DNA from: Streptomyces sp. NBC_00285
GTDB lineage: Bacteria; Actinomycetota; Actinomycetes; Streptomycetales; Streptomycetaceae
Assembly (NCBI RefSeq): GCF_036174265.1
Contig: NZ_CP108055.1
Span: 8,680,001 to 8,744,000, forward strand
DNA: 64,000 bases
Direction: 5' to 3'
Shown: piece by piece, positions 1 to 64,000 of the stretch
Layout: the number at the start of each line of letters is the position of its first letter
Position numbering within the stretch: the stretch's first letter is position 1
Program-made: the position numbers and the translations under genes
The notes under the pieces: generated by a model
Databases searched by the model: none
Told to the model about the DNA's origin: nothing
What the model saw: the letters and a program-made list of their open reading frames with translations, nothing else

Positions 1-361
1 CGTCGTCCGGTTCCTCGGCGTGCGGAAACCGCAAAGGGAAGGTGCCCAGCGAATAGCGGGACTGCCAGCGGTTCTCGCCCACCAGCAGGTCGAACGCCTC
101 ATGCAGGGCAGGAGAGTTGGCGGCCGCCGCGAACGGGCCCTGCGCCATATCGGCCACCCACACCACGGGGTCCTTCCAGGAGGCCGGGTCCTCGGGGTCG
201 TAGCCCGTCTCCCGCCACAGCAGCGACGCGCAGTGCTGGGCGACGCGGGGCGGAAAGGCTCCCTCGATCTTCACGAACCCGTCTTCGAGGAAGCGTTCCA
301 TCAGTTCGTCGTCCATGGGCTCCATGGGGCCATCGTGAAGGACAGGAACTCCCGGACGCAT
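1..361 (-). CDS. Phytanoyl-CoA dioxygenase (PhyH)-family protein, N-terminal part
   Basis: About 120 codons are visible before the gene leaves the window. The opening DELMERFLEDGFVKIEGAFP is the usual N-terminal helix and strand of PhyH-type Fe(II)/2-oxoglutarate dioxygenases. The iron-binding His-x-Asp and distal His would lie beyond the edge, so activity cannot be judged. I chose ATG 361 because AAGGA stands about 7 nt upstream; in-frame Met codons at 325 and 316 lack such a site. The gene diverges from the methyltransferase at 475 across 113 bp that carry a perfect palindrome. Substrate unknown. Confidence 0.7.
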   Translation of the reverse strand, partial: MRPGVPVLHDGPMEPMDDELMERFLEDGFVKIEGAFPPRVAQHCASLLWRETGYDPEDPASWKDPVVWVADMAQGPFAAAANSPALHEAFDLLVGENRWQSRYSLGTFPLRFPHAEEPDD

Positions 362-395
362 CCCATTTTCCTTTGCGTCCGCTTTGCCGTCCTTT

Positions 396-410
396 TTGCC
401 GTCACGGCAA
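396..410. promoter_or_regulatory. Perfect inverted repeat TTGCCGT-C-ACGGCAA between divergent genes
   Basis: Two 7-bp arms surround one central base in the 113-bp divergent region. A further half copy, TTTGCCGTC, sits at about 383-391. Position and symmetry suggest an operator shared by the dioxygenase and methyltransferase genes. No regulator gene lies next to it in the window. Confidence 0.45.
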
Positions 411-474
411 CATCGCTGGCCTCTTCGCGGTGCGTCGGCGCACGCTGTCGGCATCCCGAGGAGAGGCTGACACC

Positions 475-1386
475 ATGGCGCACGATCACGATCACGAAGA
501 GCACGGTCACGGTGGCACCCACGGACAGCGGCACCATGACCACACCGACCTCGACTGGTCCAATATGGCCCAGCACCTGGAGACCCAGGCCGAGTTGTTC
601 ACGCCCCTGTACGAGCGGGCCCTGGCCTGGCTCGGACACAAGCAGACCGAGCCGGGGCTGATCGTCGACGCGGGCAGTGGACCCGGGGTGCTGTCCTGCC
701 TGCTCGCCGAGGCGTTCCCGGGGGCCAGGGTCGTCGCCGTCGACGGAGCCGAGCCGCTCCTGGATCGCGCCCTGGCTCGGGCCGCCCGGCTGGGCATCGC
801 CGACCGCTTCGGCACCCTCGCCGGTCAACTGCCAGGAGTCCTCGAGGAGTTGGCCTACCCCGTCGATCTGCTGTGGGCCAGTAGGAGCCTGCACCACCTC
901 GGCGACCAGCGGGCCGGAATCGCCACGTTCGCCGCACGGCTCGCCCGTGGGGGCACGCTCGCACTGATGGAGGGCGGGCTGCAGGCGCGCTTCCTGCCCC
1001 GGGACATCGGGATCGGCCGACCCGGACTCCAGGCTCGGCTCGACGCGCTGGAGGAGGGATGGTTCGCCGAGATGCGCGCGGGGCTTCCCGACGCGGTCGC
1101 CGAGGTCGAGGACTGGCCCGCGCTGATGGCCTCGGCGGGGCTGCGGCACACCGGTACGCGGAGTTTCCTGCTGGACCTGCCCGCGCCGACGACCGACCGG
1201 GCCCGTGCCTACATCGCCGCCTCGCTCGGGCGGCTGAGGGATGTCTTCGGGGAGCACCTGGAGCCGGACGACCGCGGGACCCTCGACCGTCTGCTGGATC
1301 CCGAGGACGCGGCGAGCGTGCACCGGCGGGCGGACGTGTTCGTGCTGGCCGCGCACACGGTTCACACCGCGGTGCGGACCGGCTGA
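475..1386 (+). CDS. Class I SAM-dependent methyltransferase with His-rich N-terminus
   Basis: A 303-residue cytosolic protein. Motif I VDAGSGPG (residues 64-71) marks a Rossmann-type SAM-binding methyltransferase, and SRSLHHLGD further on matches the post-II region. The first 23 residues contain nine histidines (MAHDHDHEEHGHGG and onward), an extension not needed for methyl transfer and possibly metal-binding. ATG 475 was preferred over earlier in-frame codons because GAGGAGAGG precedes it and the His-rich segment starts there. The methyl acceptor is unknown. The divergent PhyH-like neighbour suggests shared small-molecule tailoring or stress metabolism, which is inference only. Confidence 0.8.
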   Translation: MAHDHDHEEHGHGGTHGQRHHDHTDLDWSNMAQHLETQAELFTPLYERALAWLGHKQTEPGLIVDAGSGPGVLSCLLAEAFPGARVVAVDGAEPLLDRALARAARLGIADRFGTLAGQLPGVLEELAYPVDLLWASRSLHHLGDQRAGIATFAARLARGGTLALMEGGLQARFLPRDIGIGRPGLQARLDALEEGWFAEMRAGLPDAVAEVEDWPALMASAGLRHTGTRSFLLDLPAPTTDRARAYIAASLGRLRDVFGEHLEPDDRGTLDRLLDPEDAASVHRRADVFVLAAHTVHTAVRTG

Positions 1387-1690
1387 GGCCGGCTCAGCTC
1401 CCGGACGTGACGGCCGTGCCGGGGAACGGCGGATCCCCCCTCGGGACGCCCCGGCGCTCGGCTTCTGCGTCGACGGCTCGCCGGTCGCCGCCAAGGGTCC
1501 CGACGGATCGGTGCACGTCCGGGAGAGCGACACCTCCACCCTCCCGGCCGCGACCCTGCCGGCGGGGGCGGGCGGGCCCGGTGCTCGCCCCCGGATCCAC
1601 CCTGGACCGCACCGAGTTGGAAAGAGGGCTCACCGAGACACGGCGGCGGCGCTGTTCTCTCTCGGCCGACCGCCGCCGAACCTGCGGCAC
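1387..1690. other. Intergenic region without recognised gene
   Basis: About 300 bp between the methyltransferase stop and the SDR promoter. Open frames exist in several phases but have no credible start, ribosome site or recognisable product. I see nothing else before the promoter at 1691. Confidence 0.5.
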
Positions 1691-1721
1691 TTGACTTCGA
1701 GAACGCTCCAACTGATGTACT
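1691..1721 (+). promoter_or_regulatory. MerR-type promoter with 19-bp spacer upstream of the SDR gene
   Basis: A -35 box TTGACT (1691-1696) and a -10-like TGTACT (1716-1721) are separated by 19 bp, the over-long spacing typical of MerR-family activated promoters. The spacer carries an imperfect dyad (TTGACTTCGAG against CGCTCCAA) of the sort these regulators bind. No merR gene is adjacent, so the regulator would act from elsewhere. Confidence 0.6.
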
Positions 1722-1763
1722 CCCTGGCGTCCACGGGACGACAACCGAACACAGGGGGAAACC

Positions 1764-2465
1764 ATGTCCGACTCACCGGTCGCGCTCATCACCGGCGGCG
1801 GCAGCGGCATCGGCGCCGCGGTCGCACGGCAACTGCTCGGCGCGGGGCACCGGGTGGCCGTCACCGGACGCGGTGAGCCGCGTCTGCGCGCCTTCGCCGA
1901 GGAACTGGGCAACCCGGACGGGCTGCTCACCTTCGTCGGGAACGCCGCCGACTACGACGACATCCGGTCGGCGGTCGACCGTACGCTCAAGGAGTTCGGC
2001 CGGCTGGACACGGTCGTCGCCAACGCCGGTTTCGCGACCCACGACTCGGTCGCCGAGGGCGACCCGGCCGGCTGGACCGAGATGGTGCTCACCAACGTCC
2101 TCGGCCCCGCCCTCCTCGTCCGCGCCTCCATCGAGGCGCTCAAGGAGACCCGCGGCCGGATCGTCCTCATCGGCAGCGTCGCGGGGTTCGTGAACACCCC
2201 GGGCAACATCTACGGGGCGACGAAGTGGGCGGTGACCGGGCTCGCCGAGAACACTCGCCGCGAGGTCACCGGGTTCGGCGTCGGCGTCACCCTGGTCGCC
2301 CCGGGCCGCGTGGAGACGCCGTTCTGGGACAGCTACGGCAGCCTCCCGCCCGGCCATCTCCTCACCGCCGACCAGATCGCCGAGTCGATCGTGTGGGCCG
2401 TACGGCAGCCCGAGGGCGTCGACATCAACACCGTCGTCGTACGGCCGATCGGGCAGCCCAACTGA
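1764..2465 (+). CDS. Short-chain dehydrogenase/reductase (SDR)
   Basis: A 233-residue classical SDR. The nucleotide-binding motif TGGGSGIG is at residues 10-17, NAG at 87-89, catalytic Ser near 138 (LIGSVAG) and the YGATK pair at Tyr150/Lys154, so it should be an active NAD(P)(H)-dependent oxidoreductase. Length is normal. AGGGGGAAACC precedes the ATG. It follows a MerR-type promoter and converges on an aldo/keto reductase across a strong bidirectional hairpin. MerR-controlled SDRs often answer electrophile or redox stress; the substrate cannot be told from sequence. Confidence 0.85.
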   Translation: MSDSPVALITGGGSGIGAAVARQLLGAGHRVAVTGRGEPRLRAFAEELGNPDGLLTFVGNAADYDDIRSAVDRTLKEFGRLDTVVANAGFATHDSVAEGDPAGWTEMVLTNVLGPALLVRASIEALKETRGRIVLIGSVAGFVNTPGNIYGATKWAVTGLAENTRREVTGFGVGVTLVAPGRVETPFWDSYGSLPPGHLLTADQIAESIVWAVRQPEGVDINTVVVRPIGQPN

Positions 2466-2488
2466 CGCGGGGCCGCCCGCACGCACGA

Positions 2489-2547
2489 CGGCCGGCGGTG
2501 TGTCACCCCGGCGGCGACAAGCCGCTGGGGTGACACACCGCCGGCCG
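2489..2547. terminator. Bidirectional terminator: perfect 21-bp inverted repeat
   Basis: Arms 2489-2509 and 2527-2547 are perfect reverse complements, separated by 17 nt. It lies exactly between the convergent stops of the SDR (2465) and the aldo/keto reductase (2561), so it can terminate both transcripts without a U-tract, as is usual in high-GC actinomycetes. Confidence 0.85.
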
Positions 2548-2560
2548 AACCGGCCTGCCG

Positions 2561-3397
2561 TCAGGCGCTGTTGAACGTCGACGGGTCCGGGCCGAGGCGC
2601 CGGTCCTCGTTGAGCGCGCTGATCGCCGCCAGGTCCTCGGTGTCCAGGGTGAAGTCGAAGACCTCGATGTTCTCCTTGATCCGCGACGGGGTCACGGACT
2701 TAGGGATCACGACGTTGCCGAGCTGGAGGTGCCAGCGCAGCACGATCTGGGCCGGGGTGCGGTCGTGCTTCTGGGCGATGGCCACGATGGCCGGGACCTC
2801 CAGGAGGCCCTTGCCGGAACCGAGCGGCGACCACGCCTCGGTGGCGATGCCCTGCTCCGCGTGGTACTCACGGGCCGCACGCTGCTGGAGGTGCGGGTGC
2901 AGCTCGATCTGGTCGACGGCCGGGACGACGGACGTCTCGGCGATCAGCCGCTCCAGGTGCTCGGGCTCGAAGTTGGAGACACCGATCGCCTTGACCCGGC
3001 CGTCGGCGTGCAGCTTCTCGAACGCCTTGTAGGAGTCGACGAACAGGTCGCGGGCGGGCGTCGGCCAGTGGATCAGATACAGGTCCACGTACTCCAGGCC
3101 GAGCTTGTCCAGCGAGGTGTCGAAGGCGCGCAGAGTCGAGTCGTAGCCCTGGTCGCCGTTCCAGAGCTTTGTGGTGACGAAGATGTCCTCACGGGCCAGT
3201 CCGGAGGCCGCGATGGCCTTGCCGGTGCCCTCTTCATTGCCGTAGATCGCCGCTGTGTCGATGCTGCGGTACCCGGCCTCGAGCGCCGTGGTGACCGCGC
3301 GCTCAGCCTCGTCGTCCGGCACCTGCCAGACGCCGAAACCCAGCTGGGGCATCTCGACGCCGTTATTGAGGATGATCGGGGGGACCTTGCTGCTCAC
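2561..3397 (-). CDS. Aldo/keto reductase
   Basis: About 278 residues from the chosen GTG at 3397 (VSSKVPPIILNNG); an in-frame ATG at 3445 would add 16 poorly conserved residues. The (alpha/beta)8 NADPH-dependent reductase is recognised by the catalytic Asp/Tyr/Lys/His set: DTAAIYGNE (Asp, Tyr), TTKLWN (Lys) and YLIHWP (His). The C-terminal IPKSVTPSRIKEN is the NADP phosphate-binding loop. It probably reduces aldehydes or ketones, of 2,5-diketo-gluconate reductase type. It shares a terminator with the convergent SDR. Confidence 0.87.
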   Translation of the reverse strand: MSSKVPPIILNNGVEMPQLGFGVWQVPDDEAERAVTTALEAGYRSIDTAAIYGNEEGTGKAIAASGLAREDIFVTTKLWNGDQGYDSTLRAFDTSLDKLGLEYVDLYLIHWPTPARDLFVDSYKAFEKLHADGRVKAIGVSNFEPEHLERLIAETSVVPAVDQIELHPHLQQRAAREYHAEQGIATEAWSPLGSGKGLLEVPAIVAIAQKHDRTPAQIVLRWHLQLGNVVIPKSVTPSRIKENIEVFDFTLDTEDLAAISALNEDRRLGPDPSTFNSA

Positions 3398-3562
3398 GAG
3401 CTCTTGATCCTTACGGTTGTCGACGGTTGGCACTCCCATCGTCAACGATCACGAGCTCTGATGCATTCCTGACCGGAGAATCCGGCCGAACTGATCCGCC
3501 AGTCAGCAGGCGATGGCCGAAATTGGCCGGAAATGCATCCGACCTCTTCGGTACAGACCATT

Positions 3563-3576
3563 GACCGTCGACGGTC
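3563..3576. promoter_or_regulatory. Perfect 14-bp palindrome GACCGTCGACGGTC
   Basis: It lies in the divergent region between the aldo/keto reductase and the polysaccharide operon. A related half copy GTCGACGGT is at about 3418-3426, close to the reductase start. This suggests a repressor site controlling the reductase; the protein is unknown. Confidence 0.4.
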
Positions 3577-3621
3577 CTGCCGCGACTCTGGATCGCGCCA
3601 ACGAGCGGAAGCCTGAACTCA

Positions 3622-3637
3622 ATTCATGTATGTGAAT
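3622..3637. promoter_or_regulatory. Inverted repeat ATTCA-N6-TGAAT upstream of the polysaccharide operon
   Basis: A palindromic AT-rich site 66-82 bp upstream of the GH105 start, inside an otherwise GC-rich promoter region, so a plausible operator for the 3704-13236 operon. No regulator for the operon is seen in the window. Confidence 0.35.
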
Positions 3638-3703
3638 ACGCGTTGGCTTTCATCCGATGTTTCCCGTGTTTCCTGACTCACTCACTCATGGAGAGGGAGG
3701 AAC

Positions 3704-4882
3704 ATGAGACGCCGTCGTCTGCGTACAGCACTGACGACCCTCGCACTCGCCGCCGTGCCCCTGGTCACCCTGCCGGCGGCCGCACCCCCGCCCGCCGGCC
3801 CCTCCGTCGGCCCGGGCCCGGACCGGGACTGGTCCGTCGCCATGGTCGACTCGACCATGGCCCGCTACACGCCGAGCACCATCGGAGGCTGGTCCTACCC
3901 GGTCGGGCTGTATCTCTACGGCCAGTACCTCACCTACCGGCGCACGCATGACGCCCGCTACCTCGCGTACATCAAGAGCTATGTCGACCGGTTCGTCGGC
4001 GAGGACGGTTCCATCGGCCAGTCGTTCAACAGCCTGGACAGCATGCAGGCGGGCCGGTTGCTGGTGATCCTCCATCACGAGACGGGCGAGGACCGCTACC
4101 ACAAGGCGGCGAAGAAGATCATCGACCGCCTGGCCGGTTACCCCCGCACGAGCGACGGCGGCTTCTGGCACGCCGACACCTTGAGCCGCGCCCACCAACT
4201 CTGGGCGGACGGTGTCTACATGGTGAACCCGTTCCTCGTCGAGTACGGCGACGAGTTCGGCGGGAGCGGCGGTACGGACGCCGAGGCGGTGCGGCAACTC
4301 GCTGTCTACGGCGGCCACCTCCAGGTCGCAGGCGGGCTGCTGAGACACGCCTACGACGAGTCGAAGAGCGTGAGCTGGGCCGATCCGGAGACCGGGCTCG
4401 CCCCCGAGCACTGGTGCCGGGCGGTCGGCTGGTACTCCATGGCGATCGTCGACGTGCTCGACGCCGTCCCGGCGGACCAGCCCCGTCGTCCCGGGCTCCT
4501 CGCGATCCTGCGGAAGCTGGCGGCCGGACTCGAGAAGTACCAGGACCCGGCGACCGGCCGCTGGTTCCAGGTGATCGACAAGGGCGGTCGGAGCGACAAC
4601 TGGACGGAGACGTCCTGTTCCAGCATGTTCACCTACGCCCTCTCACGCGGCGCTGAGCGCGGATATCTGGCCCCGCGGTACGCCGCCGTGGCCCGGCGCG
4701 GCTACCAGGGGGTCCTGGCGAAACTGTCGGTCGGCTCCGACGGCCGTACCGAACTGGCCGACGTCTCGGTCGGCACGAACGTCGGCGACTACGCGTACTA
4801 CGTCGCCCGCACCCGGGCCGTCAACGACTTCCACGGCCTGGGCGCCTTCCTGATCATGAACGAACAACTGCGAGGTGATTAG
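3704..4882 (+). CDS. GH105 unsaturated rhamnogalacturonyl hydrolase-like, secreted
   Basis: 392 residues with an arginine-rich, hydrophobic export signal ending near residue 27. The body fits the alpha/alpha6-barrel GH88/GH105 family (YteR-like): WADGVYM around residues 167-173 carries the presumed catalytic Asp169, with HWCRAVGWYSMAI and NWTETSCSSMF downstream. These enzymes hydrate the 4,5-unsaturated uronic acid left by pectin/rhamnogalacturonan lyases. GAGAGGGAGGAAC precedes the ATG. It is the first gene of a five-gene secreted-enzyme operon. The family is secure; the exact substrate is inferred from the neighbours. Confidence 0.85.
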   Translation: MRRRRLRTALTTLALAAVPLVTLPAAAPPPAGPSVGPGPDRDWSVAMVDSTMARYTPSTIGGWSYPVGLYLYGQYLTYRRTHDARYLAYIKSYVDRFVGEDGSIGQSFNSLDSMQAGRLLVILHHETGEDRYHKAAKKIIDRLAGYPRTSDGGFWHADTLSRAHQLWADGVYMVNPFLVEYGDEFGGSGGTDAEAVRQLAVYGGHLQVAGGLLRHAYDESKSVSWADPETGLAPEHWCRAVGWYSMAIVDVLDAVPADQPRRPGLLAILRKLAAGLEKYQDPATGRWFQVIDKGGRSDNWTETSCSSMFTYALSRGAERGYLAPRYAAVARRGYQGVLAKLSVGSDGRTELADVSVGTNVGDYAYYVARTRAVNDFHGLGAFLIMNEQLRGD

Positions 4883-4886
4883 TGTC

Positions 4887-5678
4887 ATGAGCACATCACG
4901 AAGGGTGTTGCTGGGCGCCGCGCTGGGTGGTGCCACGGCGGCCGCGGTCGGCCTGCCGCAGGCGACCACCGCCCACGCCGCCTCCTGGCAGCAGAAGTGG
5001 GCCCCGTCCGCGAGCGGCGACGGCCTGGGCGCCTTCGAGACGATCGAGGACGACCGCGCCGACTCGCACTCCGCCGGACAGCCGCACATCTACGCCACCG
5101 GCAACAACTGGCGTTTCGACATGCACACCGTCGACCGTGACACCTCCACCGACCGCCAGCGCCAGGAGGTCACCGGGCTGCGCAACGGCAGCGGCGGCGA
5201 CTACCTGAAGTGGACGAAGGGCCAGACCTGGCGGCTCACCTACTCGATGTACATCCCGAGCTCCCTGAAGGCGACCACGACCTTCACCCACATCATGCAG
5301 ATGAAGCAGCCCGGCAGCGGCACCTCGCCGATCGTCGTGCAGTCCCTGCGCCGGGTGAACGGCAAACAGACCATCGAGCTGAAGCTCGCCATCGACGACA
5401 TCCTCGTCGGCCGCACCGACCTGGACCCGCTGCACGACAAATGGACCGACGTCGACTTCCAGATCAAGGTCGGCGACGGCTCGGCGGGTTCCGTCCGCTG
5501 GATCCTGAAGTCCGGCGGCTCGACCGTCATCGACGCGTCCAAGACCGGCGTCGACACCTTCCTGGCCGACCGCGTCCGCCCGAAGTGGGGCATCTACCGC
5601 TCCCTCGGCGACACCTCCGGCTCCCTCCAGAACACCTATCTGCTGCTCACCAACCTGCGCGGCTACCAACTGGTCTGA
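4887..5678 (+). CDS. Tat-exported jelly-roll polysaccharide lyase-like protein
   Basis: 263 residues from ATG 4887, chosen because GAGGTG lies 8 nt upstream; the in-frame GTG at 4875 overlaps the previous stop. MSTSRRVLLGAALGG is a twin-arginine signal with an Ala-x-Ala site near residue 30. The mature part reads like a concanavalin-type beta-jelly roll of the heparin/alginate lyase kind: DRQRQEV resembles the R-x-E edge motif, followed by long alternating strands. It starts just after the GH105 stop, so it is co-translated. A lyase producing the unsaturated ends used by GH105 would make sense, but the family assignment is moderate. Confidence 0.6.
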   Translation: MSTSRRVLLGAALGGATAAAVGLPQATTAHAASWQQKWAPSASGDGLGAFETIEDDRADSHSAGQPHIYATGNNWRFDMHTVDRDTSTDRQRQEVTGLRNGSGGDYLKWTKGQTWRLTYSMYIPSSLKATTTFTHIMQMKQPGSGTSPIVVQSLRRVNGKQTIELKLAIDDILVGRTDLDPLHDKWTDVDFQIKVGDGSAGSVRWILKSGGSTVIDASKTGVDTFLADRVRPKWGIYRSLGDTSGSLQNTYLLLTNLRGYQLV

Positions 5679-5690
5679 GGAGCCGTCATC

Positions 5691-8600
5691 TTGATACCCC
5701 CCACTGCCCCACGCTCCCGCTCCCGCTCCCGCTCCCGAACGGTGGCGATCGTCCTCTTCGTCGTCGCCGTCGTCCTCGGACTCAGCCACCCGGCGGCCCC
5801 GGCCGCCCCGCAGGACCCGCCCCGAACCGCCGCCGTCTTCGACGTACGCGACTACGGCGCCAAAGGTGACGGCTCCGCCAACGACACCCCCGCCGTCAAC
5901 AAGGCGATCACGGCGGCGAGTTCGGCGGCGGGCGGCGGAGTCGTCCGCTTCCCGTCCGGCGACTACAAGTCGAAGAACACCATCCACATGAAGAGCCATG
6001 TGACGCTCCGACTCGACAAGGGCGCCACCCTCCAGGGCTCCAGCGCCGACACCTACGACAAGGCCGAGTCCAATCCGTACGACGACTACCAGGACTACGG
6101 GCACAGCCACTTCCGCGACGCGATGATCCACGGCGACCAGCTGACCGACATCGGCTTCGTCGGCCAGGGAGTCATCGACGGCATGGGCAACCTGATCACC
6201 GGCAACCCGAAGTCCGGCGAGGCCGACAAGATCATCTCCCTGACCCGATGCGACGGACTCACGATCGGCGACGGCCTCACCCTCCGCCGCGGCGGCCACT
6301 TCGCGGCGCTCGTCAACGGCTGCAGGAACGTGACGTCGGACCACCTGACCATCGACACCGCGAGCGACCGCGACGGCTGGAACATCATCTCCACGACGAA
6401 CGTCACGGTGACGAACGCGACCATCAGGGCCAACGACGACGCCCTGGTCTTCAAGAGCGACTACGCCCTCGGCGCCAAGCTCCCCAACGGCCACGTCCGC
6501 GTCAACGACAGTTTCCTGTCCGCCCGTTGCTGCAACGCCCTGATGTTCGGCTCGGAGACCTGCGGCGACTTCTCGGACTACCGGTTCGAGAACATCCGTA
6601 TCGACGGCGCCGACAAGTCCGGCCTCGGCATGGTGTCGATGGACGGCGCGAAGATCTCCGACGTCCACTACCGCGGCATCACGATGACGAACGTCCACTC
6701 GCCGATCATGCAGAAGATCGGCACGCGAAAACGGTGCGGCGACAGTCCCGGAGTCGGATCGATCAGCGACATCACCTACGACGACATCACGGCCACCGGC
6801 AGCAGCCCGTCCTTCAGCCCGACCCTGTGGGGTGAGACCGGCCACCGCATCAAGGGCGTGACCTTCGACAACGTCGACATCACAGTCCCGGGCGGCAACG
6901 GCACCATGTCCACCGGTGTGCCGGGCAACGACCCGAACGACTACAACCCCAGGGCCATCGGCGCCCGGCCGGCCTACGGCTGGTACCTCCACAACGCCGA
7001 CGACGTCCAGTTCACCGACAGCTCGGTGAAGTTCGCCGCGGATGACGGCCGGCCCGCGTTCATCGCCAACGCGGCCAGCGGCATCCGGCTCACCCGGTTC
7101 ACCGCGCAGAAGGGCGGCGGCTCTCCGTACGACATGGGCCTCCAGGACGCCTCCGGCGTCTGCCTGACGGACAGTCACAACACCTCCGGGGGCGCCCTGC
7201 GGGTCTCGGGAAGCCAGGGCTGCGGCAGTACGGGGGTGAAGCCGCTCGACCTGGAGAACCCCCGCCAGGAATTCCTGCGCAACTCCGTCGGCGGCCTCTT
7301 CCTGCACTGGGGGCTGCGCACCGCGCCCGCCCACACCAGCTGCACCGCCTGGGAGGACGACGTCACGAACGGGGGCTGGAACGCCGACTACTGGGTGAAG
7401 GAGGCCCAGAAGCTGCACACGCAGTACATCGTCCTCGCCTCCTTCCACAGCCGCCTCGGCTACGCCCGTGCCTGGCCCTCCAGGATCCCCGGTTCCTGCT
7501 CCACCAAGCGGGACTTCCTCGGCGAACTGGTCACCGCCGCGAAGGCCAAGGGGCTGAAGGTCATCCTCTACATGACCAACGACCCCCAGTGGCACGACGA
7601 GGGCGGCCACGAGTGGCTCGACTCGGCCGCGTACTCCGCCTACAAGGGCAACAACGTCGACCTGACCACCAACGACGGCTTCGGGCAGTTCAGTTACGAC
7701 AACTTCTTCGAGGTCATGGACCGCTATCCCGATCTCGGCGGGTTCTGGATCGACAACGACAGTTCCTACTGGGAGAGCCACAACCTCTACCAGCAGATCT
7801 ACACCAAGCGCCCGAACTACACGCTCAGCAACAACAACGAAGACACGCCGATCATGGACATGATCAGCAATGAGCAGAAGACGGGGATGACGCCGGCGTA
7901 CGACTACCCGCAGGCGGTCTACACGGCCCAACCCCGCCTCACCGAGGCCGACTTCAAGCTGCCCTCCACCGGCGCCTGGTGGTACGGCGGCACCGACCCG
8001 GCTGTCGACAAGATGCTCACCCTCGGCCGCCTCGTCACCAACACCGGCTCGTCCGTGAAGGCGCTGATGGCCGAGACCGCCCAGGTCAACGGCAAGTTCC
8101 CGGCCAACCAGGCCGACTTCAACACCTTCGCGAACTCCTACCTCGACCCGATCTGGGAGTCCCTGCACGGCACGGAGGGCGGCGGCTACCTGTACGGCGG
8201 GCTCAAGCCGGGATTCTGGAACGACGGCGCCCACGGCGTGACCACGATCAGCAGGACCGACCCCAACCGCCAGTACATCCACGTGCTGACCCCGCCCAGC
8301 ACCAGTACCCTGCGCATCCGCGACAACGGCTACCGTGTCGCGTCGGTCACCAACCTCCGTACGGGCGCGGCGGTTTCGTGGTCGCAGTCGGGCGGCGTAC
8401 TCACCCTCACCGGCCTCGGTGGCTGGGACCCGTACGACACCGTCCTCAAGGTCACCACGGCCGGCCGCCAGGGGATTCTCACCGGTGTCAAGGTGAGCGC
8501 GAGCGCCTCGGCGAGCGGACACGCCGCGTCGGCGGCCGGTGACGGCGACCACCTCACCTACTGGGACAGCAACAAGACGCTGCCGGTGAACCTCACCTTC

Positions 8601-8948
8601 GACCTCGGCTCGGCGAAGAAGGTGCAGTACGTCGGCCTCAACCAGCGTGAGGACTCCGTCGCCTACGCCCGCTCCGACACCGAGCAGTCCGCGCGGATCA
8701 AGGACTACAAGGTGTACCTGAGCAACGACGGCTCGACCTGGGGAAGCGCGGTCAAGACCGGTCAGCTGCCAAGTCGCCGCGGAATCCAGGGCATTGACCT
8801 CACTGCGGCCAACGCTCGCTACGTCCGCCTGGAGGTCGACACCACGTGGGCCGCCTCGACCGACACCGCCCGCTACAAGCGACTGCGTATCGACGAGGCG
8901 TGGATCGGCACGTCGTACGCCACACCCGCGAACGGGGGAAAGTCATGA
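5691..8948 (+). CDS. GH28-like / GH29-like / CBM32-like three-domain secreted fusion
   Basis: 1,085 residues from a TTG start with GAGGAG about 8 nt upstream. After an (SR)n-rich signal, residues about 45-500 form a right-handed beta-helix of GH28 type: DVRDYGAKGDG, then ANDDALVFKSD with the paired aspartates near 249-250 and GNG-type turns; the usual GHG is replaced by NALMFGSE. Residues about 525-900 resemble an alpha-L-fucosidase GH29 barrel (GGLFLHWGLRTAP, FWIDNDSSYW with Asp688). Residues about 930-1085 form an F5/8C (CBM32) sandwich. It should act on branched pectic or fucosylated polymers. The stop overlaps the next start (ATGA). Confidence 0.75.
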   Translation: MIPPTAPRSRSRSRSRTVAIVLFVVAVVLGLSHPAAPAAPQDPPRTAAVFDVRDYGAKGDGSANDTPAVNKAITAASSAAGGGVVRFPSGDYKSKNTIHMKSHVTLRLDKGATLQGSSADTYDKAESNPYDDYQDYGHSHFRDAMIHGDQLTDIGFVGQGVIDGMGNLITGNPKSGEADKIISLTRCDGLTIGDGLTLRRGGHFAALVNGCRNVTSDHLTIDTASDRDGWNIISTTNVTVTNATIRANDDALVFKSDYALGAKLPNGHVRVNDSFLSARCCNALMFGSETCGDFSDYRFENIRIDGADKSGLGMVSMDGAKISDVHYRGITMTNVHSPIMQKIGTRKRCGDSPGVGSISDITYDDITATGSSPSFSPTLWGETGHRIKGVTFDNVDITVPGGNGTMSTGVPGNDPNDYNPRAIGARPAYGWYLHNADDVQFTDSSVKFAADDGRPAFIANAASGIRLTRFTAQKGGGSPYDMGLQDASGVCLTDSHNTSGGALRVSGSQGCGSTGVKPLDLENPRQEFLRNSVGGLFLHWGLRTAPAHTSCTAWEDDVTNGGWNADYWVKEAQKLHTQYIVLASFHSRLGYARAWPSRIPGSCSTKRDFLGELVTAAKAKGLKVILYMTNDPQWHDEGGHEWLDSAAYSAYKGNNVDLTTNDGFGQFSYDNFFEVMDRYPDLGGFWIDNDSSYWESHNLYQQIYTKRPNYTLSNNNEDTPIMDMISNEQKTGMTPAYDYPQAVYTAQPRLTEADFKLPSTGAWWYGGTDPAVDKMLTLGRLVTNTGSSVKALMAETAQVNGKFPANQADFNTFANSYLDPIWESLHGTEGGGYLYGGLKPGFWNDGAHGVTTISRTDPNRQYIHVLTPPSTSTLRIRDNGYRVASVTNLRTGAAVSWSQSGGVLTLTGLGGWDPYDTVLKVTTAGRQGILTGVKVSASASASGHAASAAGDGDHLTYWDSNKTLPVNLTFDLGSAKKVQYVGLNQREDSVAYARSDTEQSARIKDYKVYLSNDGSTWGSAVKTGQLPSRRGIQGIDLTAANARYVRLEVDTTWAASTDTARYKRLRIDEAWIGTSYATPANGGKS

Positions 8949-11194
8949 TCCGTATCAGATCGCTCACGGCTACGGTGGTGGGCCTGCTCCTCGCCGCGGC
9001 GGTGCCGCTCGTGGGCACCGCCCATCCGGCGGCCGCCTCCGACAACGGCCGGTCCGTCCGGCCCGCCATGGGCTGGTCCAGCTGGAGCTTCGTGCGTCGC
9101 ACGCCGACCGAGGCGAAGATCAAGGCGCAGGCCGACGCGCTGGCCGCCAGTGGCCTCAAGGACCACGGATTCGTCCACATCAACCTCGACGACTTCTGGC
9201 AGAAGTGCGACTCCAACGGCTTCGTCGTCGACGACAACGGCCGCTGGGCCGTCGACACGGCCAAGTTCCCCGGCGGGATCAAGGCCTTGGCCGACTACGT
9301 CCACTCCAAGGGCCTGAAGTTCGGCTTCTACGTGACCCCGGGCATCGCGAAGAACGCCGTCACGAAGAACACGCCGATCGAGGGCACCCCCTACCACGCG
9401 AAGGACATCGCGGACACTTCCAGGACCGAGAAGAACTACAACTGCAAGAACATGTACTACATCGACTACTCCAAGCCGGGCGCCCAGGAGTTCGTCAACT
9501 CCTGGGCGAAGCAGTTCGCGTCCTGGGGTGTCGACTACCTGAAGATCGACGGGGTGGGCAGTGCCGACATCCCCGACGTCCAGGCCTGGGACAAGGCGCT
9601 GCGAGCGAGCGGACGACCCATCAACTTCGCCCTGTCCAACAACCTTCCGATCGCCGACGCCACCACCTGGCGGAAGCTGGCGAACAGTTGGCGCACCCAG
9701 GGTGACGTCGAGTGCTACTGCGGACCCGGCTCCAACGGCAGCGGCTATCCGCTCACCGACTGGTCGCATGTCTCCTCCCGCTTCAACACCGCGGCCTCCT
9801 GGCAGCCGTACGCCGCACCGGGCGGCTGGAACGACCTGGACTCACTGGAGGTCGGCAACGGTGACCAGGTGGGCCTGACCGCCGACCAGCGGCGCTCCCA
9901 CTTCACCCTGTGGGCGATGGCGGCCTCGCCGCTGCTGCTCGGCACCGACCTCACCCGCCTCGACGCCGTCGACAAGGCGATGCTGACCAACGACCGGCTG
10001 ATCGGCGTCGACCAGGACGGGGTCGCGGCCAAGCGGATCGTCAACAGCGGTGTGCGGCAGGTCTGGAGCAAGAAGGAGAGCGACGGCCAGTACGTGGTGG
10101 CCCTGTTCAACACCGGCACCTCGGGCAACGCGACTGTGGGCGTGGACTGGTCGCAGGCCGGCTTCACCGGCTCCGGAGACGTCACCGACCTGTGGTCCGG
10201 CTCCCACAAGGGTGCGATCGCCGACTCCTACAGCGCGACCCTGCGTCCCGGCGAGACCCGGCTGATCCGCGTGAAGCCCGTCAACTCCCTGAAGAGTGCG
10301 GCAGCTTCACCGGGCATGGCCGTCGCCCCCTACGAGTACCTCGGCTGGGGCAACCCGCAGAACCCCACCTCGGTGATGTCGGCGACCGGCGTCAAGTGGT
10401 TCACCCTGGCATTCATCCTCTCCGACGGCGGCTGCAACCCGAAATGGGACGGCTCGCGCCCGCTGACCGGCGGGACCGACCAGTCGAGGATCGACGCGAT
10501 CAGATCCGCCGGCGGTGACGTCATGGTCTCCGTGGGCGGTTGGAGCGGGAACAAGCTCGGCGAGAAGTGCTCCAGCGCCTCGGCGCTCGCCGGCGCCTAC
10601 CAGAAGGTGATCAACGCCTACCAGCTGAAGGCCCTCGACGTCGACATCGAGAACACCGAGTGGTCCAACGCGACCGTACGGCAGCGGGTCGTCGACGCGC
10701 TGAAGACAGTCAAGGCGAACAACCCGGGCCTGAAGACCGTCATCACCTTCGGCACCACGACCAGCGGCCCCGACTCCACCGGCGTCGACATGATCAAGCG
10801 GGCGGCGAACTCGGGCCTGGCGAACGACGTGTGGTGCATCATGCCGTTCGACTTCGGCGGCGGCACCACCACCATGGGCACGCTGACGACCCAGGCCATG
10901 GAAGGCCTCAAGGCCCGCGTCAAGGCGGCCTACGGCTACAGCGATGCCACCGCCTACGCCCGCATCGGCCTGTCGTCGATGAACGGAAAGACCGACGACT
11001 CCGGTGAGCGGGTCCGCGTCGCCGACTTCAAGACCATGCTCGCCTACGCCCAGCAGCACCACATCGGGCGCCTCACCTACTGGTCCGTCAACCGCGACCG
11101 CCCCTGCGGCTCGGGCACCGACGGCGACTCCTGCAGCGGCGTGACACAGCAGCCGTACGACTACCTCAAGGTCTTCACCCAGTACACGGGCTGA
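8945..11194 (+). CDS. GH27 alpha-galactosidase fused to a GH18 domain, secreted
   Basis: 749 residues with a Sec-type signal (about 1-32). Residues 38-445 are GH27: MGWSSWSF, INLDDFW, nucleophile Asp202 in YLKIDG and acid/base Asp254 in RTQGDVE, then a beta-sandwich. Residues about 455-749 form a GH18 chitinase-like barrel whose catalytic strand reads LDVDIE, keeping Asp565-x-Asp567-x-Glu569, preceded by the SVGGW strand. Both halves therefore keep key residues. The fusion could remove alpha-galactosyl groups and cut or bind a GlcNAc-type polymer. ATG 8945 overlaps the previous stop by 4 nt and has GGGGGAAA in front. Confidence 0.82.
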   Translation: MIRIRSLTATVVGLLLAAAVPLVGTAHPAAASDNGRSVRPAMGWSSWSFVRRTPTEAKIKAQADALAASGLKDHGFVHINLDDFWQKCDSNGFVVDDNGRWAVDTAKFPGGIKALADYVHSKGLKFGFYVTPGIAKNAVTKNTPIEGTPYHAKDIADTSRTEKNYNCKNMYYIDYSKPGAQEFVNSWAKQFASWGVDYLKIDGVGSADIPDVQAWDKALRASGRPINFALSNNLPIADATTWRKLANSWRTQGDVECYCGPGSNGSGYPLTDWSHVSSRFNTAASWQPYAAPGGWNDLDSLEVGNGDQVGLTADQRRSHFTLWAMAASPLLLGTDLTRLDAVDKAMLTNDRLIGVDQDGVAAKRIVNSGVRQVWSKKESDGQYVVALFNTGTSGNATVGVDWSQAGFTGSGDVTDLWSGSHKGAIADSYSATLRPGETRLIRVKPVNSLKSAAASPGMAVAPYEYLGWGNPQNPTSVMSATGVKWFTLAFILSDGGCNPKWDGSRPLTGGTDQSRIDAIRSAGGDVMVSVGGWSGNKLGEKCSSASALAGAYQKVINAYQLKALDVDIENTEWSNATVRQRVVDALKTVKANNPGLKTVITFGTTTSGPDSTGVDMIKRAANSGLANDVWCIMPFDFGGGTTTMGTLTTQAMEGLKARVKAAYGYSDATAYARIGLSSMNGKTDDSGERVRVADFKTMLAYAQQHHIGRLTYWSVNRDRPCGSGTDGDSCSGVTQQPYDYLKVFTQYTG

Positions 11195-11205
11195 GGGGAA
11201 CAACC

Positions 11206-13236
11206 GTGAAAATCAACAGACTTCTTGCCTACGGCCTCGCCGCCGCCCTCGCTCTGCCGCTCGCCGGCCTGAGCCAGGGGAGAGCGCTCGCGGCCACCGA
11301 CTACCAGGCGGAGGACGCGACCGTCGTGCAGGGCACGGTGGCCACCAACCACACCGGTTACACGGGCACCGGCTTCGTCGACTACACCAACGTCCAAGGC
11401 TCGTACGTGGAGTTCACGGTGAGCGCGGCCTCCGCGGGCACCACGGCCGTCACCTTCCGCTACGCCAACGGGACCGCGACCGACCGTCCCATGGACATCT
11501 CCGTGAACGGCACAGTCGTGTCGCCGGCCGTCTCCTTCCCGGCCACCGCCGACTGGAACACCTGGGCCACCAGGACCGTCGACGTCCCGCTCACGGCGGG
11601 CTCCGCAAAGATCCGCGCGACCGCCACCACCGCGGGCGGCGGTCCCAACCTCGACCGCATCGGCGTCGACGCGGCCACCGACGCCCAGGCCCCGAGCCGC
11701 CCCGGGCAGCCCAGCTGCTCCGGCATCGGCGAGGACGGACTCACACTGGCCTGGGGCGCCGCCACGGACAACGTGGCGGTGACGGCGTACGACCTCTACG
11801 AGCACGGCAACAAGATCGGTGAGGCGCCCGGCGGTTCGACCAGCAAGGCGCTCACCGGCCTCACCCCAGGCACCACCTACAACCTCACCGTCATCGCCCG
11901 TGACGCGGCCGGCAACACATCCCCCGCGAGCCCCGTCGTCGACTGCACCACCGAGCCCAGCTCCGACACCACTCCGCCGAGCAAGCCGGGCACCCTGTCC
12001 GCGGCGGACGTCACGGCGAACAGCGCCGCACTGAGCTGGGGTGCCTCCACCGACGACCGGGCGGTCGCCGGCTACGACGTGCGCAGTGACACCACCGTCT
12101 ACAAGTCCGTCACCACCGGCACCTCGACCACGGTGACCGGGCTGGCCTGCAACAGCCCGTACAGCCTGAACGTCGTCGCCCGTGACGCGGCCGGCAACGT
12201 CTCCCAGCCGAGCAACACGGTCACCTTCACCACCAAGGCGTGCGCCACCGACGGCGGCGTCCCGTCCTCCGTCGCCACCCTCTCCTCCGGCTGGACGATC
12301 CCGTGGGGCATCTTCTGGATGCCCGACGGCAAGAGCGCACTGGTCACCGAGCGGGACGACTTCCGGGTCCGGAAGGTCACCAAGGACGGCACGAAGACGC
12401 AGGTCGGTACCGTCCCGAACGCCGTCACCACCGACGGCGAGGGCGGACTGCTCGGCGTCGCCGCCGACCCGAAGTGGGAGACGAACCACTACGTCTACTT
12501 CATGCACACCGCGTCCGAGGGCAACCGGGTGGTCCGCATGACGTACGACGGGACCGCTCTGAGCGACTACAAGGTTCTCCTGCAGGGCATCAAGAAGAAC
12601 CGCTACCACAACGGCGGCCGCCTCGCCTTCGGCCCCGACGGCTACCTCTACGTCTCCACCGGCGAGGCCCAGACACCCGACCTGGCGCAGGACAAGAACT
12701 CCCTCAACGGCAAGATCCTGCGCATGACCACGGACGGCAAGCCGGCCCCCGGCAACCCGTTCGGCAACCTCGTCTACAGCCTCGGCCACCGCAACCCGCA
12801 GGGCCTCGCCTTCGACCGCAACGGCCGTCTGTGGGAAGCGGAGTTCGGCAACAGCTCCAAGGACGAACTGAACCTGATCAAGCCCGGCGCCAACTACGGC
12901 TGGCCGACCTGCGAGGGCACCTGCTCCACCGCGGGGATGACCAACCCGAAGGCCACCTGGAACGTCTCGGAGGCCTCGCCGAGCGGCATCGCGATCGTGC
13001 GCAACGTCGTCTACATGGCCTCCCTGCGCGGCGAGCGGCTGTGGCGGATCCCGATCAACGGGGACAGCGAGAGCGTCGGCACGCCGACCGCGTACTACGT
13101 GGGCACCTACGGCCGGCTGCGCACGGTCACCAAGGTGCCGGGCGCCGACCAGCTGTGGCTGTCGACCACCAACTGCGACAACAACGGAGGAGCGGCGGAC
13201 GGAGCGGACAAGATCCTTCGCGTGACGATCGGCTGA
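11206..13236 (+). CDS. CBM6/35-FN3-FN3-sorbosone dehydrogenase-like secreted protein
   Basis: 676 residues, GTG start with GAGGGGAAC. A Sec signal (1-30) is followed by a CBM6/35 sandwich (about 31-155; YQAEDATV, GYTGTGFVDY), two fibronectin III modules (about 160-255 and 260-345, each with the DAAGN turn), and a six-bladed propeller of glucose/sorbosone dehydrogenase type (about 355-676; LLGVAADPKW, HNGGRLAFGPDGYLY, LGHRNPQGLAF). Propellers of this group use PQQ or act on sugars extracellularly. As the last gene of the operon it probably oxidises sugars released by the upstream hydrolases; cofactor and substrate are inferred. Confidence 0.78.
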   Translation: MKINRLLAYGLAAALALPLAGLSQGRALAATDYQAEDATVVQGTVATNHTGYTGTGFVDYTNVQGSYVEFTVSAASAGTTAVTFRYANGTATDRPMDISVNGTVVSPAVSFPATADWNTWATRTVDVPLTAGSAKIRATATTAGGGPNLDRIGVDAATDAQAPSRPGQPSCSGIGEDGLTLAWGAATDNVAVTAYDLYEHGNKIGEAPGGSTSKALTGLTPGTTYNLTVIARDAAGNTSPASPVVDCTTEPSSDTTPPSKPGTLSAADVTANSAALSWGASTDDRAVAGYDVRSDTTVYKSVTTGTSTTVTGLACNSPYSLNVVARDAAGNVSQPSNTVTFTTKACATDGGVPSSVATLSSGWTIPWGIFWMPDGKSALVTERDDFRVRKVTKDGTKTQVGTVPNAVTTDGEGGLLGVAADPKWETNHYVYFMHTASEGNRVVRMTYDGTALSDYKVLLQGIKKNRYHNGGRLAFGPDGYLYVSTGEAQTPDLAQDKNSLNGKILRMTTDGKPAPGNPFGNLVYSLGHRNPQGLAFDRNGRLWEAEFGNSSKDELNLIKPGANYGWPTCEGTCSTAGMTNPKATWNVSEASPSGIAIVRNVVYMASLRGERLWRIPINGDSESVGTPTAYYVGTYGRLRTVTKVPGADQLWLSTTNCDNNGGAADGADKILRVTIG

Positions 13237-13240
13237 CAAA

Positions 13241-13255
13241 CCGTCGGACCGACGG
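13241..13255. terminator. Short palindrome CCGTCGG-A-CCGACGG between convergent genes
   Basis: Seven-bp arms sit just after the propeller-protein stop and before the stop of the convergent acyl-CoA ligase. It could form a small hairpin and act as a weak terminator in both directions. Confidence 0.35.
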
Positions 13256-13266
13256 GCTGACAGGGC

Positions 13267-15093
13267 TCAGGCCTGGTACAGCGCCTCGACCTCACCCGCG
13301 TACGCCGTCTCGATCGCCTTGCGCTTCAGTTTCAGCGACGGGGTCAGCAGCCCGTGCTCCTCGGTGAAGGGCTGCGCGAGGATACGGAACGTGCGGATCG
13401 ACTCGGCCTGCGAGACCAGGGTGTTGGCGGCCACCACCGCGCGCCGCACCTCCGTCTCCAGGTCGGCGTCGTGCACCAGCTGGGCCGGGGCCATCCGCGG
13501 CTTGTCGCGCATCCCCAGCCAGTGCTCCACGGCCTCCTGGTCGAGAGTGACCAGGGCGGCGATGTAGGGGCGGTCGTTGCCCACGACGATGCACTGCGAG
13601 ACCAGCGGATGGTCGCGCACCCGCTCCTCCAGCACACCGGGGGAGACACTCTTGCCGCCGGAGGTGACGAGGATCTCCTTCTTGCGGCCGGTGATGGTGA
13701 GGTAGCCGTCCTCGTCGAGGGAGCCGAGGTCACCGGTGGCGAGCCAGCCGTCGTGCAGGCTCTCGTCGGTGGCCTTCTCGTTGTTGAGATAGCCCTGGAA
13801 GATGTTCGCGCCGTACAGCCAGATCTCGCCGTCGTCCGCGATGTGCACGGTCATGCCGGGGATGGGCTGGCCGACCGTGCCGTAGCGGGTGCGCTCGGGC
13901 GGGTTGGCGGTCGCGGCCGCCGTCGACTCGGTGAGGCCGTACCCCTCGTAGATGTGGACACCCGCACCGGCGAAGAACAGCCCGAGCCTGCGGTCCATGC
14001 CCGAACCGCCGGTCATGGCCTGTTTGATACGGCCGCCCATCGCCGCCCGCATCTTGGAGTAGACGAGCTTGTCGAAGAGCTGGTGCTGCATCCGCAGCCC
14101 CGCCGACGGGCCAGGCCCCAGGCCCCAGGCCTTGGCCTCCATGGCCTCGGCATACTTCACCGCCACGTCGACGGCCTTCGCGAACGGCCCGGCCTTGCCC
14201 TCCTTCTCGGCCTTGCGGCGGGAGGCGTTGAAGACCTTCTCGAAGATGTACGGCACTCCGAGGAAGAACGTCGGCTTGAACGCGGCGAGGTCCGGCATCA
14301 GCGCGGCCGCGTTCATCTGCGGCTGGTGGCCGAAACGCACCCGGCCACGGATCGCGGCCACCTGCACCATCCGCCCGAAGACGTGCGCGAGCGGCAGGAA
14401 CAGCAGGGTCGCCGCCTCGTCGCCCTTCTTGGAGTGGAACACCGGCTCCCAGCGGTCGATGACGGTGTCCGACTCGTACATGAAGTTGCCGTGCGTGATC
14501 ACACAGCCCTTGGGACGGCCCGTGGTGCCCGAGGTGTAGATGATCGTCGCGGTCGAGTCCGGGGTCACGGCTTGCCGGTGGCGGTGCACCACCTCGTCCT
14601 CGATGGGGGCGCCCGCGTCGTAGAGCTCCTGCACCGCGCCGGAGTCCAGCTGCCACAGCTGCTGCAGCCGCGGCAGCCGGTCGATGACAGTGGCGATCGT
14701 CATCGCGTGGTCCTCGTGCTCCACGACCGCAGCCGTGCACTCGGCGTCGTACAGCGCCCAGAAACACTGCTCGGCGGAGGAGGTCGGATAGACCGGCACG
14801 ACCTGCGCGCCGATCGTCCACAGCGCGAAGTCGAACAGCGTCCACTCGTAGCGGGTGCGGGACATGATCGCGACCCGGTCGCCGAAGCGGATGCCCTGCG
14901 AGAGGAGTCCCTTGGCGAGCGCCAGGACCTCGTCCCGGAACTCCGCGGACGTCACGTCCCGCCACTGCCCGCTCTCGTCCTTACGACCGAGGGCGATGTG
15001 CAGGGGGTCGTTCTGGGCATGCTCGAAGACGACGTCGGCCAGTCCGCCCACCGGGGGGGCCAACGCCAACGGAGGGTTGGTGAACTCGCGCAA
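13267..15093 (-). CDS. Long-chain fatty-acid--CoA ligase (AMP-binding)
   Basis: 608 residues of the FadD15-like long-chain acyl-CoA synthetase group. The P-loop IIYTSGTTGRPKG, A5 motif YEGYGLTES and A7/A8 region (WLATGDLGSLDEDGYLTITG) with a C-terminal lysine domain (KLKRKAIE) are all present, so it should adenylate fatty acids and load CoA in the cytosol. TTG 15093 is the best start, with GGAGAGGGG just upstream, and the reading MREFTNPPLAL fits family N-termini. It is a single-gene unit. No link to the upstream polysaccharide operon is evident. Confidence 0.88.
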   Translation of the reverse strand: MREFTNPPLALAPPVGGLADVVFEHAQNDPLHIALGRKDESGQWRDVTSAEFRDEVLALAKGLLSQGIRFGDRVAIMSRTRYEWTLFDFALWTIGAQVVPVYPTSSAEQCFWALYDAECTAAVVEHEDHAMTIATVIDRLPRLQQLWQLDSGAVQELYDAGAPIEDEVVHRHRQAVTPDSTATIIYTSGTTGRPKGCVITHGNFMYESDTVIDRWEPVFHSKKGDEAATLLFLPLAHVFGRMVQVAAIRGRVRFGHQPQMNAAALMPDLAAFKPTFFLGVPYIFEKVFNASRRKAEKEGKAGPFAKAVDVAVKYAEAMEAKAWGLGPGPSAGLRMQHQLFDKLVYSKMRAAMGGRIKQAMTGGSGMDRRLGLFFAGAGVHIYEGYGLTESTAAATANPPERTRYGTVGQPIPGMTVHIADDGEIWLYGANIFQGYLNNEKATDESLHDGWLATGDLGSLDEDGYLTITGRKKEILVTSGGKSVSPGVLEERVRDHPLVSQCIVVGNDRPYIAALVTLDQEAVEHWLGMRDKPRMAPAQLVHDADLETEVRRAVVAANTLVSQAESIRTFRILAQPFTEEHGLLTPSLKLKRKAIETAYAGEVEALYQA

Positions 15094-15562
15094 GCCCCTC
15101 TCCCCGCTCTCCCTGGCGCTCGGTGACGCTCCGCACAGCGCCGTGAAAGTTACCCCACCGGGACATCGGGCGGGAGGGGGTCCGAAGCCGAGCAGTGCTC
15201 ACGTATGGCCTGGTCGGTCCCGAAAAATACCGTCACATGGGGAAGGGTCGGACAGAAAACTGACGGTTGAGTAAGTTTCGGTGCCGTAATCTCCACCGAA
15301 TCTGTACGACCCGACTACGCCTCGCGACCTAGCAGAAACGGTCCCTCCCGGGGGTGGCGCCCTCTTCCGTCGGCGCCGTGGGCCGGCAACGTGTCACTCC
15401 GTCACGGGGTGCGCGCCCTGTTCGCGGGAGGACGGCCACCGGCGCTGTCGCGGCGGCGGCGAGCGCGGAGCGCTGGGACCCCGCGCCGATCCCGCACCCG
15501 GCTTCGCGCGCCGTGGATGCCGGGACACGGGCTCCGGGCCTCGCCGACGGGCTCACCATCCG
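15094..15562. other. Intergenic region upstream of the acyl-CoA ligase
   Basis: Together with the following repeat this separates the ligase start from the LysR stop (555 bp in all). It must hold the ligase promoter, but I cannot assign boxes with confidence. GC-rich open frames here have no recognisable product or ribosome site. Confidence 0.45.
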
Positions 15563-15614
15563 CTGCGGACTGCGGACTGCGGACTGCGGACTGCGGACTG
15601 CGGACTGCGGACTG
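15563..15614 (+). repeat. Heptanucleotide tandem repeat (CTGCGGA)n, about 7.4 copies
   Basis: Uninterrupted 7-bp units across 52 nt downstream of the LysR stop codon. The unit is not a multiple of three and lies outside any supported gene, so it is a simple-sequence array prone to slippage. It may also form structure at the LysR 3' end. Confidence 0.85.
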
Positions 15615-15648
15615 TATGGGCTGTGGGTCCCAGGCCCCGAACACACGC

Positions 15649-16512
15649 TCACCGTCGGTGCAGCCGGTCCCCGCCGGCCAGGATCGCGGCAGCCAGCGCA
15701 TCGGCCGCCCCCTGCGCTGCCGTGCGCCGGGGCCCGTGCACCAGCACGAAGTCGACCCGCCCCAGCTCGGGCAGCCCCGCCCGTTCGGGGACCCGAACCA
15801 GGCCGGGCGGCACCAGCCCCTGTGAATGGGCCATCACCCCCAGCCCTGCCCGCGCCGCGGCGATCAGGCCGTTGAGGCTCCCGCTCGTGCATACGATGCG
15901 CCACTCCCGGCCCTGCCGCTCCAGCGCCTCCAGTGCGAGGGCCCGCGTGATCCCCGGCGGCGGATAGACGATCAACGGCACCGCCCGGTCGGCGTCCAGA
16001 CGCAGCCGCTCCGCTCCGATCCACACCAGCCGGTCGTGCCAGACCAGTTCACCCCGGGGATCCTCCGGCCGCCGCTTGGCCAGGACGAGATCCAGCTTCC
16101 CGGCGGTGAGCTGCTCGTGCAGCGCCCCGGACAGCTCGACGGTCAGTTCGAGGTCGACCTCGGGGTGGTCGGAGCGGAAACCCTCGAGGATCTCCGGCAG
16201 CCGGGTCAGCACGAAGTCCTCCGACGCCCCGAACCGCAGCCGCCCCCGCACGCGCGTGCCGGTGAAGAACGCCGTCGCCTGGTCGTGCACCTCCAGGATC
16301 CGGCGCGCGAAACCGAGCATCGCCTCGCCGTCCTCGGTCAGCTCCACGGAGTGGGTGTCCCGGGTGAACAGCTGCCGCCCGGCCGCGTCCTCCAGACGCC
16401 GCACATGCTGGCTCACGGTCGACTGGCGCACCCCGAGCCGCCGCGCGGCCTGCGTGAAGCTCAACGTCTGCGCCACCGCCAGGAACGTACGCAACTGCGA
16501 CGGGTCGTACAT
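15649..16512 (-). CDS. LysR-family transcriptional regulator
   Basis: 287 residues. The N-terminal winged helix (LRTFLAVAQTLSFTQAARRL, then TVSQHVRRLE) is the LysR signature, followed by the two-lobed effector domain from about residue 90. It diverges from a bile acid:sodium symporter-type transporter gene over 156 bp containing an ATC-rich dyad. By the usual LysR arrangement it should control that transporter and itself in response to the transported acid. The effector is unknown. Confidence 0.9.
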   Translation of the reverse strand: MYDPSQLRTFLAVAQTLSFTQAARRLGVRQSTVSQHVRRLEDAAGRQLFTRDTHSVELTEDGEAMLGFARRILEVHDQATAFFTGTRVRGRLRFGASEDFVLTRLPEILEGFRSDHPEVDLELTVELSGALHEQLTAGKLDLVLAKRRPEDPRGELVWHDRLVWIGAERLRLDADRAVPLIVYPPPGITRALALEALERQGREWRIVCTSGSLNGLIAAARAGLGVMAHSQGLVPPGLVRVPERAGLPELGRVDFVLVHGPRRTAAQGAADALAAAILAGGDRLHRR

Positions 16513-16523
16513 CCCACCAGGTT

Positions 16524-16538
16524 ATCGCGGATCGTGAT
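16524..16538. promoter_or_regulatory. Candidate LysR box, imperfect palindrome ATCGCG-GAT-CGTGAT
   Basis: Starts 12 bp upstream of the LysR start codon in the region shared with the BASS transporter gene. Six-bp arms have one mismatch, and the site fits the loose T-N11-A pattern of LysR recognition. Confidence 0.4.
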
Positions 16539-16668
16539 GACAGTCAGAGTGGTATGCGGGATTCCCGATCAAGACGTGAAGGAGGACGATGGAGGGGGAC
16601 TCCCCGTCCTGAGGGACGGCCCCCGCCCAGTCCCCGTACCGCCGTCGAACACGAGCAAGTGGAGCACC

Positions 16669-17712
16669 GTGAAGCGCCTGAAGTGGCCGGCCTGGATGCC
16701 GGTCGACCCGTACATCCTGCTGCTGCTCGGCACGGTGGGCCTCGCGGCCCTCGTACCGGCACGCGGGACCACCGCGGACGTGGCCTCCGGAGCCTCCACG
16801 GCGGCGATCGCCTTCCTCTTCTTCCTCTACGGCGCCCGCCTTTCCACCCGTGAAGCCCTGGACGGCCTCAAGCACTGGCGCCTGCACGTCACGGTCCTCG
16901 CCTGCACGTTCGTGATCTTCCCGCTGCTGGGCCTCGCCGCCCGCGGACTTGTCCCGGTCCTCCTGACGAACCCCCTCTATCAGGGACTGCTCTTCCTCAC
17001 CCTGGTGCCCTCCACCATCCAGTCCTCGATCGCGTTCACGTCGATGGCCCGCGGCAACGTGCCCGCCGCGATCTGCGCCGGCTCCTTCTCCTCCCTGGTC
17101 GGCATCGTCATCACCCCGCTCCTCGCCGCCGCCCTGCTCGGCAACAGCGGCGGAGGATTCTCGGCCGACTCGCTCCTCAAGATCGTGCTCCAGCTGCTCG
17201 TGCCGTTCATGGCGGGGCAGCTGCTGCGCCGCTGGATCGGCGCCTTCGTCACCCGCCACAAGAAGGTCCTCGGTCTCGTCGACCGCGGCTCGATCCTCCT
17301 GGTCGTCTACACCGCGTTCAGCGAGGGCATGGTCCAGGGCATCTGGCACCAGGTGAGCCCGCTCAGGCTGGGCGGACTGATGATCGTTGAGGCCGTCCTG
17401 CTCGCCGTGATGCTCACCCTGACCTGGTACGGCGCCAAGGGGCTCCGCTTCGGCCGCGAGGACCGCATCGCCATCCAGTTCGCCGGCTCGAAGAAATCCC
17501 TCGCCGCCGGACTGCCCATGGCCAGCGTCCTGTTCGGGGCGCACGCCTCGCTCGCCGTGCTGCCGCTGATGCTGTTCCACCAGATGCAGCTCATGGTGTG
17601 CGCGGTGATCGCGAAGCGCCGCTCGCACGACCCGGTCGCGGAGGAGATCACCGCGCCGGGACGAGCCGCAGCGTCACGAACCGCGGTCGGTACAGCGACA
17701 CGTTCCGGTTGA
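16669..17712 (+). CDS. Bile acid:sodium symporter (BASS/SBF-like) family transporter
   Basis: 347 residues from GTG 16669, selected because GGAGCACC precedes it and VKRLKWPAWMPVDPYILLLL leads directly into the first membrane helix; the open frame runs much further upstream without family similarity. About nine to ten hydrophobic segments are visible, with STIQSSIAFTSMARGN and FAGSKKSLAAGLPMA matching the crossover motifs of SBF-like carriers. It likely moves an organic acid together with Na+ or H+. It diverges from a LysR gene, its likely regulator. Its 3' end overlaps the convergent DUF4185-like gene by 65 bp. Confidence 0.85.
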   Translation: MKRLKWPAWMPVDPYILLLLGTVGLAALVPARGTTADVASGASTAAIAFLFFLYGARLSTREALDGLKHWRLHVTVLACTFVIFPLLGLAARGLVPVLLTNPLYQGLLFLTLVPSTIQSSIAFTSMARGNVPAAICAGSFSSLVGIVITPLLAAALLGNSGGGFSADSLLKIVLQLLVPFMAGQLLRRWIGAFVTRHKKVLGLVDRGSILLVVYTAFSEGMVQGIWHQVSPLRLGGLMIVEAVLLAVMLTLTWYGAKGLRFGREDRIAIQFAGSKKSLAAGLPMASVLFGAHASLAVLPLMLFHQMQLMVCAVIAKRRSHDPVAEEITAPGRAAASRTAVGTATRSG

Positions 17713-18877
17713 GCTGTGCCGAAGCACCCGCCGCCTCCAGCCAGTTGACGTCATAGCTCAGCACCAGCCCTCGGGAGTCGCCGAGTTCGGGATGCACCTG
17801 CGGGTTGTACGCGGCGACCTGGCCCACCGGCAGGGGCGCGGTGAAGTCCTTCGCCGGGCCGTGCCAGGGCCCGGTGGGGGAGCAGGCCCAGTACGAGGTC
17901 ACGGCCGCGAGCCCCTTCGTCCCGGCGGCCATGGTGAACAGCACATACGTCCCGTCCCGCCGTACGACGGAGAAGGCGCTGCCCACCCCGGTACGCCGCC
18001 CGTCCCCGAGCACCGGGCGCGGGCGGGCGCCGGTGGTCCACGCCGAGCCGTCCCAGTACTCCCAGGCGCCCGGCTCGGCGAGCCCGCCCTCCGGTACCCG
18101 CGCCACGTACGCCGACGAGACGGACCGGGACGCGGCCCGGCCGTCGTCGCCCCCGAACACATACGTCCACTCACCGTCCTCGACCAGCGTCGTCCCGAAC
18201 AGGACCCGTCGGGACGGGTCCTGGACCAGCTGTTCGTCGAGGACCTTCGTGATCGACTCGACGCGCAGGTCGGGCAAGGAGAGCGTGGCGACCTCGGTGG
18301 CCGTGGGAACGCCGTAGATCCAGGGGGACGAGCCGGCCGTCCGCACCCACAGCAGCACCCGTACGACCTGCTCGCCGGAACCGGGGGAGCGCGGTTCGAC
18401 GCGGGCCGCGACCGGCCAGCGCCACTGGTTCGGGGCCGGGTCCGGGAACAGCGGCGCGGGGAGAGTGGCCTCCAGACGGCCGCCGCGCATCAGCACCGCC
18501 GAGTTGCGCACCAGGGGCGCGGTGGTGTCGCGCCAGGTGTACGGCTCGCCGTACGGGTTGGGCGGGCCGTACACCTGGCCCAGATAGGTGTCGGAGAACA
18601 GCCACAGCAGCCGTCCGTCGGGCAGCCGCACCGAGTGCGTACCGTCGCCGCCGGTCCAGTCGTCGCCGCGGGTGGCATCGTCGCCGTAGCGGGCGAACTC
18701 GGCGGTCAGCGGGCCGTCCGCGGACCAGGAGCGGACGGTATGCGGTGTACAACCGGCTTTGTTGTCCTCGCCGCTGCCACCGGGCAGGACGGTGACCAGA
18801 ACGGCGGCCAGCACCAGCGTCAGCAGCAGGCCGACGCTGGTGCCGGTCCAATGGCGCGCTCGTACGTCCTCGGGCAC
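17648..18877 (-). CDS. DUF4185-like beta-propeller protein, membrane-anchored
   Basis: 409 residues. A single N-terminal hydrophobic helix (about 14-32, SVGLLLTLVLAAVLVTVLPG) anchors a large extracytoplasmic part. Repeated blades containing LLWLFSDTYLG, WTYVFGG and YVARVP suggest the five-bladed DUF4185/DUF5005 fold related to glycoside hydrolases of furanosidase type. Catalytic residues cannot be assigned by eye. The gene stands alone and its last 65 bp overlap the convergent BASS gene. A sugar-polymer role is plausible but unproven. Confidence 0.65.
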   Translation of the reverse strand: MPEDVRARHWTGTSVGLLLTLVLAAVLVTVLPGGSGEDNKAGCTPHTVRSWSADGPLTAEFARYGDDATRGDDWTGGDGTHSVRLPDGRLLWLFSDTYLGQVYGPPNPYGEPYTWRDTTAPLVRNSAVLMRGGRLEATLPAPLFPDPAPNQWRWPVAARVEPRSPGSGEQVVRVLLWVRTAGSSPWIYGVPTATEVATLSLPDLRVESITKVLDEQLVQDPSRRVLFGTTLVEDGEWTYVFGGDDGRAASRSVSSAYVARVPEGGLAEPGAWEYWDGSAWTTGARPRPVLGDGRRTGVGSAFSVVRRDGTYVLFTMAAGTKGLAAVTSYWACSPTGPWHGPAKDFTAPLPVGQVAAYNPQVHPELGDSRGLVLSYDVNWLEAAGASAQLNRNVSLYRPRFVTLRLVPAR

Positions 18878-19049
18878 GGGTCGGGACGTTAGTGGGTGGG
18901 CGGCGCGGGGTCCATGGGGCGTGGGCGACGCGGTGCCGCCTGGCCCGGGCGGGTGCGGCGAGTGCGGCGGGGAGGGGCAGGGCCGCCCAGGCGGCCGAAC
19001 GCGCCCAGTTCATGCGGCTGTTGATCCGGATCTCCGGTACGGAGGGCTG

Positions 19050-19073
19050 ATGACCGATAGCGTTCCGTTATGA
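19050..19073 (+). CDS. Seven-codon leader ORF with a TTA codon, overlapping the next start
   Basis: ATG ACC GAT AGC GTT CCG TTA TGA encodes MTDSVPL. GGAGGG lies just upstream (19041-19046, short spacing), while the following gene has no good ribosome site of its own. The stop overlaps the next ATG as ATGA, the classic coupling arrangement. The last sense codon is TTA, rare in Streptomyces and read by the bldA tRNA, so translation of the next gene might depend on bldA. It may instead be chance. Confidence 0.35.
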   Translation: MTDSVPL

Positions 19074-19597
19074 CCGGACCCCTCGCGCTCGACCCCCGGC
19101 GCAGCGCCCTCGTGCTCGTGGACCTGATGGACCGCATCGTCGCGCTGCCGCTGGAGCCCCGCAAAGGCACCGAAGTCCTCGCCGTCGCGGAGCAGTTGGC
19201 GGCCGCCTTCAGGGCGGCCGGCGCGCTCGTCGTGCTTGTGCGCGTCGAGCGGCCCGGCGTCGCCGACCAGCCACCCGGTGGCGGGCTGGCCGCCGGTCTG
19301 CCGCGGGACGGCGACATCGAGATCGTGAAGCGGACCATCGGCGCCTTCCAGGGCACGGACCTGGATGCGCGACTGCGCGAACATCACGTCACCACGCTGG
19401 TGTTCGGCGGGATCGCCACCAACCTCGGCGTCGAGTCCACCGCACGCGCCGCCGGTGACCTCGGCTACGACCTCGTCTTCGTCGAGGACGCCATGGCCGC
19501 CCTCACCGCAGCCGAACACGAGGCCTCGGCACGGCTCGACTTCCCCCGCCTGGGCACCGTGGTGACGGCGGACGACGTGCGCTTCACGAGCGGCTGA
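19070..19597 (+). CDS. Isochorismatase-family protein lacking the nucleophilic Cys
   Basis: 175 residues with the isochorismatase-like Rossmann fold: catalytic Asp in LVLVDLMD and Lys in IEIVKRTIGAF are present. The segment GGIATNLGVESTARAA has Gly where cysteine hydrolases carry Cys. That matches the subgroup that, like EntB-type isochorismatases, does not use a thiol, so a Cys-dependent amidase role is unlikely. Start ATG 19070 is set by the overlap with the mini-ORF. It lies tail-to-tail with fdhD. Function unassigned beyond the family. Confidence 0.8.
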   Translation: MTGPLALDPRRSALVLVDLMDRIVALPLEPRKGTEVLAVAEQLAAAFRAAGALVVLVRVERPGVADQPPGGGLAAGLPRDGDIEIVKRTIGAFQGTDLDARLREHHVTTLVFGGIATNLGVESTARAAGDLGYDLVFVEDAMAALTAAEHEASARLDFPRLGTVVTADDVRFTSG

Positions 19598-19663
19598 GGC
19601 GCCGGGCGCCCCACCGCTGTGCGGCGGACCGGAGGTCAGATCTGTGCTGCGGCGGTCCGGAGA

Positions 19664-20512
19664 TCAGCCCTGGGCTGCAGTGGCCGACAAAGCGATGCGG
19701 TCCTCGCCCGCGTACACGTTCATGGAACTGCCGCGCAGAAAGCCCACCAGGGTCAGTCCCGTCTCGGCCGCCAGGTCCACCGCCAGGGAGGAGGGTGCCG
19801 AGACCGCGGCCAGGACCGGAATGCCTGCCATGACAGCCTTCTGCGCCAGTTCGAAGGAAGCCCGGCCGGAGACGAGAAGGATGACGCGCGACAGAGGGAG
19901 GTTCCCGTTCTGGAGTGCGCGGCCGACCAGCTTGTCGACGGCGTTGTGGCGGCCGACGTCTTCGCGTACGTCGAGGAGTTCGCCGTCCTCGGTGAACAGG
20001 GCGGCGGCGTGCAGGCCCCCGGTCCGGTCGAAGACCCGCTGCGCCGCGCGGAGCCGGTCGGGGAGGCTCGCGAGGAGCTCGGGTTCGACACGGACCGGGG
20101 GAGTGTCGGAGATCGGCCAGCGGGTCGTCGTACGGACCGCGTCGAGGCTCGCCTTGCCGCACAGGCCGCAGGAGGAGGTCGTGTACACGTTGCGTTCGAG
20201 GGTGATGTCGGGGATCTGCACGCCGGGGGCGGTCTTCACGTCGACGACGTTGTACGTGTTGGTGCCGTCGGCGGTGGCGCCCGCGCAGTAGACGATGTTC
20301 TGCAGGTCGCTCTGCTCGGCGAGTACACCTTCGCTGACGAGGAAGCCGGCGGCGAGGGCGAAGTCGTCGCCGGGGGTGCGCATGGTGATGGCGAGGGGTT
20401 TGCCGTTGAGGCGGATCTCAAGGGGCTCCTCGGCCACCAGAGTGTCCGGGCGGGACGACACCACCCCGTCGCGGATACGGATCACCTTGCGTCGTTCCGT
20501 GACTCGTCCCAT
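19664..20512 (-). CDS. fdhD: Formate dehydrogenase accessory sulfurtransferase FdhD
   Basis: 282 residues. FdhD transfers sulfur from the IscS-type desulfurase to the Mo-bis-MGD cofactor, without which formate dehydrogenase is inactive. The conserved [12 protein letters not shown] carries the CxxC pair, and [16 protein letters not shown] and [13 protein letters not shown] are family hallmarks; length is normal. It is the only intact fdhD here, so it must serve the formate dehydrogenase near 57-62 kb; a second copy at 39.6 kb is degenerate. It diverges from an OFA transporter whose upstream region carries a GntR-type operator. Confidence 0.95.
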
Positions 20513-20895
20513 ATGTCCCTCAGTCCCGGTTCTCTAGGTGACCTTCACGATGTCATTGTCCTGCACATGGAGCGGTGGGCGGTGGAGGGGGCAGCGTGGG
20601 GGTGCCGCCCGCTTCGCCGTGCGGGCACTCCGTGGCCGTGTTCTCCCTGAGCCGTTTCGTCCCAGGTACCCGCCCCCCGCCGCCCGCATGTCGAATTCTC
20701 ACCCGAGCCCACCGTGAACACATACTGTCTACAGTATGTGTACAGCTCAGTGAGAGTTCAAGAGCCCGCGCCCGAGCCGACCTCGCTCCGGAAACCGGCC
20801 GGTTCGACCGTTCGTCGCGTGCTGGATACCGCTCATCGCATACGGTCGACGCGCCGTCTTTCCAACTCGCTCATTAGTTCTTACCGTCCGGGATC
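20513..20895. other. Divergent regulatory region, fdhD / OFA transporter
   Basis: 383 bp without a supported gene. It holds the strongest copy of the GntR-type operator (20719-20740) and presumably both promoters. I see no terminator or small RNA signature. Confidence 0.5.
20719..20740. promoter_or_regulatory. GntR-type operator A (perfect palindrome)
   Basis: Arms CACATACTGT (20719-20728) and its exact reverse complement (20731-20740) flank a central CT. The core CTGTCTACAG (20725-20734) matches the decamer YTGYMTACAG found at five other places in the window next to GntR/FCD genes and oxalate/formate genes. Confidence 0.75.
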
Positions 20896-22230
20896 ATGAG
20901 TCCCCCTGTCGCGCCCCCGGGTTGGAGCCGTTGGCTCGTTCCCCCGGCCGCTCTCTCGGTCCACCTCTCGATCGGTCAGGCATACGCCTGGTCCGTTTTC
21001 AAGCCGCCGCTCGAATCGGCGCTCGGCCTCAGCGGCACACAGAGCGCACTGCCCTTCCAGCTCGGCATCGTGATGCTCGGTCTGTCCGCGGCCTTCGGCG
21101 GCACCCTCGTGGAGCGCAACGGACCGCGCTGGGCGATGACCGTGGCGCTGGTCTGCTTCTCGTCCGGCTTCCTGCTGTCCGCGCTGGGTGCGGCCACCGA
21201 GCAGTACTGGCTGATCGTCTTCGGCTACGGCTTCGTCGGCGGGATAGGCCTCGGCATCGGCTACATCTCCCCGGTCTCCACCCTGATCAAGTGGTTCCCG
21301 GACCGGCCCGGCATGGCCACCGGCATCGCCATCATGGGCTTCGGCGGCGGCGCGCTCATCGCCTCGCCCTGGTCGGCGCAGATGCTGGAGTCCTTCGGCT
21401 CCGACAGCTCGGGGATCGCGCTCGCGTTCCTCGTGCACGGACTGTCGTATGCAGTCTTCATGCTCCTCGGCGTGCTGCTGGTGCGTGTGCCGCGCAGCGA
21501 GAAGCCGGTGGCGAGCGCCCCCAGCGCCCTCGAAGGGCCGCAGGTCTCCGCGCGCAACGCGGTGCGCACACCCCAGTTCTGGTGTCTGTGGGTCGTGCTC
21601 TGCATGAACGTGACCGCGGGCATCGGCATCCTGGAGAAGGCCGCCCCCATGATCACGGACTTCTTCAAGGGCACCTCGACCCCGGTCTCGGTGTCGGCCG
21701 CGGCCGGCTTCGTCGCACTGCTGTCGGCGGCCAACATGGCGGGCCGGATCGGCTGGTCGTCGACCTCCGACCTGATCGGACGCAAGAACATCTACCGCGT
21801 CTACCTGGGCGTGGGCGCGGTGATGTACGGCCTCATCGCGCTGTTCGGGGACACCTCGAAACCCCTGTTCATCCTGTGCGCGCTGGTGATCCTGTCGTTC
21901 TACGGCGGCGGCTTCGCGACCGTCCCGGCGTATCTGAAGGACCTCTTCGGCACGTACCAGGTCGGCGCCATCCACGGCCGGCTGCTCACCGCCTGGTCCA
22001 CGGCCGGTGTGCTCGGGCCGCTGATCGTGAACTGGATCGCCGACCGGCAGGAGAACGCCGGCAAGAGCGGCGCCGACCTGTACTCGACGTCCTTCGTCAT
22101 CATGATCGGTCTCCTCGCCGTCGGCTTCGTCGCCAATGAGCTGGTCCGCCCCGTCAACGCCCGTCACCACATTCCCGCCCCGAGGGAGGCCGCCGATGTC
22201 GGAGCACGACAGCAGCCAGAGTCCGCCTGA
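20896..22230 (+). CDS. OFA-family MFS transporter (oxalate/formate type)
   Basis: 444 residues, twelve hydrophobic segments. The opening IGQAYAWSVFKPPLE and the loop GIGYISPVSTLIKWFPDRPG are diagnostic of the oxalate:formate antiporter branch of the major facilitator superfamily. It probably exchanges or imports formate, oxalate or a related monoacid at the membrane. It diverges from fdhD and carries operator A upstream, linking it to formate metabolism. A 45-residue small membrane protein overlaps its 3' end. Substrate is inferred from family and context. The ribosome site before ATG 20896 is weak. Confidence 0.85.
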   Translation: MSPPVAPPGWSRWLVPPAALSVHLSIGQAYAWSVFKPPLESALGLSGTQSALPFQLGIVMLGLSAAFGGTLVERNGPRWAMTVALVCFSSGFLLSALGAATEQYWLIVFGYGFVGGIGLGIGYISPVSTLIKWFPDRPGMATGIAIMGFGGGALIASPWSAQMLESFGSDSSGIALAFLVHGLSYAVFMLLGVLLVRVPRSEKPVASAPSALEGPQVSARNAVRTPQFWCLWVVLCMNVTAGIGILEKAAPMITDFFKGTSTPVSVSAAAGFVALLSAANMAGRIGWSSTSDLIGRKNIYRVYLGVGAVMYGLIALFGDTSKPLFILCALVILSFYGGGFATVPAYLKDLFGTYQVGAIHGRLLTAWSTAGVLGPLIVNWIADRQENAGKSGADLYSTSFVIMIGLLAVGFVANELVRPVNARHHIPAPREAADVGARQQPESA

Positions 22231-22333
22231 CCGGCGCCCGCTGATCGCCCTCGCCTGGGTCTGGGTGGGCGCGCCGCTCGTCTACGGGCTCTACGAACTC
22301 GTACAGAAGGCGACTCAGTTGTTCACCGGGTAA
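22196..22333 (+). CDS. MFS transporter small subunit (45 aa, one TM helix)
   Basis: MSEHDSSQSPPDRRPLIALA and the following hydrophobic stretch predict a soluble N-terminus and one membrane helix (LIALAWVWVGAPLVYGLYELV). GGGAGG at 22184-22189 gives a good ribosome site for ATG 22196, and the frame overlaps the transporter end by 35 bp. Small single-helix partners of this size accompany OFA transporters in actinomycetes, so it likely assembles with the upstream carrier. Confidence 0.75.
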   Translation: MSEHDSSQSPPDRRPLIALAWVWVGAPLVYGLYELVQKATQLFTG

Positions 22334-22349
22334 CAGTCCGGAAGGGCCC

Positions 22350-22391
22350 GGGCGTCCGAGGGTGTGAGGGAAGCCGACAACTCGGGCGCCC
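22350..22391 (+). terminator. Hairpin after the OFA transporter/small subunit genes
   Basis: Arms GGGCGTCCGAG (22350-22360) and CTCGGGCGCCC (22381-22391) pair with one mismatch, and GTTTCCT follows. The position just after the small-subunit stop fits an intrinsic terminator. Confidence 0.5.
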
Positions 22392-22480
22392 GTTTCCTGT
22401 GGCCTTACGTGTCCCCGTACCCGTGAGTCACTGAACAGACTGGTGGATCCCGCTACCCAAGGCAACGAGGGGAACCACCC

Positions 22481-23419
22481 ATGAACGGCTCACGGATCGT
22501 CGCCGTCGGCCACTACCAGCCCGCCAAGGTCCTCACCAACGAGGACGTGGCGGGTCTGGTCGACACCAGCGACGAGTGGATCAGGAGTCGGGTGGGGATC
22601 CGTACCCGCCACATCGCCGGACCGGACGAGCCGGTCGACGAGCTCGCCGCGCACGCCGCCGCCAAGGCGCTGGCGGCGGCCGGACTCGCTCCCGCCGACA
22701 TCGACCTGGTTCTGGTCGCCACCTCGACCGCGGTCGACCGGTCCCCGAACATGGCCGCCCGGGTCGCGGCCCGCCTCGGTATTCCGTCGCCCGCCGCGAT
22801 GGACGTCAACGTGGTGTGCGCCGGCTTCACCCACGCCCTGGCCACCGCCGACCACACCGTCCGGGCAGGCGCGGCGGCCCGTGCGCTGGTCATCGGCGCC
22901 GACAAGATGTCCGCGGTGACCGACTGGAGCGACCGCACCACCTGTGTGCTCGTCGGCGACGGGGCCGGCGCGGCTGTCGTCGAGGCGGCCGACGTGCCCG
23001 GCATCGCTCCCGTGCTGTGGGGTTCGGTGCCCGAGATGGGGCACGCCGTGCGTATCGAGGGCGAGCCCGCGCGGTTCGCACAGGAGGGGCAGAGCGTCTA
23101 CCGCTGGGCGACCACCAAGCTTCCTCCGCTGGCCCGCCAGGCCTGCGAACGGGCCGGCCTCACCCCTGCCGACCTGGCCGCAGTGGTGCTGCATCAGGCC
23201 AACCTGCGGATCATCGAACCCCTCGCCCAGAAGATCGGCGCCGTCAACGCCGTGGTCGCCCGCGATGTGACGGAGTCCGGCAACACCTCGGCGGCGAGCA
23301 TCCCGCTGGCCTTCTCCAAGCTGGTCGAGCGGGGCGAGATCTCCACCGGGGACCCGGTGCTGCTCTTCGGGTTCGGCGGGAACCTGTCGTACGCCGGACA
23401 GGTCGTCCGCTGTCCCTGA
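22481..23419 (+). CDS. Beta-ketoacyl-ACP synthase III (FabH-like)
   Basis: 312 residues of the thiolase fold. The Cys-His-Asn triad is visible: Cys in VNVVCAGFTHAL, His in VLHQANLRI and Asn in ESGNTSAAS, and TSDEWIRSRVGIRTRHIA is the usual N-terminal signature. It should condense an acyl-CoA primer with malonyl-ACP. GAGGGGAACC precedes the ATG. It is a single gene after a terminator, with no ACP or other fatty-acid genes nearby, so it may feed a specialised pathway rather than housekeeping synthesis. Confidence 0.88.
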   Translation: MNGSRIVAVGHYQPAKVLTNEDVAGLVDTSDEWIRSRVGIRTRHIAGPDEPVDELAAHAAAKALAAAGLAPADIDLVLVATSTAVDRSPNMAARVAARLGIPSPAAMDVNVVCAGFTHALATADHTVRAGAAARALVIGADKMSAVTDWSDRTTCVLVGDGAGAAVVEAADVPGIAPVLWGSVPEMGHAVRIEGEPARFAQEGQSVYRWATTKLPPLARQACERAGLTPADLAAVVLHQANLRIIEPLAQKIGAVNAVVARDVTESGNTSAASIPLAFSKLVERGEISTGDPVLLFGFGGNLSYAGQVVRCP

Positions 23420-23450
23420 CGCGCTGGATGCGATGAGGCCGACTCCCGGG

Positions 23451-23590
23451 TCATCCGTTCTCCACGAGATGCTGACCCGGCCGAAGCGCCCGCGTCGTGA
23501 TCAACTCGAGCAACGCCCCATATGCACGATCAAGCAACGGACCAGGACGTTCGAGGCCTTCTGTCCGCGGAGGCCGGTGACAGGTTTCAC
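23451..23590 (-). pseudogene. Remnant of a GntR/FCD regulator gene (N-terminal part)
   Basis: Read on the minus strand from 23553, the frame gives ERPGPLLDRAYGALLELI and then TTRALRPGQHLVEN before a stop at 23451. This is nearly the same as residues about 16-48 of the intact GntR at 41795, and the DNA is also nearly identical over about 75 bp. Upstream codons (VKPVTGL) resemble that protein's MLPTTGL but are in another phase, so a small deletion shifted the frame. The rest of the gene, including the recognition helix and FCD domain, is gone. A broken copy, not a functional gene. Confidence 0.75.
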
Positions 23591-23632
23591 GGTGGGACGA
23601 TCTTGAACGAGTGAGGGCCTTCCGGGTTCGGC

Positions 23633-23796
23633 GTGGATTGCGATGTCAACGATGTCGACATCGGACGATCTCAAGGCCCTCATGCCCACCGGATGAACTC
23701 CTGCCCGAGACCGGCCGAGCGTGTCCGGCCCACTGCGTCGTGGACGACGGCTGGACCCTGCGCCGGGCCGCCGAACGCCGCACCTTTGTCCTGTGA
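23633..23796 (+). pseudogene. Remnant of an IS481-type transposase N-terminus
   Basis: Codons from about 23734 read CVVDDGWTLRRAAER, a close match to the N-terminal helix-turn-helix of IS481-type transposases. ATG-CCC-ACC-GG at about 23680 resembles the usual transposase start, but stops and frame changes interrupt it and nothing of the DDE domain remains. The upstream TGTCAACGATGTCGAC resembles the ends of such elements. It adjoins the GntR remnant, suggesting an old insertion/deletion event here. Confidence 0.45.
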
Positions 23797-23909
23797 GTGG
23801 AGAAAGCTGGCATCAATCTGTGCACAGCTTCTTCCCAGGTTCGGCAGCCGCTGCTACGTTCCCCTCGAAAGCCCGGAATCCGGTGGCCGAATGAGGCGGG
23901 GAGGGGTTC

Positions 23910-25100
23910 GTGAGACGGATGACGGCACGACCTGCTAACGCGCATCAGGCCCGGCTGCTCAAACTGTTGCGCGACGGAGGACCCAACTCCCGTGCGCAAC
24001 TGGGCGATCAGGTCGACCTGTCACGCTCCAAGCTGGCCGTGGAGGTGGACCGGCTCCTGGAGACGGGCCTGATCGTGGCCGACGGACTCGCCGCCTCCCG
24101 TGGCGGGCGCCGCTCCCACAACATCCGGCTCGCCCCCGAACTGCGTTTCCTCGGCGTCGACATCGGCGCGACCTCGGTCGACGTCGCCGTCACCAACGCC
24201 GAACTGGAGATCCTGGGACACCTCAACCAGCCCATGGACGTCCGCGAGGGCCCGGTCGCGGTCTTCGAGCAAGTCCTGTCCATGGCAGCGAAGTTGAGGT
24301 CATCGGGACTCGCGGAGGGCTTCGACGGCGCCGGTATCGGTGTCCCCGGGCCGGTCCGCTTTCCCGAGGGTGTTCCGGTGGCTCCGCCGATCATGCCCGG
24401 CTGGGACGGCTTCCCCGTCCGGGAGGCGCTCAGTCAGGAACTCGGCTGCCCGGTCATGGTCGACAACGACGTGAACCTCATGGCGATGGGGGAGATGCAC
24501 GCGGGCGTCGCACGCTCCGTGGACGACTTCCTCTGCGTCAAGATCGGCACCGGCATCGGCTGCGGCATCGTCGCAGGCGGGGAGGTCCACCGAGGGGTGA
24601 CCGGCAGTGCGGGAGACATCGGGCACATCCAGGCCGTGCCCGACGGCCGCCCGTGCGCCTGCGGCAACCGGGGCTGCCTGGAAGCCCACTTCAGTGGAGC
24701 CGCCCTCGCCCGGGACGCCGTGGAGGCGGTCGAGCAGGGGCGGTCGGACGAACTCGCCTCGCGACTCGATGCCAACGGCGCCCTGTCGGCGGCCGATGTC
24801 GCCGCCGCCGCTGCCGCCGGTGATGCCACCGCCCTGGAGTTGATCCGCGAGGGCGGTAACCGCACCGGCCAGGTCATCGCCGGACTGGTCAGCTTCTTCA
24901 ACCCGGGCCTGGTGGTGATCGGCGGTGGCGTGACCGGCCTCGGCCACACCCTCCTCGCCGCCATCCGCACCCAGGTCTACCGTCAGTCGCTGCCACTGGC
25001 GACCCGCAATCTGCCCATCGTGCTGGGGGAGTTGGGCCCCACCGCCGGCGTCATCGGCGCGGCCCGGCTCATCAGCGACCACCTGTTCTCGCCCGCGTGA
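23910..25100 (+). CDS. ROK-family transcriptional regulator
   Basis: 396 residues, GTG start with GAGGGGTTC. An N-terminal winged helix (NSRAQLGDQVDLSRSKLAVE) precedes a sugar-kinase-like ROK domain: FLGVDIGATSVDVAV is the phosphate loop and GDIGHIQ with CACGNRGCLEA is the zinc motif. ROK regulators sense sugars. The next genes encode a ribose-type sugar ABC transporter and sugar-modifying enzymes, so it is the likely repressor of that cluster. A palindrome CTGTGCACAG at 23818-23827 upstream may be its autoregulatory site. Confidence 0.9.
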   Translation: MRRMTARPANAHQARLLKLLRDGGPNSRAQLGDQVDLSRSKLAVEVDRLLETGLIVADGLAASRGGRRSHNIRLAPELRFLGVDIGATSVDVAVTNAELEILGHLNQPMDVREGPVAVFEQVLSMAAKLRSSGLAEGFDGAGIGVPGPVRFPEGVPVAPPIMPGWDGFPVREALSQELGCPVMVDNDVNLMAMGEMHAGVARSVDDFLCVKIGTGIGCGIVAGGEVHRGVTGSAGDIGHIQAVPDGRPCACGNRGCLEAHFSGAALARDAVEAVEQGRSDELASRLDANGALSAADVAAAAAAGDATALELIREGGNRTGQVIAGLVSFFNPGLVVIGGGVTGLGHTLLAAIRTQVYRQSLPLATRNLPIVLGELGPTAGVIGAARLISDHLFSPA

Positions 25101-25135
25101 CCACCCGTGACCACCTTGGAAGTCGCAGGTGATCG

Positions 25136-25300
25136 CCTTCTGAAGCAAGGCGCGCCTTCCGAAGCAACGGCACCTCCTCTGCAGCACGGCACGTCATCCG
25201 CAGCAAAGCACCCTCGTCTGCAGCACGGCATGTCATCTGAAGCAAGGCACGTAGTCCTCCAGAAGAACACTTCGGCCTTCTGAGGCAAGGCACTTCGGCA
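25136..25300 (+). repeat. Degenerate tandem repeat, about 8 units of roughly 20 bp
   Basis: Variants of CTTCTGAAGCAAGGCACG recur at near 20-bp intervals between the ROK gene and the ABC operon, for example starting near 25136, 25155, 25178, 25199, 25217, 25236, 25259 and 25277. Units diverge from one another. The position in the operon leader suggests a regulatory or structural role, or only an eroding microsatellite. Confidence 0.6.
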
Positions 25301-25359
25301 CAGTGCCCGGCCTCGCCCTGCCCTGAAACCGGCCCGCACGCCCGCCAAGGGGAATCCGC

Positions 25360-26880
25360 ATGGCACCAGAACCCCCGCTGCTCAGCATGTCCGGCATCAC
25401 CAAGTCGTTCCCCGGAGTCCGGGCCCTCGACGGCGTCGACCTCGACGTCCAGGCCGGTGAAGTGCACTGTCTCCTCGGCCAGAACGGGGCCGGGAAGTCC
25501 ACCCTCATCAAGGTCCTCGCCGGCGCCCACCAGCCCGACACCGGCATCATCCGCTGGCGCGGCGAGGAGGTGACCCTCCGTTCGCCGATCGCCGCCATGC
25601 GTCTCGGCATCGCCACCATCTACCAGGAACTCGACCTGGTGGAGCACCTGTCCGTGGCCGAGAACGTCCACCTCGGACATGAACCCACGGCGGTCGGGTT
25701 CGTCGTGCGCGGACGGGTCGCGAAAGCTTCAACGGCCCGACTGCTGAAGCGACTTGGGCACCCCGAGATCGATCCGGCCCGGCTGGTGGGGGAGTTGTCG
25801 GCGGCCCAGCAGCAGATCGTGTCCATGGCGCGGGCCCTCTCCCACGACGTACGGCTGATCGTGATGGACGAACCGTCCGCCGCGCTCGACCCGGACGAGG
25901 TCGACAACCTCTTCCGGACCGTCGGTGACCTGACCGCCGAGGGCGTCGCCGTCGTCTATATCTCGCACCGTCTGGAGGAGATCCGGCGCATCGGCGACCG
26001 GGTGACCGTTCTCAAGGACGGCCGAGCCGTCGCGGTCGGGCTGCCCGCCAAGTCGACACCGACGCGTGAGGTCGTGGCGCTGATGACGGGCCGCAACGTC
26101 GAGTACGTCTTCCCGGAGCGGCCGGCGGCGGCGGTGAACGGCGGCAAACCGCTTCTGGAGGTCCAAGGGCTCGCCCGGCAAGGCGAGTTCGAACCCCTGG
26201 ACCTCGTGGTCCACCCGGGAGAGATCGTCGGCCTCGCCGGACTCGTCGGCTCGGGACGCTCCGAGATCCTGGAGACGATCTACGGCGCCCGCAAGCCCAC
26301 CGCCGGCCAAGTCGTCGTGGACGGCGCCGCGTTGCGGCCCGGCAGTGTCCGAGCCGCCGTCCGCGCCGGGATCGGACTCGCCCCCGAGGAGCGCAAGGCG
26401 CAGGCCCTGCTGATGCTGGAGTCGGTCACCCGCAACGTCTCCGTCTCCTCCATGTCCCGCTTCTCACGCGGCGGTTGGATCGACCGGGCGGCCGAACTAG
26501 GCGCGGCCAGGGCGGCGACCCGCGAACTGTCGCTGCGGCCCGACAACCCCTCCGCACCGATCCGCACCCTGTCCGGCGGCAACCAGCAAAAGGCCGTCCT
26601 GGCCCGCTGGCTGCTGCGCGGCTGCCGGGTCCTGCTGCTCGACGAACCCACCCGGGGAGTCGACGTCGGCGCCCGCGCCGAGCTGTACGCGGTCGTGCGG
26701 CGACTGGCAGACGAGGGACTGGCCGTCCTGCTGGTCTCCAGCGAGGTCCCCGAGGTGCTCGGCCTCGCCGACCGGGTCCTGGTGCTCCGCGAGGGCCGTG
26801 TCGTCCACACGGCACCAGCCCGTGAGCTCGACGAACACCGTGTACTCGACCTCGTCATGGAAGGAAGCCCGGCGTCATGA
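25360..26880 (+). CDS. Sugar ABC transporter ATP-binding protein (RbsA/MglA type)
   Basis: 506 residues with two fused ATPase domains. Domain 1 has Walker A GQNGAGKST, signature LSAAQQQ and Walker B LIVMDEPSAAL. Domain 2 (from about 265) has the shortened loop LVGSGRSEI, signature LSGGNQQK and Walker B VLLLDEPTRGVDVG. This degenerate second Walker A is characteristic of CUT2 carriers for ribose, galactose and inositol. It is first in an operon with permease (ATGA overlap) and binding lipoprotein. Substrate is unknown; the neighbours suggest a cyclitol or keto-sugar. Confidence 0.92.
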   Translation: MAPEPPLLSMSGITKSFPGVRALDGVDLDVQAGEVHCLLGQNGAGKSTLIKVLAGAHQPDTGIIRWRGEEVTLRSPIAAMRLGIATIYQELDLVEHLSVAENVHLGHEPTAVGFVVRGRVAKASTARLLKRLGHPEIDPARLVGELSAAQQQIVSMARALSHDVRLIVMDEPSAALDPDEVDNLFRTVGDLTAEGVAVVYISHRLEEIRRIGDRVTVLKDGRAVAVGLPAKSTPTREVVALMTGRNVEYVFPERPAAAVNGGKPLLEVQGLARQGEFEPLDLVVHPGEIVGLAGLVGSGRSEILETIYGARKPTAGQVVVDGAALRPGSVRAAVRAGIGLAPEERKAQALLMLESVTRNVSVSSMSRFSRGGWIDRAAELGAARAATRELSLRPDNPSAPIRTLSGGNQQKAVLARWLLRGCRVLLLDEPTRGVDVGARAELYAVVRRLADEGLAVLLVSSEVPEVLGLADRVLVLREGRVVHTAPARELDEHRVLDLVMEGSPAS

Positions 26881-27896
26881 CGCAGCATGCGTCCCCACCG
26901 CGGGACAGCGCAGACAAGGTGCCGTCGACGAGTGAACCACGGGCGTGGCGATCCGCGCTGGCCCGCACCGACGTCCGCACCCTCTCCCTCCTCGGTGTGC
27001 TCGCCGCCCTCGTCGTCATCGGCGGCGTCACCAAGCCCGACGAGTTCCTCGACACCCGCAACCTCCAACTCGTCCTCACCCAGGCCTCGGTGATCGGTGT
27101 CGTCACCGTCGGCATGACCTTCGTCATCACCTCCGGCGGCATCGACCTCTCCGTCGGCGCGATCGTCGCCCTCGCCTCGGTGTGGGCCACCACGGTCGCC
27201 ACCCAGGAGTACGGCTTCGCGGGCATCCTCTTCACCGCCGTGATCGTCGGAGTCGGCTGCGGCCTGGTCAACGGACTGCTCGTCGCGTACGGCGGGATGG
27301 TCCCGTTCATCGCCACCCTCGCGATGCTCGCCTCGGCCCGGGGACTGGCCCTCCAGATCACCGACGGCAGGACACAGATCGTCACCGTGTCCTCCGTGCT
27401 CGACCTCGGTGAGCGCGACGCATACGTCCTCGGCGTACCGCCCCTCGTCATGGTCTTCGCAGTCGTGACGATCATCGGGTGGCTGGTGCTGAACCGCACC
27501 ACCTTCGGCCGGCGCACCGTCGCCGTCGGGGGCAACGCCGAGGCCGCCCGCCTCGCCGGCATCGACGTACGCCGTCAGCGGCTCTACCTCTACCTGCTCT
27601 CCGGGCTGTGCTGCGGCATCGCGGCCTTCCTGCTGATCATCCTGGCCGGCTCCGGCCAGAACACCAACGGCAACCTCTACGAACTCGACGCCATCGCCGC
27701 CGCGATCATCGGCGGCACCCTGCTCAGCGGGGGCCGCGGCACCATCACCGGCTCCGTGCTCGGCGTTCTGATCTTCACCACGATCACGAACATCTTCGCC
27801 CTGAACAACCTGCAGAGCGACGTCCAGCAGATCGCCAAGGGCGCGATCATCGTCGCCGCCGTGCTGGTCCAGCGCCGTACCGCAAGCACGACCTGA
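26877..27896 (+). CDS. Sugar ABC transporter permease (RbsC type)
   Basis: 339 residues with eight to ten membrane segments; the loop around GMTFVITSGGIDLSVGAIVA is the conserved signature of CUT2 permeases. The start overlaps the ATPase stop (ATGA), indicating co-translation. It forms the membrane channel of the ribose/inositol-type importer. Confidence 0.92.
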   Translation: MTQHASPPRDSADKVPSTSEPRAWRSALARTDVRTLSLLGVLAALVVIGGVTKPDEFLDTRNLQLVLTQASVIGVVTVGMTFVITSGGIDLSVGAIVALASVWATTVATQEYGFAGILFTAVIVGVGCGLVNGLLVAYGGMVPFIATLAMLASARGLALQITDGRTQIVTVSSVLDLGERDAYVLGVPPLVMVFAVVTIIGWLVLNRTTFGRRTVAVGGNAEAARLAGIDVRRQRLYLYLLSGLCCGIAAFLLIILAGSGQNTNGNLYELDAIAAAIIGGTLLSGGRGTITGSVLGVLIFTTITNIFALNNLQSDVQQIAKGAIIVAAVLVQRRTASTT

Positions 27897-27913
27897 GGAA
27901 AGGGTTCACCGCC

Positions 27914-28966
27914 ATGCCACAGCACACGAGCCGCTTCACGAGTCGCCGGGGACTGCTCTTCGGGAGCGCCGCAGTCGGAGCCGGTGCCCTCCTCGCAGGT
28001 TGCACCAGCAATGACTCCGGTGATGACAAGCCGGCCGCGAACGACCAGCCGGCCGCCGCCGACTCGCCCGGCAAGCCGATCACCATCGGATTCGCGGGAC
28101 CACAGGCCGACCACGGCTGGCTGAACGCCATCAACGACAACGCCAAGAACCGTGCGAAGAAGTACTCGGATGTCACCCTGGAGATCACCGAGGGCTCCAA
28201 CGACACCGCCGCGCAGATCGGCCAGATCGAGACCCTCATCAACAAGAAGGTCGACGTCCTGGTGGTGCTGCCCGCCGACGGCAAGGCCCTCACCCAGGTC
28301 GGGCTGAAGGCCATGCGGGCCGGGATACCGGTGGTCAACCTCGACCGGATCTTCAACACCCCGCAGGCGTACCGCTGTTGGATAGGCGGCGACAACTACG
28401 GCATGGGTCTCAACGCCGGCAACTACATCGGCGAGAAGCTCAAGGGGAAGTCGAACGCCAAGGTCATCGAACTCGCCGGCCTCGACAACCTGGAACTCAC
28501 CAAGCAGCGCACCAAGGGCTTCGACGACGCCCTGAAGAACTACCCGAACATCAAGAAGGTGGCCCGCCAGGCCGCCGAGTTCACGGTGGAGTCCGGACAG
28601 GCCAAGATGGCCCAACTCCTGCAGGCCCAGTCGAGCTTCGACGCGGTGTGGAACCACGACGACGACCAGGGCGTGGGCGCGCTGCGCGCCATCGACCAGG
28701 CCGGACGCGACGACTTCCTGATGGTCGGCGGCGCGGGCGCGCTGTCCGCCTTCCAGGCCATCAAGCAGGACAACGGGGTCCTCAAGGCGACCGTCCTCTA
28801 CCCGCCGACCATGGCCGCCTCCGCGATCGACCTCGCCCGCGCCCTCGGCCAGACCAAAGGCATAAGCGGCCTCTCCGAGTTCGAGATCCCGGCCTCCCTC
28901 ACGCTCTACTCGGCCGTCGTCGACAAGACCAACGTCGACCAGTACATGTCCACCGGCTTCAAGTGA
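27914..28966 (+). CDS. Sugar ABC transporter substrate-binding lipoprotein
   Basis: 350 residues. The signal TSRRGLLFGSAAVGAGALLAGC combines a twin-arginine pair with a lipobox (LLAGC), so the protein is exported, lipidated and held outside the membrane. ITIGFAGPQADHGWLNAIND and VVNLDRIFN are typical of periplasmic-binding fold type I (RbsB-like) proteins. ATG 27914 follows GAAAGGGTTCACC and begins at the signal; the frame is open further upstream but inside the permease gene. It supplies the sugar specificity of the importer. Confidence 0.92.
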   Translation: MPQHTSRFTSRRGLLFGSAAVGAGALLAGCTSNDSGDDKPAANDQPAAADSPGKPITIGFAGPQADHGWLNAINDNAKNRAKKYSDVTLEITEGSNDTAAQIGQIETLINKKVDVLVVLPADGKALTQVGLKAMRAGIPVVNLDRIFNTPQAYRCWIGGDNYGMGLNAGNYIGEKLKGKSNAKVIELAGLDNLELTKQRTKGFDDALKNYPNIKKVARQAAEFTVESGQAKMAQLLQAQSSFDAVWNHDDDQGVGALRAIDQAGRDDFLMVGGAGALSAFQAIKQDNGVLKATVLYPPTMAASAIDLARALGQTKGISGLSEFEIPASLTLYSAVVDKTNVDQYMSTGFK

Positions 28967-29072
28967 GGCGTACCGGGCTTTCGCCATGAGGCGTCCCGCA
29001 CACGGGGCCCGGTTCGTCGACGGACCGGGCTGCACCCCCCACCGCGCCACGACGACGAGGAGGACATCGCGC

Positions 29073-30275
29073 ATGGCACAGCCGCAACAGTCAGAAGAGG
29101 CCGAGCCGCCCCCTCTGCGGGTCGGCATGGTGGGCTACGCCTTCATGGGAGCCGCCCACTCCCAGGGCTGGCGGACCGTCGGACGCGTCTTCGACCTGCC
29201 CCGCCGCCCGGTGCTCGCCGCGATCTGCGGACGCGACGCGGACGCCGTGCGCCGGGCCGCCGACCGGCACGGCTGGGCGGCGGCCGAGACCGACTGGCGG
29301 GCGTTGATCGAGCGGGACGACATCGACCTCGTCGACATCTGTACCCCCGGCGACAGCCACGCCGAGATCGCCGTCGCCGCGCTCGCCGCTGGCAAGCACG
29401 TGCTGTGCGAGAAGCCCCTCGCCAACACCGTCGAAGAGGCCCAGCTGATGACCAGCGCAGCCGAAGAAGCCTTTGGACGCGGGCAGTTGGCGATGGTCGG
29501 CTTCAACTACCGCAGGGTGCCCGCCACCGCGCTGGCCCGCCGGATGGTGGCCGAGGGACGGCTCGGCAGACTGCGGCACGTCCGGGTGACGTACCTTCAG
29601 GACTGGCTCGTGGACCCGGAGTTCCCCCTGACCTGGCGGCTGCGCAGGGAACAGGCCGGCTCGGGCTCCCTCGGCGACCTGGGCGCGCACATCATCGACC
29701 TGGCCCAGTACCTGGCGGGCGAGCCGCTGGCCGGAGTGTCCGCCCTGACGGAGACCTTCGTACGGGAGCGCCCCCTGGCCGAAGGCGCGGTGAAAGGCCT
29801 GGCCGCCGTGTCCGGGACCGGCATCGGACAGGTCACCGTGGACGACGCCGCCCTGTTCACCGGCCGCTTCACCTCCGGCGCCCTCGCCGCCTTCGAAGCC
29901 ACCCGCTACGCGACCGGCCGCAAGAACTCCCTGCGCATCGAACTCAACGGCGAGCGCGGCTCGTTGGCCTTCGACCTCGAACGCCTCAACGAACTCGCCT
30001 ACCACGACGGCACGGAAGCCGGCACACACGCAGGCTTCCGCCGCATCCTCGTGACCGAACCCGACCATCCCTACCTGGACGCCTGGTGGCCGCCCGGCCA
30101 CGGCCTCGGCTACGAGCACACCTTCGTCCACCAAGCCCGCGACCTCGTCCACGCCATCGCCGAGGGCCGCCGCCCCGAACCCTCCTTCGCCGACGGGCTC
30201 CAGGTCCAGCGCGTGCTCGCGGCCGTGGAGGAGAGCGCGGAGAAGAACTCCGTCTACACACCGATAGCCGTCTGA
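29073..30275 (+). CDS. Gfo/Idh/MocA-family oxidoreductase
   Basis: 400 residues. The N-terminal Rossmann segment VGMVGYAFMGAAHS binds NAD(P), and CEKPLANT carries the conserved Glu-Lys-Pro with the catalytic Lys; GDLGAHIIDLAQYL is the His-containing active-site helix. Such enzymes oxidise a hydroxyl of sugars or inositols. GAGGAGGA lies upstream of ATG 29073. Placed after a sugar ABC importer and before two sugar-modifying genes, it probably starts catabolism of the imported sugar by making a keto form. Confidence 0.9.
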   Translation: MAQPQQSEEAEPPPLRVGMVGYAFMGAAHSQGWRTVGRVFDLPRRPVLAAICGRDADAVRRAADRHGWAAAETDWRALIERDDIDLVDICTPGDSHAEIAVAALAAGKHVLCEKPLANTVEEAQLMTSAAEEAFGRGQLAMVGFNYRRVPATALARRMVAEGRLGRLRHVRVTYLQDWLVDPEFPLTWRLRREQAGSGSLGDLGAHIIDLAQYLAGEPLAGVSALTETFVRERPLAEGAVKGLAAVSGTGIGQVTVDDAALFTGRFTSGALAAFEATRYATGRKNSLRIELNGERGSLAFDLERLNELAYHDGTEAGTHAGFRRILVTEPDHPYLDAWWPPGHGLGYEHTFVHQARDLVHAIAEGRRPEPSFADGLQVQRVLAAVEESAEKNSVYTPIAV

Positions 30276-30290
30276 GGAGGGTTCGGAGAA

Positions 30291-31289
<999 letters not shown>

Positions 31290-31348
31290 GCTCCCCCGAG
31301 GCGACGTGAGCTTCATCCGACTCCCACCGACTGAGAGGAGAGACTCCC

Positions 31349-32692
31349 ATCAACACAACTGGACGATGGACGACAGGAGTTGCGGGGGCTGCCCTGCTCC
31401 TCGGCTGTGTGTCCCCACCCGCGGCGTCGCACTCAGCGGACACCGAACGGGTGCTGGTCTTCTCCAAGACGGCCGGCTTCCGGCACGACTCCATCCCCGA
31501 CGCCGTCGCGGCGGTGAAGCAACTCGGCGAGAGCGGCGGCTTCGCGGTCGACGCGACGGAGGACGCCGGGGCGTTCACGGCCCGCAACCTGCGCCGCTAC
31601 GACGCCGTCGTCTTCCTGTCGACCACCGGAGACATCCTCGACCCCACCCAGCAGCGAGCGTTCGAGGGCTACATCCGACACGGCGGCGGATATGTCGGCA
31701 TCCACGCGGCGGCCGACACCGAGTACGACTGGGCGTTCTACGGCGGTCTGGCCGGCGCCTACTTCCACTCGCACCCGGCGATCCAACCTGCCACGGTGAC
31801 CGTCGAGGACCGGGCCCACCCGTCCACGTCCGGGCTGCCCCCGACGTGGAACCGGACCGACGAGTGGTACAACTACCGCTCCGATCCCCGCGCCCGGGCC
31901 CACATCCTGGCCTCACTCGACGAGTCGTCGTACACCGGCGGCACGATGAACGGCGACCATCCGATCGCCTGGTGCCAGGACTACCAGGGCGGCCGAGCCT
32001 TCTACACCGGCCTCGGCCACACCAAGGAGTCGTACACGGATCCTGCATTCCGTAGCCACCTGCTGGGCGGGATCCGGTATGCGATCGGCGAGACACAGGC
32101 CGACTGTCGGCCGGAGAACGGATACCGTCCGCTCTTCGACGGCACGGTGGACTCGCTGACCGACTGGGAACAGGCCGGCCCGGGCTCCTTCACCCGGTCC
32201 GACGACGGCACGCTCACGTCGTCGGGCGGCATGGGGCTCCCCTGGTACGCGGCATCCGGTTTCTCGTCGTACTCCCTGAAGCTCGACTGGCAGATGTCCG
32301 GCGCCTCGGGGGACGACAACTCCGGTGTGTTCGTGGGCTTCCCGCCCTCGGACGACCCCTGGTCCGCCGTGGACAACGGCTACGAGATCCAGATCGACGC
32401 CACCGACGTACCGGAGAAGACGACCGGTTCCGTCTATGGATTCCGCTCCGCCGACCTGAAGAAGCGCGACCGTGCGCTGAACCCGCCGGGGGAGTGGAAC
32501 ACATACGAGATCCGCGTGGAGGGCGAACGGCTCCGCGTCTGGCTCAACGGCGTGAAGATCAACGATTTCACCAACACGGATCCGGCCCGGAGCCTGCGTG
32601 ACGGGCATGTCGGCATCCAGAACCACGGAACCGACGACCGGATGTCCTTCCGTGACATCCGGATCAGGGAGCTGCCCGGCAAGGGCGACTGA
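31349..32692 (+). CDS. ThuA-DUF1080 lipoprotein, apparent non-canonical ATC start
   Basis: From 31349 the frame reads a positively charged start, a hydrophobic stretch and a lipobox: INTTGRWTTGVAGAALLLGC. GAGAGGAGAG sits about 7 nt before the ATC at 31349, and the in-frame stop at 31307 leaves no ATG, GTG or TTG in between. The first canonical codon is GTG 31409, which would cut off the signal. Downstream are a ThuA domain (VLVFSKTAGFRHDSI, GGGYVGIHAAADTEYDW) and a DUF1080 jelly roll (GYRPLFDGT). Both families occur in keto-sugar/glycoside breakdown. Either ATC initiates, or a G-to-C change has damaged an ATG. Confidence 0.75.
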   Translation: MNTTGRWTTGVAGAALLLGCVSPPAASHSADTERVLVFSKTAGFRHDSIPDAVAAVKQLGESGGFAVDATEDAGAFTARNLRRYDAVVFLSTTGDILDPTQQRAFEGYIRHGGGYVGIHAAADTEYDWAFYGGLAGAYFHSHPAIQPATVTVEDRAHPSTSGLPPTWNRTDEWYNYRSDPRARAHILASLDESSYTGGTMNGDHPIAWCQDYQGGRAFYTGLGHTKESYTDPAFRSHLLGGIRYAIGETQADCRPENGYRPLFDGTVDSLTDWEQAGPGSFTRSDDGTLTSSGGMGLPWYAASGFSSYSLKLDWQMSGASGDDNSGVFVGFPPSDDPWSAVDNGYEIQIDATDVPEKTTGSVYGFRSADLKKRDRALNPPGEWNTYEIRVEGERLRVWLNGVKINDFTNTDPARSLRDGHVGIQNHGTDDRMSFRDIRIRELPGKGD

Positions 32693-32786
32693 GCGGCGGC
32701 GGGCGGGGGACGCCGGACCCCCGCCCGCCGCCTTCATCCCTTCCACGCAGGGTCTGCGCACGCACGTGTTCGACAAGGAGGCTGCC

Positions 32787-33090
32787 ATGTCCGCGTCCGT
32801 TTCCGTCCCACGCGTCGATGTCTGGCTGATCGGGGCCCGCGGTTGCGTCGCCACGACGGTCGGCGCGGGCTGTGCCGCCATGACCGCGGGCCTGCACCCG
32901 CCGACGGATCTGCTCACCGAGACACCCCCCTTCACCGGGAGGGCCCTGCCCGCCCTGTCCTGCCTGCCCTACGCGGGCCGCCAGGGCAAGACCGGCCGGC
33001 TCCTGATCCGGTCCGTCCTGGGCCCGATGCTCACCCGGCGGGCGCCGACAGTCCGAGGTCGGTCCGTAGTCGGTTTCGTCGGAGGCGGCC
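32787..33090 (+). pseudogene. Internally deleted inositol-3-phosphate synthase pseudogene
   Basis: A strong site AAGGAGG precedes ATG 32787. Residues 1-58 (VDVWLIGARGCVATTVGAG, LTETPPFTG) match the N-terminus of the EBO-associated inositol-phosphate synthase family. Residues about 59-91 (LPYAGRQGKTGRLLIRSVLG) match a segment normally much further on. Most of the middle is missing, joined in frame near 32950-32966, and after about 33087 similarity ends although the frame stays open to 33341. The Rossmann core and active site cannot be intact. Confidence 0.7.
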
Positions 33091-33337
33091 GGCCGCGCCG
33101 GTCGTTCAGGGGGCCGGCGCGGCCGGCGAGCGGAGGAACAGCGCCGGGCGGCACGCCCGAGGGGCCAAGTCCGTTGCCGACGAGCCGCGTTCACACGCGG
33201 CGGCCCGGCCACGACCCTGGGCAACGCGCCCCGCGCGCCCCGCTCCGTACCGGCCGAGCCGCCGCATCCGCGACCACCGCTGCAAGCACCGCCCTCACCC
33301 CGCCGGCCCGACGATTCGTGAGGAAGGCGAGCGCCAC
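33091..33337. other. Decayed segment between the synthase pseudogene and the EBO-like genes
   Basis: About 250 bp with no recognised product in any frame. In related clusters a UbiA-type prenyltransferase (EboC-like) gene would be expected around here. I could not recognise a piece of it, so it seems deleted. Confidence 0.45.
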
Positions 33338-34246
33338 ATGACCAGTCCCCTCGCTCCACGCGAACCGGTTCCAGCGCCCGGCGGTCATCCGATCCGCTTC
33401 GGCTACGGCACCAACGGCCTCGCCGACCTCCGCCTCGACGACGCCCTCACCCTGCTGGCCGACCTCGGCTACGACGGCGTCGGTCTGACCCTCGACCACA
33501 TGCACCTGGACCCCCTCGCCCCCGACCTGGCCGCCCGCACCCGCCGTCTCGCGCACCGACTGGACGCACTCGGCCTGACGGTCACCGTCGAGACGGGCGC
33601 CCGCTATGTGCTCGACCCGCGCCGCAAACACGGTCCCTCGCTGCTCGACCCCGACCCGGACGACCGCGCCCGCCGCGTCGACCTGCTGGTCCGGGCCGTC
33701 CAGGTCGCCGCCGACCTCGGCGCGCACGCCGTGCACTGCTTCAGCGGCGTCACCCCACCGGGCACCGACCCGGACATGGCGTGGAAACGGCTGGCCGAGA
33801 CGCTCACCCCTGTCCTGGACGTCGCCGACGCCGCCGGCATCCCCCTCGCCGTCGAACCCGAACCGGGCCACCTCCTCGCCGCCCTCGCCGACTTCCACCG
33901 CCTCCGCACCACCCTCGGTGACCCGGCCGCCCTCGGCCTGACCCTCGACATCGGTCACTGCCAGTGCCTCGAACCCCTGTCACCCGCCGACTGCGTCCGC
34001 GCCGCAGGACCCTGGCTGCGCCACGTCCAGATCGAGGACATGCGACGAGGCATCCACGAACACCTCCCCTTCGGTGACGGCGACATCGACTTCCCGCCGG
34101 TCCTCGCCGCCCTGGCCGACACCGGCTACCAGGGCCTGACCGTCGTCGAACTGCCGCGTCACTCCCACGCGGGCCCCCACTTCGCCGAACTCTCCCTCCC
34201 GTACCTCCGACAGGCAGTGGCGCTCTCACAAGGAAGCACTCCATGA
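33338..34246 (+). CDS. Sugar phosphate isomerase/epimerase-like TIM barrel (EBO-like cluster)
   Basis: 302 residues from ATG 33338, with GGAAGGCGAGCG upstream. Barrel strands with likely metal ligands are visible: TVTVETGARY (Glu), AVEPEPGHLL (Glu), LTLDIGHCQC (Asp-His) and RHVQIEDMRRG (Asp). Its stop overlaps the EboA-like start by 4 nt. In this cluster type a TIM-barrel protein of this kind accompanies EboA, TatD, EboE and the phosphodiesterase, but its substrate is not known. Confidence 0.82.
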   Translation: MTSPLAPREPVPAPGGHPIRFGYGTNGLADLRLDDALTLLADLGYDGVGLTLDHMHLDPLAPDLAARTRRLAHRLDALGLTVTVETGARYVLDPRRKHGPSLLDPDPDDRARRVDLLVRAVQVAADLGAHAVHCFSGVTPPGTDPDMAWKRLAETLTPVLDVADAAGIPLAVEPEPGHLLAALADFHRLRTTLGDPAALGLTLDIGHCQCLEPLSPADCVRAAGPWLRHVQIEDMRRGIHEHLPFGDGDIDFPPVLAALADTGYQGLTVVELPRHSHAGPHFAELSLPYLRQAVALSQGSTP

Positions 34247-34977
34247 CCCACCCCCATGCCCACCAGGCACCCTCCACGACGGACACCCCGGGCACCACCC
34301 ACGCCCGAACCCCGCCGGCCCAGTTGCACAGCCACATCGCCGCCCACCTCGACGACACCGCCCGCGCCTGGCTCGACCAGGCCCTCGACGAGGCCGCCGC
34401 CCACCCCGGCGCCCACGGCCCCATCTCCGTATGGGAGTTGCGCCTCGCCGAGGCCGGCCGCCGCTGCGGCCCCGAACACGCCGACGCCGTCCGCATCCTG
34501 ATCCTGCACGCGGCCCGTGCCGACACCGACGCCCTCACCCGGGTCTACGCCCAGGGCACCGCCGCCGAACGCCGCGCCGTCCTGCGCGCCCTGCCCTATC
34601 TGGTGCCGGGCCCCGAAGCCCTCCCGCTCGTCGAGGACGCCCTGCGCACCAACGACACCCGCCTCCTGGCCGCCGCCGTCGGCCCCTACGCCGCCCGCCA
34701 CCTCGCCCCCCACCACTGGCGCCACGCCATCCTGAAATGCCTTTTCACCGGCATACCCGTGACCGAGGTGGCGGACCTGGACCGGCGGGCCCACGCCGAC
34801 GCCGAACTCGCCCGCATGCTCGCCGACTACGCCGCCGAACGCACCGCAGCAGGCCGCCCCGTGCCCCACGACCTGCACCGCGTCCTGACCCTGACCGACC
34901 CCACCGCCACCCCACCGGAGCCGGCCGCCGACCACGGCCCGAACGGCTCCGACGGCATCCACGGCAAGGACTCCTGA
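34243..34977 (+). CDS. eboA: EboA-like protein
   Basis: 244 residues, mostly alpha-helical and Ala/His-rich. ARAWLDQALDEAAAH and the run WRHAILKCLFTGIPVTEV are characteristic of EboA-domain proteins. It overlaps the previous gene (ATGA) and its TGA shares a base with the next ATG. EBO clusters have been implicated in handling or moving precursor metabolites in algae, Bacteroidetes and cyanobacteria; the biochemical role of EboA itself is unknown. Assignment rests on sequence feel plus exact gene order. Confidence 0.75.
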   Translation: MTHPHAHQAPSTTDTPGTTHARTPPAQLHSHIAAHLDDTARAWLDQALDEAAAHPGAHGPISVWELRLAEAGRRCGPEHADAVRILILHAARADTDALTRVYAQGTAAERRAVLRALPYLVPGPEALPLVEDALRTNDTRLLAAAVGPYAARHLAPHHWRHAILKCLFTGIPVTEVADLDRRAHADAELARMLADYAAERTAAGRPVPHDLHRVLTLTDPTATPPEPAADHGPNGSDGIHGKDS

Positions 34978-35825
34978 TGCGTATCTTCGACCCCCACATT
35001 CACATGACGTCGAGGACCACCGACGACTACCAGGCCATGCACACCGCCGGTGTCCGCGCCGTCGTCGAACCGTCCTTCTGGCTCGGCCAGCCCCGCACCT
35101 CCCTCACCTCCTTCCTCGACTACTTCGACTCCCTGCTGGGCTGGGAGCCCTTCCGCGCCGCCCAGTACGGCATCGCCCACCACTGCACGATCGCCCTGAA
35201 CCCGAAAGAGGCCAACGACCCGCGCTGCGTCCCGGTCCTCGACGAACTGCCCCGGTATCTCGTCAAGGACCAGGTCGTCGCCGTCGGCGAGATCGGCTAC
35301 GACTCCATGACGCCGGCCGAGGACACCGCCCTCGCCACCCAGCTCCAGCTCGCCGCCGACCACCAGCTGCCCGCACTCGTCCACACCCCGCACCGCGACA
35401 AGCTCGCCGGCCTGCGCCGCACCCTCGACGTCGTCCGCGAATCCGCGCTGCCGCCCGGCCATGTCCTGGTCGACCACCTCAACGAGACCACCGTCAAGGA
35501 GGCCAAGGACAGCGGCTGCTGGCTCGGCTTCTCCGTCTATCCCGACACCAAGATGGACGAGGAACGGATGGTCGCGATCCTGCGCACCTACGGTCCCGAA
35601 CAGGTCCTGGTGAACTCCGCCGCGGACTGGGGCCGCAGCGATCCCCTCAAGACGCGCAAGGTCGGCGACCTGATGCTCGCCGAGGGCTTCACCGAGGACG
35701 ATGTCGACCGCGTGCTGTGGCGCAACCCCGTCGCCTTCTACGGACTCAGCGGCCGGCTCGACCTCGACACCGCGGCCACCGAAGCCACCCACGAGGGCAA
35801 CTCCATCCTCCGCGGCGGGGCGTGA
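34977..35825 (+). CDS. TatD-family metal-dependent hydrolase (EboB-like)
   Basis: 282 residues from ATG 34977, sharing one base with the EboA stop. MRIFDPHIHM carries the two metal-binding histidines of amidohydrolase barrels. VAVGEIGYD supplies Glu, ALVHTPHRDK His, VLVDHLNE His and LVNSAADWG Asp, completing a TatD-type dinuclear site. It probably hydrolyses a phosphoester or similar bond in the metabolite handled by this cluster. Confidence 0.85.
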   Translation: MRIFDPHIHMTSRTTDDYQAMHTAGVRAVVEPSFWLGQPRTSLTSFLDYFDSLLGWEPFRAAQYGIAHHCTIALNPKEANDPRCVPVLDELPRYLVKDQVVAVGEIGYDSMTPAEDTALATQLQLAADHQLPALVHTPHRDKLAGLRRTLDVVRESALPPGHVLVDHLNETTVKEAKDSGCWLGFSVYPDTKMDEERMVAILRTYGPEQVLVNSAADWGRSDPLKTRKVGDLMLAEGFTEDDVDRVLWRNPVAFYGLSGRLDLDTAATEATHEGNSILRGGA

Positions 35826-35828
35826 GCC

Positions 35829-36998
35829 ATGCGCTTCCGCCATCCCGACGGCACCACCGTCCACCTCGCCTACTGCACCAACGTCCACCCCGCCGAAACC
35901 CTCGACGGTGTCCTCGCCCAACTCCGCGACCACTGCGAGCCCGTCCGCCGCCGCCTCGGCCGCGACCGCCTCGGCATCGGCCTGTGGCTCGCCCGCGACG
36001 CCGCCCACGCCCTGGTCAGCGACCCCTCCGCGCTCCGCGCCCTGCGCACCGAACTCGACCGCCGCGGCCTCGAAGTCGTCACCCTCAACGGCTTCCCCTA
36101 CGACGGCTTCGGCGCCGAAGAGGTCAAGTACCGCGTCTACAAGCCGGACTGGACCGACCCCGAACGCCTCGACCACACCACCGCCCTGGCCCGCGTCCTC
36201 ACCGGACTCCTGCCCGACGACGTCACCGAGGGCACCATCTCCACCCTGCCGCTCGCCTGGCGCACCCACTACGACGACGCGAGCGCCGACAAGGCCCACA
36301 CAGCCCTGCGCACCCTCGCCGAACGCCTCGACGCCCTCCAGGAGCTGACCGGACGCTCCATCCGTGTCGGCCTCGAACCCGAACCTGGCTGCGTCGTCGA
36401 GACCACCGGCGACGCCATCGCACCGCTGACCGCGATCGCCCACGACCGCATCGGCATCTGCGTCGACACCTGCCACCTCGCCACCTCCTTCGAAGACCCG
36501 CACACCGCCCTGGACGCACTCACCACGGCCGGCGTCCCCGTCGTCAAGACCCAGCTCTCAGCGGCCCTGCACGCCGAACACCCCCATCTCCCCGAGGTCC
36601 GCGAAGCACTCGCTGCCTTCGACGAGCCCCGCTTCCTGCACCAGACCCGCACGGCCACCTCCGCCGGCCTGCGCGGCACCGACGACCTCGGCGAGGCCCT
36701 CGCCGGCAGCGCCCTGCCCGAGGGAGCGCCCTGGCGCGCCCACTACCACGTCCCCTTGCACGCGGCCCCCGCCACACCCCTCACCGGCACACTCCCCGTA
36801 CTCAAGTCCGCCCTGACCCGCCTCGTCGGCGGCCCGCACCCGCTCACCCACCACCTGGAGGTCGAGACCTACACCTGGCAGGCCCTCCCACCCGAACTGC
36901 GCCCCCGCGGCCGCACCCAGCTCGCCGACGGCATCGCCGCCGAACTCACCCTGGCGCGCGACCTGCTGACGGACCTCGGCCTGAAGGAGCTGCCATGA
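35829..36998 (+). CDS. eboE: EboE-like TIM-barrel protein (metabolite traffic)
   Basis: 389 residues, start ATG 35829 four bases after the TatD stop. YCTNVHPAETLDGVL at the N-terminus is the hallmark of the EboE family; VGLEPEPGC (Glu) and GICVDTCHLA (Asp, His) are metal-site strands of the xylose isomerase-like fold. The stop overlaps the following start (ATGA), so it is strictly coupled. No catalytic activity is established for this family. Confidence 0.85.
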   Translation: MRFRHPDGTTVHLAYCTNVHPAETLDGVLAQLRDHCEPVRRRLGRDRLGIGLWLARDAAHALVSDPSALRALRTELDRRGLEVVTLNGFPYDGFGAEEVKYRVYKPDWTDPERLDHTTALARVLTGLLPDDVTEGTISTLPLAWRTHYDDASADKAHTALRTLAERLDALQELTGRSIRVGLEPEPGCVVETTGDAIAPLTAIAHDRIGICVDTCHLATSFEDPHTALDALTTAGVPVVKTQLSAALHAEHPHLPEVREALAAFDEPRFLHQTRTATSAGLRGTDDLGEALAGSALPEGAPWRAHYHVPLHAAPATPLTGTLPVLKSALTRLVGGPHPLTHHLEVETYTWQALPPELRPRGRTQLADGIAAELTLARDLLTDLGLKELP

Positions 36999-38392
36999 GC
37001 CACCAGCCCCAGGAGGCGGGACCGACCCCGCTCCTCGTCCTCGACGTCGTCGGCCTCACCCCCCGACTCCTCCACCACATGCCCCACCTCACATCCCTCG
37101 CCCGATCCGGCTCCCAGGCCCCGCTCGGCACCGTGCTGCCCGCCGTCACCTGCGCCGCCCAGTCCACGTTCCTCACCGGCACCCACCCGTCGGAGCACGG
37201 CATCGTCGGCAACGGCTGGTACTTCCGCGAACTCGGCGACGTACTCCTGTGGCGTCAGCACAACGGTCTGGTCGCCGGCGACAAACTCTGGGACGCCGCC
37301 CGCCGCGCCCACCCCGGTTACACGGTCGCCAACATCTGCTGGTGGTACGCCATGGGCGCCGACACCGACTTCACCGTCACCCCCCGTCCCGTGTACTACG
37401 CCGACGGCCGCAAGGAGCCCGACTGCTACACCCGGCCCCCGGCCCTGCACGACGAACTCACCGAAAAACTCGGCACCTTCCCCCTCTTCCACTTCTGGGG
37501 GCCCGGCGCGGACCTGGTCTCCAGCCAGTGGATCATCGACGCGACCCGCCACATCATGAGCACCCGCCACCCTGATCTGACGCTCTGCTACCTCCCTCAC
37601 CTCGACTACGACCTCCAGCGCTTCGGCCCCGACGACCCACGCGCCCTGAAGGCCGCCGCCGACCTGGACCGGGCCCTGGCCCCGCTCCTGGACGACGCCC
37701 GCGCGGAAGGCCGTACCGTCGTCACGCTGTCCGAGTACGGCATCACCCGCGCCGACCGCCCCGTCGACATCAACCGCGCACTGCGCCGCGCCGGACTCCT
37801 GGAGGTGCACACCCAGGACGGCATGGAGTACCTCGACCCGATGGCATCCCGTGCCTTCGCGGTCGCCGACCACCAGATCGCCCACGTCTACGTGCGCCGC
37901 CCCGAAGACCTCGCTGCCACCCGCGCCGCCCTCGCCGGCCTGCCCGGCATCGAGCAACTCCTCGACGACGAGGGCAAGAAGGCCCACCATCTCGACCATC
38001 CGCGCTCCGGCGAACTCGTCGCCGTCGCGGAACCGGACGCCTGGTTCACGTACTACTACTGGCTCGACAACGACCGCGCGCCCGACTTCGCGCAACTCGT
38101 CGAGATCCACCGCAAACCCGGCTACGACCCGGTCGAACTCTTCATGGACCCGCTCGACCCCTACGTCAAGGTCAAGGCGGCCACCGCACTGGCCCGCAAG
38201 AAACTCGGCCTGCGCTATCGCATGGCGGTCGTGCCCCTCGACCCGTCACCTATTCGCGGCAGCCACGGCCGCCTTCCCCAGAGCGACGACGACGGTCCGC
38301 TCCTCATCTGCTCCACCCCCCGCGCCGTCGGCGACCGCATCGCGGCCACCGACGTGAAGTCGCTCCTGCTCCGACTGGCCGGTCTTTCCTGA
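36995..38392 (+). CDS. Alkaline phosphatase-superfamily nucleotide pyrophosphatase (EboF-like)
   Basis: 465 residues from ATG 36995. LLVLDVVGLTPRLL gives the first metal Asp, TCAAQSTFLTGTHPSEHGI the Thr/Ser nucleophile region and metal-site residues, YLPHLDYDLQRFG the Asp-His pair and ADHQIAHVYV another His. This is the nucleotide pyrophosphatase/phosphodiesterase branch. The protein has no obvious signal peptide, so it is probably cytosolic. It ends the tight translationally coupled EBO-like run. Confidence 0.85.
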   Translation: MSHQPQEAGPTPLLVLDVVGLTPRLLHHMPHLTSLARSGSQAPLGTVLPAVTCAAQSTFLTGTHPSEHGIVGNGWYFRELGDVLLWRQHNGLVAGDKLWDAARRAHPGYTVANICWWYAMGADTDFTVTPRPVYYADGRKEPDCYTRPPALHDELTEKLGTFPLFHFWGPGADLVSSQWIIDATRHIMSTRHPDLTLCYLPHLDYDLQRFGPDDPRALKAAADLDRALAPLLDDARAEGRTVVTLSEYGITRADRPVDINRALRRAGLLEVHTQDGMEYLDPMASRAFAVADHQIAHVYVRRPEDLAATRAALAGLPGIEQLLDDEGKKAHHLDHPRSGELVAVAEPDAWFTYYYWLDNDRAPDFAQLVEIHRKPGYDPVELFMDPLDPYVKVKAATALARKKLGLRYRMAVVPLDPSPIRGSHGRLPQSDDDGPLLICSTPRAVGDRIAATDVKSLLLRLAGLS

Positions 38393-38449
38393 CTGCTCCC
38401 AAGTGAAGCACCCACCACTGACAACGCCCTGCGACCTGAGGATTCAGAC

Positions 38450-39490
38450 ATGAGCCGCATGTCCCAGCCCGACCCCGAGCTCACCCACCGCCTGACCAGA
38501 CGAGGCATGCTCGGCGTGGCCGCCGGTGCCACCGCGACCGTATTGCTGGGGGCCGCAGCGGTCCCGGCGGCCGCCGCCACCGAGGCCGCCGACAGGACAT
38601 CAGGCCACGGCCGCCCCGTCCTGCCCCCCGGCCGCCTCGGCATCCAGCTCTACAGCCTCCGCGACAAGGTCTCCACCCTCGGCTTCGCCCCCGTCTTCGC
38701 CGAACTGGAGAAGTACGGCTACGACGAGGTCGAGTTCGCCGGCTACACCCAGGGCTCGGCCGGACCGATCACCCTCGCCCAGCTCAAACGGCTGGCCCGC
38801 AACCACGGCCTGAACCCGATCGGCAGCCATGTCGGCTACTACTCGGACGACCCGAACGCCTACACCTTCGCCCAGAACCTCACCAAGGTCCTCGACGATG
38901 CTCAGGCCCTCGGCCTCAAACACATAGGAACCGCCTCAGGACCGTTCCGCTACGGCTCGACCGTCGACGCGTGGAAGCGCGCCGCCGAGGAGTTCAACAC
39001 CTACGGTGCGGCGGCGAAGGCACGCGGCATGAAGTTCTACCAGCACAACCACTCCGAGGAGTTCTCCTTCGCCACCGACAACCCCAAGGTCCGTCTCTAC
39101 GACGTGCTGCTCAAGGAGACCGACCCCGACCTGGTGTTCCTGGAGATGGACATCTTCTGGGCCTACTCGGGCCAGTTCCGCTTCTCCAAGCGGCCCGACG
39201 GCACCCCCGCCCCCTTCGAGCCCCTGAACTACGTCCTCAGGCAGCCCCACCGCTACCCGCTCTTCCACGTCAAGGACGGTGTGAGCGACCCGGCCGACAC
39301 CTACGGCTACCGCATGACCGACGTAGGCGACGGCGACATCGACTACCAGAAGTTCATCTCCGCCGTGACCCGGCTGCGGGGCGAGCGCCTGGCCCATCAC
39401 TGGCAGGCCGAGCACGACCAGCCCACCGACTCGTTCAGCTTCGCACGGCGTTCCAGCGCGTATCTGCACTCGCTGCGGGAGAAGTGCTGA
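38450..39490 (+). CDS. Tat-exported sugar isomerase/epimerase-like TIM barrel
   Basis: 346 residues. LTRRGMLGVAAGATATVLLG is a twin-arginine signal, cleaved near residue 43, so this barrel acts outside the membrane, unlike its cytosolic relatives in the same cluster. Ligand strands EVEFAGYTQ, KFYQHNHSEEF, FLEMDIFWAYSG and PLFHVKDGV are seen. GAGGATTCAGAC precedes the ATG. It follows the EBO-like genes by 57 bp and is closed by a strong hairpin. It may process a sugar before uptake by the ABC importer. Confidence 0.83.
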   Translation: MSRMSQPDPELTHRLTRRGMLGVAAGATATVLLGAAAVPAAAATEAADRTSGHGRPVLPPGRLGIQLYSLRDKVSTLGFAPVFAELEKYGYDEVEFAGYTQGSAGPITLAQLKRLARNHGLNPIGSHVGYYSDDPNAYTFAQNLTKVLDDAQALGLKHIGTASGPFRYGSTVDAWKRAAEEFNTYGAAAKARGMKFYQHNHSEEFSFATDNPKVRLYDVLLKETDPDLVFLEMDIFWAYSGQFRFSKRPDGTPAPFEPLNYVLRQPHRYPLFHVKDGVSDPADTYGYRMTDVGDGDIDYQKFISAVTRLRGERLAHHWQAEHDQPTDSFSFARRSSAYLHSLREKC

Positions 39491-39504
39491 CCGTGCAGGA
39501 CTGA

Positions 39505-39555
39505 GGCGGGGCCCCGAGGGCGCAGGGGGCGCTCCCCGCCGGTCGGGGCCCCGCC
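39505..39555 (+). terminator. Strong hairpin terminator closing the ABC/EBO-like gene cluster
   Basis: Perfect 13-bp arms 39505-39517 (GGCGGGGCCCCGA) and 39543-39555, 25 nt apart, 14 bp after the Tat-exported isomerase stop. It may also face the minus-strand pseudogenes beyond. Confidence 0.75.
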
Positions 39556-39580
39556 GTCGTGTATGCGGGCAGACCGTCGG

Positions 39581-39779
39581 CCCCGGACCGCCGCGGCGGC
39601 CGACAGGGCGGTACGGTCCCCGCCCGCGTACACGTTCATGGAGTGGCAGCCCCGGCGCGTGGGAAGCCGACGAGGGCCGGGCCGGCCTCGGCGGCCGGGC
39701 CGACGGCACGGGCGGAGGTTTCCGTTGTGGAGTGCGCGGCCGACGAAACTGTCGACGGCGGTTCCGTCACTCGTCCCAT
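39581..39779 (-). pseudogene. fdhD pseudogene with large internal deletions
   Basis: ATG 39779 begins MGRVTE exactly like the intact fdhD, overlapping the end of the fdhF pseudogene. It then jumps, with a frame change, to codons for AVDSFVGRALHNGNL (family [16 protein letters not shown]), and again to AEAGPALVGFPRAG and MNVYAGGDRTAL near the C-terminus. The CxxC segment is lost. It is a decayed second copy beside the decayed formate dehydrogenase alpha gene. Confidence 0.8.
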
Positions 39780-40591
39780 GTCCGGCCTCCCTTCCGCAGT
39801 GCCACGAGGGCCATCTTCTCGATCCGGATCGCCACGGCCCCGAACTCCACGGCCCCGGCAATCGGACAACCGGCGTCGGCAGCAGGCCGGTTGGTGTCCA
39901 ATGCGTCCGGCGGACGTACCGTCATGAACGCCAGGCCGGTTCGCAGCGCAGGATCCACCCACACCGGTGCCGCCGTCGCACCTCGCCGGGTCACGACCCG
40001 CACCTCCTCGCCGACCACCACGCCATAGCGCTCGGCGTCCTCCGGGCTGAGCTCGACGCACTCGGCGCGTCGCAGCGATGACGCCGAACCTCCCCTCCGC
40101 AGCTGTGTGTTGGCGGAGTGGAGGCGATGCCCTTCGGTGAGCCGGACCGGGTAGGCCTCGTCCGTGAGGTCGACGGGAGGGGGGTGCCCGACGAGGTGGA
40201 ACGGCGTGCGCCGCCCTCCATCGGTGTGATCGCGGCCGGTGAGCAGCGACAGATCGGACAGCGCGCGGCGGCCGTCAACGCACAGCTCGGCCACCTCGAA
40301 GGCCCGCGCCGGCTCACCCCGGACGTAGGCGTGCGCCAACCCCCTCATGACAGCGGCCGGTACGCCCGTCACCTTCACCGCGAGCGACAACGTCCAGGGC
40401 TCGACGAGCCTTTCGTACTCCGCGAAACCGGAGGTCGCGCGCTCGATGTACCTCCGGTCGATCAGATCCGCCCGGATGATCTCCCGACCGATCGCATGGG
40501 CCATCGGGACCTGACTTCCGGTCTTCGGCCGGAGCCGACCGTCTGCACCGACGCCGTGGGCACCGACGCCGCGGGTACCCGGTTCCGTCAT
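39767..40591 (-). pseudogene. Formate dehydrogenase alpha-subunit pseudogene (fdhF-like)
   Basis: The frame is open for 274 codons but holds only pieces of a molybdopterin oxidoreductase. After about 30 odd residues come MAHAIGREIIRADLIDRRYI (mid-protein), then a jump to TPFHLVGHPPPVDLTDEAYP and the C-terminal cofactor-binding domain (YPVRLTEGHRLHSANT, CPIAGAVEFGAVAIRIEK). The 4Fe-4S domain, catalytic Cys/Sec loop and most of the middle are absent. Its start overlaps the reductase stop (ATGA) and its end overlaps the fdhD remnant, so the original order was reductase-fdhF-fdhD. It may be annotated as a short molybdopterin protein but is unlikely to work. Confidence 0.78.
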
Positions 40592-41559
40592 GCGGCGGCC
40601 CGGAGGGCGAGGAGGTCGGAGAGGGCATGGACGGTGCGCAGCGTCGGGACGTCCACACCGGTGATCTCCGCCAGCTCGATGACGGCGGTGAGGAGGACGT
40701 CGAGTTCGAGCGGCTTGCCGCGCTCCAGGTCCTGGAGGGTGGAGGTGCGGTGGTCGCCCACTCGTTCGGCGCCGGCGAGACGCCGTTCGATGGAGACGCC
40801 GACGGTGCAGCCCAGGGCCTCGGCGACGGCGAGCGTCTCGGCCATCATGGTCTCGATGACTTTGCGGGTACCTCCGTGCAGGCACATCTGCCGCATGGTG
40901 GCGCGAGCCAGTGCGCTGATCGGGTTGAAGGAGATGTTCCCGAGCAGTTTGAGCCAGATGTCGTCGCGCAGGTTCGCCTCGACCGGGGCCTTGAGACCGC
41001 CGGCCCGCATGGCCTCACCGAAGGCGAGACACCGCGGGGAGAGACTGCGGTCGGGCTCACCGACGGAGAACCGGGTGCCTTCCAAGTGCCGTACGACACC
41101 GGGAGCTTCGAGCTCGGTGGCGGCATACACGACACATCCGATCGCCCGGGAGGGCGCGAGCACTGCACTGACCGCACCGCCCGGGTCGACGCTCTCGATG
41201 CGGTGGCCGTCGTAGGGGCCGTCGTGCCGGTGGAAGTACCACCAGGGGATACCGTTCTGGGCCGCGATGACCGCGGTCGAGTCGTGGAGAAGGGGCTCGA
41301 TGAGCGGCCCACACGCCGCGTACGAGTTGGCCTTCAGCCCGAGGAAGACGTAATCGACCGCACCGATCTCGGCCGGGTCGTCGGTGGCGTGCACATGGGC
41401 GGTGAAGTCACCGCGGGAGCTGAGGACCTGGACGCCGTGTCGGCGCATGGCGGCCAAGTGGGGTCCGCGGGCGACGAGGTGGACGTCGGCGCCGCCTTGA
41501 TGGAGCGCTGCGCCGACGTAGGCGCCGATGGCACCGGCGCCGAGGATTGCGACTTTCAT
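40588..41559 (-). CDS. Ketopantoate reductase-family protein, candidate oxalyl-CoA reductase
   Basis: 323 residues of the ApbA/PanE fold. N-terminal ILGAGAIGAYVGAAL binds NADP; FLGLKANSY and LKLLGNISFNPISALARA are the family's Lys and Asn/Ser substrate motifs. In Methylobacterium a PanE homologue (PanE2) reduces oxalyl-CoA to glyoxylate. This gene sits among OFA transporters, formyl-CoA transferases and formate dehydrogenase genes, with a GntR operator 60 bp upstream, so that role is more likely than pantothenate synthesis. This remains inference. It is the intact head of an operon whose other genes have decayed. Confidence 0.82.
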   Translation of the reverse strand: MKVAILGAGAIGAYVGAALHQGGADVHLVARGPHLAAMRRHGVQVLSSRGDFTAHVHATDDPAEIGAVDYVFLGLKANSYAACGPLIEPLLHDSTAVIAAQNGIPWWYFHRHDGPYDGHRIESVDPGGAVSAVLAPSRAIGCVVYAATELEAPGVVRHLEGTRFSVGEPDRSLSPRCLAFGEAMRAGGLKAPVEANLRDDIWLKLLGNISFNPISALARATMRQMCLHGGTRKVIETMMAETLAVAEALGCTVGVSIERRLAGAERVGDHRTSTLQDLERGKPLELDVLLTAVIELAEITGVDVPTLRTVHALSDLLALRAAA

Positions 41560-41618
41560 GGGTGGGAGCTCCGTTCGGTGAGGGTGACCGAGGAACTGCC
41601 GACTTTGTCGACTGAATA

Positions 41619-41628
41619 TTGTCTACAG
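41619..41628. promoter_or_regulatory. GntR-type operator B (TTGTCTACAG)
   Basis: A perfect match to the shared decamer YTGYMTACAG, 60-69 bp upstream of the reductase start at 41559 and facing the GntR gene at 41795. A weaker related sequence, GTAGACTGTAGGC, is at about 41724-41736 nearer the regulator. Confidence 0.55.
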
Positions 41629-41794
41629 GATGGAGTGAGTGCTGAGCAAGAGCCGTGACGTCATCAAGCCGGTGAGCTGCCGATACGCACCCGTACGACC
41701 TGCACTCCCGGTGGTTGTGCGCCGTAGACTGTAGGCGAAAGCCAATTCATAATCGGCTCAGATGCAGCGACGACGCTGTTCAGGAGGGACCGCG

Positions 41795-42472
41795 ATGTTG
41801 CCGACGACAGGACTGCCGTACGGGGCGGTGCCCAGGCTGGAACGTCCTGGTCCGTTGCGTGATCGTGTGTACGGGGCGTTGCTCGAGCTGATCACGACGC
41901 GGGCGCTTCAACCGGGTCAGCATCTTGTGGAGAGTGAGCTGGCCGGTCATCTGGGGGTGTCGCGGCAGCCGGTGCGGGAGGCGTTGCAGCGGTTGAACAC
42001 GGAGGGGTGGGTGGATCTTCGGCCCGCTCAGGGCGCGTTCGTGCATGAGCCCACGGATGAGGAGGCTGATCAACTCCTCACCGTGCGGACGTTGTTGGAG
42101 GCTGAGGCGGCCGGGCTGGCTGCGGCGAACGCGGGCAGTGCGGGTATCGCCGCTCTGGAGGAGTTGTGTGCGCTGGGGGAGGGCGCGGTTGCCGCGGATG
42201 ACGTGGACGGCGCGGTGGCCCTGAATGCCCGGTTGCACGCCAAGGTGATGGAGTTGGCGGGCAACGCGGTCCTGGCCGAGTTGGCGGCGCAGGTGGACCG
42301 TAGGGTGCGTTGGTACTACACGCCGATCGCCCGGCAGCGTGGCCGGCAGTCCTGGATCGAACACCGTGAGCTGATCGCCGCGATCGCAGACCGCGACGAA
42401 CAGCGCGCCACCGCGGTGATGCGCGCCCACACGGAACACACGCGGAAGATGTATCACGACCGCGAGAAGTAG
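41795..42472 (+). CDS. GntR/FCD-family transcriptional regulator 1
   Basis: 225 residues; ATG 41795 with AGGAGGG six bases upstream. The winged helix shows HLGVSRQPVREALQRLNTEG, the FadR-type recognition segment, and the C-terminal FCD domain has the His residues expected for metal or acid binding (ALNARLHAKV, EHRELI, MRAHTEHT). It is closely similar to the regulators at 54545 and 56263 and to the broken copy at 23451. It diverges from the reductase-fdh locus with operator B between. FCD regulators typically answer small carboxylic acids, so oxalate, glyoxylate or formate are reasonable candidates. Confidence 0.92.
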   Translation: MLPTTGLPYGAVPRLERPGPLRDRVYGALLELITTRALQPGQHLVESELAGHLGVSRQPVREALQRLNTEGWVDLRPAQGAFVHEPTDEEADQLLTVRTLLEAEAAGLAAANAGSAGIAALEELCALGEGAVAADDVDGAVALNARLHAKVMELAGNAVLAELAAQVDRRVRWYYTPIARQRGRQSWIEHRELIAAIADRDEQRATAVMRAHTEHTRKMYHDREK

Positions 42473-42808
42473 CCGACAGACCGGACAGGCGCCCGCCCGC
42501 TCGCCGGCCGGCCGGTTTCGGTGGCGTGGTTGCGTGCGCGGGCTCTCCGGTCTGCCCGGTGCCTTGAGCCGTCCGCAGGCAGCCGATTCCGGCGATGCGC
42601 CCTCGTCCCCGGGTCGAATCGGATCCGGTATCCCGTCACCTCCGCGAGCAACTGCACCCGCAGGCGGCCGGATCCGGCGGACTGCGGCCTCCGCGGGCGT
42701 AATGAGCTCAGGCGCTCCGTCCTCACTTCGTCGGACACTGACACAGACGCCCGGCCCGGTTCGCAGGCAGCCGCCGCGGACGCCCCGCCCCCTCCCGCGA
42801 TCAGTCGG
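42473..42808. other. Intergenic region between GntR 1 and the OFA transporter pair
   Basis: About 335 bp plus the following hairpin. Very GC-rich, with open frames on both strands but no recognisable protein, ribosome site or operator. I see no gene here. Confidence 0.5.
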
Positions 42809-42856
42809 ATCAGGCGGCCCTTCCCTGGCGAACACTGTGGGGGAGGGCCGCCTGAT
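42809..42856 (-). terminator. Terminator hairpin downstream of the OFA transporter pair
   Basis: Perfect 13-bp arms ATCAGGCGGCCCT (42809-42821) and its complement (42844-42856), extended by near-complementary TCCC/GGGG toward the loop. It lies 16 bp after the last transporter stop on the minus strand. Confidence 0.75.
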
Positions 42857-42872
42857 GTCCGGACCGCCGTAC

Positions 42873-44288
42873 TCAGGCCGTCGCTTGTTGCTGCGGCGCA
42901 GGGGCGCCGCCCCGCGTCCGCCCCGGCTGCCGCAGCAGGAGGGTGATCGCCGCCGCGAGCATGGAGGTGACGCCGGCCAGGGCGTACGCCCCGTCGTAGC
43001 CCCAGGCCGCGACGACCATCGAGCCGAGGCCACCGCCGAACAGGCCGCTGATCAGCTTGCCGCTGTACACCAGACCGTAGTTGGAGGCGTTGAAGTTCTC
43101 CCCGAAGTAGTCCGGGGTGAGCGCCGCGAACAGCGGGTAGAACGCGCCTCCGCCGAACCCGGAGAGGAACGCGAAGACCAGGAACAGCGACTGGCTCCTG
43201 ATGTCGCCCGCCCAGATCACACCGAACTGGGCGAGACCCAGCACGACGATCACGAACACCAGCGTGGACTTGCGGCCCCACTTGTCGGACAGCCAGCCCA
43301 CCACCCCGCGGCCGACGCCGTTGATGACCGCCATGACGCCCATGGAGGAGGCCGCCACCAGCGGGCCGAAGCCCACCTCCTTGGCGTAGTCGACCTGGAA
43401 GGAGATGCCGAAGATCGAGACTCCCGCGGTCATGACGAGCGCGACCCACATGAGGGGAAGCATGCCGGTCCTGATGGCCTCCTTCGGCGTGAACTGCCGT
43501 ACCGCCGGAGGGTTCTTGGCGAGCGCGACGGCTCCCTTCCCGCTGCCGCCGTAGGTGAGCGGGTCGATGTCCGCGGGCCACCAGTTCTTCGGAGGGTCCT
43601 TGAAGAAGAACGCGCATACGACGACCACGATCAGGATGTAGCAGCCGATGAGGTCCAGGACCCGGTGGTAGTTCGCGGTGTCGAAGCCGTAGTTGAAGAT
43701 GAAGATGAAGGGCAACGATCCGTACGCGAAGCCGCCGTTGACGAACCCGGTCCTCGCTCCCCGGCGTTCGGGGAACCACTTGCCGACCATGTTGATGCAG
43801 GTCGCGTAGACCAGCCCGGCGCCGATACCGCCGACGACGCCGAATCCCAGGATCGCCAGCAGGACGTTGTCGAGGTGGGACAGGGCGAGGAACCCGAGCA
43901 TGCACAAAACCGAGCCGATGTACATGGCCTGACGGGCCGTCAGGATGCCCTTCTCCCGCAGCCAGCCCGCCGGGAAGGCGATGCCGGCCTGGAAGAAGAC
44001 CCAGACGCTGAGGATCCAGAAGGTGTTGCTCTGCGTCCAGCCGTGGGCGTGGGACAGGGTGTCCTCGGCCGAGCCGTACGCGTACTCGAAGACGCTGATG
44101 GCCATCATGGTGAGCCAGGGCAGATACACCATGAGTGTGCGTGAATGGCCGAGGATGTCCCGGTCGGTCTCGCCGACGCGGTAGACGCGGCCGCCCGCGT
44201 CGGTCACTTCTCGGTAGGGACGATGTGCGGCGGTGGAGTGTGCGGTCCTGTCGGTCTCGCTGCGTGCTGCGTACGGATCTGCCGTCAT
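42873..44288 (-). CDS. OFA-family MFS transporter, second of a tandem pair
   Basis: 471 residues with twelve membrane segments and a cytosolic N-terminus (TDAGGRVYRVGETDRDIL). GLVYATCINMVGKWFPERRG is the OFA-family cytoplasmic loop, and FFKDPPKNWWPADIDPLTYG is shared with its neighbour. One base separates its start from the stop of the upstream transporter, so translation is coupled. It is expected to carry oxalate, formate or both. Similarity to the upstream partner throughout points to tandem duplication followed by divergence. Confidence 0.88.
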   Translation of the reverse strand: MTADPYAARSETDRTAHSTAAHRPYREVTDAGGRVYRVGETDRDILGHSRTLMVYLPWLTMMAISVFEYAYGSAEDTLSHAHGWTQSNTFWILSVWVFFQAGIAFPAGWLREKGILTARQAMYIGSVLCMLGFLALSHLDNVLLAILGFGVVGGIGAGLVYATCINMVGKWFPERRGARTGFVNGGFAYGSLPFIFIFNYGFDTANYHRVLDLIGCYILIVVVVCAFFFKDPPKNWWPADIDPLTYGGSGKGAVALAKNPPAVRQFTPKEAIRTGMLPLMWVALVMTAGVSIFGISFQVDYAKEVGFGPLVAASSMGVMAVINGVGRGVVGWLSDKWGRKSTLVFVIVVLGLAQFGVIWAGDIRSQSLFLVFAFLSGFGGGAFYPLFAALTPDYFGENFNASNYGLVYSGKLISGLFGGGLGSMVVAAWGYDGAYALAGVTSMLAAAITLLLRQPGRTRGGAPAPQQQATA

Positions 44289-44289
44289 G

Positions 44290-45681
44290 TCAGGCCATTT
44301 CCTCGCCGAGCGGTTGCGGGTTGGGGACGATCCTGCGAGTGGTCCTGGGCCTGCCCGGCGCCTTCAGGAACAGCGCCAGCACCGCGGAGCCCAGGCCGAT
44401 GCATCCGGCTATGACGAACGCCCCCTCGTAGTCCCACACGCCGACCACGATCGAGCCGACGCCGGAGCCCACCAGGCCCGAGATGAGCTTCGAGCTGTAG
44501 ACCATGCCGTAGTTGGAGGCGTTGTTGTTCTCACCGAAGTAGTCGGCCGTCATCGCGGCGAACAACGGGAAGATCGCGCCGCCGCCGAAGCCGGAGACCA
44601 TGGAGCAGAAGAGGAAGAACGGCATACTGCCCATCTGGCCCGAGACCAGTACACCGAACTGGGCGGTACCGAGCACCAGACACACGATGATCAACGTGTG
44701 GCGGCGGCCGAACTTGTCGGAGATCCAGCCGATGACGCCGCGGCCCGTGCCGTTGACGATCGCCTTGAGCGACATGGCCGTGGCCACGATCCCGCCCGCG
44801 AAGCCCATGTCCTTGCCGAACGGCACCTGGAAGGCGATCCCGAAGATGTTGATGCCGGCCGTACAGAGCAGACAGAACCACATCATCCACAGGACGGGCG
44901 TGCGCGCGGCCTCCCTCGGGGTGTACTGCTTGACGGCCGGCGGGTTCTTCTCCAGCGCCCGCCGGATCTTCGGGTCGTCGGTCATCTTGAGCGGGTCGAC
45001 GTGCGGCGGCCACCAGTTCTTCGGCGGGTCCTTGAAGAACCAGCCCGCGAACGCCACCACGGCGCAGCAGATGAGACCCACCGTCACCAGGACGCCCCGG
45101 TAGTTGGTCAGGTCCATGTACGAGGTGAACAGGAAGACGAAGGGCACCGAGCCATAGGCGAAACCGCCGTTGACCATGCCGGTCTTGCCGCCCTTGCGCT
45201 CCGGATACCACTTGCCGACCATGTTCACGCAGGTCGCGTAGACGAAGCCGGCGCCGATGCCGCTGCACACACCGAATCCGAGATAGGCGACGATCACGTT
45301 CGGCGCGAACGCGAGCGAGAGGTAGCCCAGGATCGTGCCCAGCGCGCCGACCATCATCGCGTAGCGGGCCGGGAGCTTTCCGCTCTCCCTCAACTGCCCG
45401 GCGGGGAAGGCCACGGCCGCCTGGAAGAACACCCAGACGCCCATCAGCCAGAAGATGTGCCCACTGCTCCACAGATGCGCATCGTGCAGTGTGTCCTCGG
45501 CCGACGTGAACGCGTACTCCGAGGAACTGATGCCCAGCATGCCCATCCACGGGAAGAGCACCATGGTCCATCGTGGCCGTCCCATGATGTGCCGGTCGGT
45601 CTCGCCGATCCGGTACACACGGCCGTTGCGGTCCGTCACCTCCCTGAAGGTGGCGGACGACGAGTAGTCGATGGTTGTCAT
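44290..45681 (-). CDS. OFA-family MFS transporter, first of a tandem pair
   Basis: 463 residues from ATG 45681 (MTTIDYSSSATFREVTD); AAGGAG lies about 12 nt upstream, and a TTG at 45690 is an alternative. Twelve hydrophobic segments, the loop GFVYATCVNMVGKWYPERKG and the FFKDPPKNWWPPHVDPLKM loop place it in the oxalate:formate antiporter group. It follows formyl-CoA transferase copy 1 on the same strand by 173 bp, so frc and both carriers may form one transcript from the divergent promoter near 47.1 kb. Confidence 0.88.
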   Translation of the reverse strand: MTTIDYSSSATFREVTDRNGRVYRIGETDRHIMGRPRWTMVLFPWMGMLGISSSEYAFTSAEDTLHDAHLWSSGHIFWLMGVWVFFQAAVAFPAGQLRESGKLPARYAMMVGALGTILGYLSLAFAPNVIVAYLGFGVCSGIGAGFVYATCVNMVGKWYPERKGGKTGMVNGGFAYGSVPFVFLFTSYMDLTNYRGVLVTVGLICCAVVAFAGWFFKDPPKNWWPPHVDPLKMTDDPKIRRALEKNPPAVKQYTPREAARTPVLWMMWFCLLCTAGINIFGIAFQVPFGKDMGFAGGIVATAMSLKAIVNGTGRGVIGWISDKFGRRHTLIIVCLVLGTAQFGVLVSGQMGSMPFFLFCSMVSGFGGGAIFPLFAAMTADYFGENNNASNYGMVYSSKLISGLVGSGVGSIVVGVWDYEGAFVIAGCIGLGSAVLALFLKAPGRPRTTRRIVPNPQPLGEEMA

Positions 45682-45854
45682 AGTCTTCAAGCACTCCTTG
45701 CGTCGAAAGATCTGGCCAGCGCCCCCTGTCCAAATTCCTTTCGTGCGCGCACGGATCCCGGGGTGCGCCGACGCGCACCGCCGCCGGACCCCGTGCTCAT
45801 TCACCTCATGGACCACCGCCCAACGGCCCGGGAACGCGGCTCCGGTTCACCACG

Positions 45855-47087
45855 TCAGATCACCCCGCCTTTCTTGAGAAGCCGCAACTCCTCGTCGCCG
45901 ATCCCGAGTTCGTCGATGTAGATGTCTTCGTTGTGTTGGCCGAGGAGGGGTGGGGTGGTGATGTGGGTGGGTGAGTCGGAGAGTTTGAGGGGGTTGCCGA
46001 CGGTGGTGAAGGTGCCCCGTTGGGGATGGGTGACCTTGACGATCATGTCGTTCGCGGCGAGGGAAGGGTCTTCGATGATCTCTTTCGGGGACAGGATCGG
46101 CCCGCACGGAATGCTGTGTGTGGTCAGCTGTTCCAGGACCTGCCATTTGGGCAGGGCTGCCGTCCATTCCTCGATCAGCTGGAACATCTTCGCCAGTTTC
46201 GGCAGTCGTGCCTCGGGGGTGGACCACTCGGGGTCCTGGGCCAGTTCGGGCCGCCCGATCAGCTGGGCCAGGGGCCTCCAGCCGGCGGGCTGGACGATGA
46301 CATACACGTAGTCGTTGGGTCCGCCCGGTGCGCACCGCAGTGCCCAGCCGGGCTGGCCGCCGCCGGAGGCGTTGCCGGAACGGGGCACCTCGTCGGTGAA
46401 GTCCTCGTTCGGGTACTCCGCCAGCGGGCCGTGGTCGAGGCGCTGCTGGTCACGCAGCTTGACCCGGCACAGGTTGAGCACCGCGTGCTGCATCGCCACG
46501 CTCACCCGCTGGCCCCGCCCGCTCCTCTCGCGCTGCAGCAGCGCGGCCAGGATCCCGGCCACCACATGCACACCGGTCCCGGAGTCGCCGATCTGCGCAC
46601 CGGTCGCCATCGGCGGCCCGTCCTCGAAGCCGGTGGTGGCCATCGAGCCGCCCATCGCCTGCGCGATGACCTCATAGGCTTTGAAGCCTGTGTACGGGCC
46701 GTCCCCGAACCCCTTGATCGAGGCATACACGATCCGCGGGTTGATCTCCCTGATCCGTTCCCACGTGAACCCCATCCGCTCCACCGCACCCGGCGCGAAG
46801 TTCTCCACCAGTACATCCGCACCCCGGATCAACGCGGTCAGGATCTCCCGCCCCCGATCCGTCTTGGTGTTCAGCGTGATGCTGCGCTTGTTGCAGTTGA
46901 GCATCGTGAAATACAGCGAGTCCGTATCCGGGACATCCCGCAGCTGCCGGCGCGTGATGTCCCCGCCCGGCGCCTCCACCTTCACCACATCCGCCCCCAG
47001 CCACGCCAGCAACTGCGTCGCCGACGGACCCGACTGCACATGCGTCATATCCAGCACCCGCACACCCTCAAGAGCCAATCCCGACAC
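45855..47087 (-). CDS. frc: Formyl-CoA:oxalate CoA-transferase, copy 1
   Basis: 410 residues from GTG 47087 with GAGGTGGG upstream. Class III CoA-transferase: LEGVRVLDMTHVQSGPSATQ, the catalytic Asp presumed in NEDFTDEVP/LNCNKRSITL surroundings, and FAPGAVERMGFTWE match Frc. It moves CoA from formyl-CoA (or another donor) to oxalate, giving oxalyl-CoA in the cytosol. Codons 4-395 are almost identical at DNA level to copy 2 (50096) in inverted orientation; only the first few and last about 16 codons differ (ending LRLLKKGGVI). It probably leads the frc-OFA-OFA transcript, with operator C upstream. Confidence 0.9.
   Translation of the reverse strand: MSGLALEGVRVLDMTHVQSGPSATQLLAWLGADVVKVEAPGGDITRRQLRDVPDTDSLYFTMLNCNKRSITLNTKTDRGREILTALIRGADVLVENFAPGAVERMGFTWERIREINPRIVYASIKGFGDGPYTGFKAYEVIAQAMGGSMATTGFEDGPPMATGAQIGDSGTGVHVVAGILAALLQRERSGRGQRVSVAMQHAVLNLCRVKLRDQQRLDHGPLAEYPNEDFTDEVPRSGNASGGGQPGWALRCAPGGPNDYVYVIVQPAGWRPLAQLIGRPELAQDPEWSTPEARLPKLAKMFQLIEEWTAALPKWQVLEQLTTHSIPCGPILSPKEIIEDPSLAANDMIVKVTHPQRGTFTTVGNPLKLSDSPTHITTPPLLGQHNEDIYIDELGIGDEELRLLKKGGVI
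45903..47078 (-). repeat. Long inverted repeat, left arm (1,176 bp, frc copy 1)
   Basis: Reverse-complementary to 50102-51277 over the full 1,176 bp with only a handful of substitutions noticed on reading. It begins at TTGGCTCTTGAGG and ends at GAACTCGGG in the gene direction, so the edges lie inside the two coding regions. Arms this long and similar can recombine and invert the 3,023-bp spacer. Confidence 0.85.
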
Positions 47088-47154
47088 AACCCACCTCACT
47101 GGTCCGTTGCCTTGAGCGTCCTGGCTGAGTCGGTCCTGACCCCTGTTCGGCACA

Positions 47155-47184
47155 TTGCATACAGTCGACGAATACTGTATGAAG
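47155..47184. promoter_or_regulatory. GntR-type operator C, two overlapping sites
   Basis: TTGCATACAG (47155-47164) matches the shared decamer; CTGTATGAAG (47175-47184) matches its reverse complement with one mismatch. Together they form arms CATACAGT and ACTGTATG around 8 bp. The site lies between frc copy 1 and the sucC-sucD chimera and could control both directions. Confidence 0.65.
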
Positions 47185-47269
47185 ATTGTTATCCCGCATC
47201 CGATGGGTGATGTCCAGGGGGCGTGCAGCACTTTTCAGTCGTGCATCACTTTCAGACGGGAGCCTCACC

Positions 47270-48361
47270 ATGGACCTGTACGAGCATCAGGCCCAGGCCC
47301 TCTTCGAGGAACACGGAATCCCGGTGCCCAGGGCGGAGGTCACCGACTCGCCCCGGGAGGCCCGCGCGATCGCCCGCAGGCTCGGTGGCAGTGTCGTCGT
47401 CAAGGAGCAGGTCAAGACCGGTGGCCGGGGCAAGGCGGGCGGTGTTCGGCTCGGCGCCGACCCGGCTGGGGCCGAGCGGGCGGCACGCCGGATCCTCGGC
47501 ATGGACATCAAGGGACACACGGTCGGCAAGGTCATGCTGGCCCAACCGGTCGACATCGAGAGCGAGTTCTACATCGCCTACGTCCTCGACCGGGCCGCAG
47601 GCCGCTTCCTCGCCATCGCATCGGCGCAGGGCGGCATGGACATAGAGGAGGTCGCCGCGCTCCGCCCGGAGGCGGTCGCCCGTATCCACGTCGACCCCGC
47701 CGAGGGAGTCACCTCGGCGAAGGCGGGCGAGATCGCCGAGGCGGCCGGACTGCCACCGGGGACCGTCGACGTCCTCGTACGACTGTGGGAGGTGCTGGTC
47801 CACAAGGACGCGGTCCTAGTCGAGGTCAACCCCCTGGTCCGCACCCGGCAGGGGCACATCCTCGCCCTGGACGGCAAGGTCACCCTCGACGACAACGCCC
47901 GCTTCCGGCAATCCCGTCGAGGTACCGAGAGCATCGCGTACGACGATCCGCCGGAGGCGGCCGCAGCCGCGAAGGGCCTCAACTACGTCAAGCTCGACGG
48001 CGAGGTCGGCGTCATCGGCAACGGCGCCGGCCTGGTCATGTCCACCCTCGACGTGGTCGCCGGCTGCGGAGCCCGTCCCGCCAACTTCCTCGACATCGGC
48101 GGCGACGCCGAGGAACGGGCGGCCGCCTACATCCGAGAGCACGTCACCAAGCCCGTCGTCGGCTACATCGCCGGATTCACCGCACCCGAGGGCCGGACCA
48201 TGGGCCACGCGGGCGCCATCGTGTCCGGTTCGGCGGGCACGGCGCAGGCGAAGAAGGCGGCGCTCGAGGCGGTCGGCGTCAAGGTCGGGAACACCCCCAC
48301 CGAGACGGCCCGCCTCGTGCTCGCCCTGCTGGACACGCTCCGCGAGGCCCCTCAGGCCTGA
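47270..48361 (+). CDS. SucC-SucD chimeric succinyl-CoA ligase-like protein
   Basis: 363 residues; ATG 47270 with GGGAG 8 nt upstream. Residues 1-275 are SucC (beta): [20 protein letters not shown], the ATP-grasp with VEVNPLV, then [16 protein letters not shown] and PANFLDIGG. From about 279 the sequence becomes SucD (alpha): [25 protein letters not shown] and [11 protein letters not shown] with the phosphohistidine (His313), to its C-terminus. The join lies at the shared IGG (about 48095-48103). The SucD CoA-binding Rossmann domain and SucC C-terminal half-domain are missing. It may be a damaged operon remnant or a novel ligase serving CoA supply for Frc. Confidence 0.85.
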
Positions 48362-48456
48362 CCCGGAACCACACGGCGGCGGACGGAGATGCGTCCGGCC
48401 CCGCCGCGCGCCCCCGTACCCCGCCCCCGACTGTGCACCGAGAGCGGAGACATCGC

Positions 48457-50013
48457 ATGACCATCACCCTCAACTCCACCCGTCTCGTGGTGAAGTCCGG
48501 TTCCTCCTGGAACGACGCCTGGCAGCGCTGCCTCACCGTCGCCCCCGAGGCCTTCCGGGACGACCGCGTCCTCAACCTCTGGGCCGCCGCCTGGCAGGCC
48601 GACGGCCGGGCGCTGCCCGCCACCAGCCCCGTCGACGGCAGCCCGATCGCCGGCCCGCCGCGCCTGGACCAGGAAGCCGCCCACCAGGCCGTCCGCGCCT
48701 CCCTGGACCAGCACCGCGCCTGGCGGCACATACGGCTCGAAGAGCGCCGGGCCCGCGTCGCGGCCACCCTCGACGCCCTCACCCAGCACCGCGAACTCCT
48801 CGCGCTCCTGCTCGTCTGGGAGATCGGCAAGCCCTGGCGGCTCGCGCAGGCGGACGTGGACCGGGCCATCGACGGCGTGCGCTGGTACGTCGACGGCATC
48901 GAGCCGATGGTCGAGGGCCGCGCCCCGCTCGACGGGCCGGTGTCCAACATCGCCAGCTGGAACTACCCGATGAGCGTGCTCGTTCACGCCATGCTGGTGC
49001 AGGCACTGGCGGGCAACGCGGTCATTGCCAAGACCCCGACCGACGGCGGCGTAGCCTGTCTGACCCTGGCCTGCGCGCTCGCCGCCCGCGAGGGAATCCC
49101 CGTCACCCTGGTCAGCGGCAGCGGGCGAGAGCTGTCCGAGGCGCTGGTGCGGGCGCCCGAGATCGGCTGTGTCTCATTCGTCGGCGGTCGCGACACAGGC
49201 GCCGCCGTCGCTACGGCCGTCGCCGACCTCGGCAAGCGCCATGTGCTCGAACAGGAGGGACTCAACACCTGGGGCATCTGGAACCACACCGACTGGGACG
49301 CGCTCACCGCCGTCATCCCCAAGCTCTTCGACTACGGCAAGCAGCGCTGCACCGCCTACCCGCGGTTCGTCGTCCAGCGCGAGTTGTTCGACGAGTTCCT
49401 GGCGGCCTACCTCCCCGCGGTGCGCACCCTGCGCCTCGGCCACCCACTGGCCGTCGAGCACCCCGACGACGCCTACCCCGCACTGGACTTCGGGCCGGTG
49501 ATCAACGCGGCAAAGGCGAAGGAACTGCGCGACCAGGTCGCCGAGGCGATCAGTCGCGGAGCCGTTCCCGTGCACCGGGGCAGCGAGGCGGACGCCCGCT
49601 TCCTGCCCGGCCAGGACACCTCGGCGTACGTCCAACCGGTCACCCTTCTCAACCCACCCCCGTCCTCACCCCTGCACCACGCGGAGCCCTTCGGCCCGGT
49701 CGACACCATCGTCCTGGTCGACACGGAGGCGGAACTGCTGGCCGCGATGAACGCCTCCAACGGCGCTCTGGTGGCCACCCTGTCCACCGACGACCGGGCC
49801 ACCTTCGACCGGCTCGCCCCGCAGATCCGCGCGTTCAAGGTCGGCCACGGCAAGCCGCGCTCCCGAGGTGACCGGGACGAACTGTTCGGCGGGTTCGGCG
49901 CCTCATGGAGCGGCGCCTTCGTCGGCGGCGAGTTGCTGGTGCGCGCGGTCACCCGGGGCCCGGCCGGCGAGCGGCTTCCCGGCAACTTCTCCGAGTACCA
50001 GCTGATGCCGTGA
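48457..50013 (+). CDS. Aldehyde dehydrogenase-family protein
   Basis: 518 residues from ATG 48457 with CGGAGA upstream. The ALDH fold shows NIASWNYPM (oxyanion Asn), TLVSGSGRELSEAL and SFVGGRDTGAAVA in the NAD domain, Glu in VLEQEGLNTWGIW and catalytic Cys in GKQRCTAYPRFVV. The Glu motif is EQEGLN rather than ELGG, so it belongs to a divergent branch. Between the SucCD chimera and frc copy 2 it may act on glyoxylate or another C2 aldehyde, possibly CoA-dependent; this is inference. Start and end are clear and length is normal. Confidence 0.82.
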   Translation: MTITLNSTRLVVKSGSSWNDAWQRCLTVAPEAFRDDRVLNLWAAAWQADGRALPATSPVDGSPIAGPPRLDQEAAHQAVRASLDQHRAWRHIRLEERRARVAATLDALTQHRELLALLLVWEIGKPWRLAQADVDRAIDGVRWYVDGIEPMVEGRAPLDGPVSNIASWNYPMSVLVHAMLVQALAGNAVIAKTPTDGGVACLTLACALAAREGIPVTLVSGSGRELSEALVRAPEIGCVSFVGGRDTGAAVATAVADLGKRHVLEQEGLNTWGIWNHTDWDALTAVIPKLFDYGKQRCTAYPRFVVQRELFDEFLAAYLPAVRTLRLGHPLAVEHPDDAYPALDFGPVINAAKAKELRDQVAEAISRGAVPVHRGSEADARFLPGQDTSAYVQPVTLLNPPPSSPLHHAEPFGPVDTIVLVDTEAELLAAMNASNGALVATLSTDDRATFDRLAPQIRAFKVGHGKPRSRGDRDELFGGFGASWSGAFVGGELLVRAVTRGPAGERLPGNFSEYQLMP

Positions 50014-50095
50014 GGCGGGTCCGGGCGACGCTCCGTGACGGGGCGCCGCCCGGCCACCGGCGAACACACGACGACGCAGCGATGGGGTGGCGAGC

Positions 50096-51325
50096 ATGAC
50101 GTTGGCTCTTGAGGGTGTGCGGGTGCTGGATATGACGCATGTGCAGTCGGGTCCGTCGGCGACGCAGTTGCTGGCGTGGCTGGGGGCGGATGTGGTGAAG
50201 GTGGAGGCGCCGGGCGGGGACATCACGCGCCGGCAGCTGCGGGATGTCGCGGATACGGACTCGTTGTATTTCACGATGCTCAACTGCAACAAGCGCAGTA
50301 TCACGCTGAACACCAAGACGGATCGGGGGCGGGAGATCCTGACCGCGTTGATCCGGGGTGCGGATGTACTGGTGGAGAACTTCGCGCCGGGTGCGGTGGA
50401 GCGGATGGGGTTCACGTGGGAACGGATCAGGGAGATCAACCCGCGGATCGTGTATGCCTCGATCAAGGGGTTCGGGGACGGCCCGTACACAGGCTTCAAA
50501 GCCTATGAGGTCATCGCGCAGGCGATGGGCGGCTCGATGGCCACCACCGGCTTCGAGGACGGGCCGCCGATGGCGACCGGTGCGCAGATCGGCGACTCCG
50601 GGACCGGTGTGCATGTGGTGGCCGGGATCCTGGCCGCGCTGCTGCAGCGCGAGAGGAGCGGGCGGGGCCAGCGGGTGAGCGTGGCGATGCAGCACGCGGT
50701 GCTCAACCTGTGCCGGGTCAAGCTGCGTGACCAGCAGCGCCTCGACCACGGCCCGCTGGCGGAGTACCCGAACGAGGACTTCACCGACGAGGTGCCCCGT
50801 TCCGGCAACGCCTCCGGCGGCGGCCAGCCCGGCTGGGCACTGCGGTGCGCACCGGGCGGACCCAACGACTACGTGTATGTCATCGTCCAGCCCGCCGGCT
50901 GGAGGCCCCTGGCCCAGCTGATCGGGCGGCCCGAACTGGCCCAGGACCCCGAGTGGTCCACCCCCGAGGCACGACTGCCGAAACTGGCGAAGATGTTCCA
51001 GCTGATCGAGGAATGGACGGCAGCCCTGCCCAAATGGCAGGTCCTGGAACAGCTGACCACACACAGCATTCCGTGCGGGCCGATCCTGTCCCCGAAAGAG
51101 ATCATCGAAGACCCTTCCCTCACCGCGAACGACATGATCGTCAAGGTCGACCATCCCCAACGGGGCACCTTCACCACCGTCGGCAACCCCCTCAAACTCT
51201 CCGACTCACCCACCCACATCACCACCCCACCCCTCCTCGGCCAACACAACGAAGACATCTACATCGACGAACTCGGGCTCTCACGGGCCGAGTTGCCGCA
51301 GCTCAAGGAGCAGGGCGTCATCTGA
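50096..51325 (+). CDS. frc: Formyl-CoA:oxalate CoA-transferase, copy 2
   Basis: 409 residues from ATG 50096 with GGGGTGG upstream. In the repeated region it differs from copy 1 by about three residues (for example RDVADTDS against RDVPDTDS, and VKVDHP against VKVTHP), plus a different C-terminal tail (SRAELPQLKEQGVI). Same expected reaction: CoA transfer to oxalate. It follows the aldehyde dehydrogenase and precedes carbonic anhydrase in the rightward operon, so each divergent transcript from operator C has its own frc. Confidence 0.9.
   Translation: MTLALEGVRVLDMTHVQSGPSATQLLAWLGADVVKVEAPGGDITRRQLRDVADTDSLYFTMLNCNKRSITLNTKTDRGREILTALIRGADVLVENFAPGAVERMGFTWERIREINPRIVYASIKGFGDGPYTGFKAYEVIAQAMGGSMATTGFEDGPPMATGAQIGDSGTGVHVVAGILAALLQRERSGRGQRVSVAMQHAVLNLCRVKLRDQQRLDHGPLAEYPNEDFTDEVPRSGNASGGGQPGWALRCAPGGPNDYVYVIVQPAGWRPLAQLIGRPELAQDPEWSTPEARLPKLAKMFQLIEEWTAALPKWQVLEQLTTHSIPCGPILSPKEIIEDPSLTANDMIVKVDHPQRGTFTTVGNPLKLSDSPTHITTPPLLGQHNEDIYIDELGLSRAELPQLKEQGVI
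50102..51277 (+). repeat. Long inverted repeat, right arm (1,176 bp, frc copy 2)
   Basis: Partner of 45903-47078. Both arms have the same length with no indel seen, and identity stops abruptly at both ends within the coding sequence, as expected for recent duplication or ongoing gene conversion rather than ancient paralogy. Confidence 0.85.
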
Positions 51326-51354
51326 CCGACCCGACCGGAGTGAGGTAGCCCCAC

Positions 51355-51876
51355 ATGTCGACTTCAGGACCCCGAACCGAGGCGGTCACCGACCGGCTCG
51401 TGGAAGCCAACCGCGCCTACGCCGCCGGATTCACCGACCCCGGCATGGGCGCCCGCCCCGTCCTGGGCGTGGCCGTCGTGGCGTGCATGGACGCCCGCCT
51501 CGACCTGCACGCCGCACTCGGACTGGAGCTCGGCGACTGCCACACCATCCGCAACGCGGGCGGAGTCGTCACCGACGACACGATCCGCTCTCTGACGATC
51601 AGTCAGCGGGCGCTCGGCACCCACAGTGTGGCGCTCATCCATCACACCGGCTGCGGTCTCCAGACCCTGACGGAGGAATTCCGGCACGAGCTTGAGCTGG
51701 AGGTCGGCCAGCGTCCCGCATGGGCGGTGGAGGCCTTCCGGGACGTCGACCAGGACGTACGACAGTCCATGCAGCGGGTGCGCACCTCGCCCTTCCTCCC
51801 GCACACCGACGATGTGCGGGGGTTCGTCTTCGACGTGACGGCAGGACTGCTGCGGGAGATCACACCGAACTCCTGA
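51355..51876 (+). CDS. Beta-carbonic anhydrase
   Basis: 173 residues, ATG 30 bp after frc copy 2. Zinc ligands and the Asp-Arg dyad are clear: Cys-x-Asp-x-Arg in VVACMDARLD and His-x2-Cys in HHTGCGLQ, with CHTIRNAGGVVTDD between them. It interconverts CO2 and bicarbonate in the cytosol. Its place at the end of the oxalate operon fits disposal or reuse of CO2 formed by oxalyl-CoA decarboxylation and formate oxidation. Confidence 0.9.
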   Translation: MSTSGPRTEAVTDRLVEANRAYAAGFTDPGMGARPVLGVAVVACMDARLDLHAALGLELGDCHTIRNAGGVVTDDTIRSLTISQRALGTHSVALIHHTGCGLQTLTEEFRHELELEVGQRPAWAVEAFRDVDQDVRQSMQRVRTSPFLPHTDDVRGFVFDVTAGLLREITPNS

Positions 51877-52007
51877 GCCACCCTTGCCCGTTGACGGTGG
51901 CGGTCGGCGAGTAATTGTCAAGACCTGTGGATGGGGTGGGGATGCCGCCTCGGGCTGCGCCGCGCCCGCCCCGAAGCGAAGCTTCTTTACTCCGCTCACT
52001 GAACCGC

Positions 52008-52421
52008 TCAGGAGAAGTCCGCGGCGGTGATGCCGTCGGGGTGTCCAGGCGGCCACTCCACCAACTCGATCCGGTAGCCATCCGGGTCGGTGAGCCACGA
52101 CGTCTTCGGGCCGCGAGGGCCGCCCGGGTACTGGACAGGCCCTGGCTCCAGGCCGGCGTCGGTCAGCCGCCCCAGGGTGGCGGCCAGTGTGTCCACCTGG
52201 ATCGCGAGGTGGTCGAAACCGCTGCCCACGTCGACGCGTCCGCCAACGGGGCGGTGGACCAGTTCGAGCGAGGCCGCCGGTTCGTCGGGGAACTTGAGGA
52301 TCACGAGGCGACTCCCGTCGCCGATCTCGACGCTGCCCAGTTCGACGTAGCCCAAGGCGGTGTAGAAGCGGAGTGAGCGGTCCAGGTCGGTGACGCGATA
52401 GGAGGCGAAGAGCGTCTTCAT
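52008..52421 (-). CDS. VOC/glyoxalase-family protein
   Basis: 137 residues with two beta-alpha-beta-beta-beta modules. KTLFASYRVTDLDRSLRFYT opens the fold, and FDHLAIQVD and DPDGYRIELVEWP mark the second half with typical metal-site His/Glu positions. It resembles lactoylglutathione lyase-type proteins, but the substrate is unknown. The start overlaps the stop of the dihydrofolate reductase-like gene by 4 nt, so the two are co-translated. Confidence 0.85.
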   Translation of the reverse strand: MKTLFASYRVTDLDRSLRFYTALGYVELGSVEIGDGSRLVILKFPDEPAASLELVHRPVGGRVDVGSGFDHLAIQVDTLAATLGRLTDAGLEPGPVQYPGGPRGPKTSWLTDPDGYRIELVEWPPGHPDGITAADFS

Positions 52422-53002
52422 GCGGCTTTCCCTGGTCGGCGCACCTGGTAGCGGAGGTGTGTGACGTCTCGGTCCTCCAGCCGTCGGACGAGGTCGAGTT
52501 CGATGTGATCACCACCGAGGTGGTCGAACAGTCGTCGACCACCCCCGAGGAGGACCTGCACCAGGTGGATCTCCATCTCGTCGATCTGTCCGGCTCGGAG
52601 GAGTGCTTGGGCCGCGCCCGCCCCATGGACCATGACCGGCCGGTCCCCGGCGGCGGCGCGAGCCTGACGGGCGCATTCCTCGACGCCGGTGACGAAACGC
52701 GCGTGGCCGGGCGGCACGTCCCCGTCATCCACCTGATGGGTGAGGACGAAGATCGGCACGCCGTCGTGATGGTCGCCCTGCCAGCGCCCGGCGAGTTCGA
52801 AGGTCCGTCGGCCGGAGATCACCGCGCCGGTCGCCAGCGCCTCGCGGTAGACCTGGCCGCTCGGACCGTCGGATTCCCGGTCGTCGAGCCAGTTGAAGAG
52901 CCGTCCGCCGTCGCGTCCGAGCTCCTGACCTGGCCGATCGTCCGGGCCGGCGATGTAGCCGTCGAGCGACATCGACATGTACAGCCGAATCGGATTGCTC
53001 AT
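52418..53002 (-). CDS. Dihydrofolate reductase-family (RibD C-terminal-like) protein
   Basis: 194 residues. LYMSMSLDGYIAGPDD and the central VISGRRTFELAG with VMVHGAGAAQALL form the NADPH-binding DHFR/RibD_C fold common in Streptomyces as a general reductase. GAGAGAGGGAAG precedes the ATG. Translationally coupled to a VOC protein. No direct tie to oxalate metabolism is evident. Confidence 0.87.
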   Translation of the reverse strand: MSNPIRLYMSMSLDGYIAGPDDRPGQELGRDGGRLFNWLDDRESDGPSGQVYREALATGAVISGRRTFELAGRWQGDHHDGVPIFVLTHQVDDGDVPPGHARFVTGVEECARQARAAAGDRPVMVHGAGAAQALLRAGQIDEMEIHLVQVLLGGGRRLFDHLGGDHIELDLVRRLEDRDVTHLRYQVRRPGKAA

Positions 53003-53100
53003 TCTGGCTTCCCTCTCTCCTCCATGGCATGGGCATCCTCCGCTTCTCGCCCCATCGGGGCCGAAGTGTCACGGTGGAAGACTTCAGGCAGCAGGCAAAC

Positions 53101-54401
53101 TCATCGCCCTGGCGAGGCGTACATCCAGAGCAGTCGATCAGTTGCGGTCATTCCGGCTGCCTGAGCCTCAGGGCGTTCGACGAGCCGACCGCGTTCGAAA
53201 CAAGCTCCGGCCCGCACGAGGGCGACCAGGTGGGGTGCGTTCACGGCCCGCCGGCGGGCCTGGGCGGACTCGACGAGCTTGAGACCATGGCAAGCGCGGC
53301 GGCCGCACTGCCGGCGCCCTTGGTGACCTTGGTCCTGAGCCGTACCGTCGCGAAGGTTGATTCGATGGGATCCGTCGTGCGCAGGTGAACCCAGTGTCCG
53401 GCCGGCAAGTCGTAAAAGGCGAGCAGTTCGTCGACGTCGTCGGTGATCTTCTTGGCGGCCTTGGGCCACTTCGTGCCGTACATCGTGTCGAACGCAGCGA
53501 CGGCCTCGACCGCGTGCTCGCGGTCCTCGGCGTTGTATATGTCCTGCAGCGCCTTGCGCGCACCAGGCTGGGCCGACTTCGGCAGCACGTCGAGTACATT
53601 GGCCGTTTTGTGAACCCAGCACCTCTGATGGCGGGCGTCGGGAAACACCTCCGCGAGGGCCTTCCAGAATCCGAGTGCTCCGTCGCCGACCGCGAGGACG
53701 GGGGCCCGCATGCCGCGCCGGGCGGCGTCTCGGAGCAGGTCGGCCCAGGACTCGGCGGACTCGCGGTAGCCGTCGGCCATCGCGATCAGCTCCTTGGTGC
53801 CGTCCGCGCGTACGCCCATGATGACCAGCACGCAGGACTTGGCCTCGGTCAGGCGTATGCGCAGGTGGATGCCGTCAGCCCAGACGTAGACGTAGTCAGA
53901 CCCGGTCAGGTCACGCTCGCCGAAAGCTTTGTGGTCGGCCTGCCACTGCGCGGTGAGCCTCGTGACGGTGGCGGGCGAGAGGCCGGCGGAGGAGCCGAGG
54001 AACTGCTCGAGTGCGGGCACGAAGTCACCCGACGACAGGCCGTGCAAATAGAGCAGAGGCAGCACCTCGCTGATCTTCGGGGACTTGCGGGCCCAGGGCG
54101 GCAGGATCGCCGAGGAGAACCGCTTGCGCTCTCCGGTCGCCTCATCGACGCGCTTGTCATTGACCCGCGGGGCCTTTACCTCGATCGCCCCGGCCGAGGT
54201 CGTGACCTTCCGCGCCTGGTGGAAGCCGTTGCGCACGACCAGCCGCCCGGACTCGTGCCGTTGATCGGCCAACTCGGCTATGTAGGTGTTGACTTCGGCA
54301 TCCAGCGCGGCGGCCGGCATCCGCCGTGCGCCCTCGCGGACGATCTCGTCAATCAGGGAGCCGCGTGGTGTCGTTCCGTCTTCGTTGACTACCGTCAGCA
54401 C
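53101..54401 (-). pseudogene. IS256-family transposase, frameshifted near its C-terminus
   Basis: The first 372 codons are a normal Mutator/IS256 transposase: DDE residues in VYVWADGIHLR, LAVGDGALGFWK and the Glu of DPIESTFATVRLRT. After AAALAM (about 53286) the frame changes; the expected continuation LKLVESAQARRRAVNAPHLV is present in another phase down to 53101. A small deletion therefore cuts the protein at 386 residues with a wrong tail. The DDE core is intact, but loss of the C-terminal helix may inactivate it. Confidence 0.85.
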
Positions 54402-54525
54402 GGGCGTGCCTTCCCGACCGACGTTCGCAGCGTCGGCCTACTCGATGACCATCACAGGATCATTCGGGAAGGTACGCCCTTCGAGCGCCAACCCGTGGCT
54501 GATGCACAGGTCTTGAGCATTGCTC
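53128..54525 (-). mobile_element. IS256-type insertion sequence, about 1.4 kb
   Basis: The right end 54499-54525 (CTGATGCACAGGTCTTGAGC and onward) looks like an IS256-type terminal repeat upstream of the transposase. The left end near 53128-53141 (GAGCAGTCGATCAG) seems to be a shortened form of the same sequence. I found no clear target-site duplication. It lies between the VOC/DHFR pair and GntR 2. Confidence 0.6.
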
Positions 54526-54544
54526 GCGGTCTCTCCGGCCGGAC

Positions 54545-55237
54545 TCAGCCGCTCCGGCCGACCACCGCGGCGATCTGCGCACAGTAGAAGTCCGTGGTGT
54601 TGCGGGTGTGCCGGCGCATGAGTTCCTCGGCGCGGTCGGTGGCGCCCTCGCCGATGGCCTCGATGATCCTCGCGTGCTCGTTCCAGGCGTCCTTGCCGCG
54701 TGGCTCGGCGATGGGCATGTAGTACCAGCGCACGCGCCGGTCGACCTGCGGGATGAGTTCGGCGAGGACCGCGTTGTGGGACAGCAGGGTGATGTGGCCG
54801 TGGAGGGCGGCATTGGCCTCCACGATGGCCCGGGCGTCCCCGGACGCCAGGGCGGTCAGACCGGTCTGCTGCAGTTCCCAGAGCCGGGCGACGTCACGAG
54901 GAGTGGCGTGCTGGGCCGCGCCGCGCGCGGAGTGGGTCTCCAGGAGGGCGCGGACGCTGAGGAGTTGGGCGCACTCCTGCGGGGTGGGGGAGTGGACGAA
55001 CGCCCCTTGCGAAGGGCGCAGGTCGACCCAGCCGGCGGTCTGGAGGCGCTGCAGCGCCTCACGGATCGGCTGCCGGCTCACCCCTAGGCTCTCGGCCAGC
55101 TCGGCCTCGACGAGGTGCTGGCCGGGCTTGAGCGAACCGTTGATGATCAGTTCGGTGAGGGCCTCGTAGACGGCCTGGCGGAGCGGCATGGGCCTGCTGA
55201 TCGGGCCACGGGCTGTCACGGTGGGTGTGTCGGGCAT
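54545..55237 (-). CDS. GntR/FCD-family transcriptional regulator 2
   Basis: 230 residues. LGVSRQPIREALQRLQTAGW is the winged-helix recognition region and the FCD domain keeps the His set (ANAALHGHI, EHARIIEAI, RRHTRNT). It is strongly similar to regulators 1 and 3, closer to 3. It diverges from a truncated acyl-CoA dehydrogenase gene with operator D between them. GGGAGACAGGGCCC precedes the ATG. The IS256-type element ends just beyond its stop codon. Confidence 0.92.
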   Translation of the reverse strand: MPDTPTVTARGPISRPMPLRQAVYEALTELIINGSLKPGQHLVEAELAESLGVSRQPIREALQRLQTAGWVDLRPSQGAFVHSPTPQECAQLLSVRALLETHSARGAAQHATPRDVARLWELQQTGLTALASGDARAIVEANAALHGHITLLSHNAVLAELIPQVDRRVRWYYMPIAEPRGKDAWNEHARIIEAIGEGATDRAEELMRRHTRNTTDFYCAQIAAVVGRSG

Positions 55238-55379
55238 GGGCCCTGTCTCCCTCGTTCGGCTGGTGGGTCGAGCCGTCCGTCAACTGCCGTGTCTCGGAGA
55301 TCGCCATGTGTCGGAAATCGCCGAGTCCCGGAAATTTCCCGGCTGGACCTCTGGCGCGGTCACCTTCACATGCAGAATA

Positions 55380-55389
55380 CTGTATGCAA
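55380..55389. promoter_or_regulatory. GntR-type operator D (CTGTATGCAA)
   Basis: The reverse complement TTGCATACAG matches the shared decamer exactly and equals one site of operator C. It lies 143 bp upstream of GntR 2 and 48 bp upstream of the acyl-CoA dehydrogenase-like start. Confidence 0.6.
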
Positions 55390-55436
55390 TCACCATTCGA
55401 CAGTGGCCCACCGGCCACGCCCGAGGGGGTCGCCCC

Positions 55437-56243
55437 GTGTCGTACCGCTCCGCACTCTCCGAAGTCCTGACCAGTGTCGTCGGACCCGTCGCCGAAGCCA
55501 CCGCCGTCCAGGGTCGGTTCCCTCGGGCCGCTGTGACGGCCCTCGGTCGCGCGGGACTGCTGGGGCTCACCGTCTCCACCGAATTCGGCGGTGGGGCACG
55601 GGGATTGCCGGAGGCCGTCGACGTGGTCGCACGGACCGCGCGCGTCTGCCCGGCGACGGCGGCCGTCCTCCAGTCCCACTACACGGCCGTCGCCGTCATC
55701 GAGTCGTCCGGCAGTCCGTGGGTGCGCGCCGAGATCGCGGCCGGACGCCACCTCGCCAGCCTTGCGCTGGCCGATTCGGAGCCGGAGCCGGAGACCGAGC
55801 GCGATGGACCGACAGCGGATACCCAACTGCTCGCGCCGCGCTCCATAGCCACTCGATCGGGTGAGGTGGTGGCACTGCGAGCCCACAAGCGGCGGGTGGT
55901 CGCGGCCGGAGAGGCCGACCTCTACGTCTGGTCCTCCCGACCCCTCACCGCCCCTGACGGTCTGACGCTCTGGGTGGTCCCGGCGCACGCCCCGGACCTG
56001 TTCGTCCCGGCTCGGCCCACCGCCGCGGGACCTCGCGGAAGCGCGACATCCACGGTGTTCGCCGACCCGGTGCTGGTGCCCGCGGAGGCGATGCTCGGCG
56101 CGGACGGCAGCGGGCTCGACATCGTGCTGCGCACGGTCGTGCCATGGCTGCTCGAACTGCGGGCCGCCGCCGAGGCCCCACGACCGCCGGCCCTCGGCCT
56201 CGGGAGGGCCCGCCGCCCCGCCGGCTCCCTCGCCGCGTCCTGA
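55437..56243 (+). CDS. Truncated acyl-CoA dehydrogenase-like protein
   Basis: 268 residues from GTG 55437 with GAGGGGG upstream. The N-terminal helical domain (ALGRAGLLGLTVSTEFGG, CPATAAVLQSHY) and middle beta-domain of acyl-CoA dehydrogenases are recognisable, but the sequence stops after LDIVLRTVVPWLLELRAA and an Ala/Pro/Arg-rich tail. The C-terminal four-helix domain, about 120 residues that hold FAD and the dimer contacts, is missing. Operator D is just upstream. It may be a pseudogene of a CoA-ester enzyme once belonging to the regulon. Confidence 0.65.
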   Translation: MSYRSALSEVLTSVVGPVAEATAVQGRFPRAAVTALGRAGLLGLTVSTEFGGGARGLPEAVDVVARTARVCPATAAVLQSHYTAVAVIESSGSPWVRAEIAAGRHLASLALADSEPEPETERDGPTADTQLLAPRSIATRSGEVVALRAHKRRVVAAGEADLYVWSSRPLTAPDGLTLWVVPAHAPDLFVPARPTAAGPRGSATSTVFADPVLVPAEAMLGADGSGLDIVLRTVVPWLLELRAAAEAPRPPALGLGRARRPAGSLAAS

Positions 56244-56262
56244 GCCCGTGCCGGGGAACGGC

Positions 56263-56952
56263 TCAGCCCTGGTTCGCCTTGGCCGCGATCTGCTTGCGGT
56301 AGAAGTCCGTCGTACGCTCGGTGTGCCTGCGCATGATCTCGCCGGCCTGGTCCGCGTCACGCTTGGCGATGGCCTTGATGAGCTGGGTGTGTTCGTTCCA
56401 CGCCTCCTTGCCGCGGGGTTTGGCGATGGGGGTGTAGTACCAGCGGACCTTCTGGCCGACCTGGGCGATCAGTTCGGCCAGGACAGCGTTGTCGGCCATG
56501 GTGGTGATGAAGTCGTGCAGCGCGGTGTTGGCCGCGACCAGGCGCTCGACGTCACCGTCGGCGAGAGCGGCGACACCGTCCAGTTGGAACTCGTCGAGAC
56601 GTGCGATGTCCTCGGGCAGGGCGTTGCGGGCGGCGAGCTGGGCCGAATAGGTCTCCAGGACCGAGCGGACGCCGAGGAGTTGGACCGCCTCCTTCTCCGT
56701 GGGGGAGTGGACGAAGGCGCCCTGAGCGGGGCGCAGGTCGACCCATCCGGCGCTCTGGAGCCGTTGGAGAGCCTCGCGGACCGGCTGGCGGCTGACGCCG
56801 AGGTGTTCGGCCAGCTCGGCCTCGACCAGGTGCTGGCCGGGCTTGAGGGAGCCGTTGACGATCAGCTCGGTCAGGGCGTCGTACACGGCCTGGCGCAGCG
56901 GTGCCGGGCGGGTGACGCGCCGGGACGCTGCGGCCGTGAGTGCCTCGCGCAT
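56263..56952 (-). CDS. GntR/FCD-family transcriptional regulator 3
   Basis: 229 residues. HLGVSRQPVREALQRLQSAG is the recognition segment; AANTALHDFITTM, EHTQLIKAI and RRHTERTTDFY supply the FCD ligands. It diverges from the formate dehydrogenase operon across 291 bp with operator F, so it is the likely regulator of that operon. Among the three paralogues it is nearest to regulator 2. Confidence 0.92.
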   Translation of the reverse strand: MREALTAAASRRVTRPAPLRQAVYDALTELIVNGSLKPGQHLVEAELAEHLGVSRQPVREALQRLQSAGWVDLRPAQGAFVHSPTEKEAVQLLGVRSVLETYSAQLAARNALPEDIARLDEFQLDGVAALADGDVERLVAANTALHDFITTMADNAVLAELIAQVGQKVRWYYTPIAKPRGKEAWNEHTQLIKAIAKRDADQAGEIMRRHTERTTDFYRKQIAAKANQG

Positions 56953-57159
56953 GGTTGTCCCGTTCTGCCGCCGAGGTCGTGGGGCGGCGGTTGTGCCAGG
57001 AGGGCGCCGCTCGGAGGGGCGCCGACGGTCGCGTCAGCGTACAGGTTTTGGTATGCAACCCGGCGTGGCCTGTGGACCGGACCGCCTCGGTGGTTGACAC
57101 CGCGACCGTGGGTGGGCTCACCTCGGTCACCGGGTCCGGGTGTTCCGTACTACGGGGTT

Positions 57160-57183
57160 GTGTATACAGAAGTCTGTATGGAG
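57160..57183. promoter_or_regulatory. GntR-type operator F before the formate dehydrogenase operon
   Basis: GTGTATACAG (57160-57169) and CTGTATGGAG (57174-57183) each match the shared decamer or its complement with one mismatch and together form ATACAG-N4-CTGTAT. The site lies 61-84 bp upstream of the gamma-subunit start. Confidence 0.6.
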
Positions 57184-57243
57184 TATTGGGTGAGTCTCCT
57201 GCACCCCTCGCCGGAGAACCGCGTGACGGAAGGCGAAGCGATC

Positions 57244-57719
57244 ATGACGACCAGCGGGAGTGACGTGACGGTCGAGAGCGTGGTCCGGAGGGCGGTGGCC
57301 CGCCACCGGGGCGCGCGCGGAGCGCTGCTGCCCGTACTGCACGCCGTCCAGGCCGAGTTGGGCCATGTGCCGCAGGAGGCCGTGCCGGTGCTCGCCGAGG
57401 AGTTCAACCTCTCGCGGGCGGACGTCCACGGAGTGGTGACCTTCTACCACGACTTCCGTCGCGAGCCGACGGGCCGTACCACCGTGCGCATCTGCCGCGC
57501 CGAGGCCTGCCAGGCCCTGGGCGCCGACCAACTGGTCAGCTACGCGCGCCAGTCCGGACTGCCCCTGGGGGAGACGACGGCGGACGGCTCGGTCACGGTC
57601 GAGCAGGTCTTCTGCCTCGGCAATTGCGCGCTCGGGCCGTCGGTGGAGGCGAACGGACGGCTGTACGGACGAGTCGACCCCGCCCGACTGGGCTCGATCC
57701 TGGGCGGGACGGTCTCCTC

Positions 57720-57723
<4 letters not shown>
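57244..57723 (+). CDS. fdsG: Formate dehydrogenase gamma subunit (NuoE-like)
   Basis: 159 residues. A thioredoxin-like 2Fe-2S protein: ICRAEACQALG and FCLGNCALGPSV supply four cysteines in the C-x4-C ... C-x3-C pattern of NuoE/FdsG. It relays electrons between the NADH-reacting beta subunit and the alpha subunit in soluble NAD-dependent formate dehydrogenases. I chose ATG 57244 behind GGAAGGCGAAGCG; the frame is open further upstream, but those codons lack family similarity. The stop overlaps the beta start (ATGA). Confidence 0.9.
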
Positions 57724-59329
<1,606 letters not shown>

Positions 59330-59333
<4 letters not shown>

Positions 59334-62146
59334 CACTCCTCAAGGAACCCGACTTCGGAACCCCCGAGAGGCCAGGACCGGCGACGGTGTCCGTGGAGGT
59401 CGACGGTATACCGGTGACCGTCCCCGAGGGCACCTCGGTGATGCGCGCCGCCGCGCAGGCCGGCCTCGACATACCCAAACTCTGCGCCACCGACAGCCTG
59501 GAGGCGTTCGGCTCCTGCAGGCTGTGCGTGGTGGAGATCGACGGCCGGCGCGGCACCCCGGCGTCCTGCACCACCCCGTGCGCCGACGGGATGAAGGTGA
59601 GCACCCAGACCCCGAAGGTGGAGAAACTCCGGCAGGGCGTCATGGAGCTCTACATCTCCGACCACCCCCTGGACTGCCTCACCTGCCCGGCCAACGGCGA
59701 CTGCGAACTCCAGGACATGGCAGGCGTGGTGGGCCTCAGGCAGGTCCGCTACGGCTACGAGGGCGAGAACCATCTCGACGCCGAGAAGGACACCTCCAAC
59801 CCCTACTTCGACTTCGACCCTTCCAAGTGCATCGCCTGCTCCCGCTGTGTCCGCGCCTGTGGCGAGGTCCAGGGCACGTTCGCGCTCACCATCGAGGGGC
59901 GCGGCTTCGACTCCAAGGTCTCGGCGGGCGCCGGCGAGACCTTCATGGACTCCGAGTGCGTCTCCTGCGGGGCGTGCGTCCAGGCCTGCCCGACGTCCAC
60001 GCTCCAGGAGCGCTCGGTCGTCGAACTGGGTATGCCCACAAGGTCAGTTGTGACCACGTGCGCGTACTGCGGGGTCGGTTGCTCCTTCAAGGCCGAGCTG
60101 CGCGGCGACGAACTCGTGCGCATGGTGCCGTACAAGGACGGCGGCGCGAACGAGGGCCACTCCTGCGTGAAGGGCCGGTTCGCCTTCGGGTACGCCACCC
60201 ACCCCGACCGCCAGCTCAAGCCCATGGTGCGCGACCGGATCACCGATCTGTGGCGTGAGGTCGAGTGGGACGAGGCGATCGGCACGGTCGCCCGGCGCAT
60301 GCGCGAACTCCAGGACCGCTACGGCACCGGTTCCGTCGGTGCCATCACCTCCTCGCGCTGCACCAACGAAGAGGTGTATGTCGTACAGAAGATGGTGCGC
60401 GCCGCTTTCGGCAACAACAACGTCGACACCTGCGCCCGCGTCTGCCACTCCCCGACGGGATACGGACTGAAGCAGACCTTCGGTGAGTCGGCCGGCACCC
60501 AGGACTTCCGCTCGGTTGCCGAGGCCGACGTCATCGTGGTGATCGGCGCCAACCCCACGGACGGGCACCCGGTGTTCGCCTCCCGGATGAAGCGACGTCT
60601 GCGTGAGGGCGCGAAGTTGATCGTCGTGGACCCGCGTCGCATCGACCTCGTCCGCTCCCCGCACATCGAGGCGCAGCACCACCTCCAGTTGAGGCCCAGC
60701 ACCAACGTCGCCGTCGTCAACGCCATGGCCCACGTGGTCGTCACCGAGGGCCTGGTGGACCGGTCCTTCGTGGACGCGCGATGTGAAGGGTTCGACGAGT
60801 GGGCCGGGTTCATCGCCCGCCCGGAGAACAGCCCGGAGGCCGTCGAGGAGATCACCGGCGTCCCCGCCGAGGAACTCCGGGCCGCAGCGCGGCTGTATGC
60901 CGAGGCACCCAACGGGGCCATCTACTACGGTCTCGGCGTCACCGAGCACAGCCAGGGCTCGACCATGGTCATGGGAATGGCCAACCTGGCGATGGCGTGC
61001 GGCAACATCGGCCGCGACGGTGTCGGCGTGAACCCGCTGCGCGGCCAGAACAACGTGCAGGGCTCCTGCGACATGGGCTCCTTCCCCCATGAACTCCCCG
61101 GCTACCGGCACGTCTCCGACGACGCGGTCCGTACCGTCTTCGAGAACCTCTGGGGCGGAACTCTCCTCGCCGAACCGGGACTTCGCATACCCAACATGTT
61201 CGACGCGGCCATCGACGGCACGTTCCGAGGCCTGTTCGTCCACGGCGAGGACATCGCCCAGTCCGACCCCAACCTGGGGCACGTCACCGCCGCCCTCGAA
61301 GCGATGGAACTCGTCGTCGTCCAGGACCTGTTCCTCAACGAGACGGCCAAGTTCGCCCACGTCTTCCTGCCCGGAGCGTCCTTCCTGGAGAAGGACGGCA
61401 CCTTCACCAACGCCGAACGCCGCATCAACCGGGTGCGCGCCGTGATGAAGCCGAAGACGGGCAAGCACGAGTGGCAGATCGTCAGCGAGATCGCCACCGC
61501 CATGGGCTACCCGATGGCATACGACCGTCCCGGCCAGATCATGGACGAGATCGCCTCGGTCACCCCGACGTTCACCGGGGTCTCCTTCGAGCTCATCGAC
61601 AAGCTCGGCAGCGTCCAGTGGCCGTGCAACGAGGAGGCCCCCGAGGGCACGCCCGTCATGCATGTGGACGAATTCGTGCGCGGCAAGGGCAAGTTCGTGG
61701 TCACCTCCTACGTGCCGACCAACGAGCGCAGCACCCGGCGCTTCCCGTTGGTCCTCACCACGGGCCGCATACTCAGCCAGTACAACGTCGGCGCCCAGAC
61801 CCGCCGTACCGGCAACGTCGCCTGGCACCCCGAGGACGTACTGGAGCTGCACCCGCACGATGCCGAGGTCCGCGGCATCAACCACGGTGACATGGTCACC
61901 CTGGCCAGCCGTGTCGGGCAGACCACCCTGCGCGCGGAGATCGCCGACCGTATGCCGACGGGGGTCGTGTACACCACGTTCCACCACCCGGTCACCGGCG
62001 CCAACGTGGTGACCACGGAGAACTCCGACTGGGCGACCAACTGCCCCGAGTACAAGGTGACCGCCGTACAGGTGGCGCTCGCCCGCCCCGACCGGTCGAG
62101 CGGGACCGAAGCCGCCGGCAACGACCTCGTGACGGTGGTGGACTGA
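59330..62146 (+). CDS. fdsA: Formate dehydrogenase alpha subunit, Mo-bis-MGD
   Basis: 938 residues. In order: a 2Fe-2S ferredoxin (CATDSLEAFGSCRLC), the His-Cys3 cluster (HPLDCLTCPANGDC), two 4Fe-4S sites (CIACSRCVRACG, CVSCGACVQACP), the proximal 4Fe-4S (CAYCGVGC), then the molybdopterin domain with ARVCHSPTGYGL, whose Cys is the expected metal ligand (not selenocysteine). The C-terminal domain (LTTGRILSQYN, ATNCPEYKV) holds the cofactor. It oxidises formate to CO2 in the cytosol. It needs FdhD, encoded far away at 19664. Complete, with no frame problem seen. Confidence 0.95.
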
Positions 62147-62147
62147 G

Positions 62148-62360
62148 ATGACAGCGACCGTGCCGTCTGAGTGCAGGATGGCCAACGACATCGCCAGGAA
62201 CCTCGGACACCTGCCGGGGGAGGAGGCGGCGGAGGCGATTGCCGGCCACATCGGCAGGTTCTGGGACCCGCGTATGCGCTCACGGCTCCACGAGTTCGTG
62301 GATGCCGGAGCGGAGGGCCTGGACCCCCTGGTGGTCGCCGCCGTGAAACTACTGCGCTGA
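62148..62360 (+). CDS. fdsD: Formate dehydrogenase delta subunit (FdsD-like)
   Basis: 70 residues, one base after the alpha stop. RMANDIARNLGHLPGEEAAE and HIGRFWDPRMR are typical of the small FdsD subunit found with soluble NAD-linked formate dehydrogenases, where it supports assembly or activity. Its presence completes the gamma-beta-alpha-delta set. Confidence 0.9.
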   Translation: MTATVPSECRMANDIARNLGHLPGEEAAEAIAGHIGRFWDPRMRSRLHEFVDAGAEGLDPLVVAAVKLLR

Positions 62361-62412
62361 GCCGGGAGAGGGATGACTCCTGCGGGCCGCCCGGGACTGT
62401 ACACGCCTGACG

Positions 62413-62430
62413 AATACTGCATACAGTATT
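62413..62430. promoter_or_regulatory. GntR-type operator E (AATACTG-CATA-CAGTATT)
   Basis: Perfect 7-bp arms around CATA; the core CTGCATACAG (62417-62426) matches the shared decamer exactly. It lies 54 bp upstream of the LysR start and just after the delta subunit, so a GntR protein may control the LysR gene. Confidence 0.7.
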
Positions 62431-62483
62431 TGTCGGTGACCGTCTGCGGTCCCGGCACGGCCCGGCGAGAGAAGGAGCCGTTC

Positions 62484-63416
62484 ATGCTGTTCCGGCAGCT
62501 CGAATACTTCGTGGCGGTGGCGAGGGAGAGGCATTTCGCGCGGGCCGCGGAGTCCTGCTACGTCTCCCAGCCCGCGCTCTCGGCGGCGATCGCCAAACTG
62601 GAGCGGGAGCTGAACGTCACGCTCATCAACCGCGGGCACAACTACCAGGGCCTCACTCCAGAGGGGGAGCGGCTCGTGGTGTGGGCCAAGCGGATCCTCG
62701 CCGAACAGGACGCCTTCAAGGCCGAGGTGGCCGCCGTGCAGTCGGGCATCACGGGGACCCTCCGGCTCGGCACGGACCCCACCGCGTCCACGACCCTTGC
62801 GCTCCCCGTGGCCGCCTTCTGCGCGGCGCACCCGCTGGCCAAGGTCCAGGTCCGCTCCCGGCTGTCGACCAAGGAACTCCACCGTCAGCTGCGCGACTAC
62901 GAACTCGACGTGGCCATCGCCCACTTCGACCCCGACGACCAGGAAGGCCTCCAGGTCGTACCCCTCTACCAGGAGCGGTACATGCTGCTGGTCTCCGACG
63001 ACCAGCTGGTGTCCCAGAGCCCCACCATGACCTGGGCGGACGCGGCCGAACTGCCCCTCGCCCTCCTCACGCCCGACATGCGGATCCGGCAGATCGTCGA
63101 CACGGTCTTCGCGGAGAAGGGGTTCGTGGTGACCCCGCAGGTCGAGACGGACTCGATCGCCTCGCTCTACGCGCACGTGGGCGGCGGCGGCTGGGCGAGC
63201 ATCGTGCCGCACACCTGGCTGCGCGCCATGCCCGTCGTGGGCCGGACGCGCGCGCTGCCGCTGGTCGATCCGGAGGCCGGCGCCCAGGTCTCGGTGGCGA
63301 TCCACGCGGCGACCCCGGGTTCGGTCGCCGCCAGGGCGTTCGTCAACGCGGCGACGAGCCTGTCGTTGGACGACTTCTTCGGCCGCCCGCTCGCCCCGGA
63401 ACACCGGGTGCGCTGA
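62484..63416 (+). CDS. LysR-family regulator adjoining the formate dehydrogenase operon
   Basis: 310 residues from ATG 62484 with GAAGGAG. MLFRQLEYFVAVARERHFAR and SQPALSAAIAKLE form the LysR winged helix; the effector domain begins near residue 90 (GTLRLGTDPTAST). Position after fdsGBAD suggests control of formate oxidation or of the downstream convergent ligase. Because operator E overlaps its promoter region it may be a second regulatory layer below the GntR proteins. Effector unknown. Confidence 0.9.
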   Translation: MLFRQLEYFVAVARERHFARAAESCYVSQPALSAAIAKLERELNVTLINRGHNYQGLTPEGERLVVWAKRILAEQDAFKAEVAAVQSGITGTLRLGTDPTASTTLALPVAAFCAAHPLAKVQVRSRLSTKELHRQLRDYELDVAIAHFDPDDQEGLQVVPLYQERYMLLVSDDQLVSQSPTMTWADAAELPLALLTPDMRIRQIVDTVFAEKGFVVTPQVETDSIASLYAHVGGGGWASIVPHTWLRAMPVVGRTRALPLVDPEAGAQVSVAIHAATPGSVAARAFVNAATSLSLDDFFGRPLAPEHRVR

Positions 63417-63479
63417 GCCGGCCGGCCACTGCCCTCGCTCGCGACCCGACCCAAGCACACCCTCCCCCGACCCCGGCCG

Positions 63480-63729
63480 CCCTGCCTTCGGACCTCTCAC
63501 ACCAGCCTGTCCTGACGGCGCATACGGAGCCCGTACGGCCTTCCGGTCCAGGGACCCCGGACGCCCTGTCCTCGGACCTCTCGCACCAGCCTGTCCTGAC
63601 GGCGCATACGGAGCCCGTACGGCCTTCCGGTCCAGGGACCCGGCCGCCCTGTCCTCGGACCTCTCGCAAGTGGCCTGCCATCACGGCGCATACCGAGCCT
63701 GTACGGCCTTCCGGTCCAGCCCTCCCTTG
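63480..63729. repeat. Three direct repeats of 83-84 bp at the end of the ligase gene
   Basis: Units begin at 63480, 63564 and 63647, each starting CCCTGCCTTCGGACCTCTC or CCCTGTCCTCGGACCTCTC. The first two are nearly identical; the third is more diverged and overlaps the last codons and stop of the ligase on the minus strand. It looks like tandem duplication of the gene's 3' end. Confidence 0.85.
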
Positions 63730-64000
63730 GCCGTGTACGGCAATGCCGCGACCACTTCGAGCCGCTCGGGCACCTCGAACGCGGCCAGCCGCTCACGGCA
63801 GTACCGCAGGATCTCCTCGCGCCCGGCGCCGTCACCCCCGCGCACCACCACAGCGGCCCCGACCCGCTGGCCGTACACCGCGTCGGGCACCGCGAACACG
63901 GCCGCCTCCGCGACTCCCGGGCAGCCGGCGAGGACGTCCTCGACATGCTCGGGTGAGATCTTCTCCCCGCCCCGGTTGATGAGGTTCTTGATCCGTCCGG
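63681..64000 (-). CDS. AMP-dependent acyl-CoA synthetase, C-terminal part
   Basis: The last 106 residues before the right edge are in view. GRIKNLINRGGEKISPEHVE is the A8/hinge motif, VFAVPDAVYGQRVGAAVV follows, and LPYTAKGGLDRKAVQARYAP carries the catalytic A10 Lys. The protein activates a carboxylic acid as CoA thioester. Plant and fungal oxalyl-CoA synthetases belong to this superfamily, and the oxalate/formate island makes that an attractive but unproven identity. The stop lies in the third unit of an 83-84-bp repeat. Confidence 0.85.
   Translation of the reverse strand, partial: GRIKNLINRGGEKISPEHVEDVLAGCPGVAEAAVFAVPDAVYGQRVGAAVVVRGGDGAGREEILRYCRERLAAFEVPERLEVVAALPYTAKGGLDRKAVQARYAP

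Follow-up and report, generated by a model that had tools for sequence, protein, structure and literature searches.

A sucC2–sucD2 hybrid gene in a Streptomyces oxalate cluster, probably the scar of a young deletion

An uninterrupted open reading frame in the oxalate cluster of Streptomyces sp. NBC_00285 encodes a protein that begins as the beta subunit of succinyl-CoA ligase, SucC, and ends as the alpha subunit, SucD. This hybrid is very probably the scar left by a young deletion in a redundant sucC2–sucD2 paralogue and not a new kind of enzyme. The window, by which is meant the whole stretch of DNA analysed, comprises 64,000 nucleotides (contig NZ_CP108055.1, positions 8,680,001 to 8,744,000); its relevant features are collected in Table 1.

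Table 1. The hybrid gene, its control region and its neighbours, in window coordinates
Feature	Position	Strand	Basis or remarks
sucC2–sucD2 hybrid open reading frame	47270..48361	+	363 aa; ATG 47270 to TGA 48361, uninterrupted
SucC-derived part, codons 1–278: ATP-grasp domain and first part of SucC ligase domain	47270..48103	+	structure, Pfam and NCBIfam matches
SucD-derived tail, codons 279–363, with GHAGAI loop and His313	48104..48358	+	structure, protein and NCBIfam matches
10-bp motif ATCGGCGGCG, deletion junction	48095..48104	+	comparison with parent genes in 8 relatives
GGGAG, probable ribosome-binding site of hybrid gene	47258..47262	+	read from sequence; kept in 5/5 aligned relatives
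Perfect palindrome CATACAGT-N8-ACTGTATG, probable operator, in divergent frc1/hybrid intergenic region	47158..47181	.	role inferred
frc1, formyl-CoA:oxalate CoA-transferase family	45855..47231 (listed frame; the real start is probably more internal)	-	TIGR03253 653.6 bits, cut-off 504.2
frc2, formyl-CoA:oxalate CoA-transferase family	50087..51325	+	TIGR03253 652.8 bits, cut-off 504.2
Aldehyde dehydrogenase (ALDH) family protein, gene after hybrid	48457..50013	+	PF00171
OxlT-like MFS transporter 2	44290..45816	-	MFS_1; oxalate/formate antiport models below cut-off
OxlT-like MFS transporter 1	42873..44288	-	MFS_1; oxalate/formate antiport models below cut-off
Carbonic anhydrase family protein	51355..51876	+	Pro_CA PF00484

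The preliminary description of this DNA had proposed an open sucC–sucD chimera with a ribosome site, joined at residues 278/279 and carrying its phosphohistidine at His313, and Pfam, NCBIfam and PDB alignments bear this out. Residues 1–278 are SucC and residues 279–363 are a SucD tail, the two being joined in frame at an Ile-Gly-Gly common to both subunits. In Pfam, ATP-grasp_2 (PF08442, 211.9 bits) covers residues 2–190, the last third alone of Ligase_CoA is matched at residues 292–336, and the CoA-binding domain has no match anywhere in the hybrid. The NCBIfam SucC model NF001913 matches residues 1–284 at 350.2 bits, below its cut-off of 370, and TIGR01016 scores 289.5 bits against a cut-off of 375.55; the SucD model NF004230 matches residues 275–354 at 116.7 bits (cut-off 336), and TIGR01019 scores 106.2 bits (cut-off 353.2). 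Automatic naming would probably miss the identity of the hybrid, since it fails the cut-offs of the models for both subunits. Alignments to bacterial and mitochondrial SucC chains in the PDB end at residue 282–288 of the hybrid and those to isolated ATP-grasp domains at residue 213, while residues 208–274 of E. coli SucD (2nu6_A) align with hybrid residues 275–341. At the protein level the SucC part is 87–90% identical to sucC2, and the SucD tail 91–98% identical to sucD2, of the related loci L004–L009. The strong family match of both halves, together with the presence of the parent genes in relatives, indicates that the layout is not due to chance.

Those parent genes are found separately throughout the closer relatives examined. 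SucC and SucD-tail matches lie apart in all 29 loci L004–L032, and sucC2 is followed by a separate sucD2 in each of the 13 stretches that were mapped; two more distant loci, L043 and L045, have no SucD match within the stretch compared. The window's whole gene order, with oxlT1-oxlT2-frc1 on one strand and sucC2-sucD2-ALDH-frc2-carbonic anhydrase on the other, recurs in five of the 13 mapped stretches (L113, L114, L115, L117 and L119), which are the nearest relatives spanned throughout, frc1 in L113 and both frc genes in L119 being broken by N runs or gaps. Two further stretches, L116 and L033, agree with the window up to their contig ends. The remaining six (L118, L035, L036, L040, L034 and L037) are less similar: neither frc2 nor the carbonic anhydrase gene follows ALDH in L118, L035 or L036 despite there being room, the L040 stretch ends 1.8 kb after ALDH, and L034 and L037 extend no further than sucD2.

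The junction itself was compared in eight loci, L033 from Streptomyces canus and seven others of the same genus (L113, L114, L115, L116, L117, L008 and L009). In all eight, sucC2 and sucD2 adjoin and their Ile-Gly-Gly codons lie 950 bp apart. The hybrid reads GAC ATC GGC GGC GAC at the join; in the relatives, SucC2 has GAC ATC GGC GGC (GGA GGC in L114) followed by a Gly codon, and SucD2 has GAG ATC GGC, then GGC or GGG, then GAC. This comparison of codons places the join within ATCGGCGGCG, which is present exactly in both parent genes of L113, L116, L117 and L008 and with one mismatch in one or both parent copies of L114, L115, L033 and L009. The endpoints of the deletion are thus marked by a short direct repeat, its parent copies being read from relatives; as a motif ATCGGCGGCG is not rare, occurring twice in the window against 0.75 expected. 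Removal of 950 bp between these repeats reproduces the layout of the hybrid exactly. Although a loss of 950 bp is not divisible by three, the frame is restored, because sucC2 and sucD2 lie in different frames and homologous codons are joined.

Searches of the hybrid's own assembly agree with a loss of this sequence. When the deleted stretch, in its L115 version, was compared with the 10.3-Mb genome (2 contigs, completeness 100), the missing 950 bp were not found elsewhere, the matches being another sucC/sucD pair, 75% identical, and five of fewer than 80 bases. Likewise, no separate intact sucC2 and sucD2 besides the hybrid were seen in the assembly; their presence here was named in the preliminary description as a ground for refutation. 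Apart from the hybrid, the genome contains only a single sucC and a single sucD, located near 6.63 Mb, with 58% identity over the SucC part.

Little time appears to have passed since the deletion. The hybrid contains no stop or frameshift, so strong decay, the other ground for refutation named there, is not seen in the hybrid itself. Nonsynonymous/synonymous differences in the SucD tail number 1/9 to L114, 1/8 to L115, 2/8 to L033 and 8/10 to L113, and the dN/dS of the SucC part is 0.23–0.32 against L113, L114, L115 and L033, compared with 0.20–0.35 among those four. In eight three-sequence relative-rate comparisons, the SucC part has 10–14 amino acid changes unique to the window and 6–8 in the sister, with chi2 values of 0.47–2.33 and hence no significant excess; the intact neighbour ALDH has 10–13 changes in the window lineage and 1–7 in the sisters, with chi2 above 3.84 in six of eight comparisons. 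There is thus no sign, in this comparison of the SucC part with ALDH, of decay specific to the hybrid. Five residues of the hybrid are unusual at positions that are at least 98% conserved in 119 SucC2 proteins (R9Q, A46E, A62G, V102I and L228P). The same count among 15 comparably isolated SucC2 proteins gave 0–2 in twelve, and 4, 5 and 11 in the other three, so the excess in the hybrid is small. Positions 46 and 62 are invariant in 50 SucC rows and position 228 is at least 90% conserved; Gly occurs at 46 in L042, outside the 50-row set, and Gly at 62 also in P0086. An old pseudogene was considered and rejected, as dN/dS, the counts at conserved positions and the relative-rate count gave no strong decay.

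The absence of stops and of measurable decay suggests that the deletion is probably recent. In our reading of these sequence comparisons, the parent would have been under normal constraint for most of the branch and the deletion would be recent. The same data fit a hybrid retained for its function equally well, and Glu185 and His313 are kept, which speaks against the scar.

The following course of events is proposed. The ancestor would have carried an intact sucC2–sucD2 pair inside a conserved oxalate-use cluster. A 950-bp deletion between short repeats in the homologous Ile-Gly-Gly codons, its position and length given by the comparison above and its process presumably slippage or microhomology joining, would then have left codons 1–278 of sucC2 followed by the last 85 of sucD2. 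The homologous position of the two repeats in their genes would have preserved the frame automatically. The resulting protein would retain the ATP-grasp domain and the phosphohistidine loop and very probably lack the ability to make acyl-CoA. The pair near 6.63 Mb is probably the housekeeping one, and loss of the second ligase should be tolerable, since that pair and the other genes of the oxalate cluster are kept. The open frame would persist because the deletion is recent, and not through selection on the hybrid. The proposal that the gene is the fossil left when a deletion joined homologous domains of the adjacent sucC and sucD is strongly supported by the parent pair in relatives, the missing 950 bp and the 10-bp motif in both parent genes.

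The surroundings of the hybrid point to an oxalate route that is otherwise present. Both neighbouring formyl-CoA transferase genes, already recognized as such in the earlier account, pass TIGR03253, and an oxalyl-CoA decarboxylase (TIGR03254, 982.7 bits, cut-off 739.4) is encoded at chromosome positions 8,745,615–8,747,270, 1.6 kb past the window end. The ALDH protein matched 37 NCBIfam models, all 25 of those listed being below cut-off. It may be guessed that sucCD2 served this route by supplying an acyl-CoA donor from ATP. In excerpts of one study (PMC3720670), neither E. coli YfdE nor Acetobacter aceti UctC is reported to yield a product when given succinyl-CoA and oxalate, a result that cautions against simply taking succinyl-CoA as the donor.

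A shared operator had also been suggested. A perfect palindrome does lie between the divergent frc1 and hybrid genes, and the part that it plays there is probably that of an operator; its one match in the window, found with no mismatches where up to three were allowed, compares with 0.03 expected. The palindrome is the same in L115, L113 and L116, its aligned part is the same in L117, and the L033 stretch ends short of the site. The control region as a whole is almost unchanged in relatives, which says little about the hybrid since the region also serves frc1. Matches to GntR-type regulator models, all short of the cut-off, were obtained for the gene at 41762–42472, whose product may bind the palindrome. 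Scans of 47000–48500 for sigma-70-type promoters and terminators gave nothing, a result that carries little weight in a genome of this kind.

Several other features of the cluster were observed. The two frc genes form an inverted repeat of 1,179 bp (45900–47078 and 50102–51280), 99% alike and with 3,023 bp between the arms. In the window, L114, L115 and L117, frc copies within a genome are 96.8–98.1% identical, compared with 87.7–94.5% for same-position copies between genomes, a pattern indicative of concerted evolution through gene conversion. The segment that separates frc1 from frc2 could also invert. A ketopantoate reductase-like gene on the minus strand (40588–41559; NF005089, 461.8 bits, cut-off 223) adjoins the oxalate transporters. 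The oxalyl-CoA-reducing enzyme of methylotrophs is PanE-like, and by analogy the product of this gene may act on oxalyl-CoA. Reduction of oxalyl-CoA to glyoxylate by aerobic methylotrophs is described in part of the same source (PMC3720670). An open reading frame at 39767–40885, also on the minus strand, has pieces that resemble formate dehydrogenase alpha (71.6 bits, cut-off 666.25) and looks like a remnant.

The deletion has removed SucC2 residues 279–376 and SucD2 residues 1–211, the common Ile-Gly-Gly lying at SucD2 212–214. As had been noted, the CoA-binding Rossmann domain is lost with SucD2 1–211. Part of each subunit's ligase domain is also gone, so that the hybrid does not have a complete C-terminal SucC ligase domain with FGGIT. 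FGGIT (SucC2 306–310) and SGTLTY (SucD2 158–163) are both absent, and by homology these probably correspond to the tips of the two power helices. According to excerpts on a related enzyme, the catalytic histidine loop is stabilised by two such helices, in subdomains 2 and 5, and a sulfate touches residues at both of their tips (PMC11494057). The phosphohistidine loop is retained, beginning at residue 312 and with His313 in the place of E. coli SucD His246, as is the ATP-grasp domain with Glu185, which aligns with E. coli SucC Glu197. In the 2nu6_A alignment Asp275 occupies the place of Glu208 beside the phosphohistidine, a conservative change; Glu208-alpha and Glu197-beta stabilise the phosphohistidine, as stated in part of a review (PMC10342173). 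Lacking the CoA-binding domain, the two putative helix-tip motifs and the partner ligase domain, the hybrid very probably cannot make acyl-CoA.

Structure prediction with AlphaFold gave the hybrid an overall pLDDT of 80.1, the ATP-grasp domain being modelled well and the SucD tail, residues 281–363, having block means of only 32–64; in the intact SucC2, residues 281–376 have block means of 82–94 and the overall value is 88.5. The low confidence of the tail may be partly technical, since the alignment supplied for the hybrid fold consisted of SucC rows only. A fold search with the hybrid model returned succinyl-CoA synthetase beta chains first, at a TM of about 0.64 over the query, and added little beyond sequence.

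The junction is confined to a single genome among those searched. A pattern for it, allowing up to two mismatches, was found in one of 392 genomes of the genus, namely the hybrid's own, and a backward control gave zero throughout. Matches to the protein at E 1e-100 or better occur in 171 of the 392 (own included), and among those matches listed all except its own end at query residue 282–287, as an ordinary sucC would. Similarly, when 199 genomes including its own were searched at the DNA level, all except its own among the matches listed end by base 840 of 1,092. In the protein database the same junction was absent from the best 120 of 7,999 matches to the whole hybrid (largest coverage 79%) and from the best 120 of 8,000 matches to residues 236–363 (largest coverage 81%). 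Both protein searches were judged by coverage and by reading 5 and 8 sequences, and as the window's own protein is itself not among the matches listed, they do not prove that close strains lack the hybrid. Searches of the open-access literature, partly of titles and abstracts, found no such sucC–sucD hybrid. A conserved novel enzyme family was rejected as a likely reading, with the junction in one of 392 genomes and in none of the proteins listed.

Within the scar reading it is conceivable, if rather unlikely, that the product is inert or mildly interfering, for instance through non-productive pairing with subunits of the other pair, and is heading to loss. The parts needed by an alpha–beta pair are gone, and the hybrid has more changes at highly conserved SucC2 positions than 13 of the 15 comparable proteins; against this, the excess is small, one of the 15 having the same number and one having 11. 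Selection for a working protein is improbable. Such a protein might be a single chain that takes phosphate from ATP onto its own His313 and then hands it on, or it might serve as a subunit alongside the SucD or SucC encoded by the other pair; the open frame, the ribosome site, the conserved control region, the well-modelled ATP-grasp domain, the retained Glu185 and His313 and the lack of any decay signal are all compatible with it. It must be set against the restriction of the junction to one genome in 392, the loss of the CoA-binding domain, FGGIT and SGTLTY, the poorly modelled SucD tail and the unusual residues A46E, A62G and L228P in the SucC part. The working single-chain phosphotransfer/CoA-ligase module envisaged in the preliminary description thus finds nothing positive beyond the open frame. 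It is more doubtful still that selection in this lineage maintains the hybrid as a folded protein which phosphorylates itself at His313 from ATP without CoA chemistry and serves either to carry phosphate or to restrain the cell's other succinyl-CoA ligase. An active hybrid would show that the histidine can be phosphorylated independently of the enzyme's CoA half, although nothing here points to activity. An assembly error concealing separate intact sucC2 and sucD2 genes is the most improbable of these explanations: the inverted frc repeat is a difficult place for short reads, but a junction repeat of only 10 bp is much too small for an assembly to collapse on it, the assembly is complete and in two contigs with the missing 950 bp nowhere in it, and the flanking gene order is that of the five nearest relatives.

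The hybrid offers a clear example of how homologous neighbouring subunit genes can fuse in frame in one step, which is possible because the codons common to both genes provide the repeat and at the same time set the reading frame. In two other proteins, known here from their protein sequences, sucC2 likewise runs into sucD2 in a single frame as the result of an internal deletion. P0123 (Streptomyces sp. NPDC058308, 285 aa) passes from SucC2 200–293 into SucD2 at about residue 100, and P0179 (202 aa) from SucC2 257–356 into SucD2 at about residue 194. Their different junctions, and the absence of the SucC N-terminal part from both as listed, indicate independent events. A search of the same 392 genomes for a fusion of the P0123 type gave none at E 1e-125, a run which had no positive control and so shows nothing. 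Longer fusions such as P0124 and P0127 look like frame-shifted read-throughs of the adjacent pair. In P0002, a SucC2, a segment of 22 residues immediately ahead of the ligase domain is duplicated in tandem. Taken together, three fusions at different junctions suggest that Streptomyces can dispense with its second sucCD pair, which would have been lost repeatedly by in-frame deletion.

Among known systems, the hybrid is closest to the ADP-forming succinyl-CoA synthetase SucC/SucD, and in particular to the sucC2–sucD2 pair of the Streptomyces oxalate cluster, with which it shares high identity and the same gene neighbours. It differs from that pair in being one chain instead of two and in falling below the NCBIfam cut-offs of both subunits. 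The SucC-like parts of citryl-CoA synthetase (6hxq_B) and ATP-citrate lyase (6hxj_A) match it by sequence and by fold. Subunits of both these enzymes carry complete domains, whereas the hybrid does not. It also resembles single-chain ACD enzymes (acyl-CoA synthetase, NDP-forming) such as Nmar_0206, in which the ATP-grasp and phosphohistidine parts are likewise found in one polypeptide; excerpts of the report on that enzyme describe subdomain shuffling as a definitive trait of the ACD superfamily (PMC11494057). Nmar_0206 retains all five subdomains (PMC11494057). The hybrid, by contrast, is without subdomain 1, and a single spliced domain, in which subdomains 2 and 5 are each partial, stands in place of those two.
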